From positions 8,972,507-9,036,506 of the forward strand of contig CM060852.1 of NCBI GenBank assembly GCA_030737835.1: a DNA stretch of 64,000 bases, in the 5' to 3' direction. The translations under genes and the position numbers were made by a program. This DNA is from Acorus gramineus (Eukaryota; Streptophyta; Magnoliopsida; Acorales; Acoraceae). How positions within the stretch are numbered: the first letter of the stretch is position 1; every line of letters starts with the position of its first letter. The notes beneath the pieces are model-generated. The model had not been told where the DNA came from, did not search any database, and worked only from the letters and a program-made list of their open reading frames with translations. This document shows, in pieces, positions 1 through 64,000 of this stretch.

Positions 1-3000
1 ATTCTAACTTTGATCAAGTCAATTTTTATCAATTGCCACTGATTCAATAAATATATTAATTATTTTAAATAATTATAATTTATAAAAAAAAATTAAAAAA
101 TCTTTACATAATTATTAAGATTTAGGTCTTAATACTTATATTTAACATGGTTGCATGATTTTCTTATACAAAATATCAAAATCTAATCTTTTTTAATTAG
201 TTTTAATCGATCATAATTTCTATTAATAAAGAACTAACTGATTTAATCAACTGATCATAGCCGATATTCAAAAAACATTAGTTTGGCTGGTCGGTTGATT
301 GATTTTTAATCGTTTGTTATATTGTTGGTTTTAATTGTAAATCAGTCCAGAATTCAAAATGAGCTGAGTCCAACGAGTTAAAAAACTGGTTTTGACATTC
401 TTCAAAACTATCATTGTAAGAAACTGAAATCATCTTCTAATACTACTTGACAACAAAAATGTTGAGAGTAATTTTCCTATTATAATGTCATTTTTTTCTT
501 CTTTAAACAATAGTTCAAGTAGTTCATCTATGAGACATAAAATAAAAGTATATTAATCATCTCTCTCATTTTGCTTTAATATATATTACCACACATTTAA
601 CTTAGGAATAAAATTTGTATTTAAAAAAAAAGAGTACTATTTTTTTTGCTTGGTGAGATTTTCTAACATAACTCACTAATTATCCTTGCCCAAAAACCGC
701 GTTTGGGGAATCCGATAGTGAGGACGCAATGTTTGGATAAGCGTCCTATCCGTGTTGGCGACTCAGACGCCATCAAATGTCAAGGGTGCTATCCAAACAG
801 ATTTCAGCGTCCAGCGTTCATCCTATCCGTGTTTATGTGTCGAGGTGCTCTATCCAAATGGGTTTCTACGTCGGGCATTCATCCCATTCATGTTTGCGTT
901 GATAATGTAAAATATTGCATTTCTCCATCACCCCAAAAGAATAATTCTCGGCAACATGAGTTTAATGAAAACACATTAGGACATTGTCTACTGTTGATTA
1001 ACCATTCGAACAGTATTTTTTTCCAAACGTAGGCCATTGCACCTGTGATCCAAACGAAGCCGACCACATAACCAAACAGGATCTTGTTAAAGATAAAAAT
1101 AAGTTTTTTATGCTCACAATATTCTATATTAAGGTATACTTGGGATTGAATGTTTGGATGATAAAAAAAAAAAAAAACTCATAAGTATAATTTTTGAAAC
1201 GGAGAGCTTCTTAAATAAAAAAAAAGGGTTAAAATTTGAGTGATGGGAAATTAGAAATGGAAAAACTTTACGTATATTTATTATATATTTTGAATAGTTT
1301 ACTGGTCATTGGGTGTATATATATATTTCCCCTAATCAGGTGTATCTCTTCATCAATATAATTATATAAAACTAAGTGCTATCTTAAAACTAAATATATA
1401 TTATATTATAAGTTTGATATTTGTAAATATATAAATCAAAGACAATTCTGAGATGCTAGTCATGTGATAAAGCCAAATGTTATTCATGAATGACTTGTTA
1501 GACTTTATCATGACTTGGCTTGGATTGTCTCCCACACACAGACTTGTTCTTTTTGACTCGGCCTCAATTTATTAGCAATCGGCCTGCATTGCATGGTGTC
1601 ACCTTTCAAAAGGCTATTTGTTTTTCTTTGCTTTTGTCTTTACTTTTTTAAACAATTAAAAAAAATGGTACTTTTTTTTTAAACAATTAAAAAAATAAAT
1701 ATAAGTGCAGCACTTGGAAGCATCGAAAAAAAAGGAGAGGAGAAAGTGGAGCCTAACATGAGTTTTGATTGCGTTGTGGGACATGATGACGTTGGGGGAA
1801 TCAGTTACGCGGTGGAGAAATGGTATTTTCACTCTTTCACGCTACCATCACCCTGAAAATGCTGACACGGGTTTTACGTTTGGTTTGGAGGTGACGTTCC
1901 ACTGGGTTCAGCAACGCAGACGCACCGGCAAAATGGTTCCAAATGAAGCTTTTATGCCTTGTTTGACTATAAAAATTACAGAGGAGTTAAGGAAAATAGA
2001 CAAAAATAAGTGATTTATAGCTGTTTGAAAAAGTAAAATTCGGATGATGGTATAAGATGGAATAAGGTGGGATAGCTATACCATCCCTTACCATGGAATA
2101 AAGAATAGTGGATGGAAGGTGTAAGTGGGACCCACTTGTCCTCAAAAAAATTTCACAATACTGCTCCTGCTACAGCTATTCCATTCAATCACCATTGATT
2201 CCTCCCCTGTAGTCTCACTTTTATGCCAAAAAGAAAAAGCAGGTTGCCCCTGTAGTGCACCTCCTCATCTCCCATAAATATGTCTCAATTAAAATCTCAA
2301 AAATAGATTGCAATACATAGCCCCTGTTATACATTTTTCTTATTTGAAGTAATGCATCTATGTAACTATTGCATAGGATGTGCACAAATTAATTTTTCTA
2401 AATCACAAAACCTTGTTTCTTATAAATGCCAATAACAAATAATATCTGGAGGGTAAATATATTCATATGAAATATTACAACCCACCAACCACACTTTATC
2501 CACATCTTATTCTACCTCAATCAAACACTCCAACCTTTATTATTACGTTTCTCAACGAAAATAACTGAAAACACATCCAAACAGAAAATCACTTATTTCA
2601 TTCAAAAAGTTATATATTCCTAGAATAGACATAAACCCCAGAATAGTTTATATCTCTATCCAAACAGCCCCTTAATTTATTAGTAATAAAATGAAATATC
2701 AAGACCCTTCGCAATCTATATCCAGTTTTCACTGATTGTTTTTATAAAAATAAAATAAATATTGAGATATATTAAAAAATATATTTTTTTTAAAAAAATC
2801 TTTTAATTTTTATACACTGTGATAGTGTAGTATACAACGCATTATCGTATATAAAGTTAATTGACAGAATATTTTTAAACTGTAGATGGAGCTATAAAAT
2901 AGACAGAGGATATCGGCACTCTATAGTTTATCATTTTCTTAACAAGAAGGTTTTGTATGCGAGCGGATCGTTATCATTGCTAATGGACTACATATTCACT

Positions 3001-4492
3001 ATTATGAGTACGTAGGCATGAGACTCAGGCCGGTGGACCCAGAATAGATAGCAGGTCAGTGACCCATGAAAGTCCAAAGGGGCTTTAAACCATTTTTTCA
3101 TGGAAAATGTTAGACTCAGTCACATTTATCAATTAAAGTTCGGACTTCACATATTTTTTATTTTTTAAAAATAGTAAACATTATCTAATGAGGTATATGT
3201 TTTGATAAAAAGTACATATCGCTCTATTTCGAATTGAATGAACCTATTTTTACAACCCCATCTGCAACCCAGAAATTCACAATCATTATCACACTGTATA
3301 GTGTATTATTAATGTACTAATGTAGCTCAATGTATACTTCACATTTATAATAATATGTACTTTAATGGATAAATGTATATTTAAGAAAATGGTAAAGACT
3401 ACGAACGGGACTATACACACAGACTAGACATATCATTTCATTTCAATCTCATGAAGCCCTATAAAGGATCAATGTCCTAAGTTTGGGATATGTGTTTGTT
3501 TTTATATACTTATATCTTATTTGACTTTTTATTATGGGGTTACTACATCACTACATTGAAATTAGACTATTCTAAATACATGTGAATCTAAAAAGAAGAA
3601 AAAAATCTATGTTACTTGATATATTCATAACTACATAATGTTATGCATAATATATGCATCCTATATGAGCCAAGTAAAATACAAGGATAAAAATAAATAA
3701 ATGAAGGATTTGGATCCCAGTGGCCTAACTCCAAGGTCAAAGCTTGCAGGGACACCCACCGTGACTATGTTTATATCTTGCATGCTTTTTGCCCTCATAT
3801 ATGCAACATCGTATAATCTTTGATAAGTTTCGATGAATAAATTATAATAATAAAATTTATTTTGTTATTATAAATCATGATAATCATATCTTTAAGATTT
3901 AGGATAAATTTTATTAATTATTTTGCTAAATTTAAAATTATTAATAAGGATTTATCTATGTCGATGATTAAAATATTTTTCCATTGTATTTAGAAATATA
4001 TTCACCGTAAGATCCTAAATTTACTATGCATTATACATATCTCATATACATTCTCAAATATAATTAATTCATATAGAAATAGAATTGTCATTTAAACATA
4101 TAAGATTTTATCCATCTCTTTTACTATGGATCTGTCTCGTGCATATGCAAAGGTATAAATAAATCAAATTATCTTTTAGACTTAATTCCATTTCCATGCA
4201 CATATCCACGCCTTTATGATTTTTTTTTAAAAAAAAATAATTTAATAAAATATGTATTTTATTAAATAAAATAAATTATTTAATAAAATATATATTATTA
4301 TAAAAAGTGAATGGTTAAATTGTGTAGATTTATTTATTTATTTAGACATATAAATCAAGTCATTATAGCGAAGGTAAATGACATGAAAGGAAAACCGGAT
4401 CCTTAGCTTTCCCAAAAAACCCGGCCCAGTCCGTTCACTCCATCGACCTGTTTGTGTGTGTGAAACCCTCTCTCTGTCGAGCTGAAGAAGCC
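1..4492. other. AT-rich intergenic region upstream of METTL22-like gene
   Basis: No convincing gene is seen. The stretch at 700-1080 is less AT-rich and carries loosely repeated phrases built around TATCCGTGTT and TATCCAAA, bounded by short inverted CGTTTGG/CCAAACG words, so it may be a decayed transposon. At 1760-1990 there is a short GC-richer block whose reading frame matches nothing I recognise. Between about 2003 and 2680, the words AAATAAGTGATTT and AATCACTTATTT lie in inverted orientation, and the right side reads like a typical plant MITE end (CTCTATCCAAACAGCCCCTTA). The remainder is A/T-rich sequence without recognisable structure. The last 100 bases should hold the promoter and leader of the following gene. 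Confidence 0.6.
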
Positions 4493-7400
4493 ATGGAAGC
4501 AGCATCTATGGAGGAAGAAGGGGTCGATGAGCAGCAGCAGGTGATGAGAGAGGTGCATCTCCGCTGCCAACCTCGCTTTTCCGTGCCTTACATCTCCCAC
4601 TTCTCTTTCTCTCTCCCACATGGCACTTCCTCCCTTTTCTATGGTTGCATTGTTATCTGTTAATAATTTTTGAATGAAAGGTGGGATATTTGAAGTTGAA
4701 TCCTGTCGTTTAATATTGTTATTAGTCCACAAATTGATGTATTAGAGAAAATGAAAAGTGGGTTCTTTTAGTGGTGCTCAATATGATAAATTAGGGAAAT
4801 AAAATTTAAGTTCACAAGATAGATTTTTTTTTTGAACGAAATGTAGTCAAATTCTATTTCATAAGAGAGAGAGAACATGACTGAATGAGATGAGAAGAAA
4901 GAAGAGTAAAACATAACTTAACGAAGGGGAAAATAAAAAGCGGACAGACACGCACACCAGGTGCCACGAGATAGATGCATTGGAGAAATGAAAGGTGGGA
5001 TTTTTTTGGTTTAATTTTTTTTTTAATAGCACACAAGAAATGAGTGAAGGAGGAGGGTAATCGAATGTGTGTCCATTGTCCATTATTATGAATTTTTTTT
5101 TTTTTTTGAGTGTTAATGGTAGGCCGACGCCCTCATTTATATTAAATGGAGAGAGAATTATTATGAATTTGTCATTGCATTTATCAAAAATCTGTCTCAC
5201 TTATTCAATGCCCTATCTATGAAATTTGAGTTTCAATGCTCAAGCATGGTAATAATAGGGTTGATATGGAAGTAATTGTGGAGCACTGGGTAGGCTCTTT
5301 GCCTAGAGCCATTGGTCTGCTTCCCATAGGTATCGAATTCGAACCCCCTGGGCTTACCTGATGCACTTAGTTTTTTTGTGATTTTGTGCATCCAGGGTTT
5401 TTCAACTTATGTCGAGGCTAACTTGTTACCAAATAAAATATATAACTTGTTTAGAGACCAGTTACATTTATTATTGTCTTTATGTCTTCTTTTTTTTAGT
5501 ATTATTGTTATTGTGCATTTGCACTACCCTATAGACCATATGACTATGGGCCTATATTTCCCAAGAAAACATTAAAGCAGACGCCTATTAGATGATTGGG
5601 TAGTCACTTTTTTGTCTCAAATGCACTTAAAACTAATAAATGCACACTACACTAAACTATGTGCTTCTCATTGTTACTCTATGAACTATGTGTCAGTTTA
5701 TTATCTGATGGGCCTTTCACTTTGTATCTGTTTTTGTGGCAATGATTAGATAGCTTGAGTGAAAGATTCAGTAATTCCTCTAACGGAGAAAGACATTCAT
5801 CGTGCCAAATTGGTTTGGATGAAGATGGTGATCTTGTTTTAGCTCGACGAAAGAGTAAGTTCTCAGTAATATTTGTGGAATATTGGAACATCATTATGCA
5901 GTTTTTTCTGTGATCAAATTCCTGAAAGCTTAAACTATTTATTTACATTGTATTAATGGCATCTGATTTTTTGAACTGGTAATTATTTTTTTGTGCAGGA
6001 ATTTGGCTGTAGTTAATTGAATCTTTTGACTGACTTTTACCTTTAAAATATTTGAATGATTTAAGGCATAAATTATGATTATGATATTGATAATTTTAAA
6101 GCCATGTCAAAAATACAGGCTAAGCTTTTTCAAAGGAAATATAACTGTTCCATTGGTTTTGTTCTTATTGCAGAACAATCATTCAATCATATATTGTCCA
6201 TTCAACATAAGATAATATCATCAATTCCTAGTGTAGGACTTCAGGTAACGCACAATCATGCCTTCTCTTTTTTATTTAGTATTTTATACTTTGGCCCATT
6301 CACTTTCAGGTGTGGAGAGCAGCTTTAGTGTTAGCTGATTTCATCTTGCATAAGGTTTCTACGTCATCTGACTTTGATGGCTTTAGTTCTTTGGAACTTG
6401 GTGCGGGAACAGGTGAGGTTCCTTGATCACATTGGCTCAACTGATGTTTTGCTTTGAACTTATCAGCAGTATTTTTTTGATGCATGGCTTGCTAAATCTT
6501 GGGCTATCTATTATCACTAGTAACAGCTGGAGTCACTGGACTTTGTTTCATGGATTGTGTCAGGTTTCGTCAGTATAGCATTGGCATCTTGCGCAAAGGT
6601 TGTCTTTGTGACAGGTATGTATCTCTGCAACCCATACATCTCCCACTGACTCATATAGAGTAGTGCACCCCTGGATACATGTTAATTTGACATGGAAATA
6701 TGTCTGTATTTGCAATGAATACAAGGTGCTGGACATTCTTGTTCCAATCAGTGTGACACATGCATTTATTTATCAAGGAAGTGAATCACCTTACTGCAGT
6801 GATACTTTCTGTTCGAATTTATTGTTGTTGTTGCACAAAATCTCATGAAAATTGCAACTGTCAATGTTGTTACTGCTGTTATCCATTAAGGAATAAAATT
6901 CTTCAGAAAGAAATTTGAATTTGTATGTTTATAATGCAGACATTGGCACAGAAATACTGGACAACTGTGTATTCAATGCTCATGTCAACTCCAATGTGTT
7001 CAAATATCAAGAAAATTCTATTCGTGTAAGAGAACTTGATTGGAGAAAGGCATGGCCTCCTGACATAAGAAGTACTTCTGATCTCCAAACTTTGGATAGG
7101 TGAATGTCTGGTAAATGTCTTTTCTTTAGTTATGGATATCCACGTCACAAGGATCCTTCATTTGGAGTGTTGTCCTCATAATAGATCCTTCGTGTATCCG
7201 AAACTCCTAGTTGATCCTTCATCTTTAAATTTTCCCAAATTCTGTTTCCCCATACTTCCTTTATCGGTTCCTTGTACCTATATCCAGGTAACATCGCTCG
7301 CTCGCTCGCTCAATTTTTTTGTTGACGAGGAACCCAATCTTTATTTGGTAAAGCCTGGGGGAATTTTAACTCGTGACTTATGGAAAGCAATGGGCTTTGA

Positions 7401-8126
7401 ACATGCATGCTACTCTTTTTGTTTAAGGCTCAGTTTGAAGTCAAGAAAAAATTCTCTGTTGCCTAAAATCGAAATCATTCCTTAATATAATGCCCAATAG
7501 TAGATTTTTAAGAGAGTAGAAATGATTTCTAATTTTAGTCTTGGCTTTAAATGGCATTTAGGTACAAATATTCATGGACTTCTTCAGATATTAAAGAGGC
7601 CGAGGAATCATCTATTCTCCTAGCAGCTGATGTGATTTATATAGATGATTTGACAGATTCCTTATTCAACATCCTTGAGAAGTTAATGTCATGTGGTTCT
7701 GAGAAGGTACTATTGATGTTTTAGGAGGGAAAAAGTCAGAACATCAAAGTGAGCTATGCTTGGTGCTTTTTCTTTACAGGTGTTGTATTTGGCTTTGGAG
7801 AAGAGATACAATTTCAGCCTCAATGATCTCGATGTCGTTGCCAATGGGTATTTGCATTTCAAAAGCTATTTAAAGAGTGAGGAAGGTGAACGACATTGGA
7901 TCTCAATATTAACTTTGAAAGTATTCTCATCATTTTTTTTTGGTGTTTGACCAAGTGAACATGAATTGTTTCCACAGAATGCAAGACACTTCTTGAACGT
8001 GGATCATCGTGCTTTGTTGGCAAACTTATCGATCTCGATGAGGTTCCCAAATACGTAACAGAGTATGAGAGAGGAGAAGATTTGGAGATATGGCAGATCA
8101 TGTACAGACGCTCAAGAAACAGTTAG
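4493..8126 (+). CDS. METTL22: METTL22-like protein lysine methyltransferase, nine exons
   Basis: Family 16 (seven-beta-strand) methyltransferase; animal METTL22 methylates lysine on partner proteins, while the plant enzyme's substrate is not known to me. Exons by GT/AG and phase: 4493-4643, 5750-5854, 6174-6244, 6310-6412, 6564-6614, 6940-7099, 7562-7706, 7780-7885, 7978-8126. All phases join, giving 346 residues. Visible signatures are a LDEDGDLVLARRK segment near residue 80, VWRAALVLADF at about 110, the SAM-binding motif I LELGAGTGF at about 137-145, a LAADVIYIDD strand after the catalytic core, and a C-terminus ending EIWQIMYRRSRNS. The start codon follows a short leader and opens MEAASMEEEG; no better upstream ATG is in frame. 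Intron 1 (1.1 kb) carries a SINE-like sequence. Product assignment is firm at family level; the exact exon 1 boundary is the least certain joint. Confidence 0.85.
5271..5370 (+). repeat. SINE-like tRNA-derived fragment in METTL22 intron 1
   Basis: The segment GAGCACTGGGTAGGCTC followed about 50 bases later by ATCGAATTCGAACCCC resembles the A-box/B-box spacing of plant tRNA-derived SINEs. No clear poly-T/poly-A tail or target-site duplication was found, so this is a weak call that could be chance similarity. Confidence 0.25.
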
Positions 8127-8921
8127 TTTTAAATCACTGTTTTTAGTATCTGTTTTTTCTTTCTGCTTCTGTAGTGTATGATTTGGTTTTCCTTTCAAAG
8201 TAATTGCCATCTCTACAATAATGTTTCTAGTATGATATGGTTTTCTATATGATCAATCCTAGAAGATCACTTGAATGTGAAATCCTGTTTTCAAAGCTCA
8301 CACCACCAAAGTTAGTTTCAGGTACAGATCCTTATCCAATCAATATTGGGTCATCTTCTATTGCTTGCTAAGTTAAAATTGTTATCTTATTTATTTATTT
8401 ATTTATTTTATTCATAACATAATGATATCTCTGGATAACAATGCAGTTGGCTGTGAATAAGTTTTCATTCAAGCATTATCAGAAAAAAAGAAACAATTAA
8501 TATAAGCTCCATATGGACTACACAGAAGTGGAAGTCCCATTATTTGACAATGAAAACAAATTGAGTGGACAACTTCTTATCCACCAGTCATTTTAGAAAG
8601 GCAAATGACTTGTAGTAGTGCAAGCCTGCACGATGCCTTGAACATAGCTTTCAATATGGGACCATAGATGCTGACCATCACAATCCAATTGTTCAATTGA
8701 TCCACCGCAGCTGGCGCATATCTTCATGTATATATTATATATGATTGTGGTCTGCAGTGACTTCAATAATTTCAAAGCAAAAAACAGAGAGAATCTTCTA
8801 ACCTCTTCTCTTCTTGGACCACTCAGTTACTAATCATTAAAAACAATACGATTCCTCCCCATTTTTTTTTTATTATATAAAACTATAAGCTTTGGTTCAA
8901 ATACATTTATCATATTAAGAG
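8127..8921. other. 3' UTR of METTL22-like gene and promoter of serine-rich gene copy 1
   Basis: The first 200-300 bases are probably the methyltransferase 3' UTR. A (TTTA)n microsatellite lies at about 8388-8412. From about 8530 onward the sequence is clearly similar to 16444-16860, the upstream region of the second serine-rich gene copy, including the word CCACCGCAGCTGGCGCAT. Confidence 0.6.
8874..8880 (+). promoter_or_regulatory. TATA box of serine-rich gene copy 1
   Basis: TATATAA lies 48 bases upstream of the start codon, followed by ACTATAAGCT, which is also conserved after the TATA box of copy 2. If transcription starts about 30 bases downstream, the 5' leader is only about 15-20 nt. 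Confidence 0.6.
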
Positions 8922-9203
8922 ATGGCTCTAAGCAGTTACAAAGAACTGGTGATCGAACCACCTAAAGGCCTGAAGGAGGAATCTATGGAGTCTGCATCGA
9001 CTGCATCATCGTCTATGAAGGGTGGAAGCCGACACTCTCTGTGCTCTCCAACGACCCACCAAGGCTCGTTCAGGTGTCGCTTCCATCGCTCGCTCTCCTC
9101 GAATTGGTTGAGGCGGTCCAAATCGATGCCTCGCAGCACCAAATCAGATGATGCGCTCTCCCACCTCTGTAGAGTCCACATAACTCTTCAGAACTGTATA
9201 TGA
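8922..9203 (+). CDS. Small serine-rich plant protein, copy 1 (shifted C-terminus)
   Basis: A 93-residue protein of the plant 'serine-rich protein-related' family, whose molecular role I do not know. The hallmark is the conserved block LCSPTTHQGSFRCRFHR at about residues 40-56, followed by a basic Ser/Arg stretch (RRSKSMPRSTKSDDALSH). The N-terminus MALSSYKELVIEPPK is identical to copy 2. Compared with copy 2, the codons after ALSH are two bases shorter (CACCTCT against CATAGTTCT), which shifts the frame, bypasses the ancestral stop and replaces the short SSVEST tail with a longer LCRVHITLQNCI tail. There is no intron, signal peptide or membrane segment. A TATA box sits 48 bases upstream. Whether the altered tail matters is unknown. 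Confidence 0.8.
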   Translation: MALSSYKELVIEPPKGLKEESMESASTASSSMKGGSRHSLCSPTTHQGSFRCRFHRSLSSNWLRRSKSMPRSTKSDDALSHLCRVHITLQNCI

Positions 9204-10627
9204 AATAATGTGTTTTTTTTTTCTAAACATGAAAAGCAACAGAAATAACTGTTTTGTAAGCAGTGGTTGTTCTTGAATGTGTATGTGGAGGACCATTGAT
9301 GGTTTGCTTGAAGTCCTAGTACTGTTAGAAGCAACAACTTGAATCTTATAGTATATGATTTGAAATTGTGTTTTTTTTACTCTTAATTCAATAGATGTAA
9401 ATTAGTAGTACCCATGACACGTGAGTTTGTTAAACTAGGTTTGTTGTACTTGAAATCAAAATTCATGTCAGGTGGTACTGTTTTTCCTTACTTCTCTCTT
9501 TTACCAATGCTAGAGACTTTTTATACAAATTATTGGAATATAAATTTAATTTTTAAAGGGCTACAGACTCACGGAGTTCTTATTTCATCTATATGTAATG
9601 ATGGGAAATCTCTCATTTTAGTTGTATTATTTAATTTTCACTTTTTTTTTTTTATGGTAGGTAGGTTCATAAGGGGGCGGGTGCATTGAACATGGCTCAA
9701 AGGCTCAAAGTTACAGTCCAAGAAAGTAATTACAGTGCAACCGGGATGTTTTTACAATTTTACTTGTGTTTAATTAAAGTTTTATATATATCTGGGCAAT
9801 CAAAAAACAAAGCTGGGCAGTCAATTTTTTTATAGATAAAATTGGATGTATTCATTTGTGGGTGCTTCTATCCCCACTAACTAATTAACTAAACCCACCA
9901 CTCATACACTTTTATGTCGTATTCGGATAGCTATAATGAGGTTTATGATTATTTTAGAAATAATTATGCAAGTAAAATAAATTATTTTATATTTAGTTAT
10001 GTTTTTATTATTCTCGTTAGAAAATATAAGAATGAAATTTTTGTTGTTGAGTTGACTATGAATAAGTTATAGATAAAATGTGAATATAATGTGAATAAAG
10101 ATTAATAAAAAAATGATAAATTGATTTGACATGTGGGCTCCTTGATATATAAGAAGCGATGATAGTTGATTTGGTATTTGAGCTCTTTTTATACCAGTGG
10201 AATAAATTGGATGGAATAATACAATTTCAGGAGGAACTTGAAAATAAAAATATCAGTTGGTTTTTAACTTTTCTTAGTGGTGGCTGAAAACACCATTAAA
10301 ATTTAAGAATAAAAATAAATTAGGGAAAAAGTGTTTTTAGAAAAACTTGGCAAAAACGGAAAAGAAGAGGGAAAAAAAAGAAAAAGAAACACTCTTAAGT
10401 AATGATGAAAATAAAAACTATTGAACCCCCGTTTGGAATAAAAATAAGCTTCCGGATAACCTCGGATAAAAGGAAAAAAAAGATAAAGGGTGTTTAGAAA
10501 TATAGAATAACTAAGAATAAAGTAGGCCAGAATAAATTGATATAAAATGGTATATAAATTATAATCAACCCCGGTATAATGGTAGATATACCCTTACTTA
10601 GAACTTACCCATCATCAATAAATAAAA

Positions 10628-11160
10628 GGGAAAAATCCAAATAACCAACCCCCTGTGAATGCCTGACATCCATGTAACCCCCTACCTTTTTTTTAAAGTC
10701 CATATAACCCCCTGAAAACACATACGTAATTTCAAATAGTCTCCTAAGTAAATTTTTTATTGACTGATTAGGATTATTATGCAAATATTATGTTTGCTTA
10801 ATCTTGATTGAAAACATAGTATGTAAAAAAAAAAAAAAAAACTACAGTATGAAAAAATGAGCAAAATCATCTGTAAATGACGATAAAATTGTTATGTACA
10901 TAAGGTTTTCTGTATTTTTAACAAATTGTAGCAGATTTTTTGTATATTTTGTTTTTAGTCAGGGTTAATAAAATAAAATATTCGCATAATTTCCTCATCT
11001 ATTAATGAAAGTTTAATTCAGTGGGTTATTTGAATTTGCATAGGTGTTTTTGGGGGGTTTATATAGATTTTAAGAAAAGTCAGAAGTTTTTATAGATTTC
11101 AAGTAGTTTACCGGGGGGGGGGGGGGGGGGGTGTTATTTGGATTTCAGGCAGTTTAGGCA
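10628..11160. mobile_element. Fold-back MITE with about 110-bp imperfect inverted arms
   Basis: The left arm (about 10633-10740) contains ATCCAAATAACC, CCCCCTG, GCCTGACATCCA and CCATATAACCCCCTG. The right arm (about 11025-11155) reads back as the reverse complement with AAACTGCCTGAAATCC, AAATAACACCCCC, CTATATAAACCCCCC and GCAAATTCAA. Between them are about 280 bases of AT-rich DNA with no coding capacity. No target-site duplication was identified, so the superfamily is unassigned. Confidence 0.65.
11113..11131 (+). repeat. Poly-G tract of 19 residues
   Basis: An uninterrupted run of G inside the right arm of the fold-back element. It pairs with much shorter C runs in the left arm, so it is probably a slippage expansion or an assembly inaccuracy. 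Confidence 0.9.
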
Positions 11161-11640
11161 GTTTATACATATGTACCAATATTTGTGAGTTGTTGAATAA
11201 TTAAGATCCAATTCGGTAATCGATGAGAAGACAATTCTACATACATAGTTTCACCATATTAATGATATCTAATAATCCAATTTCAATTATATAATTTTGA
11301 GTAAAACCTTCTGCTCTTCTCTTCTAGATTTTGTAATTATCTAATATTAGATATAAATATCATTTTATTTATTTTTTGTGAATCAATATCAAAGCGAAAA
11401 AATATTTTTTTAATTCAATAAATATGTTCACGATTCATTATATATTTCACTTGTATTTTTTTATATTTTAACTTTTGGTAATACAATTGAGTAATACAAT
11501 TATGTATTAAATTTCATTGGGACAGTGATACATGCATATTTGATGTAGAATTATCTATATGAGGTATATTCATTCTAGATTTGGATATGTTGCATATTTA
11601 TTCTAGAATTATCTAGATAATTTGTTAACATTTTTATTTC

Positions 11641-11866
11641 AAATATCATCTTAATGATAAATTTATGAGGATTAGGTGATATATATGAGCCAATCATACT
11701 GTTTTAATGATGTGAATGGACCAAAATGATTGGTTCAATAGATAATTAGTTATTATTTTTATTTTAGATTTTATCTATGGATATTGTTAGGATTATGTGA
11801 TGTAACTGAACCAATCAGGTTGTTCTTAGAGGTCTATATACATGTGCCCTTTTTGAGGTGAAAAGC
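11641..11866 (+). repeat. LTR-like repeat, copy A (inverted copy at 58853-59078)
   Basis: About 225 bases match the reverse complement of 58853-59078 with many shared words (GAGCCAATCAT, TTTTAATGATGTGAATGG, TAATTAGTTATTATT, CTATGGATATTG, TTTGAGGTGAAAAG). Inside each copy a phrase of about 40 bases (GGATTAnGTGATnT...CCAATCAnnCTGTT) occurs twice. A TATATA word at 11835-11840 followed by a short pyrimidine/purine leader looks like the promoter half of a retrotransposon LTR. No internal retrotransposon genes are adjacent, hence solo LTR or fragment. Confidence 0.6.
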
Positions 11867-12074
11867 CATCAAGTTTTAGTTTTCATTTTGAGAGAGAGAG
11901 AGAACCATTCATTGAGCAACCATATATCCAATTATTTACGGGATTGCTTCATAACATTTATACTCTGTCATTAAAATATAAAATTTATATAAAATAAAGT
12001 ATATATTAAAATTTTATAGTGTATTTTATTTTTGTTTTAAAAAAATTAAATAAAAAAATAAACTTTCATACACT

Positions 12075-13052
12075 ATGATGGAAGATATGCATAGTGACGT
12101 ATCTTCAAACCACCGTGACACAAAACACTTTCTCTCACTCCACCCCGACCGCAACAGCGCCCCTCTTCACCCCAGCCCCCAACAATGCTCCTCTTCGCCC
12201 CAACCTCAGCTCCCGGTGGTTTGTGTCACGAACAAGGAAGACACGGAGGTACCAGTTGAAGAAGAGGATGAGATCTACGGCCCGAAACATGGAAAGTCAT
12301 ATACGATTGATGAAACACCTCCTCCCTCTCCACCCAGTCTTCCCCAACACCGCCTCTCTTCATCCCAACCCCAATCCCAGCCCTCGATGGCTTGTGTCAC
12401 GAACAAGGAGGACACGGAGGTACCAGTTGAAGAAGAGGATGAGATCTACAGCCCAAAACGTCGAAGGTCATATGCAATTGATGATCCGCCCATTACTCCA
12501 TGGTGGGCCGTGGTTCCGGTTAAAGAGGAGAAGCAGCTCTACGGCCCGAAAAGTGGAAGGCCAGATACAATTGCTCCGCCCTTTCCATGGGCTGGCATCA
12601 AACGTGCTACTGTGCGTACTCTCCAGAGTCTCCTCTCATCCCGCATTGATATCATCACCGGCACAATTGCCTGCAATAATTGTAATGCGACTAAGGAGGT
12701 GGCATACAACCTGCGTGACAGGTTGGATCAACTCAAGACATTCATTCGATTGGAGAAGTTGAGGATGAACGGCCGCGCGCCTGAAGTGTGGACGACACTG
12801 AAATGGGAGACATGCCCCTCATGTGGTGAGCCCAAGATGAAACCGGTGATCGGGCCAAAGAAGAGGGATATCAACTGGCTCTTCTTGCTCCTCGGAGAGA
12901 CGCTCAGTTTCTGTTCGGTTAAGCATATGCAATACTTGTGCAAACACAACTACGTAAGCCGATACAGTAATTATGGCAAAGATGGAATTCTCTACCGAAC
13001 ATTCTTTATCCTTTGCGAATTATTGGAAAAGGATGACTTGTTTAAAATTTAG
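12075..13052 (+). CDS. DUF7086-type plant protein, intronless
   Basis: A 325-residue single-exon protein. The C-terminal part (about 175-315) matches the plant family DUF7086 as I know it: TVRTLQSLLSSRI, a first C-x2-C pair (C200, C203), a helix LRDRLDQLKTF, NGRAPEVW, a second C-x2-C pair (C247, C250), then INWLFLLLGETLSFCSVKHMQYLCKH. The two CxxC pairs suggest a metal-binding fold, but the function is unknown. The N-terminal half is Pro/Ser-rich and carries a 57-residue direct repeat around TNKEDTEVPVEEEDEIY, present twice exactly and a third time in degenerate form (VPVKEEKQLYGPK). The start is the first in-frame ATG. An LTR-like sequence ends about 210 bases upstream and may supply the promoter. 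It could be a retrogene, but no poly-A tail was seen. Confidence 0.75.
   Translation: MMEDMHSDVSSNHRDTKHFLSLHPDRNSAPLHPSPQQCSSSPQPQLPVVCVTNKEDTEVPVEEEDEIYGPKHGKSYTIDETPPPSPPSLPQHRLSSSQPQSQPSMACVTNKEDTEVPVEEEDEIYSPKRRRSYAIDDPPITPWWAVVPVKEEKQLYGPKSGRPDTIAPPFPWAGIKRATVRTLQSLLSSRIDIITGTIACNNCNATKEVAYNLRDRLDQLKTFIRLEKLRMNGRAPEVWTTLKWETCPSCGEPKMKPVIGPKKRDINWLFLLLGETLSFCSVKHMQYLCKHNYVSRYSNYGKDGILYRTFFILCELLEKDDLFKI
12216..12485 (+). repeat. 171-bp direct repeat inside the DUF7086-type gene
   Basis: The DNA starting TTGTGTCACGAACAAGG occurs at 12221 and again at 12392, a spacing of 171 bases, which keeps the frame (57 codons). The copies are nearly identical over about 95 bases, implying a recent in-frame duplication. 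Confidence 0.85.
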
Positions 13053-14904
13053 GATTAATTTGTCTTGGTGAGGGTTAATCTTCAAGTATAAGTTTTGATA
13101 AGGATTTTAGTTTAGTTAGCATTTGAGAAGTTCCTATCAAAGCTCCTTAATCTTTAGGGTTTAATTGCATATATTTGTTCTTTCTTTTCTTTAAGGTTCA
13201 TTTTTACTTAATTGATATGTTAATGTTGTTGTTTTTTTTTTTTTAATATTTCAAGAATAGTTCATCTTACATTTGTTGCGTCTTATATTCAAATCTTAAT
13301 ATTAATTATGACCATATATCTGATTTTGTTATTTGACCAGTAAGAACAATCATTAAAAGCCATTGAGAATTTTTTAGTTTGACTTTCCTTTTTTTTTATT
13401 ATTGTCGTTGTTTTATTTTTAAGTTTGAATTATAAATTCAAATTTTATGAGGCACGCATGCAGTTTCTAAATTGGATATTGATTTAATTTTATTTTCTTC
13501 ATTAATTCCTTAATAGTGCTTCTTTTTTAAATTAATCCAAAACTAGTCTTCCCTAAAACACAATGTGCATGACAAAATTAATATTAATAAAGCATGTGAT
13601 ATGTTAAAAATATTATAAAAAATAAAATTACATAAATATTTATTAAAAAAAGGACCTACCATCATTCATTCATAATTACCCTTGCAAATTTGAAAATCAT
13701 AAAATAAAAATGATTAAATATAATAAATCTAATTATAGTATCATATAGTGCTCCAAAAAATATAAGTGATTGGAATAGCCTCCACAAACAAGTCACCTTG
13801 TGCAGGGCTCATGAGCATGGATGGAGGGTGAGGAATGTACTTCTTTCATATATGAAACCATTTGAGAGGATTTTTTTTTTCCCTCGTAAAGCTATTAAAA
13901 TTGCTTTTTTAAATTTGTTAAAATATAATGCATATACAGAATCAGAGTTTGTTTAGGATATAAAATAAGGAATTGCCTATTGATGAGATTAACCGTCCAT
14001 CTAATCAAACTCAATCGTGTTCATCCAAACAAAAATCTTAGTCCTCCATTTTATTTAAAGTGAATGACAAAAAACCTAAAAATATATATAGATAAAAATG
14101 ATAATGATTATGAAAGGTATTCCCGCAGAAATTAAAAAAAAAAAAAATTTACAAAAATTCAAACCCTTTTGAGGGGTGTTGATGGGAATAGAATTTAAAA
14201 GGGGATACTTAACAATATAAACTTTTTGAGGGGTGTATACGCAAAAACCCTTTAATTATTCAGTGCCCATGAATGAATTACGGGTTCTCTACATGTATAT
14301 CATGCTATTTAATTTTATACTACTCTGAATAACCTATTTATTTATATACTATTGAAATATATAGAATTTTTACGTATTTACCATCCTAGTTAACTTCCAT
14401 CCAAAGTTTTATTAAAACTATTAGTTTTGGAGAAAATACCAAATTATTATTTTTTTAATATTTTACCTTACCAAATACAATATTTATAAAAATAAAAAAT
14501 ATTAATTTTAACTAGAAAATGATAAATTTCATCTAAAATCCAAAAACATAAAAATTAATCATACAAATTATTTATTAACAAAGATATAATAATCATTAAT
14601 ACATACATTAGCAAAAATGAAATAAAATTATTTTGAGAATAATTAATAATATATATCAATTTTTAAAAAAGTTAGATCTTGATTGGAAGAAAAGGAAATA
14701 AAGGGTAAGGTTGAATGATTCACGATTGATTTAGAAAGAATAAAATTCGTATTAGTACGTGTCTGGATAAACGATATGTATCTATCAAAATGTATTAATG
14801 AGATTTATATCAATAATTTTTTAATTAATGAAAAAATTAACTCTTCGATGGAAACATGCCATCCATCCATACACTTGATGAGATTCTCATCAATACATAT
14901 TGGA

Positions 14905-15436
14905 TAGGGTTGCAACTCGGGCAGGTTGGGTTCGGGTTGACCCCAACCTGAACCCAACCCGAATTCCAAACTACTCAATCCTAACCCGATCCAACCCGAT
15001 TTTCAACCCGAATTGGACCAACTTGAACCCAACCCGTAATTAAATAAATTAACCTAACCCAACCCGAATTGGACCAACCCACCCAACCCGATTTTCAACC
15101 CGAATTGGACCAACCCAACTTAACCCAAATTTCTAACATGATGTGCAAATTAAATAAATCAACCTGACCCAACCCGTAAGATTAGCTAGGTTACCTAAAA
15201 TTTGGACTATCAAGATTAGAAGCTACAGAATGAATAGCTATGATCTTTTTTTTTTTAACTATTAGTTTACGGGTTCGGGTTGAGTCGCGTTGTGTGTAAA
15301 GTCAACCCGAACCCAACCCGATTTGTGAGTCAACCTTAATTGGCTAACCCGAACTCGATTTTGTCAACCAAACCCATATAAAAATCGAGTTCAACCTGTC
15401 AGGTTCGGGTTCAACTCGACCGAAGTTGCAGCCCTA
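14905..15436. mobile_element. hAT-type MITE, 532 bp, with 8-bp target-site duplication
   Basis: The ends TAGGGTTGCAACTCGG and (reverse complement) TAGGGCTGCAACTTCGG are terminal inverted repeats typical of hAT elements. The flanking 8-mers are ATATTGGA (14897-14904) and ATATTGAA (15437-15444), matching at 7 of 8 positions. The interior is built from many degenerate copies of AACCCGAATTGGACC / GGGTTCGGGTTG. There is no coding capacity, so it depended on a transposase elsewhere. Confidence 0.85.
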
Positions 15437-16816
15437 ATATTGAATATATTTTTTTTCTGATTTTGTTATAGGGAAAGTATGTCAGGTTAGACTATGTATG
15501 GGCAGTTTATTATATACATGGTTTTTTGGGAGTGGGTATGCCATATATATGTGTGAATTAGGCTTTACCATTTTTCATTTGTATTAATATACATTATTGT
15601 CTGATATAATCATATATATTGTTTTATCATTAGATATCTTTATACTGGCGTTTGATCCCTTGAATGCCTTGGAATATTTTTTTTAAGCAAAAGATAAACG
15701 TTGTATTACCATTTAAAAATACAAATAAATTAAGATTTAAGAAGATAGAAAAGGAAAACTTAAAAAAAAAATGCCTCATGCTGGCCAAGTAGTTGCATAT
15801 GTAATTTCTTCCTCTTGAAAAATTGGTGTATGCAACATAGCTCAAGCTTTGGTTTCAACAAAAAAAATAGCTCAAGCTTCTAAAATGCTCTACAATAAGA
15901 GAGGTTATAGCTCTCTTATCACAATTTTTAAGATTTTTGTGCATGAATTAACACTCCAACCCAATAAAAGAATAATATACAGAAAAAAAACCTTTTCTTA
16001 AAAAAAAAACAAAAAAAAAAACGAAAAGAAGAATAAAACTAGGTCTCAGTTCTTTTGATCCATCCCTTTTACCCAATTTTTTCTCCAACCTCAATTCCAG
16101 TTTTATATGCGTCGTTTAAAAATCATTAAAACATATACTCACATTAACTAGGTATATCATCGATAAAAAAATTTCACATTTTAAAAAGTCACTCCAAGAA
16201 TGCGGAAAATAAAAGTATATGGAGCAAAAAATTCAAAGAAAATCTTAAAAAGCCTGAACTGTTTTTTCTACCATACAAACAGTAATACATAATAAAGGAA
16301 AGAAAAGTGAAACTTAAAAATTCACAAGTGTATTTAATGATTGTCCGTACGTACGGCTGGGCATATGATAAAATCATGAAATTTAAATGGTTGAAGATGA
16401 GATAAGTATTATAACACAATCAAGACAACTTAAGACTCTTCTACAAAGTCCAATTATTTGAAAATGAAAACATATTTGAGTGGACAAGATAATGATTCAA
16501 TAGAATTCTTATCCACAAACCATTCTAGAAAGGCAAATATATGACTTGTATTGATGCAAGCCTGCACAAAAAGCCCTTGAACATAGCTTTCAAAATGGGA
16601 CCATGGATTCTGACTGTCACACTCCAATTGATCCACCGCAGCTGGCGCATGTTCATATATAGATATTATATATGATGGTGGTCTGCAATGGCTTCAATAA
16701 TTTCAAGAAGAAAATATATAAAACAGAGAATCTTCCAACCACAGACTCACCTTACCCAAACCTCATCTCTTCTTGGACCACTCTGTTTACCAGTTCAAAG
16801 AAACCAATATTTTGCT

Positions 16817-16823
16817 TATATAA
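16817..16823 (+). promoter_or_regulatory. TATA box of serine-rich gene copy 2
   Basis: TATATAA 44 bases upstream of the ATG, followed by the conserved ACTATAAGCT word, as in copy 1. It implies a very short 5' leader of roughly 10-15 nt. Confidence 0.6.
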
Positions 16824-16860
16824 AGACTATAAGCTCAATTTGTTCAAACCATACTAAGAG

Positions 16861-17121
16861 ATGGCACTAAGCAGTTACAAAGAACTGGTGATCGAACCAC
16901 CTAAAAGCGCGAAGGAGGAACCGGAGTCTGCATCTGCTGCATCGTCATCGCCTGTAAAGGGTGGCAGTCGACGCTGTCTGTGCTCTCCGACAACCCACGA
17001 AGGCTCGTTCAGGTGTCGCTTCCATCGCTCCTCCTCGAATTGGATGAGGCGGTCCAAGTCAATGCCCCGTAGCACCAAATCAGAGGATGCACTCTCCCAT
17101 AGTTCTGTAGAGTCCACATAA
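16861..17121 (+). CDS. Small serine-rich plant protein, copy 2
   Basis: An 86-residue protein with the family block LCSPTTHEGSFRCRFHR in the middle and a basic RRSKSMPRSTKSEDALSH stretch, ending SSVEST. This appears to be the ancestral form of the C-terminus; copy 1 has lost two bases near here and reads on into another tail. Single exon, no signal peptide, no membrane helix. The family is plant-specific and of unknown biochemical function. Intact frame and conserved TATA box suggest that it is expressed. Confidence 0.82.
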   Translation: MALSSYKELVIEPPKSAKEEPESASAASSSPVKGGSRRCLCSPTTHEGSFRCRFHRSSSNWMRRSKSMPRSTKSEDALSHSSVEST

Positions 17122-17844
17122 CTCTTCAGAACTGTATGTGAAATACTGTATGTTTTTTTTTTATTTAAACATGAAGAACAACAGAAATAACTGTTTTGTA
17201 AGCAGAGGTTGTTCTTGTATTTATATATGGTGGTACATAACTTGAATCTTTAGCATCTGTATTGTTTTTCCTTGTTGTTCTTTATTGGCATTTCAATAGT
17301 TGTAAACAGAAACAACTTTTTTGTAATTCCAAACTTGTGCATTTCTTGGCCCCCTTTGGAAACATATTTGAGAATTAATTTTTTACCATAAAGCTAGGAT
17401 TCAAAGTTGGTTTGGGGGAAGATATCTTTCCTTGGATTCCTCAAAAGCTGACTTTTTTAGAAAAAACAACTATAAACTCATAAAAACTGTCAGAGATTTA
17501 CCAATTTGAAAACAGGTTAGGATATTATAGCTTCCTCCAACCACATAACCTGTCCAAACCCGTTTTCAAACAGGGTTTCAGAAGAAAAACTGGTTGTGAA
17601 CTGCTTTTGCATGTTATACCACGTGTGCGACCCAAAGATGCAAGTTGCAGATTCAAAAATGTACCTGAAATTTAAGAATCACCACAACACAGACAATGAA
17701 AAACAACTTTAGCACAGGTACCCCGTAACACAGAAGGTTCCTTCGTATATTTACAGCTACAGAAGATTTTATATCAGTCATTAACATGGATTAACATACA
17801 TACCCAAAAAGATCAAGTCGTGATCAGTCATTTACATTAAGCTT
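17122..17844. other. Convergent 3' region between serine-rich copy 2 and the CBS gene
   Basis: Should contain the 3' UTRs of two convergent genes. The piece at about 17350-17600 has repeated phrases such as CCCnnTTTGGAAAC and GTTTTCAAACAGGGTTTC in opposite orientation and may be a degraded MITE. No gene is seen. Confidence 0.5.
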
Positions 17845-20364
17845 TTAAGCGATGTCATCATCCTCTTCAGCCAATGCTGCTTCCCTTACCACCCTCAGCA
17901 TGTCGGTGAGCGAAATGAGCCCCACCAGAAGACCATGTTGATCAACAACCCACACCCTGTGCATGTGCCAATCGATAGCTTCCTTGATCACTTCCCCAAG
18001 TATCGTATCAGCATAACATGTGACGAGTTTCTTGGACCTGTGGTTCAGATCACCGGTGATGATGGCTGTGGTGCACTGCAACTCCGATACCCTCTCTTTG
18101 AATTCTTCAACGCCGATGGACAGCCACGACTGCAGCAGATGAGTTGGGCAGCCTCTCAGGTCAGTTGAGGTGAATGTGCTTATGAGCTTCCTGCCTTTGC
18201 CCTGTGGAAGGCATTTTGTCGGTCAGGGAAGAAAAATCAGAGATTATCAGCGAAGATTAAATGATTGGTAATTTAGAACTTTCATAGTTCTAACTATATG
18301 AATTATTCATTTAATACATAATTGAGGAAGCACAATGAAAACTAAGTAAACTCATGAATACTACATAAAATTTCATACACGATAAACGACTGACGGAATA
18401 GATCATGAAACTAAAATTACATTACACTTAATAAAGTGTTTCTTATACTGTCATAAAGTGCATGTGCTCCCCAGAAAACACCCATTTTCACATGATATAT
18501 GCTTTCTAGTGATCTGAAATTAACATAAAATCACTTTACACTATTTAAAAATTCCGAACATTTGAGGATCTCCTTCAAAGGAAAAGCCATGCAAAAAGTT
18601 ATGCACTTGGGAGACCAAATCATCAATTCATAGCATTTGGGGATTATCGAAGATGTCAAAATAAATTCATTCAAACATTTGTGCATCCACGAAACTTAAA
18701 ACGGCACAACCATGTATGCTGCAAACTTGTGTGCTTACCAGGAAAAAAATGCGAAATGGATAAGTATGTCGGAAAGATTAATCTTTTAAATGATAAAAGT
18801 AAGAAGGCTACTAAGCCCATACCATCGCATAAATACTTGCAACAAGAATAGAGAACTTACATTTATAAGTGTATTATCATCGACAGGTTCAGAAGCTTCA
18901 ATAATGGGAACTGCGGTCAAGGACGCGCTTCTCATCCATTTAATAGCTTCTATGACTGATGTGTTCTTGGTTACACAAAAGACATCCTCATTGATTGCCC
19001 CAAGCTGTTCAACCGTTTGCAACATAATACCATTTAGTATAGTATCATGTGTTTTCAGGAAACGTAGAACATCCATTTGAGTAAGCATTCTATAGGCAGA
19101 TGCTGCTTCTGCAAGTTCTACTCCAGCAACATTTCCAGAATGGCTGTCCAGTGGAACCAGCGCACGGTGGACCCCCTTGCTAAAGGCCTCCATACAGTCC
19201 AATATGCTGCATTTGAGAAGGAGATAATAAACAACTTTATCCACTATCCATACTATATCTATTTCCATGTAAGCAATAAAATGTCAGCTAATAACAACAT
19301 CAATAGATGTGTTTCAGGCAATCTGGTGAGTATTCTGGGAAGACATGATAGACAAGCAAAACCCATGCTAGTCTCTTACAATGTTTAATTCTTGAGAAAA
19401 ATATTTGCATCCAAACAGACAACATAACTATTTCAACTGAGTGATAAATCAGTCTACACTCGATTCACTTGCAATATTCATAGTTGGCAATTTCAGAGAA
19501 TTATGCAATATCCTAATTCAAAAAAGACAAAGGACATCAACCTTCACTAATTTCTAAAATTTCATATACAACAAATTTTCAGTTTTGACAGAGAACTCCG
19601 AAAAAGTTCCTAACTTCACCCCAAAACACCCATCAGCAGCGCATAACCTCGCATATCACCTCCGCACTTTGCCCACACAATTTGTTTACCAAATGTGCAT
19701 TCTGTTTTCTTATATCTTAACATACATAAGCTAAGGATAAAAACAGGTGGAACAGAATTTCTATAACAAATTGCATCCTAACCAATAAATCATCAAATGC
19801 AACCTGAAATAGACCACCAAAACAATCAATTCCAAAAATTTCAACAAAAAAAACACAAACCCCATCACATAAAAAGAAAACATTTTCAATAGCTCAAAAA
19901 AGAGAGGACCTTGTGTTGGGATTGAGGGTCCAGAGACTGAGCCCCTCCAGGGAGTGCCCAATGACTGACGACACCGGCACCGACATCTTCTCATCCACAT
20001 CAACCTCCTCCTCCTCCGCCGCCACCTCCCCCTCCCCACCGCCTCCAATTGCGCCGCCGCGGTCGAACTCTGCGATGTGGGAGAGAATGTCAAGCATGGT
20101 TACCATGCCGATGTAGTGCTTCCTGACGGCGCCGGTCACCCTGTCGGACTCCAGTATCATCGACCCCCCGGCGCCAATCCAATGCCCCGGCGGCGCCGCC
20201 ACGGGGACGGCGACGACGTTGTTGGCGAGGAGGGCGTTCATGGTGTGGGAGAGGGTCGCCGTGTAGGGGACCTCCACGAGCCTCCTCTTCTCCGCCACCA
20301 GGTCCCTCACCGTCCGTCCCCTAAGCCACGCCGCCGTCGCCTTCATTTCCGCCGCAGCTTTCAT
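17845..20364 (-). CDS. CBS-domain protein, SNF4/PV42-like (SnRK1 gamma-type), three exons
   Basis: A 385-residue protein of the plant four-CBS family related to PV42a/b and SNF1-related kinase gamma subunits; these bind adenine nucleotides and associate with SnRK1 complexes. Exons on the minus strand: 20364-19910, 19206-18861, 18201-17845, all in phase. CBS 1 begins at RTVRDLVAEKRRLVEVP (about residue 17) and includes NNVVAVPVAAPPGHWIG and YIGMVTMLDILSHIAEF; a Gly/Glu-rich acidic linker follows; later units include GVHRALVPLD, MLTQMDVLRFLKTHD, SVIEAIKWMRSASLTAVPI and, at the end, MHRVWVVDQHGLLVGLISL. The C-terminus is acidic (AEEDDDIA). Exon 1 is GC-rich, the introns AT-rich. An ATG seven codons further in is an alternative start. 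Membership is sure, PV42 versus gamma-1 subgroup less so. Confidence 0.85.
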
Positions 20365-21384
20365 GTCCGATTTGTTGTCGTTTTTTTAGGGTTTTTGAAG
20401 TTGTTGCTGTAAGAGATGGAGATTTTTTATTTTGAAGAGTATATAGTGTACGTGGTGGCACCTGGTTTTGCTACCTTTGGAACGACAAGGGTTTTTCTGT
20501 TTTGAAATTGGAGTCAGTGTGTTTCGCACACAGTAATCAGAAGCTGATTAGCTCAAACAAAAACTCAAAATTTTATCATTTTGATAAAGAGCTCTCTTTT
20601 ACAGTCAGTCAGTCTCAGATAAATTCTTATATACTTTATTCATCTCCTTCACTCACTCATTCACTGTATTAAATTTTTTTTATAAACAATATTATTTAAT
20701 CATTAAAACATATACTCCACTTTTTATAAAAATATATATCTCATTACATTTTAAAAAAATAAAAAAAAGTTACACCTTTTGAACTGTAAAATAATCTTTG
20801 TTTTAAAGTTATACAGTATCCCAAAGAGGTATTTAAAAGAAAAAATGTTATTCAAGACCACACATTTTTATTTATTAAAAAATAATAAATATCGATGTAT
20901 ATATTTCTCTGAATTTCTATCTATGCGTATATATGACCAAGTTTTAGATGGTAAAAAAAGACAGAGTCAGAATGAAACAATATTAATTCATACAAAAGAA
21001 AAGGCTCTATTGATTCAAAATTTCAAACCCCATCCACTGGAGACTGGACTGACAGAAGTACTCAGAAAATATATATATGAAAATATTTAATATACCTTGT
21101 ATTTTAAAAATTGGAGCCATTTCCGCGGGACATCAAGTACATAGAACATATATTAAGCATCTAAAGAAAATAAATATGAAATTATAATGCAGAACAGATA
21201 CCACAGTGGCCACAATCCTAAAGGGGAAAAAACATATAATAGGCAAACATCTATTCAGACACCACAGAGAGGTGTGAGAGCACACATTAACATCAAAATC
21301 TAAAACAGTTTGCCAGAAACTAACATACTACCATTTTTGGCCTGGGGACTCTCTTCCCAAATGAAGCAGGAATTGTGTCACCCA
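20365..21384. other. CBS gene promoter and MORF8-like gene 3' flank
   Basis: Upstream region of the CBS gene (minus strand) and probable 3' UTR of the MORF8-like gene. A (CAGT)-like short repeat is near 20605. The frame at 20779-21090 is AT-rich and matches no family. Confidence 0.55.
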
Positions 21385-24300
21385 CTAATAATCCCGGTTC
21401 GGCGATGGAGGAAGGTCTCTGCCCTGTGTGTCCCTCGGCTGATAAGCATTACCACCCGCCATCCCTCCCTCATCTCGATTGGGCGGCGGCCCATAGTTGC
21501 TGGGCTGGTAGTCTCTGTTAGGCGGCATGCCCCCATAATCCCCTTTCGGCGGTGGCACGCCTCCCTGGTTAGGGTGGTTCTGGTAGCCCTGGTAACCCGG
21601 GTTAGGTGGAGGAGGACCCTGGTAACCCGGGTTAGGTGGAGGAGGGCCCTGGTAACCCGGGTTAGGGGGAGGAGGGCCTTGGTAACCACTATTAGGGGGA
21701 GGGGGGCCACCCATGTTGGGTTGGTTCTGGAAACCCTGACCAGGTGGTGGAGGTGGTGGACCGCCCATGTTGGGGCGGTTCTGGAAAGACTGGTTCTGCA
21801 TTGGAGGACCATCTCTGTTGTATTGGTTCTGGTTCTGCATGTTCTCCCGCCGCCTCTCAAAGTTCCTTGACCGGTCGAAATTGCGGGGACGGTCGTTGCG
21901 CCTGGACCTCTCGTTTGCTCGTGCGTTGTTTCGAACCCATTCCTCGTGGTATTTCGGGTCATATGGGGCAGCTACCCCGTCTATGAAAGGTTCGCCTGCA
22001 AAAAGAAAAGAAAAGAGCAGAATGAACAACAGAAGTATTATAAAAGCAACTTTTAAGCAAGAATCAGCTTGCAGAAAACAATGAACTTTATACACTAAAG
22101 ATGTTTTCAAGCACAGGCTATTAGATCATACAATTCAGTGGAGGAGGAAATTTATTCACAAAAATTGTGTATATGTACTGTGACAATAATCAAAGAAATC
22201 GCCGAAGATATACAAATTACGATATATTACTCTTAACTCAAACACTATTTAGTTGAGATCATCCCTGAATCTAGCTATCCAACTCCCTTGTCCTTCTATC
22301 ACTCGCACTTATATCATCCTCATATTGTTCGCGCTAGATCCCCTCTCACACTCCACTTCATGATTTCCTCTTACAAGTACAACTCAATCCCCTGTTCAGC
22401 CTTCTCGGATGAAGATCAACCACTTAAAATCTCAAAGTAAGAAGGTTGAATGATGGCCTACTACTCTGTCTAGAACAATATAAATCAGAAGAATACCTAG
22501 AGTTCTAGGGGAAAATGTGCAAAGACAAATCCCTATCAAAATCTCGAGAAAAATGAAAATTTCTCAGAATAAAAAAAAGGTTGTTTTATTTTAAAGGTTC
22601 AATAACTCTTGTTTTTCACACTCCTCTCAGAACCTTGATTTTGCTTTCAAAACACTCACAAAGGCCCTCCTCAAGGTCAAAAATCAAAATGCTCTATTTA
22701 TATGGTAAAATTAGATTTTCTGTTAACCCTTGAATACTTGTGTACACATCGCCAAAACATCAGGCGCTTTTAAAACTGTTAGAACATTTTAAGTAATCCA
22801 TAACATTTAGGTCTTAACACCAGTTATAACATTTAATATCACAACAAGAAGGGTTTATTAAAAAATTAAAAGGTTTAAATGCCTTTCAAACGCTCAAAGT
22901 TATAGAAACATGGGTTAACAACTTTTCCAAAAACATTTGAAAGCCCTTTCAAATATTCAAAGTCACATATCTTAGGGTTCTCTTTAAGCCAAAACTGTTT
23001 GATTGCCTTTCAGAAAGTTCTACAGGAACAAAGGCCAACAAAAAAAAAACATTTGAATGCTCTTTAAAACATTTGAAATCACATAATCCAAAGATCTTCT
23101 GTTTTTCACAGAATACTCAAACGTTCCATAAAGCATTCAAAAAGACAAAAACATGGGTATTTTTTCCGAAAACATAAAACCACTTGATAAGAATTTTAAC
23201 CGGACAACATTTTAGGCAAAAGATTGGATTTTCAATATGCTTATTTATTTTATGTGATTTATTTTGTGATGATGAACCTAGTGTCTTCAATTCTTTTTTA
23301 GCAGTCTTTGCTTGATTTTTCTTTGACATGCAAACCAGCATATTATAGACTCTGAAAATATTGAACTTAAACATTTTATCAACAAAATAAGCCAGTATAA
23401 ATAAATAATAAACTTAATCCTCCCAAACCTGGTGATCAGATGATCAACACCAGTTAACATCATAGACTAAGGATGTGTTTGATACACAACTAGAAAACTA
23501 CTTTAACCAAGGCTTTCAGTGAGCTACTAGAAAGGTTGACTGAACTCAACATCTGAAAGAATCAAGAATTTTGTTTGACAGAAGATGCGAAAGCTGCAAA
23601 ATCTAATTGTTCGGTAAATAATCTAATAAACAAGATTTTAAAATGTGTAAGGGTAGAAGTGTATATGTAACTACATTGAATAATTAAATTACAATGAATA
23701 ATTAGGGGTATTAACAAGTTTTTAGCTTTTTGAACATGGTTAAATATAGTTTCTTGAAAACTTTCTTTCATAGCCTATACGTTTTTTCCTTCAATATATA
23801 CTATAAGCTGGAATCCACTTTTTTTGAAAAGCAAACAGCAAAACATGTTTGATTCAACTTCCAGGTAAAATGGCTTCTTGAAATCTAGAATCTCTCAAAC
23901 GTGTTACCAAACAAAGGCTGTCATGAAAATTGAATTCTCCCATTTCATGCCTTTGTTTAGATCTCTCAATCCCGAAGTCTGAGAATCCAATAAAGGCTGG
24001 CATTCATACTCACCAAAAATAAACTAATACTTGCTGCTTTATGAGTAAATTGCTATGAGAAACATGCTAGAATTATAGATAATTTTTTAAGTAATAAGCT
24101 AAAAGTAACTTGAAATTCACTGTGGCGAAGGCTCCTTCATGTTGACCATGTATCCCATTTGTATCTTTCACCCCGTCACCTAGGATTTTCTTTTCTCTTT
24201 GAGGCATGGCCTTTTCTAACCCCTCTTTATATTTAGAGTGTACTTTTTTATTTTGAAAAGGAAAAATGTACATAATAAACATCACTTGGCTAGGAGACTG

Positions 24301-25585
24301 CTTTTTAACTAAAGAAAAAACTGGCATAGACCATGGCCATGATGAATGCACAGACATTGCACGCACTGCAATGAGTTTATGTTGCTAGAAATTGAGTATG
24401 TGACACTGAAACAGCCATGTCCACAGGTTTTTATTTATCAGAATTATAAAATTAAAAGTTTCATAGGCCTAGAAAGAATCTGAAAGTCCAGATTAGGTTA
24501 AAAATTGGACCAGGGAATGGAGATCCATAAAGACAGAGCTTTGAGGCTACTTCATTTCTTTACAAATAAGACTTTTTTGTTGAATACCAAAATTTTCTCA
24601 CACTGAAAATATTTCTCTCTTTTCTATCCTTCAATCCTATAATGGGTTAATGGACACATACACACTTATAAGGAGTTAAGGACAAGTGAGTTCAATAGGC
24701 CATCCTCTCTTCAGCAACAACACTTTCCAATAATGATGAACAACCATATACAAATTAATAAAATCCAACACCAAACAGTAGACACACACACACAATTCAA
24801 ACTCAAACAAACGAAATGCATAAACACAATATACAAAATTTTCACTTATAAACACATCTAAACATTAACAAAGCAAGCTACATATAGGCAAAAAAACATC
24901 TCCCAAAACACTCACCTCCATAATCTTTATTCTTGACGTCCAGATAAGAATCGGGAAGAACCCATCGGACTCTTGGAAGTTCTAAAACACACACACCAAA
25001 CAAACAAAACATTAAAAAAAGGAACAAAAAACAAATCCTCAATTGATTCGAGAGACCTACCCTTAATCTTGTACGAAAGTTCCTCCGAAACAAGAGCTCC
25101 AAAAGCAAAGTAGTGCTTCGTTGACACCGAATAAATTTTCATTCTTGCATCTTGTTCACTGCAAAGAAAATGAACCGATTTGAAAAACAAAAATAAAAAG
25201 CAGAACCAAAAGAAAAAAAGAGAAGGACCAGAAACCCCGACCTTCCGACGACCTGGGCGAGGGTCTTGATGTAGCTGTCGATGATCTCGTCGCGGGTGGC
25301 GTTCTCTTCGGGGGGCTCCATCACCACCAGCCAGTGCTCGAAGTCGCACCCGTCGAGGAGTATCGTCTCCTTCGGGGGACGGTTTCGCAAGTTCGGCGAC
25401 GGATCGTTCAGGGAGGAGGTCGTCGTCCGCGTCGAGAAGCACCGGAGGCCGACGGACGGCTGAGGGGGGAAGCGGAGGGCGACCGTTACGAGGGGGCGAA
25501 GGCGGAGGAGGGGGGAGGAGAGGCGGGAGAGGGGGAGGCGGAGGAGGGAGCGGGAGGAGATTAGGGTTCGGCAGAGAGTCGCCAT
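21385..25585 (-). CDS. MORF8: MORF8/RIP1-like organellar RNA editing factor, four exons
   Basis: MORF (RIP) proteins bind PPR editing factors and are needed for C-to-U editing in plastids and mitochondria; MORF8 is dual targeted. Exons: 25585-25242, 25158-25061, 24981-24916, 21995-21385; phases join to 372 residues. The N-terminal ~55 residues are Arg/Ser/Leu-rich, a transit peptide. The MORF box (about 75-172) shows [76 protein letters not shown] and DYGGEPFIDG. Then comes an Arg/Asn-rich segment ([14 protein letters not shown]) and a Pro/Gly-rich tail of [10 protein letters not shown] and NMGGPPPP repeats, as in Arabidopsis MORF8. Intron 3 is 2.9 kb. A paralogue with identical exon phases and lengths for exons 1-3 lies upstream at 27995-32944. 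Confidence 0.93.
21585..21700 (-). repeat. 30-bp tandem repeat encoding [10 protein letters not shown] units
   Basis: On the plus strand the unit GGTAACCCGGGTTAGGTGG followed by AGGAGGACCCT recurs about every 30 bases, three to four times, within exon 4 of the MORF8-like gene. It adds ten-residue Pro/Gly/Tyr units in frame and is a likely site of length variation. Confidence 0.85.
22850..23150. repeat. Degenerate repeats in MORF8-like intron 3
   Basis: Phrases such as AACATTTGAAAGCCCTTTC, TTTCAAATATTCAAAGTCAC and AACATTTGAATGCTCTTTAA recur several times with a spacing of about 60-90 bases. Together with the GC-richer block at 22250-22450, this looks like a degraded transposon in the 2.9-kb intron. 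The family is not identified. Confidence 0.45.
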
Positions 25586-27994
25586 GGAAGACGGTCGGAG
25601 GTAAAACCCTAGATAGGGAAGAGGTGTGTCTATCGGTCCTGATTTAAGAGAGGTTTTGTAGGAACATTTACAGAACAGTCCCTCGAAATTGTTTGATTGA
25701 CTGAATCATCCCCTCCTCGTGAATGGTGAAGCTCACCCTCTTTCGTCCGTTGATATGGAATTCGCGGTCGTGATAACATTTAAAAAGTGACATTTTGTTT
25801 TGCTGAGTATGATAGCAATATCTATTACTTACTTGTAAAAGAATGATGTAATCAGTATTTTAAATTTTTTATTATCTTTAATTAAATTGTTTAATTACTA
25901 ATATAAATAAATTTATTTAAATTTTAAAATTTTAAAATCATTAAATGGTATGATATAATCTAATAAGATTATGATTTGTTTAATTACTGATCTATTATTA
26001 TCAGATTTAGATATTTATTCTATTTACTTATTAAAAGAATTATGTAACTCAATATTTTCATTTTCTTTTTTATCCTTAATCTATTACTTACTTATTAAAA
26101 GAGTTATGTAATACAATTTTTTTATTTCCTTTTTTATCCTTAATTAAATTGTTTAATTACTAATAAAAATAGATTTACTTAAATTCTAAAATTTTAAAAT
26201 AATTAAATGATACGAGCTGATCTAATAAGAATATGATTTGTTTAATTACTAATCTATTATTATCAGATTTAGATAAATCATAAAATTTTAAAATATCAAA
26301 ATCAGATTTTATTAAATCATATAAATATATTTTTATTTTAAAATCAATAAATCATATATGTATATTCTAATTTTTTAATTTTGAAATTAAATATATTCAC
26401 CATATATATTCATTAAATTTTATTTCCATGAATATGTTTTTTTTGTAATAGAATGACAACCCTTATGAACTAAAATATATAATATAAAATGTACATATAA
26501 ATGTGAATATAATATACCTTATAAATCTATATATTTATCTATTGTCTATTATTTATTTATTAAAAGGATTATGTGATACAATATTTTTATTTATCTTTTT
26601 ATTCTTTAAATAATTAATTAATTACTAATATCTAATAAGTTATTATTGAATAAATAATTATTTCAATATAGATAAAAAAAATAAATTTATTTATGTATTT
26701 TAAATTATCTCATTAGAGAACGTAGTATAAAAAAAAATTGTTTGGTTAAATATGAATAAATTATGGAAAAGATTAAGGAAAAATGATAAAAAAAAATATC
26801 TTAAAAATACCCAAATCAGCTGTTTTTAAAATTGTGCATAAAAAAACCTCATTTCACAATTTTAAAAATACAAAAGACTAACTTATTATTATTCTTATGT
26901 AATTAGATCCATAACATTTTTCTAACTCTTGTTAGATTATTTCACACCAAAATCTTATTTTTCCTGTAAAACAATAATATCTCTATATGACCCAAATCAA
27001 TCCCTTTAGAAGTTTTGCTATTATATATTATATTGCGTGTTTTTTATATATATCTTACCTGATGTTATTTATTATTTTTTATTATGTATAATCATAATAT
27101 ATAATTTAAATATATTATACCCCAATACAACAAATTATATTTTAGTATTCTAAATTTCTATTCACTTTTTTTTTTTTGGGTTTGGCTATTCACATTTTTT
27201 ATGGCATCATTTATACATATCCATTTTTATAAAGAAACATCAATAATTAATAGAGTTCATTATAAAAAAAACTCAAATTATATTAGCACATATTTCACAA
27301 AATCCACGTAAGCACAAAAAATTTAGAGTAAAAAAATTTCTACATGAAAATGCGTGAAATACATTAACAAAATTAAAATGGTGAAATATTTTAACAAAGT
27401 TAAAAAGTATGAAATATGTTAAATATCTATATAAGGGTATGTTAGTATTTTATATTTCTAAAATGAGACTTTTTTTATACAATTTAAAAAATAACTGATT
27501 TAGGTATTTCTAACTTTTACGAGACTTGTTTTGTCATTTTTCCGAGGATTAATGGACTTAGTTAATAAGTAGGGATTGTGGCACCCTAAAATCATGAGGA
27601 ACCCATTTAGACATTATAACGTACCTTTAAATGGGATGTGTGGATGATAATGTAATGGAGGCGGCTCAAGAAAAACAATCAGACAAAGATTATCATAATC
27701 TGAAGAAGTTTGTATAGGATCAGATTCATTTTTTTTTTATTGTGAAATACATATGAGGATAAAACAAATTAATTAATTGAAACACAAATCTCTCACTCTT
27801 TGTAACATCAGTGCAAAACATCACTGTGAAAAAGATAAAGATGAAACTACATTATGACTATCACCAGGCACACCTCTTTTTGTATCCATGCAGCCTTCCG
27901 AAATCAACTCCCATCCAAATGTGGGCACAGCAATGACCTCTTCGGTTTCCTGCTCAGATCAGTCCTCCAAAGCCAGCATTTTTGCTGCGTGCAT
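25586..27994. other. Very AT-rich spacer between the two MORF8-like genes
   Basis: The first few hundred bases should include the promoter of the downstream MORF8-like gene. The rest is extremely AT-rich and includes the duplicated segment listed at 25821-26640. The last 200-300 bases are probably the 3' UTR of the second MORF-like gene. No gene is seen. Confidence 0.6.
25821..26640. repeat. Tandem AT-rich repeat, period about 260 bp
   Basis: TCTATTACTTACTT occurs at 25821 and 26080, each time followed by GTAAAAG/ATTAAAAG, a TTTTTATTATC/TTTTTATCC stretch, TTAATTAAATTGTTTAATTAC and GATTTGTTTAATTAC. A partial copy starts at about 26019 and another at about 26545. The copies are diverged, so this is an old local duplication. 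Confidence 0.7.
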
Positions 27995-30900
27995 TTAGAC
28001 ACTGTATCCCTTATTTTGAGCACATCCATTGACCTGATCATGCATCTCCCTACCCTGAAAAGATCTGCTTGACACACCCTCCAGGTGTCTATTGTTATAT
28101 ATATTTTGGTTCGGATAATACCTTGTGTTGGGTGGTGCTCCATCTCTCCTGTGCGTGCCACCATTGTTAGGAGGCATGCCGGAGTTCAACATTCCATTGT
28201 TTGTGAATCCGTGATCAGGTGTCGGAGGACTGTTTCTGAAAGGGGGGGTGCTCTGTCTGTGGAAGTACTGGGACTCCCTCGAACCCCTTTGTTGCATGCC
28301 TTCATTTTTGCTCTGAGAATCTCGATATGGTGCATCTCTGGATGGAAAACCACCATATCCATCTGGCACACCGCCCATGTTAGGAGGTCCCCAATACGGA
28401 GGCATAGCACACATGTTGGGAGGTGGCCATCTCGGAAATCCACCAGCCATGCATGCGACGGGAACAAAGAACACACACACACCCCATGTAGGGGAGAATG
28501 TGTTCCACATAGAATGATCTTGGAAACCTTCATATGGCACTGGAGAGCTGAATCCAAGAGGCACGGTGCTCTGTCCATGGTAGTTTTGATCATACCAACG
28601 TGGTATTTGGTTACCATAGGTCCAATATGGCATGCCTCCAGTTGGTGCCATGTGATTTGGGTGATACGCTTTTGACATTTGATTTGGGCATTCCCCTTCC
28701 CCTCTTGGCATGTGGTCTCTGTCACTCCAATGCCGTGTGTCCCTGCGATGGGGATCTCTATATGGCATGTCCCAGTTAGGTGGTGGAACTTCCCTACTGG
28801 TCGCTCTCCCCATGTTAGCTGATGCAGTGTTTCGCACATCGTGCCTCTGGAAGTTCTGATTGGGAACTTGATGACCATCTTTAGAAGGCAGCCTACTCAT
28901 TCCGTCGAAGTTCTGGAATTCCTGATTGGGTTTTGGAGGCTGGTAATACCCACTGACTGTCCTGTTGTTGTGATAATCCCCTCTTGGCAGTTGGTTCTTG
29001 TAATCCATGTCTGGCATGCCACCACCACCTGACTTGAGCATGTTCCCATTTGATATGTTTGCCTTTGTTGTTGTATCTCTGTTAAGTTTTGCTCGTCTAG
29101 AATACGAGGTATCAGGCAGAGATCCATCTCTATTTTGCACAGCACCCAAATTGGGGACCCCCATGCATGAGGACATGTCAGACCAAGTGTTCCCTGCATC
29201 ATAGGTGTTCCTTGCACCATAGTTCTGCGATATGCGATTAAAAGGTGTGGCACTTTGACTGTCATTGTTTTGCCACTCCTGACGGGGCAAATGAGTTGTT
29301 ATACTTCCTCCTCCATTAATGTCTTTGAGTTCCTGATCAAGCGTAGGAGGCGTGGTGCTCCGTTCATTGCTGTTCTGGAGTTCCTGATTGCTGGTTGGTG
29401 AGGTTCCCTGTTCACCATGACCCACTGCATCTTGATTTTTCACAGATAAGGTGCATTGTCCATCTTGGATATGGATCTCCTGACTGGGGAAATGTGGTTT
29501 GGTTGTGTCACCATCATTATTCCGATTTTCTTGATTGGAGGTAGGAGGTGGATGATCATCCTTCTTTTGATCCTCGTGATCCTGCACATATTGCTTTTGC
29601 CTGTCAAGATTTCTCAACTGGTCAGCATTATGGAGTTTATTATTGCTCTCAGTGCCTTCACCATCCATTTCATTTTTATCGTTATCATCTTCATTATTGT
29701 CTTTTACCCATCCCTTATGGTACTTGGGATCATAAGGAACAGCTTTCCCATCAAGAAAAGGTTCTCCTGCCAAAGTTAAAAACACAATCGAAAACCTAAC
29801 AGCATGAGCATAAATATTTATGATGGATTGACAATAAAGATGCGAACACATTTGACAATGGAATCAATGATCAACCATGACATGCACTAAATTTTCAGCT
29901 TCCAAAACCTCCAGCATATCAAAAGTATCCAACTAATGAAAATTATGTTAGATAATAAAACATAAGTCGCACATCATAATGCAGTTGAAGGACTTTAATA
30001 AATCAAACAGACTTAAAATCAAGAAACATAAATCAAGGAAGCCTAGTACAATAAAACATAATTAGATAGACATAAAAAAAAGGCTTGACAACTTTATTAT
30101 GTTGTGCAACCAAATTCGTCTGGCTTTTATGAATCAAGCACGGTGACATACTTGATTTTCCAACTCACTCTTTGAAATTTGTTCATAACTTTTCACATCT
30201 TCCAAATTGTAGATCGTTCTTTCCTCATAAAAAAAATTTAGGTCTTTCACTCTATCTCACCCATGCACAGTGAAGACACCAATCAAAGACAAGTACTGTT
30301 TTTTTTTTTATTCACTATTCATGTTATAGAGAGACAAAATAGGTAGGCATTCAAAGTAGAAACTTTTTTTTTTTTTGAAATTGAGTACTAAATTTGAAAT
30401 CTTGTAACCACGTATGTGATTCTTGGCAAAACTTAGCATGTCAAGCCCCCCTCCCCCTTCAAATTCAAATATCTAAATGATTGACATGATAAAATAAAAT
30501 CTAAAAAACTGAGCTGAGTCAATGCCTTGCATTCTTACCCCCATAATCTTTGTTCTTTTTATCTGAATAAGAATCAGGAAGAACCCAACAGACTCTCGGA
30601 AGACCTATAATGCATTCAAAATATAGTCATGGCCAAAATCATTTAAGATAAATATACATTGTCAGATAAAGCTAAGCAGGGATGTACTCCTGATCTTAGA
30701 TGTAATCTTCTCAGATACTAAGCATCCAAAGCCAAAATAGTGCTTTGTTGACACTGAATAGATAGATTTTTTTGCTGCTTCTTCACTGCAAGATATAAAG
30801 ACAGAAGATTAGAAAACTAAGCAGTAAAAGAAAGATAATAATTCAATGCCACTCCAATTCATCTTGCAAATTATACATTCAGGAATTAATTCCAAGTATC

Positions 30901-32944
30901 TGCATTAACAGATGTGACCGAGATTAGAGCATGAGCACAGGCGAAGGACACCTTTCAAGAAGCAGAACAAGTAAAATTAAGGAGCTTGTGCCAGTCAACA
31001 CTGGGGGCCATCCACAAGGAAGTGCAAATTATCATAGGAAACAATGAGAGAAGCTATATTTAAAATCACAGCTCCTATTTACCTACATCATCATTAGAGA
31101 GATGCCAACCCAAAGCAACAAAACCTACCTCACACGATCATCAAAGTCCAAGGCTCCAACAAATAAAATCCTCACCTATACTCTCCAATAAATCATTAAA
31201 TCCTTGATAATTTTGTTTCAACCCCCTTTTGTTTTAGGATAACTACAAAACTAGGAAATACAATAAGAGTTATTATACGCCAAAATAAACTTAATGGCTA
31301 CTGGATGAGTAGCAGGTCTATCAATTTTATTTTCTAAAAAAGAAAGAAAGAAAGAAGTCTCTAAAGATAAAAGACCCATTCCCTAGTAACCTCAGAATAG
31401 ATCTACTACCATAGTAGTATACAAAATTGCAGTTCAGCCAAAAGTGACAACTAAATTCCACGCTGGTTATATCGTGAATCTTTTAGACAAACTCCTTAAC
31501 GAAATAGAAGGCCCAGTCTACTGTGAAGTGTTATTTGATAGGAAATTATCATTTTACATATTCAGGCTAAGAAACTAAATCCCATTCATTCCATAGTTGT
31601 CTGGGCGACGACGCCTAGGCGGTCCAGATGGACCTAGGGGACCGCCCGCCTGGCCTGTCCAATCCCTCGCCTAACCTCAACATAAAAGAAAGAAAAACAC
31701 TATTGAAAGATTAAAACATAACCTACCCTACGAGACAACGGTGCATCGAATTCTCCTGGTCCCAAGTGAGTCTCTATTGATTTTTTGTCTCTCCCTCCTA
31801 TCTCTCCTCAAGATTTATGAACTCCTATCTCATTCTCCCTCAATCTCTCCCCCTATTCTCCTTCTCCAATGCCATTAGGGTTAGATTATATTAGTTTTGT
31901 CGAAAATGACATACACCAATAAACTACATACATGTGCTCTTTACTTATAAATAACATTTTTCATTTTAAATAGCATTCCTGCAAAAATTAAAAAATGATT
32001 GATAGATAAATAACTTTAATATAATTACCAATTTAAATAATAAAATCATAATTAAGAACCGCCTCGGCACACCTAGGTGGCTAGGCGGTTGGCCACTGCC
32101 TAGGCTCGCCTAACCGCCTAGACAACTATGATTCATTCCAACATGGATGCCCTTGGCTCTGACATGTATCTTGGGAGGAGTAACATGAAGCTTAGAATTT
32201 TGGATGCATTCAATACTTCCAAATAAAAGGGGAATTGATCCATGGTCGATTCTCTAACAGATAAACAGAATCCATGCAGATGAGGGTAAATGAAAGTGAT
32301 CAAGGGGTGACACTCACACCAGAGTTGACATCAGATAAAACATACTGAATGCAGTTCGATGCAACACCAACATAGAAAGGCATCTTGGCTCCAAAGTCAC
32401 CACAGATGCAAGTATGAGCAAAACATTCTATTCTAATCACTGATGCATTGAGCATCACCTGTTTGTTGTTTTCCCCCTCTAAAGACAACAATGTGACGAG
32501 TTGGAACATGCAAGAAAGAAAACCAAATAACTGAACAACCATAAACAGAGAAACAGAGGATGAATGAAAAATGTGGGATTTCAAAAAGGAAGGCGAAAAC
32601 CTTCCGAGGACCTGAGCGAGGGTTTTGACGTAGCCGTCGATGATCTCGTCGCGGGAGGGGTCCCCCTCCGGAGGCCGCATCACGACGTGCCAGTGCTCGA
32701 AATCGCAGCCGTTCAGCGCCATCGTCCGGCTCGGCGGGTTGGGGTCACCATGATTGGGAGGAGGAACCGAATACAGGTGGACGGAGGAGGAGGAGGAGGG
32801 GGGCGGAAGAGGGAGGCGGAGGTCCGTCGGGGAGGTGAAGGAGGGGTGGAGATGGTGGACGGAAGTGGAGGAGGTGCGGGTGAGAGAAAGCCATCTGGAG
32901 AGGGAGGCGGTGGTGATTAGGGTTCTCCCGCGCGCGAGCGCCAT
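27995..32944 (-). CDS. MORF8-like paralogue with very long disordered C-terminus, four exons
   Basis: Exons: 32944-32601, 30785-30688, 30604-30539, 29766-27995; 759 residues. Exons 1-3 have exactly the lengths (344, 98, 66) and phases of the neighbouring MORF8-like gene, so the two arose by tandem duplication. The MORF box is kept but altered: [92 protein letters not shown]. Most MORF8 proteins end after about 200-250 further residues, but here exon 4 runs about 590 residues of Asn/Asp/Gln/Pro/Gly-rich sequence with degenerate QNxxG/PNMGGV motifs. A short hydrophobic insert ([15 protein letters not shown]) comes from a GT microsatellite. Exon 4 could contain an unspliced intron, but the uninterrupted frame argues for coding. 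Predicted plastid/mitochondrial transit peptide at the N-terminus. Confidence 0.85.
31592..32130. mobile_element. hAT-type MITE, 539 bp, with perfect 8-bp target-site duplication
   Basis: Terminal inverted repeats CATAGTTGTCTGGGCG and (reverse complement of the right end) CATAGTTGTCTAGGCG bound the element; GC-rich subterminal words CGCCTAGGCGG and ACCGCCTAG are also inverted. ATTCATTC is present directly on both sides (31584-31591 and 32131-32138). The interior is AT-rich and non-coding. It sits in intron 1 of the MORF8-like paralogue and is absent from the sister gene, so it inserted after the duplication or was lost there. Confidence 0.92.
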
Positions 32945-34513
32945 TGGTGGGTTTTTTACTTGCCCTCTTTAAAACCCTGCGCGTAAAATCTTACATACAC
33001 CCCCGAAATCATCAACCATATGATGTTGAGTTTTTGCCTTCAGAGATGTACATAATATAATATGAAGATGATAATAAGCCTGGTTACATTTATGAGTGCT
33101 CTAACCTCTTACACTCATGTTTTTTTTAAGTTTAAAATATAGTCCTATATACCTTGTTAAAAATTCAGTGAAATATATACCTCATTAGACATTATATATA
33201 TCTTATTAAATATTTTTTTACTCTTATTAAAAATGAATTCAAAAAAAAGTACATGTGAATTATAGAAATGACTACGTACAAAATTATTCATAACATTATT
33301 TTTTATTCAATTTTTTTTATTTTTTAGAGCATATCTTATTTTATATCTTCATAATAAATGTATATCACAATTCATTGAAAATAAATGGGCTGAATGTCAA
33401 TATGTGTGTGTGTATAAACATATATAAAGCTTTTTTAAAATTTATTTATATATAAATAATGTTTCTTAATTTGGCTTTTATTTATAATTTTACTATCTAA
33501 TCATCATTTTACATTAGGTAGATGCTGATTTTAATAAATCATTCCATTTCATTTGTGACCAGGGCTTATCATGTATTAGACATGAGAGGCGGAGCGGAGT
33601 GGACAATATGGATGAATCGGACCCGGGTGGTGAGGTCCGTATGTTTGTCTCTGTCTAACTGGATGGCGTCCTGCAAAATATCATCTGACACCCAAGTCAG
33701 GTGGATAGATATCTAAGAGCATCTACAATGTATATGTTAGCTAAACAAGATGTTAAAGTGTCATGTCAGCACTTTATACTTCAACTATACACTCATTTAC
33801 TATATCCCTATTTAGTTGGTTGTTGTTGCTCCAATGGACTAGCTAAATAAACTAGTCAAACCAATAGTGAGCTCCACCTCTCCACCCACTCAATCTTTCA
33901 AATGTATTTTTTATTAATTTTTTAAAAAGAACTATCATGTGGAGCCCACATTTGACTAGCTAAAACACTAGCTATAGTTAACATGAAATATAACACCTAA
34001 TACGTGGGGTCCACATTTAGCTGCTCCAAGGTTCTTTTAAAAAAGAGTTTTTCACATACTCAATAGAGAGAGCTGATTCTTTATTTATAGTGTAGGTGGC
34101 CAGGTCGGTGATGGATTTGCAAGATCTGGTCCCAGAATTTTTTAGTTGTGAGATGCAAGTGGGCCGACAGGCCAGACTTGTGAACAATAGGTCGGTCAAA
34201 CCACGGGCCATGATTAAACAGATCATGGACCTCGATTAATTAGGTCGTGGACTGTGAACACATGGTGCGCTGCCATTTATAAAATAGCCCCTACAAGAGG
34301 TATCACATGGCAGACCACCCCTAATTGGTTCCGGTCCTTGTTTATTAAAAACATTGGCTTGAATCAGAGAGTCCTCTCATGAAATGCAATCTTTTTTTAA
34401 AAAAAAATTATATAATATATTAGTGAAGATATAAAACAAATTGTGTATCAGCAGCACACACCTAGGGTGACCCCTCACAGAGTCACAGTACACTCATCCA
34501 GGACCGTCCACTC
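32945..34513. other. Intergenic region upstream of the miR2275-like cluster
   Basis: Contains the promoter of the MORF8-like paralogue on the minus strand at its left end. A GT microsatellite lies at about 33399-33411. At 33718-34030 the words GAGCATCTACAATG, TAGCTAAACA and TTTAGCTGCTCCAAGG resemble a PIF/hAT-like MITE, but the ends do not match cleanly. No gene is seen. Confidence 0.5.
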
Positions 34514-34520
34514 TATAAAT
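34514..34520 (+). promoter_or_regulatory. TATA-like box upstream of the microRNA cluster (distal)
   Basis: TATAAAT in CTCTATAAATCAGG, about 195 bases before the first hairpin. A start about 30 bases downstream would give a 160-base leader, usual for pri-miRNAs. Confidence 0.4.
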
Positions 34521-34655
34521 CAGGACAATCTTGTGCGTTCAAAAATACCCAAATAAAAGTAGTACCTGCTGTGCAGAGAATATCAAGGTACAAGAGCAGT
34601 TGTGGACTTGCAGTCCATGCCTTTTTTGTTAACCTTGACCCTCTTCAGAGATGGA

Positions 34656-34662
34656 TATAAAT
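34656..34662 (+). promoter_or_regulatory. TATA-like box upstream of the microRNA cluster (proximal)
   Basis: TATAAATATAGAGAG occurs 54 bases before the first hairpin. If used, transcription would begin about 20 bases before the hairpin base. Which of the two TATA boxes is used cannot be told from sequence. Confidence 0.4.
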
Positions 34663-34709
34663 ATAGAGAGCTTCTGCTGTTTGTTCAAGCATTGTATTTT
34701 TGAGGTTTT

Positions 34710-34786
34710 GAATGTGAGGATTGGAGGGAGCCAAACCATTCTTTCCTTCAATAGACTGGTTTGGTTTCCTCCAATATCTCACCTTC
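34710..34786 (+). ncRNA. MIR2275: pre-miR2275-like hairpin 1 (intact)
   Basis: A 77-base inverted repeat. The 5' arm GAATGTGAGGATTGGAGGG... pairs with the 3' arm ...CCTCCAATATCTCACCTTC around a loop of about 16 bases; TTGGAGG/CCTCCAA and CCAAACCA/TGGTTTGG are fully paired, with a small asymmetric bulge at the ATA of the 3' arm. Bases 34760-34781 (22 nt, starting with T and ending ATCTCA) are identical to rice miR2275a-3p as I remember it. miR2275 is a 22-nt microRNA that triggers 24-nt phased siRNA production in anthers. Strand, arm order and 22-nt length all fit. Confidence 0.88.
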
Positions 34787-34832
34787 AAAGGTTTTTCACT
34801 CTCTTTTGTTCTCATACAACATGTGAGAAGTC

Positions 34833-34905
34833 GAATGTGAGAATTGTAGGAAACCAAACCTTCTAGCAATAAAAATGGTTCGGTGTTCTTCAATAACCCA
34901 CCTTC
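34833..34905 (+). ncRNA. pre-miR2275-like hairpin 2 (degenerate)
   Basis: Same layout as its neighbours: 5' arm GAATGTGAGAATTGTAGG..., 3' arm ending ACCCACCTTC. The segment at the mature position (34879-34900) differs from hairpin 1 at six of 22 positions, and several arm pairs are broken (T/T, A/C, A/G). It is probably a decaying copy that no longer yields normal miR2275, or one yielding a diverged variant. Confidence 0.6.
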
Positions 34906-34957
34906 AAAAGGGCTATCTCTGTCACGCACGCTCGCATGGCATTTTTAGCGGGGTTTT

Positions 34958-35036
34958 GAATGTGAGAATTGGAGGAAACCAAACCAATGAGTAGATCGGA
35001 AACAAATGGTTTGATTTCCTCCAATATCTCACATTC
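34958..35036 (+). ncRNA. MIR2275: pre-miR2275-like hairpin 3 (intact)
   Basis: A 79-base inverted repeat with the best pairing at its base: GAATGTGAG with CTCACATTC, then TTGGAGGAAA with TTTCCTCCAA, and CAAACCA with TGGTTTG, around a loop of about 20 bases. The mature-position segment 35010-35031 differs from hairpin 1 at one base only (A for G at position 5). It is the third unit of a polycistronic-looking cluster with hairpins every 123-125 bases. Confidence 0.85.
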
Positions 35037-35831
35037 ACTTTGTCAGCCAACTTAAACTGGGTGCCTCGATTTTTAAGCATTCTTGTTGTGGAAATATTCA
35101 CTCCAAACCATGACACAAACACACTGATTTGTAAAAGAAAGATTGTCATTATGGCAGTTAACAAACAAAATATGCTTTATTTTCAAGGTTCTACAAATAT
35201 GAGAATTCCCAAGATTGCTTTACTCAGGCAGACACCTGACCTTTTGGTTAATGTAGTTTATAGAACTTTATCAATTGCCAACATACACATCTTTTCTTAA
35301 AAAATTTCAATTACATACTAGATGAATAAAAAACTTTATATCTTTTCTTGTAATTTATAAATTATTGATTATTAATGAATATATTTATTACAACAAGATG
35401 ACACCGATGTTCAATTCTAATTAATCCAACTATTGAATTTGTTTAGTTCAACTATAAGTTAGATTTTTTAAACATTATCAAATACTACCTTTAATCAACA
35501 AAAAAAAAAAAAAAAAAATCAAATACCATGCACAACCCTTGATTCAGGGAACTAGGTGGAATTGGAATTACAATTCCTGTAACCATTCTATTCACTATTA
35601 GAAATATGAATGTGAAAATAAGAAATTCACCCCAAATCCCTTCTTTTTCAAATTCCAATTCCATGCAATTCCAATTCCACCCAATTCCCTGAGTTCAAAC
35701 AAAGTTTTTCATTTCAAGTAATCCCCAAATACATGACTACTCAAACATATAAAATCTGCATTGAAATTGCAATAGTATGATCATTCACAAAGCACACATA
35801 TTCATAATTGAAACCAAAGAACAAACACCTC
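35037..35831. other. Region between the microRNA cluster and the ATP synthase gene 3' end
   Basis: No gene seen. A poly-A tract lies at about 35501-35518. The piece at about 35540-35700 reads like MITE sequence, with GAATTGGAATTACAATTCC and CAATTCCAATTCCACC in opposite orientation. The right end is the probable 3' UTR of the ATP synthase gene. Confidence 0.5.
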
Positions 35832-36461
35832 TCATACAGGCAAGACCTTCTTGACAATCTCGTCTGAGAGGGCGGCGATCTGCGAATCGAGGGCGGCAAT
35901 GGTCTCCTCCTTCTGCCTCTCCAACGCCGCAAGCGCCTCCTCCAGCTCAGCCTCCACCTTCTTCCGCCCCTCCGCGAGCTTCGCCTCCACCTCCACCGAC
36001 GTCTCCTTCTTCATCTGATTCAGCGCCGCCGACACCTCCGCGCGCGCCGCCCTCATGATCGCCGCCGCCTGCTCCTCCATCTGCTTCACCTCCGACGACG
36101 TATCCTTCACGTCGCCGAGCTTCTCGCGAATGGAGGCGTCGCGTTCGTCCATGAACTTGCCGAGAGGGGTGAAGTAGGTCTTGTCGAGGGCGACCATGAG
36201 GAGGAGGAACTCGGCGGCGATGGAGGGGAGGGTCAGGTTGAAGTCGAAAAGGGCGGCCTTTTCCATCTCGGCGGCCATGGCGGCGCTGACCGGGCTTAGG
36301 GCGATGGCGGCGGTGAGGGCGGCGGATTTGAGGGAGGGGAAGGAGAGGGGGGTTTGGGTTTGGGTTTGGGTGGGGATGGGGAGATGGGGTTTGGGGGTGG
36401 GGGGTTGGGGATGGAGGGAGGGGAGGAGGTTCTTGGAGGAGGCCATGACCATGTTCGCCAT
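35832..36461 (-). CDS. ATPG: Chloroplast ATP synthase subunit b' (CFo subunit II), nuclear-encoded
   Basis: A 209-residue, single-exon precursor. With plastid-encoded subunit b it forms the peripheral stalk linking CF1 to CFo in the thylakoid membrane. The N-terminus (about 1-65) is a bipartite targeting peptide: a Ser/Pro-rich stromal part and a hydrophobic, Ala-rich thylakoid-transfer segment ([20 protein letters not shown]). The mature protein starts near [27 protein letters not shown], the membrane anchor, followed by [19 protein letters not shown] and a long alanine/glutamate-rich coiled coil ending [11 protein letters not shown], as in other plants. The start MANMVMASS was preferred over an in-frame ATG 45 bases upstream because it begins a normal transit peptide. 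Length and domain order are typical. Confidence 0.94.
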
Positions 36462-38647
36462 TGTTGGTGAGGATGAAGAGAGTGTCTCTCTCACACACAC
36501 AGTCACTCACTCAGATGAATTTGGTGTGGGTATTGGTTGAAGAGAAAGAGTGAGGGGGATGGAATGGAAGGAAGGCTATCCTCATATTTGCCACACATTT
36601 TGATGTGGTTGGGTTTGGGAGGGGGGGACTATTTTTTCTGCCTCTAGTTTTTGCTTTAAAAAAAAAAACAAAAATTTGAATTTGTGACAATTTAGATGAT
36701 ACATATTTTAAAGGAAATCAAATACATAGTTTTATGAATAAAAAATTGTATATTCTGATGAATTACATGGATACATATTATTAGAATAGTGACATGAACT
36801 ATTTTTTAGCTTAACTAGTCTAGTATAAATAAAGAATAAGTTATTTTTATTTATTTAATCTTAAAGTTATTTTCGTTAAGAAACGCTTAATTACTCATAC
36901 ATAAATTGTGGATAAAATATAAATAAAAAATTATAAAAATTCAAAATTGATCTAAGTTGATAATGTTTAGAAAAGATAAAAATGGAGAGTGGTTTACACA
37001 CGCTTATGCATACATGCGTTGGGCATTCTTTGACGCACTTAACACTTATTTTTAAAGGAATTGAACTTTAGTCAAGTCAATAAACACCTCCCACCTATAC
37101 GAAAGAGGTCAATGGAAATAGATTTGATAGAATAATACAATTTCATGAAGAACCGAAAAACTAATACTTATTTATTCTCATCTATTCTGATATAACTATA
37201 CTTATTTAGTCCTTGCAAGGCAAACGAACTTATTTATTTATTTATTCACCCCTATTCTCAACTATTCTCAACATATTCCAGTACCCACAAACATGTGCTA
37301 AAAGTAAAGCAAAGAATGTGTTAAATCAAATGACTCTGGGCATGCAAAGTACAACGTCGGCATCCACGTGGAACGGACGTCAACTAAAAATAACGAACCA
37401 TCCGAATCAGAAGCCAACCTTCATGGATCCCCCCTCTCCCCTTCTTCCCCAGCAAGGCAGAATCAATCAATCCTTTTTTATTCTCTTTCCCAAAACCATT
37501 AAAAAAAGGGCGCGTCTATCCCCACCAATCGTTTTTCTTACCCCACCGATCAAAAAAAAAAAAAAAAAAAAAAACGGTGTTTGGCTGTTCCCACCAATCC
37601 AGATCGACTGAAATTGGTCGCCATTTCAGATTTTGGACGACCGAAATTGGTCGCCATTTTAGGTTTTGGGCGACAGTAATTGGTCGCAATTTCAGGCTTT
37701 GGGCGACTGTAATTGGTCGAACAGGGTTCAAAACTATATCTACCTATTTTTTGTAAACAAATAAATTTTTGGGTTTATCCATCATATTCTACATTTATTC
37801 TTTTATCCAAACAACAGCTAAGGGGCCGAAAAAAATGTAAGTAGGTATACTTTCAATTAATTCAAATTTTTATAGAAAAATATCTTATTAGACAAATATA
37901 TATCATTTTTAAGCTTCGTGTGAATTCGTAGTTAAGAGGATTCTTGGTTTGAAAACAAAAAAAACCTATCAGTTGATCCAAACACATTATATATTTGGCT
38001 TTTGAAAATTAGTCCGTCACTTATGTAAAAAAAATTGTTCTTATATTCTACATTTAAGAATAATAATTGATTCTCCTTACATTACAACTCAGACTTGGAG
38101 TGGTATGAAGGATTCAAGGAAGATATACGTCATATGCTTTTGATTGAGGAAAATTTTATAGCACCTTGAACGATTTTGTGATCCAAGCTGATAGCTGGTG
38201 TGGATCGATCACAGAAATGATAGCATGATATGTCATCTTGTGATTGGTATGGGTCACCAAATTAGTTAAATTTTTTGTCCAATTGAAATCACTGAGATCC
38301 TATCGAGTAGTCAAACAATCAAATTTGTTCTGGATCCTGTGTTTTTTTTTTTTTTAAATCAATTTGTTCTCTTCATGTGTCCATATATGTGTAAATGTGG
38401 TGTCAATTTCTGCTCTGGTTGATTGATTCTTCATCTGATATGGTCATACAACCTTGAGTTGGAAACACTGGTCAGAAACTCCCTGATGATCAAAATGTAT
38501 ATCAATCTTCCTGTTTTCCAAGAGATGCATGGGTTCTTCTTATTTTTTGATCTAATTGTTGACTGCATTAACTTTGATATAAAAAACATGTAAATTAATG
38601 CACCTAATAATAGTAGATATATGATTGGTTGTGTACCTTGTGGTCAG
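36462..38647. other. Divergent spacer between ATP synthase b' and U11/U12-25K-like fragment
   Basis: Left end: promoter of the ATP synthase gene (minus strand). The rest is AT-rich with a tandem repeat at 37605-37722 and a poly-A tract at about 37551-37574. I searched for 5' exons of the following U11/U12-25K-like gene (a ubiquitin-like half ending in ISW before a donor) and found none. Confidence 0.55.
37605..37722. repeat. Tandem repeat, unit about 33-35 bp, four copies
   Basis: Units of the form GACCGAAATTGGTCGCC plus ATTTTAGGTTTTGGGC recur four times, drifting to GACAGTAATTGGTCGCAATT and GACTGTAATTGGTCG. Each unit contains a small palindrome around GACCNAAATTGGTC. It is non-coding as far as I can see, although one antisense frame is open through it. 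Confidence 0.8.
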
Positions 38648-39805
38648 GTCGCATGTCTGGGGGCATTTCTGCTTGTGTTACGATGGCTATAAATTAGTTG
38701 ATGACAAGATGTTGCTTCGCAGCTTCCATATCAGAGATGGTGATCAGGTGCGTGCCTTAATTTCTGTTTAGAGTTTGTCAAAATGTGTGTTGTGATTGGC
38801 ATCTGTGTGTGGTCATGCTACACTGGATATTTCATGTTGCGTTGGTGCATGTTCTTCATCTGCAATTGAAGCATCCATCAACTAAAGACATCATGTGTTT
38901 CATTTTCATTCTATTGAATCATTTACCCTTAGTAACTGGTGTTTGTCTTACCATCATTATTATGTTTCCTCCCCTTGCACCAAAATAATATTTTGCATGC
39001 TTCATCCTATAATTTTCATTGAATCCTCTCCTTCATATGCTTATGTTTTGCTCTATAAAGTTCCATTATACTCCTCTGTCATATTTAATCTCCTTTGACA
39101 TTTTTTCCTTTTCTAACCTGACTGAGAGAGAGACTATTGAGTCTCTAATGCAAATCAATCTTCTTGTCTATTTATACAGCTCCAGTTCATTAGGCATCTA
39201 TGCATAGATCATAATCCGGTGAGGAGGAGATCAAGGAATTACAGGTCCACTTTCGAACAACCACATAGAACGTAAGGCTTGATTATCCGATGCATCAGTC
39301 CACCCATGTATTGAATTATGGATAATGTTACATACATCCCTGGTGGTTACTGTCCCACATGGAGTCCTCACAAGCTTTTGATTTTTCATAAAATGAGGTA
39401 TATACCTGGTTGGACATATGTGGGATTGCACGTGAGACTGTAACTGTAACAGTGTGTAACAACATCCCTCAATCATGGAGAAAAGAAATTCTGATCCTGA
39501 TACTACATCTCTGTTTCTGAAGGTCATCAGCAGGGTCAGATACGCTCTATGACATCGAAGAGAATAGCATTCGCGATGATGATAGCCTGAGCGGAGGCAG
39601 TGATGGCCACCACTACATGGACTACGCGCGTTTTGGCGATGACTATGATGGAGAATTCAAGTTGGCTCACTTCCTGAAAGGTTGGCTATCATATGCCAGG
39701 TTGTGGTCTTCGGGGAGAATGCGATCTGCAGATGGCAAGCCTTGGCCTTCAAGGCTTACGACAAAGGTTACGCGTTTCGTGCCAGATATATCGCGTAACG
39801 TGTGA
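38648..39805 (+). CDS. U11/U12 snRNP 25 kDa-like protein, 3' exons only
   Basis: Three exons, 38648-38747, 39180-39244 and 39523-39805, join in phase. They encode SHVWGHFCLCYDGYKLVDD, a RSFHIRDGDQ strand, LQFIRHLCIDHNPVRRRSRNY, then an acidic SDTLYDIEENSIRDDDS stretch and a basic tail ending RFVPDISRNV. The first two exons match the second half of the ubiquitin-like domain of plant proteins annotated as U11/U12 25K, part of the minor spliceosome. In relatives the preceding exon ends in an ISW motif, and phase here asks for TG|G; no such exon is visible in the 2.1 kb upstream. So this is either a 5'-truncated copy or a gene with a far or diverged first exon. Confidence 0.6.
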
Positions 39806-40401
39806 GCCATATCAATCAAAAGGAAGTCAACTCTCACCACATGAATGCTTGGATTCAATTGTGAGTCACACCATGGTCTTCCTGAACTCATGCCACCTGC
39901 AAAATTGGTTTGCATGTTCTTCATGATCTGTGGTCATTATTCCTTGGAGGGGGGGCTGGATCAGTCATATGATGTTGATGGTTTTGGGGGACTTAAAGAG
40001 GGCTCTGTTTCTTTTTTTTGGGGGAGATGTGAATGTACATCCTGAAATTTGTTGAATGTGAAAGGGAGAGAGTATTGGTGCCTGCTTTTAAGAATATGTA
40101 ACAGACATACAGTTGATTGTCTTGAAAGAGAGTCAAGGATTTCCTTACATTACATGGGTGATGTTAAGTCCTTGTATACGCATGCAGTTTCATTTTATTA
40201 TTTAAGGATACGCTTCAATCATAGTGTATGGGATTGTATTTAAATAAAAAATATATATATTATTTTATCTTTGTATATAATTCATTTCTGCGTAACAGTA
40301 TATTATGTACAATGTACAAGTCATTTTTCTATATAAAAAAAAAATTATTACATGATATATATAATCAAGCATTTAAATTAGGATCTGACCATCCGACCTA
40401 A
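39806..40401. other. 3' flank of U11/U12-25K-like gene and promoter of PPR gene
   Basis: Probably holds the 3' UTR of the preceding gene and the PPR promoter. AT-rich toward the right (ATATATAT near 40250). Open frames here are short and match nothing. Confidence 0.5.
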
Positions 40402-41940
40402 ATGTTTGAACGCATGCGGTGCTCCGCTCCCGTCACTTCTCCTTCACACCTCCTCCCCCTCACCGCGCACCACCGCCTCCTCACCCTCCTCCGCTCCCCC
40501 TCCGCCGCCACCGCATCCGCCGCCATCCACGCCGCCTCCCTGAAGTCCGGCGTCCACCACGTCCCTCCCTTCCCCGCCGCCCTCCTATCCGCCTACCGGA
40601 GATCCGGCCATCTCTCCGCCGCCCGCCGCCTCTTCGACGAAACCCCGCACAAAGACCTCTTCATCTGGTCCTCCATCCTCGCCGCCGAATCCCAATCCGA
40701 CGACCCACGCCGCGCCTTCTCTCTCTTCCGCCGCATGTCCGGCCTCCTCCCCGACAACCACATCTTCGCCACCCTCATCAACGCGTGCGCGCGCGTCAGA
40801 TCCTTGAACGCGGGAAGGCAAGCGCACGCGCGGTTCTTGACGTCCCCCTTCGCGCGCGTCGACGACGACGACGTCGTGAAGTCGTCGCTGGTCGACATGT
40901 ACTCCAAGTGCGCGCGCGTCGACGACGCGCGCCGCGTCTTCGACTCGATCGCGCGCAGGAGCCCCGTCGCGTGGACCGCGATGGTTTCCGGGCTCGCATC
41001 GAACGGGCGGGCATTGGAGGCCGTTTCACTCTTCGATGCCATGCCGACAAAGGGTCTCTTCGCATGGACGGCTCTGATCGCCGGGCTCGTGAGGAACGGT
41101 GATTACGCGCTCGCCGTTCAATTATTCGAGCAAATGCGGGTCGATGGGGTCTTGATCGATGAACCGTTTGTGATCTCGAACATCGTTTGCGCCTCGTTGA
41201 GCCTCCTCGCGTTGGAGCTCGGATGGCAGCTTCACTGCCTAACTATCAAACTCGGTTTCGAAGCGAGCGTGATCGTGAGCAATTCGCTTGCGGAGATGTA
41301 CGCGAAATGCAGCGACATCGTTTCGTCTAAACGCATGTTTGATCGGATGTCATACAAGGATGTCATATCATGGACGACGATGATTGTCGCGTTGGCTCAG
41401 CATGGCATGGCGTTCGATGCGCTAGCCGTCTTTGATCAGATGGTCTCCACGGGGATCAGACCGAATGAGGCGACCTTCATCGGAGTGCTCGATGCGTGCA
41501 GCCATGGAGGTCTGGTTGATAGAGGCCAGAGACTCTTCGATTCGATGGTTAACGAATATCGTATTGAACCATCTTTACAACACTACACTTGTTTGTTGGA
41601 CCTGTTTAGCCGGTCAGGGCTTCTCATGGAGGCGGAGAGGTTGATCATGACAATGCCGTTTGAGCCCGATGAGGCTGCCTGGGCAGCTCTGCTGAGCGCT
41701 TGCGAACGTCATGGGAACACAAAGTTGGTTGTCTGGATCGCTGATCAGTTGTTAAGATCGAGTCCTAAAGATCCTTCAACATGGATTTTGTTGTCCAACG
41801 CTTACGCCATGGCTGGTGAGTGGGGGAAAGTTTCGAAGGTGAGGAATTTGATGGCGTCCATGAAGACAAAGAAAGAGTTTGGGTTTAGTCGTATCGAGCT
41901 TGGGAATGAGATCGTCGCATTTGCAGCAGGTGAAATGTAG
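40402..41940 (+). CDS. PLS-class PPR protein, At4g14050-like, lacking the DYW domain
   Basis: A 512-residue intronless pentatricopeptide-repeat protein, GC-rich in its first half. Repeat signatures recur about every 31-36 residues: VVKSSLVDMYSKCARVDDARRVFD, SPVAWTAMVSGLASNGRALEA, FAWTALIAGLVRNGDYALAV, VSNSLAEMYAKCSD, VISWTTMIVALAQHGMAFDAL, GIRPNEATFIGVLDACSHGGL, LQHYTCLLDLFSRSGLL and an E-type region ending ILLSNAYAMAGEWGKVSKVRN. Repeat order and wording match Arabidopsis At4g14050, a mitochondrial editing-type PPR. That protein continues through a conserved GETSHP motif into a DYW deaminase domain; here the frame ends with a TAG right after AAGEM, exactly where that motif is expected. The protein would need a DYW partner in trans, or it may be losing function. 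Confidence 0.85.
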   Translation: MFERMRCSAPVTSPSHLLPLTAHHRLLTLLRSPSAATASAAIHAASLKSGVHHVPPFPAALLSAYRRSGHLSAARRLFDETPHKDLFIWSSILAAESQSDDPRRAFSLFRRMSGLLPDNHIFATLINACARVRSLNAGRQAHARFLTSPFARVDDDDVVKSSLVDMYSKCARVDDARRVFDSIARRSPVAWTAMVSGLASNGRALEAVSLFDAMPTKGLFAWTALIAGLVRNGDYALAVQLFEQMRVDGVLIDEPFVISNIVCASLSLLALELGWQLHCLTIKLGFEASVIVSNSLAEMYAKCSDIVSSKRMFDRMSYKDVISWTTMIVALAQHGMAFDALAVFDQMVSTGIRPNEATFIGVLDACSHGGLVDRGQRLFDSMVNEYRIEPSLQHYTCLLDLFSRSGLLMEAERLIMTMPFEPDEAAWAALLSACERHGNTKLVVWIADQLLRSSPKDPSTWILLSNAYAMAGEWGKVSKVRNLMASMKTKKEFGFSRIELGNEIVAFAAGEM

Positions 41941-42504
41941 CATCAGCTCGGTAATGGATGAAATGCTCGGATTCCTGATGAGTTATTTCTGCAAGCTACA
42001 AACGGATTCTACATACGGGCGGGCGGGGCAGTGGGCATCACATTCCTACAATCATCCCCGCAGATGCCACATCACCATCACCTAATGTACATACTCTACC
42101 ATGAATTATATATGTTGCATTATGAAAAATGTGTGCATTCAATTCTTTTAAAGTATGTACATTACTTTATGTGAAAGCATGTATATATAATCCAAAAAAA
42201 TATAAAATGTGTTCAATATGCGAAAATGACAGCAGGAACGAATAACATTTTCTTTCTACACATATAAGTAACAGATGATCGATATACGCATTCATTGCCC
42301 TAACCTGGGACTACACCAAAATCAGAATATGTGGGATACCTGAAGATCGCAAAAGTGAATCAGGACCACAAATAAACTCTGTTTTAGCAGTTTCAGCATG
42401 CACAGATGACGAGAATCAGTGCGTCTTCTTATTGCAATTCAATTGAGTTACGTTGAAACAACACAACATCTGTAAATTGTATGTGAAGTAATTAATGGAC
42501 ATGT
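41941..42504. other. Convergent 3' region between PPR and CUE-domain genes
   Basis: Shared 3' flanks of two convergent genes. No DYW-domain coding sequence was found in any frame after the PPR stop codon. AT-rich at 42100-42250. Confidence 0.6.
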
Positions 42505-45500
42505 TTAGAAGACATCAGGATGAAAGCGGCCGGGAATGGAGCTGCTTTGTTGAGCCTGCTTAAGATGCATTGAAAGAGTGTAGTTGTTGACCTGCAAACC
42601 AGAAAAAGAATATCATATAAAAAAAAAAATTCATTCTAAAGTGCCTCCTCTTTGGATAAACACGAAACCTGCAATACCTCAAGAGTTCTCAGTTGTTCTT
42701 GATATTGGGTCACAAGCTGCTTCAGATGCTGCACTTCTTGGTTCCTCTCGTCGTAATCTTTCTGACGCTCGTGCTGAATCGTCACTGCTCGCTTCAAGAT
42801 GTTGTTTTCTCGTAGTAGTAGTTCAACTTGTTCTTTCAGAACCATATTTTCCTAAGCAGCAATGAAATATGTGTCAATATTTAAGTTTGTTAATATAGGA
42901 GAATTTTATTTCAATAAACCCCCAAAGTTAGGAGACGAATACATATTTCATATGAGGACTCCAAGAACACCTTGTGAAAGTTTTGTGCAGCATCCGTGCT
43001 AGCATGTGCTAAGATGGATTTTTCCAACGCCTCCAGCGCTCTGGAAGCACGAGCTCTGGCGTCATCAATGTCAGACGCATTCATCATTTCTCTAACAAAT
43101 AGCTCCACCCACTCAGATCCATCGGTTGGCAAGTTTTCCACACCAGATGAATTCTCGGCAGCCGTCCCATTAACCCCATTTGTTAGTATATCTGCGACGT
43201 TTCCACAAGAAACATAGTATACAGGCACGCATCATCAATCACAAATTTTCATATGATTATGAAAATTGTCAATGTAATGTAAATCACATTGATTGCCTTG
43301 CATTTTTAAAATTTCAATGATACAACAATATATAATATGATAAAACACTCCATTACTGCTTTATACTCCAACTTGACTCTCCCTAGGGTTCAGAATATCT
43401 AATCAACTATGTTTGATTCCCAAGATGACTAAATGGTTTCAGATGCAAGAATATGAACATCCACAAAAGATGGTGAGCCAATGATATGTAATGCCCGCGC
43501 TTCAAAAAGAAAAAAGAAAAAAGAAAAAGAAAAAAGCACAGTGATAAATGGAAGCTGAATTAATTAGAAAATTTGACAATCAAGAGCATAAATTATGCTG
43601 TGAAGTGTAGCTGGATTTTCTTTGTTTTAAACTTTTCAAGGTGGACAAAGTAAGTTTAATTCCTGGCCACTACCATCTAAGTACCTAACTAGTTATCTTA
43701 TCAGGTTGCAACTCAAATTCAGTCAGCAAAATAAAACTCATTGGATGTGAGTGAAGTTTTAAAGAGTTAAAGATGAGGAAGGCTTCATATTTGGGCAAAC
43801 AGAAAGACGTTTTCTGGTATTTACAAGTTATTAAAAGAAAAAAATAAGTCACAATAAAGCATCAATGAGACATAAAAATGCAAGTATTACCCCCCTGCGA
43901 GTTACGGAAATGATGGAAACCATCCCTCAAACACTTAAGGAAACCATCCTAAATTCAGCTCAGGAAAGAAAAAAATTTAAAAGGAAGAATCATGTGGTGG
44001 TGAAATGACCACACAAGTGGTTTATATAGTTAATCAACCAAGCATGTACCATTGGGGATTTTTTAAAAAGAGAAAGGAAAAAAGAAAGGACCTTGTAGAA
44101 AAATCTAGATCTCACATGTGTATGAACGAATGAATGCAGATTGACCTACCCATTAAACCCATATTTAAAAATCATTTTGTGGCATACAACATCCCCCCCC
44201 CCCCCCCATACATGCTGGGTGAAATTTTCACCTGAGTATAAGGAGTGCGGTCTTCATTATAATTTTGTTTATTATAATTACGTGTCATGTCTGTTACAAG
44301 GTCCTTTAATTATTTATGTATTTGATGGAATGGTAGGCATCATGCCTCATTATATTAGAAAGGAAGAATGCCCAATACATTAAACAAATAAAGCAACAAA
44401 ACAAATATACTGTTGGACCAATACATTAAACAAATAAAGCAACAAAACAAATATACTGTTGGACCTAGGTTGGTCCAACAGTAGAGGAGAATTCTACTGG
44501 AGCACCAACCTGACCCCAAACATCATAACGCTACTCTTCTCACCCATATACAGAACCCAACTCACCCCATCACGAAACCACCCCAACACTACTTTATTTA
44601 TTTATTTTTTATATCAGCTAATGGTGCATATTTTGGTCTTGGTTGATTAATTATATCCAATATGGTAATGTCATAATTAACTCCAAATTGTGGAGTGATG
44701 TACCCAGTAAATGTGCCTGCAGGACAAGATTACCAAGAAGTCATACAAGTTAGTTGAGCAGAGTACAGATCTTCTAAGTTTGGTCAACTCAGATACATAT
44801 GATATGAAAACGACTATGTTTATAAACAATAAGTATTGTTTTAGAGAGAGAAATCTTTGCAACAAGGAAGAAATGAGCAGCACAATGTGAAAAAAGATGA
44901 ATGCTTATTATCCCAACCAAAGGTTATTCAATCATGATTGTAGATGAGTAATATGAAACTCTAGATTGTCTGACTGACATGTACTACATAGCTGGACAAT
45001 GGGATAAGATTTATTTATTGTTTGTTGTGCCTAGAGATGGGAAGTTGGATCCTTTACAGTAATCAGATAAGTACACCACAAAAGGAGAAAGAGGAGAAAC
45101 AACAAAGGAAAGCAAGTCATCTGTGACAGTTTAGAAACAAAAAACAATAAATCAACTAAATATTATAAATTTTAAATGACCATTAGAAGGCAGCCAAAAT
45201 CCAATGTGAAAAACAAGTTTGTTAAAAAATTATTTAGACAGAGAACAAATAAGCATTAGCTGACAGTCACAATGCCATAATATAAATTAAAATCCATTAC
45301 TGGAATGGTTAAACAAGAAAATATAGAAGTCCAGGGGAAAAAAACACTACAGAACAGAGATCAAAAATAAGTGCTAAGAAAATAATAGCACATACACGAA
45401 AACAAAAACACTGAATGAACCAAATAAAGCATGCATTGCCACATAAAGGCATATATGGAAGAATGCATACTTTGTAAAGGTAGCTGACCATCTGCTCCAT

Positions 45501-47969
45501 TTCCTAGATCAGATCCACTCTCCCCAGAAGCTAAGTTTGCCTCTGCAGATCCTAACCTAAGTTCGTTCAGACTCTTGATAGCAGAATCCAGATCACATCC
45601 ACATGCTTCAAGAGCTCTTTCAAGAATCTGGAAATAAGACATTTACAAATCATTAGTCATATGTAATAAGAATGGTAACCTATTTAACCGGAATCTAGTG
45701 TCAACTACATAATAGAAGGTGGTATAGAATCAACAAACAAGAACACGATTACCTTCAGAGAAACAAAATCACAACCAAATTCAGTAGTAACTGAGTTAAA
45801 TAACCTCATCAAGACTCATAAATCTGAATCAAATGCAATTCAAAAGAATTTTTAAATGTACCACAACAGAGAAAAAAAAAACATTTCAGCAGAAGCTTCC
45901 ATAAATGAATTAGGAAAATTCACAATTGCACCCCTTTTACAGTCCATTTTACCAGTCAAGTTCCGTGCAACTTCTAGACACAACTTTCAATCAAAATTTA
46001 TAATTTCCACATTATGTCAGGCACGAGAAATGAGGAGTTCTTCCCACAGTCAACTAACAGAAGACCCCCTTCCATGCTCATCCAAAATCAACAAGACAAT
46101 AACATACCCTATCAAGAAAATTCACTTCATAGTCATCAAAGGTTTAAGTCTTGAGAGCAAAGTATAACATAAAATTCTCTCAGACAAGCACTGAGAACAA
46201 TTTTGAAACCTTAACTGTACTCCTTGCAGCCATGACTTGTTACCAGGATATAATCAGTACATCTGTGAGAGGTGCAAGAACCATCTCCTCCCATTCTATA
46301 GCCATCAAACATTGCCTTAACACACATTTGATTCAGAACACAGATTACTAAAATGTACAAAAGGGAGATGATAATGGTCCCTACCTCAAATAGTTCTATG
46401 CTTTATTATTTATATACAATTGCTGAAGATACAAATAGCATGTGTCATATAACCAGCAGAAAAAATAACTAGTTGTAACCTAGAGGTTGTAATTTTTGAA
46501 AATGAACCTAGTGGTTGTCATGAACATGAAATACCGGCATCATATCAAATCCAACTTATAGTCAATAATTGCAAACAAATCTTATATTTCAAATGGTTCA
46601 AGCTCTTCTCTGTTTGGTTATCAATACATAAATTACTGAAAACATACATATCAGGCGTTGCATATAGATGACAACAAGAAAAACACAGATTGTAGTGTTG
46701 AACTTTTGACCATGAAATATCAGAATCATTCCAGATTAATTTATTTACTCACTTAGGGGAACACCTACACTGCGTCACATGTTCAAACCAATAACAATGA
46801 CGCAGAGAATGCAGAACTTATAATAAGATCCCAATACATGGAGGTTTAATAAATAACCAAACAGAATAGCAAAAGACCAATAACAATGGGGCAAAAACAT
46901 AAAACAAAAAAATATATAAAAAAATGTCATGGCATGAAAGATGTCAAGATCGAAAATAGAGTGGGAAGCACTAATATCATCAATCTAAGTACAAATAGCA
47001 CAAAACGACATAATCAAATAAAGGGGCATCAGTTTCTCCTTAAGGCAATACATGTCACTCAACAAATTCTATAATTTACATGGAAAATGGGACCCTGCAA
47101 GTAAACTATCTCAATATTCCAGAAAGTGGAAACGGGAAGGTAGTCATAACTCATAAGCATCAGACATTGCCAATCATAAAAGAATTTGATAACAGAAACT
47201 AGAGTCCACAGAATATTAAAAAAAAAAAAAAAGAAGTTCAACCATATAAACAAAGATGAAATATTTAAAGAAATTCGGTTCCCACAGCAACCAAAATTAG
47301 GCTAATCCTAAATTTTTTTTGCAGGTGAACATATATCAAAAACTTTACTGTAAAACATTTCAATCATCAGAATCAAATAGTCCACATCAATAACACAAAT
47401 CTAGGGTTCCAAACCAAGAAGAAGGAAAAAAAAATCCCACAAAACCTGACCCGGGGATCATGCAGGGGAAGGTAATCATAATCATTAAATAATTTGATAT
47501 GTACAAAAAACTCAATAACACAGAAACTAGAGTCCACAACAAGGAAAAAGAAAAGTAGACCCATACAAACAAAGATGAAATCTTTAAAGAAAATCGGTCC
47601 CCACAGCAACCAAAATTATGCTAACCCTAAATTTATTTTTGCAGATGAACATATATAAAAAAACTTTACTGTAAAACATTTCAATCATCAGAATCAAATA
47701 ATCCACATCAATAACACAAATCTAGGAATCCCACAAAACCAGACCTGGGGGTCCATGCCGGGGAAGATCGACCTGAGATGGGCGAGCCGCGACGCGAGCT
47801 TCTCGTTCACTTCGGCGGCGGAGGCGGAGAAAGAGGGGGGTAACCTGGGAAGGGGAGGGGAGCAGCGGCGGAGCCTCTTATTGGTGGCGGCGGAGGAGGA
47901 GGCGGAGGGAGGGCTGTGGTGGAGCTGATCTTCCAAGAAGGGCCTCTTCCCGCACACTATCGCAGACAT
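42505..47969 (-). CDS. CUE-domain (ubiquitin-binding) protein with C-terminal coiled coil, five exons
   Basis: Exons on the minus strand: 47969-47745, 45627-45471, 43191-42971, 42851-42678, 42591-42505; phases join to 287 residues. It belongs to the plant 'ubiquitin system component CUE' family (Arabidopsis At5g32440 type). The CUE domain spans the exon 1/2 joint: LASRLAHLRSIFPGMDP then ILERALEACGCDLDSAIKSL, with the FP and D..AI signatures needed for ubiquitin binding. A Ser/Gly/Asn linker follows, then GSEWVELFVREMMNASDIDD, and a coiled coil (VLKEQVELLLRENNILKRAV, LKQLVTQYQEQLRTLEV) ending NNYTLSMHLKQAQQ. The start MSAIVCGKRPF agrees with relatives; an in-frame ATG 45 bases upstream is possible. 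Biochemical role in plants is not established to my knowledge. Introns 1 and 2 (2.1 and 2.3 kb) hold local duplications. Confidence 0.87.
44374..44465. repeat. Perfect 46-bp tandem duplication in CUE gene intron 2
   Basis: The sequence starting AATACATTAAACAAATAAAG and ending CTGTTGGACC is present twice back to back (44374-44419 and 44420-44465) without a mismatch, so it is recent or a sequencing/assembly repeat. Confidence 0.93.
47130..47770 (-). repeat. Tandem duplication (about 300-320 bp) at the exon 1/intron 1 border of the CUE gene
   Basis: CCACAGCAACCAAAATTA, GTAAAACATTTCAATCATC and CCACATCAATAACACAAATC occur near 47282-47405 and again near 47601-47722. AACAGAAACTAGAGTCCAC-like and ACAAACAAAGATGAAAT words are likewise duplicated (about 47205-47260 and 47520-47580). 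The block 47437-47470 is a diverged copy of the exon 1 end at 47729-47770, so intron 1 carries a decoy of the real donor site. Confidence 0.8.
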
Positions 47970-49014
47970 GATGGTCCGGCCGGCGTCTTTGCTCGCTTCT
48001 CCGACCGCCGCCAACGCTGCCGCTGCCGTCGCCGCCGATCTCTCCCTCCTCGTCTTTGCCCCTCTTTTGATTTTAATAAATGTTATCAGAAATTTTTTAT
48101 TTTTTTTCCTTTTTAGATGTTGAAACTTGCAAGGAAGGCATTTGTTTCGCTTTTTGCTTCTTTTATCGGTCTAGGATCTGGATACGAGTTTAGGAGATTT
48201 TACGTTAGAAAATGGGATTGTCTGACATTTTTAATTGGTTTATCAATCTATTATTGTTACATTTAATATATTTTACATTATCATATATATTGTTAGCTAT
48301 TTACATTCACTATAACGAGATGTATGTATCGTAAGAATTATTTTTAATACATTTTGTAATTAAATGATTACAATTTATTAGAATATTATTTTATTTTTAT
48401 AAAAATACATATTTCAATTAGATGAGTTTTATTATTTAAAAAAAAAGGTGCATACTATATTTGAAATAAAAAACAATCTAATTTTTTTTATCAATTACTT
48501 TATCAAATGAGTGTGTAAATTTAAACAATAAAAGTGCAATTAGAGTGTAACCCAAAAGTGCAATTAGAGACACTAGATTCTTCATGGCTCTCGGGTTTGT
48601 GGTCAAATCCAAATTCAACCACTAAAAAACTAATTATCGACAAGGATGCGTTTGATTGCACGATTGTAAAACTGATTCTGCAAGAATTTAGGTTTTAAAG
48701 CAGAAATTCAAGTTTTAAAATTGATTCTACAAAAATTTAGATTTTAAAACTGATTCTGCAGAAAGCTCACCCCACAGTTTTTGAGAATCTTAGTTTTTTA
48801 ACACTATTTACCTAAAATCTATTTATAGAAAGCTAGTAAGATTATTTAATTGTACGATTACAAAAACCACTTCTTACAAACATAAAAGATGTTCAATCGT
48901 GCAAGCCTAACACCCTTTTTTGTGAGAGAGGTCAAGAAAGAAGACCAATTTTTTATTTTTTTATTTTTTTTTATTTGTGAATAAAAAAAATAACTTGTTG
49001 ATCATGCTCCTTAT

Positions 49015-49490
49015 TAGGCCTGTCAACGGGTCGGGTTCGGATCGGATCGGGGTAGATCTAAACCCGACCCGTGACAGGACCCAGCGGGTCCGGGTCCAAC
49101 CCATGACCCGGCGGGTCCGGGGAAATGTGGACCTGGACCCGGACCCGTCAGACCCGGGTCGGGTCCGGGTCCGACCCGACCCGGATGGTTGGGTAAAAAA
49201 AAAAGAGAGAGAGAGAAGAGCTCATGTATTTGTTTGCCTTATTATTCTATTTGCAAACTAATTAATCATACAAATTCAAAAACTAATAAGTTAATTATCC
49301 AAAACAAACCGATTTATAGGCTTGTTATGATTATGATTTATGAACTTGTAGATACAAAAATAAGTTAAGTAAGAAATAAAATTATGTATCAACTAATATT
49401 AATCATATTTTAATAAAACAATCGGGTCTCGAGTTCAACGGGTCGGGGCGGAGTGGACCCGGATCCGACCCGTTTGTTTGTTCCTTATCA
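49015..49490. mobile_element. hAT-like MITE, degraded right end
   Basis: The left end TAGGCCTGTCAACGGGTCGG is typical of hAT MITEs. The right end, read in reverse complement, contains CAAACGGGTCGGATCCGGG, matching the subterminal part, but the outer TAGGCCTG bases are degraded. The interior is rich in GACCCGG/CCGGGTC words. No clear target-site duplication. Confidence 0.55.
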
Positions 49491-51849
49491 CCTTTACTTT
49501 AATATTACGAAAATAGAATATGTTCTGTTCCTTGTTGGTGTGACGCGAATCGTTATTGGAATAACATACGTGTCGATGCAACCTCAAGCCATTCATCAAG
49601 CTTTTTTTTTTGGGTTTTGATGTTGATTCATTTGAACTTTTTAGAGTCTCGTTTACTATCGTACTTTAATTAAATGTATTATATAAAATCATTTAACAAA
49701 AATATAGTTTGATATATCAATTTTTTTTCTTTTAAATAGCCCGTGACCCGTCCGCGAGCCTATTTAATGAGCGCTGATACATTCAATCTGTTTTGCAATC
49801 TGTTTTACAGTCTTACATATTTGATAACATAATATATATTGCGTTACCATAATTTATGGGGTTTTATGTAAAAAAAATTTTAATCATTTTTTAAAATTAA
49901 AAAACAGTACACTATTCTATTTCAGTATATACTTCATTTTATATAACAACATGTACTTCATCTTGAAAATATGATTTTAAAATAATAAAAAAAAAACCGG
50001 TGTGAATTACAATTGATGCTGCAACGGAAGTTGGACGTATCATTTTCCCTATTTAATTCAGGCTACTTTAGGCCTGTGACCGTAGGTGGGCCGCTGGTCC
50101 ATTCAAGCTCGAGTCGGTGGGCCTGGGTTTATCCAACGGGTCAACTAGTTAGAGCATACTGGCCAGAAAAGCCTACAAGATCAGGCCCAAAGCTGACCCA
50201 GCCTGTTGTCGATATGTAAATTGTAACCAAATATATAATATAATTTATTTTTTATTTTTTTTTTAATAAAAGTAAAAATTTGCTACCTGATTTTATTTCT
50301 GATTTCGAATTACAAACTTGAGGAGGGGAGGAGGGGGGGGGGGGGGAGAGGATAGAAAAAAAACATCATAAAATAGGAGAGAGAGAGTCCTCTATAAGAC
50401 CTTGGTTAGAAGAGCTATTTAATCAACGCCTACCCGCCCCGCATGGTTAGGCTCTTAACACCATTCTTCCGTTGTTGAAGCGCACCTCGTCCGCCTTCGC
50501 TAGGCGGTGTCCCCAGTCTCGCATACACCCCTCAAACATTTCCCACATATTCTCCTTGTATGGCTTCGAGCCTTGAAAGATGACGTTGTTTTTAGCTCTT
50601 CAAATGGACCATGCGCCCGCTGGTACCACTAGTTGTGCAATCAGCGCTGTCGTTCTATTTACCGCCGTCCCTTGTAGTGTCTTCCCCGCGTCGCATAGCT
50701 CGTCCAGTGTCTGGCAAGGTGTTGCCATCCCGGTGTGTGTAACCATAATAAAATTAAAGATTTAATTTTTTTCAAACAAAATGCATACAATTTAAAATTA
50801 AAATTTTAAAAAATCACAACATATTTCAATAAAAAAATCAATTCTACATATTAAAATAATATAAAATCTATTGTTATATGACATGATGATTTGAGTAGTT
50901 ACTCAATCCCCCAAAACTCTGGAGAAATCCAAACAAAAAATTATCAATCTAAACCATATACAAATCAATATCAACAAAAACCCTAGATAAACTTTGTATC
51001 TTATTATATGGTGAATAAGATGCTATGTATACCGAATAACAATAATGTACAAATAGAAGTTAAATAAAAGATAGTTTTAAAAAATATGGGGTGTCTATGC
51101 AAACAGATAAAAATAGTTCTTATGAAGGGCATGCATGTAGTGCAAATAGAGGTACCCTAAATTTATTCTTTCAATTATTACTATAGGTCTGTTTGGTAAC
51201 ACTTAAATAAGATAATTCTATTTTTAATTAAATCGAAAGCTGAAAAGTGTTGTTAAACGCATTATAAAAAATAAACTTAATTAAAATGTTACTTACAGCT
51301 TTTAGTGCAAAACAATTACTTTTTAAAAAGCGATGAAAATGCGCTTTTCAGATATCAAGTTTATTTAAGTCAATTTATTCAAAATTTTATTTTTCAAACA
51401 TATTTCTAAACTATGTCTTCATTTTCTTATTCACCTTGGTGTTCCTATTTTAAAAAGATATATATATATATATATATGTATAAATTTTATAAAAATACAG
51501 TGGTCCCATCAAATTGTAGTGAATCCAAGGGCGGTCCCATCTTCAAAACTCATTGATATGAAAAAAAAGCTTCACCCAATGAAGATGAGATCCAACACAC
51601 ATCCAACCCCACTTTTAATTTATAATATGATATGTGTCAATGTTTTATTGTGAACAGACGTCGTTGAATTATATCTTATTCCCACACAGAGGGATAACAC
51701 TTTAACATGAATACCACATTGAGTGGGGAACCCAGTTCCCACTGGAAGCGAAAAAATTGTTATAATAACATGTAAATAGTTTTTGAATCTTCAATCTTAG
51801 TCAATACAAGTTTTCATGTTTTAAAGATAATATAACATGATTTTAGAGG

Positions 51850-52674
51850 GTGGTTATTTTTACCCATAGAGTTATTCACCTTACACCTCTCAAAAAATAA
51901 GAATGTAAATTTTACAAGGGGTGAACTCACCATGGTTCATTTGACATTGTGAAGTTGTCTATTATGTTACAAATCAGTATCACATAGTCGAACTGGTCAC
52001 ATAGATCCAAAGCGCTATCTGCGGCCCATTCGACTTTGTGTAATCGTTAGTTATATATTCCGTTCGACATCATAGAATCGAACAGGTCACAGAAACCTAA
52101 GGCTGAGCTCTACGACCCATTCGACTTTGTGAAATCGTTTTTACATAAAGCTTTTACCTAACATCATAACATGATTTTAGTATATAAAATCTAAACTTTT
52201 TTTTATTAGATTTCATATTTAACAAGTGATTAATCACAGTTTCTATGAATAATGAACCTTTCGATATAATCAACCCATAAGCTGTTCACAAAAACCGTTG
52301 GTTCAACCGATGTGTTGATTGAGTTTTACTAGTTTTTTATATCATCAAAGAGTAAACCGAACTAGAATTCAAAGGGGGTGAAGGTTTAACCGTTTTAACC
52401 AGGTGGGTTGGGTTTTAAAACACTGAATCAGTGGACGGCTTCACAAAATCGAATTAGTCACAGAAAGGGCCTTAGAGTTTTGTGACTTGTTCAAATCTGT
52501 GATGTCAAACGGAGTATATAATTGAGGACTATGATCAGTTTTACTCTGTGATGTTAACCTATGACATAATAAACGACTTTACAAAATTGAATGAATCAAC
52601 TATGTTCACTTTTAAAAAAAATCACATTTTTTTTAAAGGGTGGGATGAATAACTCTATAAGTGAAAATAACTAC
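51850..52674. mobile_element. Large fold-back element, about 825 bp, with long inverted arms
   Basis: Outer ends: GTGGTTATTTTTACCCATAG at the left and, in reverse complement, GTAGTTATTTTCACTTATAG at the right, both followed by AGTTATTCA. Further in, the left words GTGACCTGTTCGATTCTATG-like and TCGAACGGAATATATAACT-like (read in reverse complement) match the right words GTGACTTGTTCAAATCTGTG and TCAAACGGAGTATATAATT. In addition, the left arm holds two direct copies of a unit of about 100 bases (GTCGAACTGGTCACA...CCCATTCGACTTTGTG). There is no coding capacity. No target-site duplication found. Confidence 0.75.
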
Positions 52675-53230
52675 TCCGTACTTTTGCAGAGGATAAAATA
52701 TATACTCAAATCATGTGAATTCATTTATGAAATAAATATAAAATTTTTAAAACTGAGTTTTGAAAAAGTTTCGTGTCGTGAGTCGTGACAGAGAGCTCAT
52801 GTTCATATAATATCTATCTAATATAAAGGAAAGAGCATTTTAAAAAAAGCCAAAGACCATGGATGGTGGGGGGAAGAGAGAGAGAGAGAGCAGAATCAAC
52901 TTTTTTTTTTTGTTTCCTTTATATCCTCCTCAAATTGGGCATATGCGGCCTTCATGAATCATCATCCATCCATTTGTTGTTGTTGTCACTGCTGCTCCAG
53001 TATCCTTAGTGGTGGTGGTGGTGCTCCTGCTTGTGCTTCTTAGTGGCTTCAATGATGGTGATTGCGACAAACCATGCATTCTTTTTTTCTTTGCTTTTCT
53101 TTCTTTCACTCTTTATTATTCTAATATACCTCTGTGTTGGAGGAGGACCAATAATTAGATGGCTCACAATGCATTAAAGAAACAAAAAGTTGGTTCTTTT
53201 TTTTTCTTTCTTTCTTTTCAATGAGAAAAA

Positions 53231-56200
53231 ATGGGTGAAGAGGAGTTGTGGAAGAAGGGGGGGATGGAGGAGAAGAGGTGTGGGTGTTGGGTGGTTTTGA
53301 AGAAGGGGTTGTGCAGGACTTCCTCTTCTTCTAAATCGAATAGGGCGTCCGGCGACGCCCTCCCGCGGACGAGTCTAGTCTGCGATGCGGGTATGCTTTG
53401 TTTGAGGGTTTACTTTTCTTGGTTGTGAAAAAGGAATTTGAGGTTCTTGTGTTGTTGGGTTTGTTTTGGGGAGATTGGGTTTTGTTGTTTATTGTGTGAA
53501 TTGGTTGTTCGGTTATGCTTTGAAGTTTATGGGATTGAATGGGTGATAAGCTTTTATGTTTTTTTTTTGAGTGATTGATTCATGATTTTGATCTATGCTT
53601 GCCTTTTGTTTTCTTTGAGTTCTTGAGTATGATTAATTGCTCGAGTTAATTGGACAAAATTTTGGGTTCGAGTTCTGAGAGTGGTCACTTTGTGCTAAAA
53701 AATTTTTTTTTTTAAAAAAAATCAAAGGTTAGAATCACATCCTGTATGTGTGGAACCACTTTGGGCGATGGTTTTTTGAATTTTTTAGATACGGATTCTG
53801 TACAATCGGGGTTCTTTTATTTTCACATCACTGCCTGTTTACAAGCTAGGAATTTGGCGCTGCACCAAAATTGGGGTTGATGTTAGGCTGACAGCCGATC
53901 ATAGAACATCACTCTGGTCTTTGATGGGCTAAGGCTCTTGTTTTATGGTTCATGGTATTGTGTTAGTCATAACTACCCTTGGAAATTGAGTTCATGAGTT
54001 GCAAGGAGTTCTAAATTCTTGACAGCATGATTTGTCATTTATAGTGCATCAAGGCGTTACTATTTGCATCTCTTCGCCTTTCTGTATTTATATGTTTGAC
54101 TCATCTAGAATTAGACCATTTCTTGCTTGTTCCCTTTTTTTTGTGTTATAAGATAAGATTCCTAAAAAGACATCTTCAGGTTCAACATTGTTTTTCCCCT
54201 AGAAATAGGTGCCCCTTCATGATTTTTTAAACCAAGTTTTAATTCCTTGCTCTTGAACACATTTATCCATATGTACTTGATTTAGTGGACTGTGGATCTT
54301 TTTTTAAATTCTGTAATCATAGTGACTAGATGAACATCTAACTCTTTTTTCCCTCAATTGTTCTGGATTCAGTAACTGAGACAAGATATTTGAATGCTAG
54401 CAACCGTGAATTATCTGCTTCTCATGAAGCTCAACTATCCACAGAGGAAGCTGATCCGTTGACATCTGAAAAGAAAGCACCTTGTGGGCTGCTCCAGTTT
54501 ACTTTCCAAGAGCTCAAAATCGCCACTGGAAACTTCAGACCTGATAGCATTCTTGGAGAAGGTGGATTTGGGTTTGTCTTTAAAGGATGGATACAAGAGA
54601 ATGGGACTGCGCCTGCAAAGCCTGGCACGGGTATTACTGTTGCCGTTAAAAGCTTAAAGCAAGATGCTCTTCAAGGCCATAGGGAATGGGTGGTAGGTAC
54701 ATCAAATTTTTAAGTAATTGATGGTAAAAATAATTGAAAGTATGGTAACAATGTAAGGTCCTTTTTTTTCTTAATGCAGGCAGAAGTTAATTTCCTTGGG
54801 CAACTCCACCACCAAAATCTTGTTAAGCTTATTGGATACTGTATCGAAGATGACCAACGACTTCTTGTCTATGAATTTATGGCTAGAGGAAGTCTTGAAA
54901 ATCATCTATTCAGAAGTAAGGAACTTTATGTTTTTGGATTCTGTCAATTAATTTATCTGAGTAAATTTTTCCTTATGGAAAGGAATTTTTTAATTAAAAA
55001 TTTAATAAAAACAACATATTCAAACACTAAATATTTGGGACTAAATCTGTATCATTTGTTACCAAATGATGCAGACTGACCTGAATTGCGAAACTCAAAA
55101 TTTAATTAGGTGGGCTTATTTAAATATAAAAAATCAAACTAACAAGAACTCAATTTGTATCACAAAAATACCCCTGAATCTTACTTGCTAAATACTACAC
55201 AACAAAATAATGTGCCTAACACTGCTCTTCAGCACAAATTTCTTGTCACTTTGCAATTCGGAGATTGCGTGTATAGTCAAGCTAGTTCACAAGGACACGC
55301 TACATATTTTGGAGTATCTAGGTAGAAAATTTGGGATGCATCCAAAAAGTTAGTCATTGGGATGAACTGGGTCACTCTTTCAAATTATATTTTTATGGAA
55401 TATGGTGCTAAGTAAAACATAGATAAGAATTTCTGAGGCATTCATTAAGCAATGATATATGTCTAGAAAACCTGAGAAATTTCAGGGTTCCAAGAGAAGA
55501 AAGAGAGGGATAGAGAAATTCTTAATATTTGTTCTTGACTTCTCTCATTCTTGCATTTTATCAACTTGAAGAGTTGCTACTCATTCTTTATATAGCAGTA
55601 ATTTATAGTGGACATCACATTTTATGTTTAACACACTGCTTCTCTTTCCATCAGTAAAGAAATATGAAATGAAAATAATTCAAATGCATTGAATCATTCT
55701 AGCTTCATGACATGCTTTATGTTATATTGATTCAGATATGCCAGATATTGTGCTATATATACATCAATAATTCCAAGTAACATTGTGTTTTGTGTTGAAG
55801 GGGCTCTACCACTTCCATGGTCCAGCAGATTAAAGACCGCCCTTGGTGCTGCTAAAGGATTGGCCTTTCTCCATGGAGCTGCTGAACCAGTTATATACAG
55901 GGACTTTAAGACATCTAATATTCTACTTGACTCGGTATGTTAATTATATTACTTTCAAGAGCAAATTTTATGTTTTCATGCATGTATCATGATTTATGGT
56001 TTTCTCTGCAGGACTATAATGCAAAGCTTTCTGACTTTGGGCTTGCAAAAGCTGGGCCTCAAGGGGACAACACACACGTTTCAACAAGGGTTGTTGGAAC
56101 GTTTGGTTATGCTGCTCCGGAGTACGTGATGACAGGTATCAAGTTATGCTTATAACAGCCTGAGTACAGTGTTACAAATTACTTAGACAGCCTGCAGTAT

Positions 56201-57229
56201 ATCATGGATTAATACATGTTTAACAACAAAAAAAATTTCCCAGTTGAGGGAAGAGCTCTTTCTTTTTGCTCTTGTTTACTCATCTCTTTTTCTTTATTCA
56301 TGACTGCTCACGTTTTATTTGATGAATTTCGAGAGAGCACAAGGAAAAACTATGTGAGTTATACAAGTGTGTTATTGGGAGATGACTAACATCTACAAGG
56401 GATGCTATAATAGAACATTATTTGAGGTGGTAACACACAAAACATAAATGTTTACTATTGACTATACTTCTACAAAGGAGAACAAAGTATGGTTGAAGAA
56501 GACATAGAGTCTGCGCTGATAATCACTTCAAGAATTACGTTTATTAGAATTTCATGGCATAGTAGGATTCCTAATTCCCCCTATGTTGAGTTGGGTATGT
56601 TGGCATAATAAATCTTGATGCATTTTTTCCCCCTTATCATAGCAGTACTAATAATTGGAAGCACGTAAAACAAACAAAATGACACTTAATCAGTTCATAG
56701 TCCTTGTCAATGCGTTTGAATTTTTGAACTTTTGATAACTTAGAACATCGTAAAATGTTTTTCTAAGCGTTCAATCACACTTTGATTTATCTATCCAGGA
56801 CACTTAACATCTAAGAGTGACGTCTACAGTTTTGGTGTGGTGCTACTGGAAATATTAACCGGTAGAAGGTCCGTGGACAAGAAACGGCCTAATGGGGAGC
56901 AAAACCTTGTTGCGTGGGCTCGTCCATATCTAGGAGACAAACGGAGACTATATCGGCTGGTGGACCCTCGTCTGGAGCTCAACTACTCCATCAAAGGTGT
57001 TCAAAAAGTTGCTCACATAGCTTACTATTGCCTCAGTAGAGATCCCAAAACACGCCCCTCGATGGAAGAGGTTGTGAAGGGGCTCATGCCATTGCAGGAT
57101 CTCAATGACTTTGCGATACGCTCAGTCCAATCTCACTCGTCCCAACAGCTTCGGCACAAAAGATTAGATGGTAACTGGACAGTATCACATGTGGAGAAGA
57201 GGAATGTTAGCAATAGGTGTCATGGGTGA
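53231..57229 (+). CDS. RLCK-VII receptor-like cytoplasmic kinase, PBL34/PIX7-like, six exons
   Basis: A 434-residue Ser/Thr kinase. Relatives PBL34-36 (RLCK VII) relay signals from pattern-recognition receptors at the plasma membrane. Exons: 53231-53390, 54373-54692, 54780-54915, 55801-55934, 56012-56135, 56799-57229; every joint is in phase. Kinase motifs are all present: [15 protein letters not shown] lead-in, P-loop [13 protein letters not shown] (114-126), ATP lysine VAVK (K146), YRDFK catalytic loop (D240), DFG (D258), activation segment GTFGYAAPE (279-287) and [17 protein letters not shown]. Like most RLCK-VII members it lacks a receptor or membrane segment; G2 allows N-myristoylation and the CGCW and C28 cysteines palmitoylation. 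The C-terminal tail is Ser/His/Arg-rich. Some read-through exist between exons, e.g. after exon 5, typical of intron sequence. Confidence 0.93.
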
Positions 57230-58852
57230 TGATTCTGTTGGATGCAGAAAGGAGCAATTTTTATGACTTTGTTCTAACTTATATGTAATCTATGCCATTT
57301 AAGTGATTGTTTTGCTTTTGTTTTTTTACAAGGTCTTTAAAGTTGTGCAAGATTTTATGTTTCAATTTTTTTGTAGTACACAAAATTGTTGCTTGGGTTG
57401 TCTTTCTCACCATTGAAAAATTGTGGTACATTCACAAGCACTGGCAATGCCATCCCCATTGGACTCTGATGTGAAAAGTAGTACCAGGATTGTTATTCCA
57501 GTTTAGCTTCACTTTTGACATGGTGCCATTGCCTCAGTTTTAGTTCAGTGTAACACCTTGTGAATTTTTTTGTCATTTGTTCTACTAGGGTTTAAATTTT
57601 GAATAATATTAGTGACTGCGCCATTGGATTTTATGTCTTGCATTTGGGTCTTTGGATATCAATGATAAACTGCAATAAAGTTGTTCTATGGCTGAAATGT
57701 TAAACCCCCTTGAAAAGGTAAACGGTATCCATTCTATTGTCATTTGATATGGTATTTGGTTCACTTTTTTCGTTTAATCTTTACATAACATTTCGTTTTT
57801 TGTGCATGTGTTTTCATGTGTAATAATAGTTATGTAATTTCTGTGTTATATGTGGAGGTATTCTGAATAAGATATTTTCTTAAATTATTTTTAATGACTT
57901 TTGTTTAATATGTGTGATGTCACTGATCATAGTTTTAAATATCATATATCGGTTTCTGAGAGCAAATCACTAAATATCGAAAATTTATCGATATTTTTGT
58001 GAGAAATTCAATATCTCTATAAAAATTCAATTCTCGATATTCTCGTGAGAAATTTCTCGTGAGATCATGTCAATATATCGTGATTTTTTTTCAAAAACGC
58101 TTTGCTAATATGCATATACATGATTTAAAGTACCAAATATCAATGTTTTGTAGTTTATCTATAAATATGAAATTCATTGTATTGTTAGTATTTCATTCAA
58201 ATATATTATTACATTAAAATTTTTAACAAAGTTAACAAATCTCTCTCTCTCTATATATATATATATATCACAAAGTTTCTTACAAAAAAAGATTATTAGA
58301 AAGTTAATAAAGATATATTATTCCTCAAAAATAATACATTATTACATTATAAAGGTTAGGAAAGTATCATTATAAATAGTGCTTTATAATGTAAAACCTA
58401 AAGTTATCATTTGTAATTTTCATTTATAAACAACAAAATCTTGTAATTTCATAAAACCTAATTTTTTCTTATCTTGATTTCTAATTTCTCTAAATTTACA
58501 AATACATTCACATTCTCATTTCCATCATAAAACCTTAGTCAAATATTCATAAAAAAGGAATTACGTATTTTTTACATTTCTCCATTTGTTAACATCTTCC
58601 CCATTTTTTTTTTATTTTTTTCCAATTTTTTGAAAAAACATTCACACAATCGATATATCGATCGATATATCAATTTTCGAGCATTTTGATATATCAAAAT
58701 TTTTAAAATTTAAAATATTAGTTATTTTGAATCATAAACCTTATCCTTTTCTTGAACCAGTAACTCGGTGTCCTCCTTATTCGTGTCACGAGGAAAATAG
58801 AGGAGGAGAGATGAAGGATTTATAGCTTAGTTAATCACTTCAATAGATTATG

Positions 58853-59078
58853 TCTTTTTCACCTCAAAAGGATAATATATATATACTTCTAGGAACAATC
58901 TGATTGATTCATTGATATCACATAATCCTGACAATATTCATGGATAAAATCTAAAATAAGAATAATAACTAATTATCTATTTGACCAATCAGTTTGGACC
59001 ATTCACATCATTAAAACAATCTGATTGGCTCATATATATCACATAATCTTGATAAATATATCATTGAGATGATACTAG
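58853..59078 (-). repeat. LTR-like repeat, copy B (inverted relative to 11641-11866)
   Basis: Reverse complement of copy A over about 225 bases, with the same internal duplication (AATCTGATTGATTC... and AATCTGATTGGCTC...). Divergence between the two copies is moderate, so they derive from separate old insertions of one family. Confidence 0.6.
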
Positions 59079-60931
59079 TCTTCGTCCACGCATATATGTC
59101 TTTTTTACACAATAGATCAAACAGGAAAAGACAGTTCAAATGTTGTCATAATAGTATATCTACCTGAAATTGAACTGTATTCGACCTGTAATAAATCAAA
59201 CTATACAAGTCATGCATGATATAAAATAGCATGGTACAAATTAATCTAGTCTGAGTTGCTTGCTGATGATATATGTTTTCTTCTATATGTTTGTAGGCAG
59301 ATTACCTTGTGGTGCACCCATTATGATCTACATAAACCTATATGTTTGTTACTTGATATATTTCAATAGTGGTACCACAAGACTTAGAAGGTAAATGGGG
59401 CATTGACCTAGGCCAGTCAGCACATTTTTTGTAATTTTTTTTGTCCAGCTTTGATCATTCATCTTGTAATTAGGCTATTTTTTTCATAACTGTGGAATAA
59501 ATGACGAAATGCACTTCATGTTGTACTCAGAATATATTTTTTGACACTTGAACAAATAAAATTTGTTAGTATTTGATCATTCATTGAGTTGCACATGTGA
59601 AGGATCTCACAGTTTTTTCTCAAACTTTTGTCATACTTCTTCCCAAAATTTTCTTTTCTGATTAATCACAATCCTCTAATATGTTACTTGATCGCTTGAA
59701 TTGACTCATATTTCAATATGTCAATTATTAAAAAAAATATCAGTATTTGCTCAAAATGATCTTAGTTGAATTGGTGTATACAGAAAGTTGAATTTTTATA
59801 AAAAAAATATATTTCGTTAGATAATTATATATTTGCATGTTCAACAAGAGTGATCGCTAACAGAACTTAGACATTTTTTTTTGTCAATATCACTACATTA
59901 ACAACAATATATAATACATGTTTACATAATTTAGTTTGTTTCTCTTTCCATAATTTCTCCTTACCACAAGTACATGAAATAATAAAAAAAAAAATTCCAT
60001 CAAATACTACCAAATAAAGTTTTCTTGTTAGAATAATTTATCAATTTTTTTATCCATTGTAATTGGAAAAGTTAGTGAAACCAACAAATACTCGTCCCCC
60101 TAAAAAAAAAAAATCAGGGAGACAATTTTCACGTATTTTAAGTTTTTAAAAATAATAAATCTCATCCGATAAATGTATGTTTTTATGAAAAATATATACA
60201 TCCACAAGATATTTTACATGGACCCATTTGAATTAAAAACATAAAAAATATTAATGATGTATATATCTCGTTTAGGTATTATAGAGATATATGGACTGTT
60301 TGTGAGATTATCCCCGTGGATTGCGTATAACAACACTCTTTGACAAGGGATAATCGGATAACCGATGAGATAAAGTTAATTGTGATGATAAGTGAGGGGA
60401 ATGACAACTTGTCTCATTTGTATAAAAAATAATCATGATAAAGTGTGGACAGTTATTCCAATTTTAAAATAATAATGATGATATTTTATTTTACTTAAAT
60501 ATTAGAATAACATTTATCTCAACTTTTTGTTCTAATCTTGACAAATGAAAATAAAGACAATAGACTTTTCATTTCCTAAAATCAGAATAACTTATCATCA
60601 AAATCTTAATCTCTTGTTTAAAAAACACATTAAATACTCACTCGTGTAAACAAAAATTGAAGTCAATTCCTTCTTGCTCACAAACACTTCATACGGTCAC
60701 TATGTAACATTCCAAATAAAAAGGTCCGAATCCATATGATCCGCAAGAATAAGCACATGAAGCTATCAAGCAAACTACACAAAATATATATACATTAAAA
60801 TCTGATAATCAAGTCCGTCAGCCAAAACTGTGTTTCGTCTTTTGTCTTAGAATTCTATTTAATGCTCTCTCTCTTGTTTTGGTTATTTTAATGGGTTTTT
60901 TAAGGGGGGATTTGTGTTTTGAGACTCACAT

Positions 60932-61597
60932 AATTGAACAAAACAGAGACAGCTATGTGGTTCATCTAGGTATTGTTGAGTATTTTGGATATTTTTAAAA
61001 TATGGTTTAAAAGTTGGGTTTGAGTGGTCGCTATAGGATGATGGAAAGCTGTCATATTCTTTTAGTCTAACATCGGTTGTTTGAAATTTTTTTTGAATGT
61101 TTATAAGGATAGCTCATTCTACTCTAGTGAAACCCTTTTGGTGGACATCATATGGTGGATCTTTGATCGTGTGAGTGTGTGCGGTTCTGACCGGAGTGGG
61201 AGAAGTCTGTCAAAGCACCACCATGCGCGCGCGTGCGGGGTTCTAACCGGAGTGGGATAAGTACTCCTTGTCTAGGTTTGTTTTCTGTTCTGCGAGGTGG
61301 ATTTTATGTTGTGTGACTGATGGTTGTCATTGTTTTATTTTAGCATTCTCTGTTTTGGGTTTGTTTTTTTAATTGAGACTTATTGTGCCTCTGTTTCATC
61401 TAGGTATTCTTTTTTCGAGACCGGTAGAGATCTCTGTTTCCATTTGGGTTTTCTTTGTTTGGGTTTGTTCTTATTTTGTTTCTTTAGCTGTGTTGTTTGA
61501 GAACCATATAAAAGTCTCTGTTTCATTTGGGTATTCTTTATTTGGGTTTGTTTAGTTGTTGCTCCAAGACTGATAGCTGTCTCTGTTTTGTTCAATT
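60932..61597. repeat. Repeat cluster bounded by a perfect 25-bp inverted repeat
   Basis: The 25 bases at 60932-60956 (AATTGAACAAAACAGAGACA... ) are the exact reverse complement of 61573-61597. Between them, GGGTATTCTTTnTTTGGGTTTG and GTCTCTGTTTCATTT-like phrases recur every 80-90 bases (61346-61560). The word GTTTTGAGACT also repeats directly at about 60916 and 61633. Confidence 0.7.
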
Positions 61598-61676
61598 TTG
61601 TTTAGGAGAGTTTTTCTGAGGTGGGTTTGATGTTTTGAGACTGACGAGTTCCCTTTGTGTGAAATTTCAATGGCAA

Positions 61677-61965
61677 ATGGAAGAAGAACAAACACTGTCA
61701 CCTGCGGTAATAAATAGGGACGTTGTGCTTCTGGTGCTGCAGTTCCTAGAGGAGAGAGGAATTTCAAAGCAAGAATATTTTCCCCTCTATGGGTTCTTAG
61801 TTGTACTTTTTTTGAGATTTACTTCATCGTGAGATATTTTGAGAAGATGTTCTTAAAATGGAAGTGAGAGAAGGTAGATAAAAATATCTTTCTGCATTCA
61901 CTAAAGTCGACGACAATTAGAATTCAATGGAGATCTTCTTTGAAAGTTTCTTGAGGCAATCTACG
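61677..61965 (+). pseudogene. Decayed TOPLESS-like fragment (LisH-CTLH region)
   Basis: Starting at the ATG at 61677 one frame reads NRDVVLLVLQFLEERGISK, like the LisH motif of TOPLESS corepressors (RELVFLILQFLDEE). After a stop and a frame change, 61861-61944 reads KYLSAFTKVDDN, a stop, then NSMEIFFE, corresponding to the CTLH segment KYLSGFTKVDDNRYSMKIFFE; another frame shift follows and KFLEAI matches KYLEAL. The order and spacing agree with the first about 80 residues of TOPLESS with no intron. Stops at 61879-61881 and 61918-61920 and at least two frame shifts make it non-functional. The rest of the corepressor (WD40 repeats) is absent, so it is a short 5'-end relic. Confidence 0.7.
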
Positions 61966-64000
61966 AATTGATTTCGGATGATCCTTCCCTCTTTTTATGG
62001 GAATAGATTACATTATGTGTATGTTGATTGATATTTTACTTTGTTTAAATGTATGTGCCAAAAAAGAAAAAAAAACTGGTCTGAAGCTATAAGAATCCTC
62101 AAGGACTTAACGTTGTGCTAATGAATTATTATATGATGCCATTTTAAAAAAAAAATAAACGTTATCCGATGAGATATAAAGAAAAAAGTATATGTCTAAT
62201 GAATTATTATATGATACCATTTAACAACTAATCTTAATATGAGATCCATTGGCTTATAACTATTAATCAATCTCTGATCATTGAGGTATATTCTTAACAA
62301 TAATTTTTTTTTTTTACGGAAATAGTAGAATTATCTATAAAAATATTAGTTTTAAATTTATACAATTTATTGAAATGTGTACATTTTATTTATTATTAAG
62401 AAAGTACATGATTCGATAAATAGAGCGCTAGCGCTGATACATTCAATCCATTTTACTAAATCCATATACAAAAAAATAATAATAATTTTTAAATAAAAAA
62501 ATATATTAATGTATCTCAATATATACTTTATTTTGTATAACTATTACTTCAAATGAAATGCGTGTGATTTTTACAAAAAAAAAGAAAAATAATGTGGTCG
62601 GGAGATGAATGAATCATTTTCCAAATAAATATTCAGACCGTGTGAAAGAACAACTCCCTAACATTTTCCTTTCGAGGAAGAGCTCAACAAAAATAACACT
62701 TGAATGAAATAAAATTGGAACAAATAAATCCAGGGTTAAATCAACAGCAGTAAAACTTTTATGAAAGATAATATGCTAACAGTCATTCCTACAGTGTATA
62801 AAAAAATTTAGTACGGCATACCAAACGAGTATTTAATTAGAAAAAAATGCAAGAAGATCTGCATTCAAAGATTTAAAATGTGCATCCTGTAAAACATTTT
62901 CCAACAAAAATACAAAACACACCACAGCATATTCAAATACAAGACATTAAATATAACTTGTTCCACATAGTATTCAACACACCACCACACAAGGCAAACA
63001 TACAATAGCTACCCATGCACATTGTAGTTCCATAGTTTTAAGCTCCGGAGCTTAGGAACATGAAACATAAATCCACATCAACTAATTGTCCTTCCCATGC
63101 AAACTACTTATTCATGTCATCATCATCATTATTATTATTATTTCTATCTTCCATCCACATTTATTGGTAACAACGCTGCCGTCACCACCACCACCAGACT
63201 CCACACCTGCAACCACTACTGGAGATGACACGAAAAAGCCACTGGTGCGGGTGGAAACGACAACACGACGATAATCTATTCAACTGAACCACTGAGATCG
63301 AGAACTTTCCCACAGTAAGACCACTTTCACCATACAGTGAGAGCCTGTGAGACTTCATTTCATGCTCTCTCCACCAAAAACCACCCACCAAAGAAAGATG
63401 TTGAAACAGATAATTTGAACCATCCGACCATGAGGCATTTACTTAAATCATCAATTATTCATCCTTTGCCCCTCCATATTGGGAAGCACAGCGCATCCTG
63501 GAAAATTTAGAAGGCATTATTAACTAGCCATCACGTGTTATAATTCTCGACTACAATACACTCACAAAGTGATCTAAATGAGTGTATACGATGTGACATT
63601 TAACAGGGTCATGTGAGCATGCCTATGATGAGGCATTAACAGTCATGTGATCCTGAATATATTGTTTTGTTATTTTGTTTTCTTAATTGTTTTTATGATA
63701 TTTTTTGTTCTATAGGTTGTGTGTAATGCTGTAATCCTGTATTCCTTTATTTTATGTGTTACCAATATATTCAATTTGTTATTTACAAGGAAAAAAAGGA
63801 TACAAAAGTAGCCCATAAACCAGATAACCAAAAAATAACAAATTGTATATAAAAAAAGAAGGCAAGCACTTATCAGTTTTTGTTAAGAAAGGGGGAAACA
63901 AAAAGAAAAAAAAATCTTAAGTGCAATGATTAATTGATTTGTTCAAGAAAATATATATAAAAAAAAAATACCAATAAAATAGAAACAAAATAGTCAACAA
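61966..64000. other. AT-rich right end, possible 3' end of a minus-strand gene
   Basis: Mostly AT-rich sequence without recognisable genes. The part 62850-63520 is less AT-rich and could be the 3' UTR of a gene entering from the right on the minus strand (see 63455-63497). A (TCA)n/(ATT)n microsatellite lies at about 63117-63145. Confidence 0.4.
63455..63497 (-). other. Possible terminal coding exon of a gene extending beyond the window
   Basis: On the minus strand, TTCTAAATTTTCCAG is a good acceptor, followed by short open frames that all close within 15 codons (e.g. MRCASQYGGAKDE then stop). The phase is unknown and I do not recognise the peptide. Offered only because the downstream sequence looks like a 3' UTR. 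Confidence 0.15.

Follow-up and report, generated by a model that had tools for sequence, protein, structure and literature searches.

The stretch of DNA analysed here, referred to as the window, is 64,000 nucleotides long (C6:8972507-9036506) and contains three tandem hairpin copies on the plus strand between positions 34705 and 35041. Successive 5' arms begin at intervals of 123 and 125 nt, in agreement with the spacing of 123-125 bases given for three repeats in an earlier note on this DNA. The intervals between 3' arms are 119 and 131 nt, and spacers of 45 and 51 nt lie between the copies. The features of the locus are as follows.

34540-34665, plus strand: candidate promoter block of 126 bp, found by genome search, with a putative function
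34656-34666, plus strand: TATA box, located 54 nt upstream of the first arm; its sequence TATAAATATAG occurs nowhere else in the window
34705-34791, plus strand: MIR2275 hairpin 1, intact; RF03896 score 77.7 bits; fold -47.6 kcal/mol, z -7.51
34717-34737, plus strand: predicted 21-nt miR2275 star of hairpin 1, from predicted pairing with two-base 3' overhangs
34760-34781, plus strand: predicted mature 22-nt miR2275 of hairpin 1, TTTGGTTTCCTCCAATATCTCA; identical 22-mer in three hairpins on C10
34828-34910, plus strand: MIR2275 hairpin 2, an apparently decayed copy; RF03896 score 45.7 bits, under the cut-off; z -1.67
34953-35041, plus strand: MIR2275 hairpin 3, intact; RF03896 score 69.6 bits; fold -39.9 kcal/mol, z -7.05
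34965-34985, plus strand: predicted 21-nt miR2275 star of hairpin 3, from predicted pairing
35010-35031, plus strand: predicted mature 22-nt miR2275 variant of hairpin 3, one base from that of hairpin 1

On either side, the closest genes that could be recognised lie on the minus strand: a MORF-type exon (32300-32968) and the gene for the chloroplast ATP synthase b' subunit (35832-36506). The cluster is thus intergenic, and transcription, if any, would proceed in the direction of the 3' end of that ATP synthase gene. Since the locus codes for no protein, it would be missed by protein-based annotation. Two genes for MORF-domain proteins (organelle RNA editing factors) are located in a row on the minus strand (24927-25705 and 32300-32968), and two open frames read upstream (21385-22125 and 27995-29863) have a GEPF-DG motif in common, as judged by eye; the latter frame encodes 622 amino acids and has no Pfam match. 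Downstream of the cluster is an inverted repeat (35544-35692) with arms of 29 nt that are 90% complementary and 91 nt apart, perhaps a small non-autonomous element. Other repeats in the window are a tandem array of 3.5 copies of a 33-bp unit with 87% matches (37605-37719) and a 46-bp sequence duplicated exactly (44372-44465).

Scanning the whole window with the Rfam models at gathering cut-offs yielded exactly two matches, both to MIR2275 (RF03896, cut-off 60.5 bits) on the plus strand and corresponding to hairpins 1 and 3. The earlier description of the locus as miR2275-like is thereby supported, as it is by published miR2275 sequences that are close to the predicted miRNAs. At a permissive threshold, hairpin 2 reached 45.7 bits. 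On the opposite strand, copies 3, 1 and 2 scored 58.6, 47.3 and 32 bits; such minus-strand scores are to be expected of near-palindromes. All four values are under the cut-off. Hairpin 1 also had a sub-threshold match to MIR1507 on the plus strand (RF04164, 34705-34791, 32.6 against a cut-off of 73 bits), probably due to common hairpin composition, and the miR2118/482 family was absent among the Rfam matches listed at the cluster. The predicted stability of hairpins 1 and 3 was far above chance, with none of 200 shuffled sequences folding as well in either case. The earlier note's expectation of stable folds did not clearly extend to hairpin 2 (-16.3 kcal/mol, z -1.67), for which 11 of 200 shuffles were as good. 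Because the minus strand of copy 3, taken alone, folds somewhat better than its plus strand (-45.5 versus -39.9 kcal/mol), the strand was assigned from the Rfam score, the sequence of the miRNA and the promoter. Tandem MIR2275 hairpins on one strand were observed both here, with three copies, and on C10, with six, and the three hairpins in the window would belong to one common transcript.

The earlier note equates the 22-mer at 34760-34781 with rice miR2275a-3p. The 22-mer of hairpin 3 differs from TTTGGTTTCCTCCAATATCTCA by a single change at position 5, confirming the one-base difference reported previously, and no other sequence in the window came within 5 mismatches of these two 22-mers. 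The A at position 17 of the miRNA is bulged in the predicted pairing of both intact hairpins, so that, given the usual two-base 3' overhangs, a 22-nt miRNA is placed opposite a 21-nt star. Asymmetric miRNA/star duplexes are described in excerpts of PMC5902766 as giving rise to 22-nt miRNAs, the length that triggers phasiRNAs. Among the sequences given in excerpts of PMC6852985, zma-miR2275a-3p has 1 mismatch to each of the two predicted miRNAs, bdi-miR2275a has 1 mismatch to that of hairpin 1, and osa-miR2275d has 3 mismatches to each, while the star of hairpin 3 differs at 3 positions from the 21-nt ata-miR2275b-5p and at 2 from an Eragrostis tag of the same register. The hairpin 3 miRNA also has 1 mismatch to Pto-F50, a 22-nt small RNA that was called novel in a poplar flower study (excerpts of PMC3646847). 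The miRNA position of hairpin 2 has 6-8 mismatches to the six published sequences compared, as they appear in excerpts of their sources. The exact 22-mer of hairpin 1 was not found in the main texts of the literature searched.

We searched the assembly from which the window is taken (398.6 Mb in 137 contigs) for other copies. Matches to RF03896 were located in at least four places, based on the 61 best candidates that were scored: the window, C10, C4 and C9. Contig C10 carries six MIR2275 hairpins on the plus strand (10828013-10828751), all above the cut-off, and two on the minus strand about 3.1 kb from this group, one of which is above the cut-off. The two matches on C4 and the one on C9 fall below it, so that at least nine matches exceed the cut-off in the genome, two of them in the window. 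Hairpin 1 has the top score among the 61 candidates (77.7 bits). No match to RF03896 was obtained in 14 control genomes, the 8 with known names being bacteria. A pattern search for the 22-mer with at most 3 mismatches retrieved hairpin copies on the same four contigs; the exact hairpin 1 sequence is present in four hairpins, one in the window and three on C10, while the hairpin 3 variant had no exact copy elsewhere among the hits of this search. The locus is thus one of at least three paralogous MIR2275 clusters in the genome.

The arms of the MIR2275 stems covary. For this analysis, we used 14 of the 15 hairpin-like copies; the one omitted, on C4, has 6 mismatches and 7 unpaired bases. Another copy on C4, in which 11 nt of the miRNA arm are missing, falls outside the 15. 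With arms shuffled between hairpins as a control, and with counts that are not strict probabilities since the 14 copies are related, standard pairs occupied 371 of 406 stem cells (shuffle mean 354.3, reached in 0 of 1000 shuffles) and two-sided changes were seen in 19 cells (mean 6.9, 0 of 1000). Stem pairs changed on both sides numbered 9 (mean 4.4, 11 of 1000), and the 25 extra pair types were not clearly unusual (mean 21.7, 73 of 1000). Of 29 stem positions, 28 are paired in each of hairpins 1 and 3 and 22 in hairpin 2, the minimum of the 14 copies, the other 13 having 25-28.

Hairpin 2 looks like a decayed relic. Its aligned partner is hairpin 4 on C10, which has kept the exact 22-mer and from which it differs at 6 of the 22 miRNA positions, and only hairpins 1 and 3 look able to yield miR2275. 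We also considered the better-preserved 5' arm of hairpin 2 as an internal target or decoy and found no support for this, since its two arms have not diverged to a significantly different extent from the C10 paralogue (3/29 versus 7/31 changes, Fisher p 0.30). The three copies in the window are alike in their arms, while their loops and both spacers are indistinguishable from shuffled sequences. The 50 nt on the 5' side of hairpin 1 resemble the spacer that precedes hairpin 3, a similarity reached by none of 500 shuffles, which suggests that the duplicated unit took in some upstream sequence.

A DNA search of the genome with the 126-bp block upstream of the cluster gave matches in three places only, each on the 5' side of MIR2275 hairpins: the window itself, C4:30740530-30740628 (88% identity) and C10:10827855-10827962 (84%). 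The TATAA core is kept at the point of the TATA box in all three clusters, and from the usual spacing between a TATA box and the start of transcription, the transcript is predicted to start near 34690. The presence of the block at all three clusters may reflect recent common descent instead of function. E-boxes upstream of the cluster (34259, 34304 and 34597) were not informative; the promoter of rice pri-miR2275b contains E-boxes, yet showed no EAT1 ChIP enrichment according to excerpts of PMC5825165. A scan for promoters of the bacterial type was set aside as irrelevant for a plant nucleus.

With six plus-strand hairpins above the cut-off and three exact copies of the 22-mer on C10, and with one of three hairpins in the window decayed, the locus might be a true MIR2275 paralogue that has fallen silent or is being lost, with the trigger supplied by the C10 cluster. 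We consider this rather unlikely, however, since hairpin 1 outscores every other candidate, hairpin 3 passes the cut-off too, the stems of both are nearly fully paired, and the promoter block has been kept in the window together with its TATA box. A working MIR2275 gene is therefore the preferred reading, although its contribution to the trigger pool may be small because the exact 22-mer would also be produced by the three C10 hairpins.

Folded as a whole, the cluster reaches its minimum energy as a long nested hairpin that joins the arms of copy 1 to those of copy 3 (-140.1 kcal/mol, z -11.13, with 0 of 100 shuffles as good). For the segment 34686-35060, the form with three separate hairpins is 8 kcal/mol weaker (-133.8 versus -141.8). 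Three copies are thus present, as claimed in the earlier note, but the minimum-energy fold does not place them side by side as three hairpins. The clusters on C10 and C4 likewise prefer the nested fold (-321.2 versus -299.5 and -192.0 versus -171.2), and for the 5' arm of hairpin 2, the 3' arms of copies 1 and 3 are better partners (-36.4 and -34.1) than its own 3' arm (-18.3). Stems shared by neighbouring miRNA hairpins are described for Brachypodium in excerpts of PMC4053937. These results raise the alternative that the transcript works mainly as a nested long hairpin formed by arms 1 and 3 and is processed as a small inverted repeat, which we regard as quite improbable. Folding of growing transcripts indicates that hairpin 1 would stay local until the 3' arm of copy 3 has been made (ends 35010 to 35025), and nested alternatives are unavoidable where arms are alike. 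For the same reason, either form could free identical strands. That the cluster is a transposon-derived inverted repeat merely resembling MIR2275, as tandem inverted repeats within an AT-rich intergenic stretch might suggest, is rejected on copy number, the at least four places found in 398.6 Mb being far from the hundreds of loci that the earlier note associated with a transposon family, and is further opposed by scores above the curated family cut-off, covarying stems, window copies that are alike in their arms while their loops and spacers are indistinguishable from shuffles and a promoter block private to MIR2275 clusters.

The pattern search for the complement of the 22-nt miR2275 identified 98 sites with at most 3 mismatches, compared to 6 for the reversed, 10 for the scrambled and 0 for the reverse of the scrambled pattern. 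Twelve of these sites are located inside MIR2275 hairpins. The complementary sites that the earlier note had anticipated elsewhere in the genome are accordingly in excess, with 86 outside the hairpins against 6 and 10 in the controls. For analyses of the flanks, 85 of the 86 sites were used and 9 with flanks identical to another were dropped, leaving 76, while the controls were uncollapsed. Clustering on flank similarity (E 1e-8, at least 80 nt) sorts the 76 sites into 49 groups; under a stricter rule there are 30, two of which hold 26 and 16 sites. Among the 49 group representatives, the information content was 0.64-2.5 bits at the 22 site positions and at most 0.17 over 40 nt on each side; part of the height within the 22 nt follows from the ceiling of 3 mismatches, which has less bearing on the excess over controls and on the uneven mismatch profile. 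The confinement of the conservation to 22 nt agrees with the pattern reported for 24-PHAS loci, in which the target motif is the sole conserved element (PMC6367383).

The mismatches are unevenly distributed among the 76 sites, with 1 at each of the miRNA positions 12 and 14 and 23 at position 9. Positions 9 and 10, which adjoin the slice point, are mismatched in 23 and 14 of the 76 sites, and this may impair slicing. When compared with the genome's own miR2275 variants, 57 of the 76 sites score 4 or less, and in the stretches fetched only 1 of the 76 is contained within an open frame of at least 150 codons. Complementary sites are clustered, as illustrated by ten at C1:17.13-17.20 Mb, and some of the site groups look like dispersed repeats. 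The 86th site (L102, C114:40748-41769) is a perfect 22-nt complement of a C4 miR2275 variant; it has no homology to C4 past the 22 nt, did not fold into a miRNA-like hairpin and is probably a target site. Outside the cluster, the window contains no target site scoring 7 or less for the miRNAs of hairpins 1 and 3, and two weak sites (6.0 and 6.5) for the degenerate sequence of hairpin 2.

Two short motifs are over-represented upstream of the candidate 24-PHAS sites, as counted in distance windows that were picked after viewing the positions, so that all of the following figures are optimistic. AATGCAT precedes the site by 140-190 nt in 15 of 76 cases (mean 2.81 in a rotation null) and in 10 of 49 and 8 of 30 group representatives, counts attained by 0 of 1000 rotations in each of the three sets. 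TATA[AT]A is present 65-125 nt upstream in 30 of 76, 20 of 49 and 12 of 30 (null means 14.07, 9.2 and 5.15; 0, 1 and 2 of 1000). Residual homology between the site groups may add to these counts. ATGCAT and TATA[AT]A occurred together, each in its window, at only 4 of the 76 sites, and a cruder test with TATA nearer to the site gave 7 versus 3.5 among the 30 representatives. The candidate sites are the loci L015-L101, and at those with AATGCAT (for example L020, L056, L080, L087, L095 and L097) the motif often has TGTGA or TGTGT after it; AATGCAT or ATTGCAT combined with TGTGA or TGTGT was present in the near upstream region of 13 of the 76 sites, in the far upstream region of none and downstream of 2. 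Ten-mers from the MIR2275 promoter showed no clear enrichment in the 600 nt upstream of the candidate sites (17 of 76 versus 12 of 76 when reversed). The promoter block itself was rejected as an element of the 24-PHAS candidates, the DNA search returning only the three clusters. It is conceivable, though doubtful at present, that there are two separate cis-codes, one being the 126-bp block private to MIR2275 clusters and the other a module of AATGCAT and TATA[AT]A at candidate 24-PHAS loci. If so, the trigger and its targets would be activated via different promoter elements, and 24-PHAS genes would be predictable from DNA alone.

Two Dicer loci of the genome have a first RNase III exon of DCL3 type. 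There were 18 matches to RNase III domains, corresponding to eight loci or pairs besides single matches. Six paired loci were fetched and four were compared with solved structures, among which there is no DCL5 reference, and on this scale DCL3 was the best match for both exons tested of L111 on C6 (102.4 bits for the first RNase III exon, next best 74.7, and 118.8 for the second) and for the first RNase III exon of L106 on C9 (117.3 bits, next best 89.1). The second exon of L106 was ambiguous (DCL4 103.1, DCL1 100.3, DCL3 99.4), L107 on C3 matched DCL4 (118.9) and L108 gave no clear class. L108 (C4:17748000-17750600) is nearly identical to L109 (C4:17893700-17896300), a Dicer-like gene in opposite orientation about 145 kb away, and by eye the two resemble a recent inverted duplication. 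As far as their sequences go, the two DCL3-type genes fit either DCL3 plus DCL5 or a duplication of DCL3. The 24-nt Dicer is DCL5 in grasses, while DCL3 has been proposed for eudicots (PMC6367383).

Identification as MIR2275 follows from the Rfam covariance model, the bulged 22/21-nt duplex, the covarying arms and the excess of complementary sites. We are highly confident in reading the locus as a polycistronic MIR2275 gene from a flowering plant that would act through the whole mechanism from transcript to 24-nt phasiRNAs. From what is known of the family, we infer its transcription, processing, slicing, phasing and timing in anthers. The TATA-box promoter (34540-34665) would drive a short non-coding Pol II transcript with three hairpins, starting probably near 34690. 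From the two intact hairpins, 1 and 3, DCL1 would release 22-nt miR2275 paired with 21-nt stars, the 22/21 length being set by the single bulged A at miRNA position 17. Loaded in an AGO1, the 22-nt miRNA would slice non-coding 24-PHAS transcripts at the complementary site, RDR6 would copy the cleaved RNA into a double strand, and from this a DCL3/DCL5-type Dicer would produce 24-nt phasiRNAs in meiotic anthers. The locus thus very probably makes a 22-nt trigger of 24-nt meiotic phasiRNAs, which upholds the trigger part of the "master trigger" proposed earlier but not a role as sole master, given at least three paralogous clusters.

The locus is of interest since miR2275 starts the 24-nt phasiRNA pathway of meiotic anthers. 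Disturbance of this pathway leads to conditional male sterility in maize (PMC6367383) and likewise in durum wheat (PMC12337324). Together with its paralogues and the predicted sites, the locus provides parts of the pathway that can be tested in this genome, namely triggers and targets along with candidates for the Dicers and for promoter elements. Specialists might take up the census of target sites and both of the candidate promoter elements.

Among known systems, Brachypodium MIR2118ab, MIR166hj and MIR9483ab (excerpts of PMC4053937) are similar in that arms pair across neighbouring hairpins and alter the fold of the whole locus. There, however, two precursors overlap on one common arm, whereas here three complete copies are separated by spacers. 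The miR2118/482 and miR11308 families are likewise 22-nt triggers of reproductive phasiRNAs, some of them polycistronic, but they trigger 21-nt phasiRNAs and are sequence families other than miR2275 (excerpts of PMC8368212). Closest are the MIR2275 clusters themselves. Polycistronic or tandem clusters are known from litchi, strawberry, eudicots and grasses (PMC6367383), and with such clusters already described across flowering plants the novelty of the present one is low. A promoter block common to three clusters was not found described in the excerpts consulted on known MIR2275 clusters. In other respects the locus is like those of litchi, strawberry and grasses (RF03896; PMC6367383), having the same hairpin model, a 22-nt miRNA on the 3' arm and a bulged duplex, with several same-strand hairpins spaced by tens of nt in low-copy non-coding loci and complementary sites throughout the genome whose flanks are unconserved. 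It differs from them in nothing of kind, two of its hairpins being intact and one decayed.
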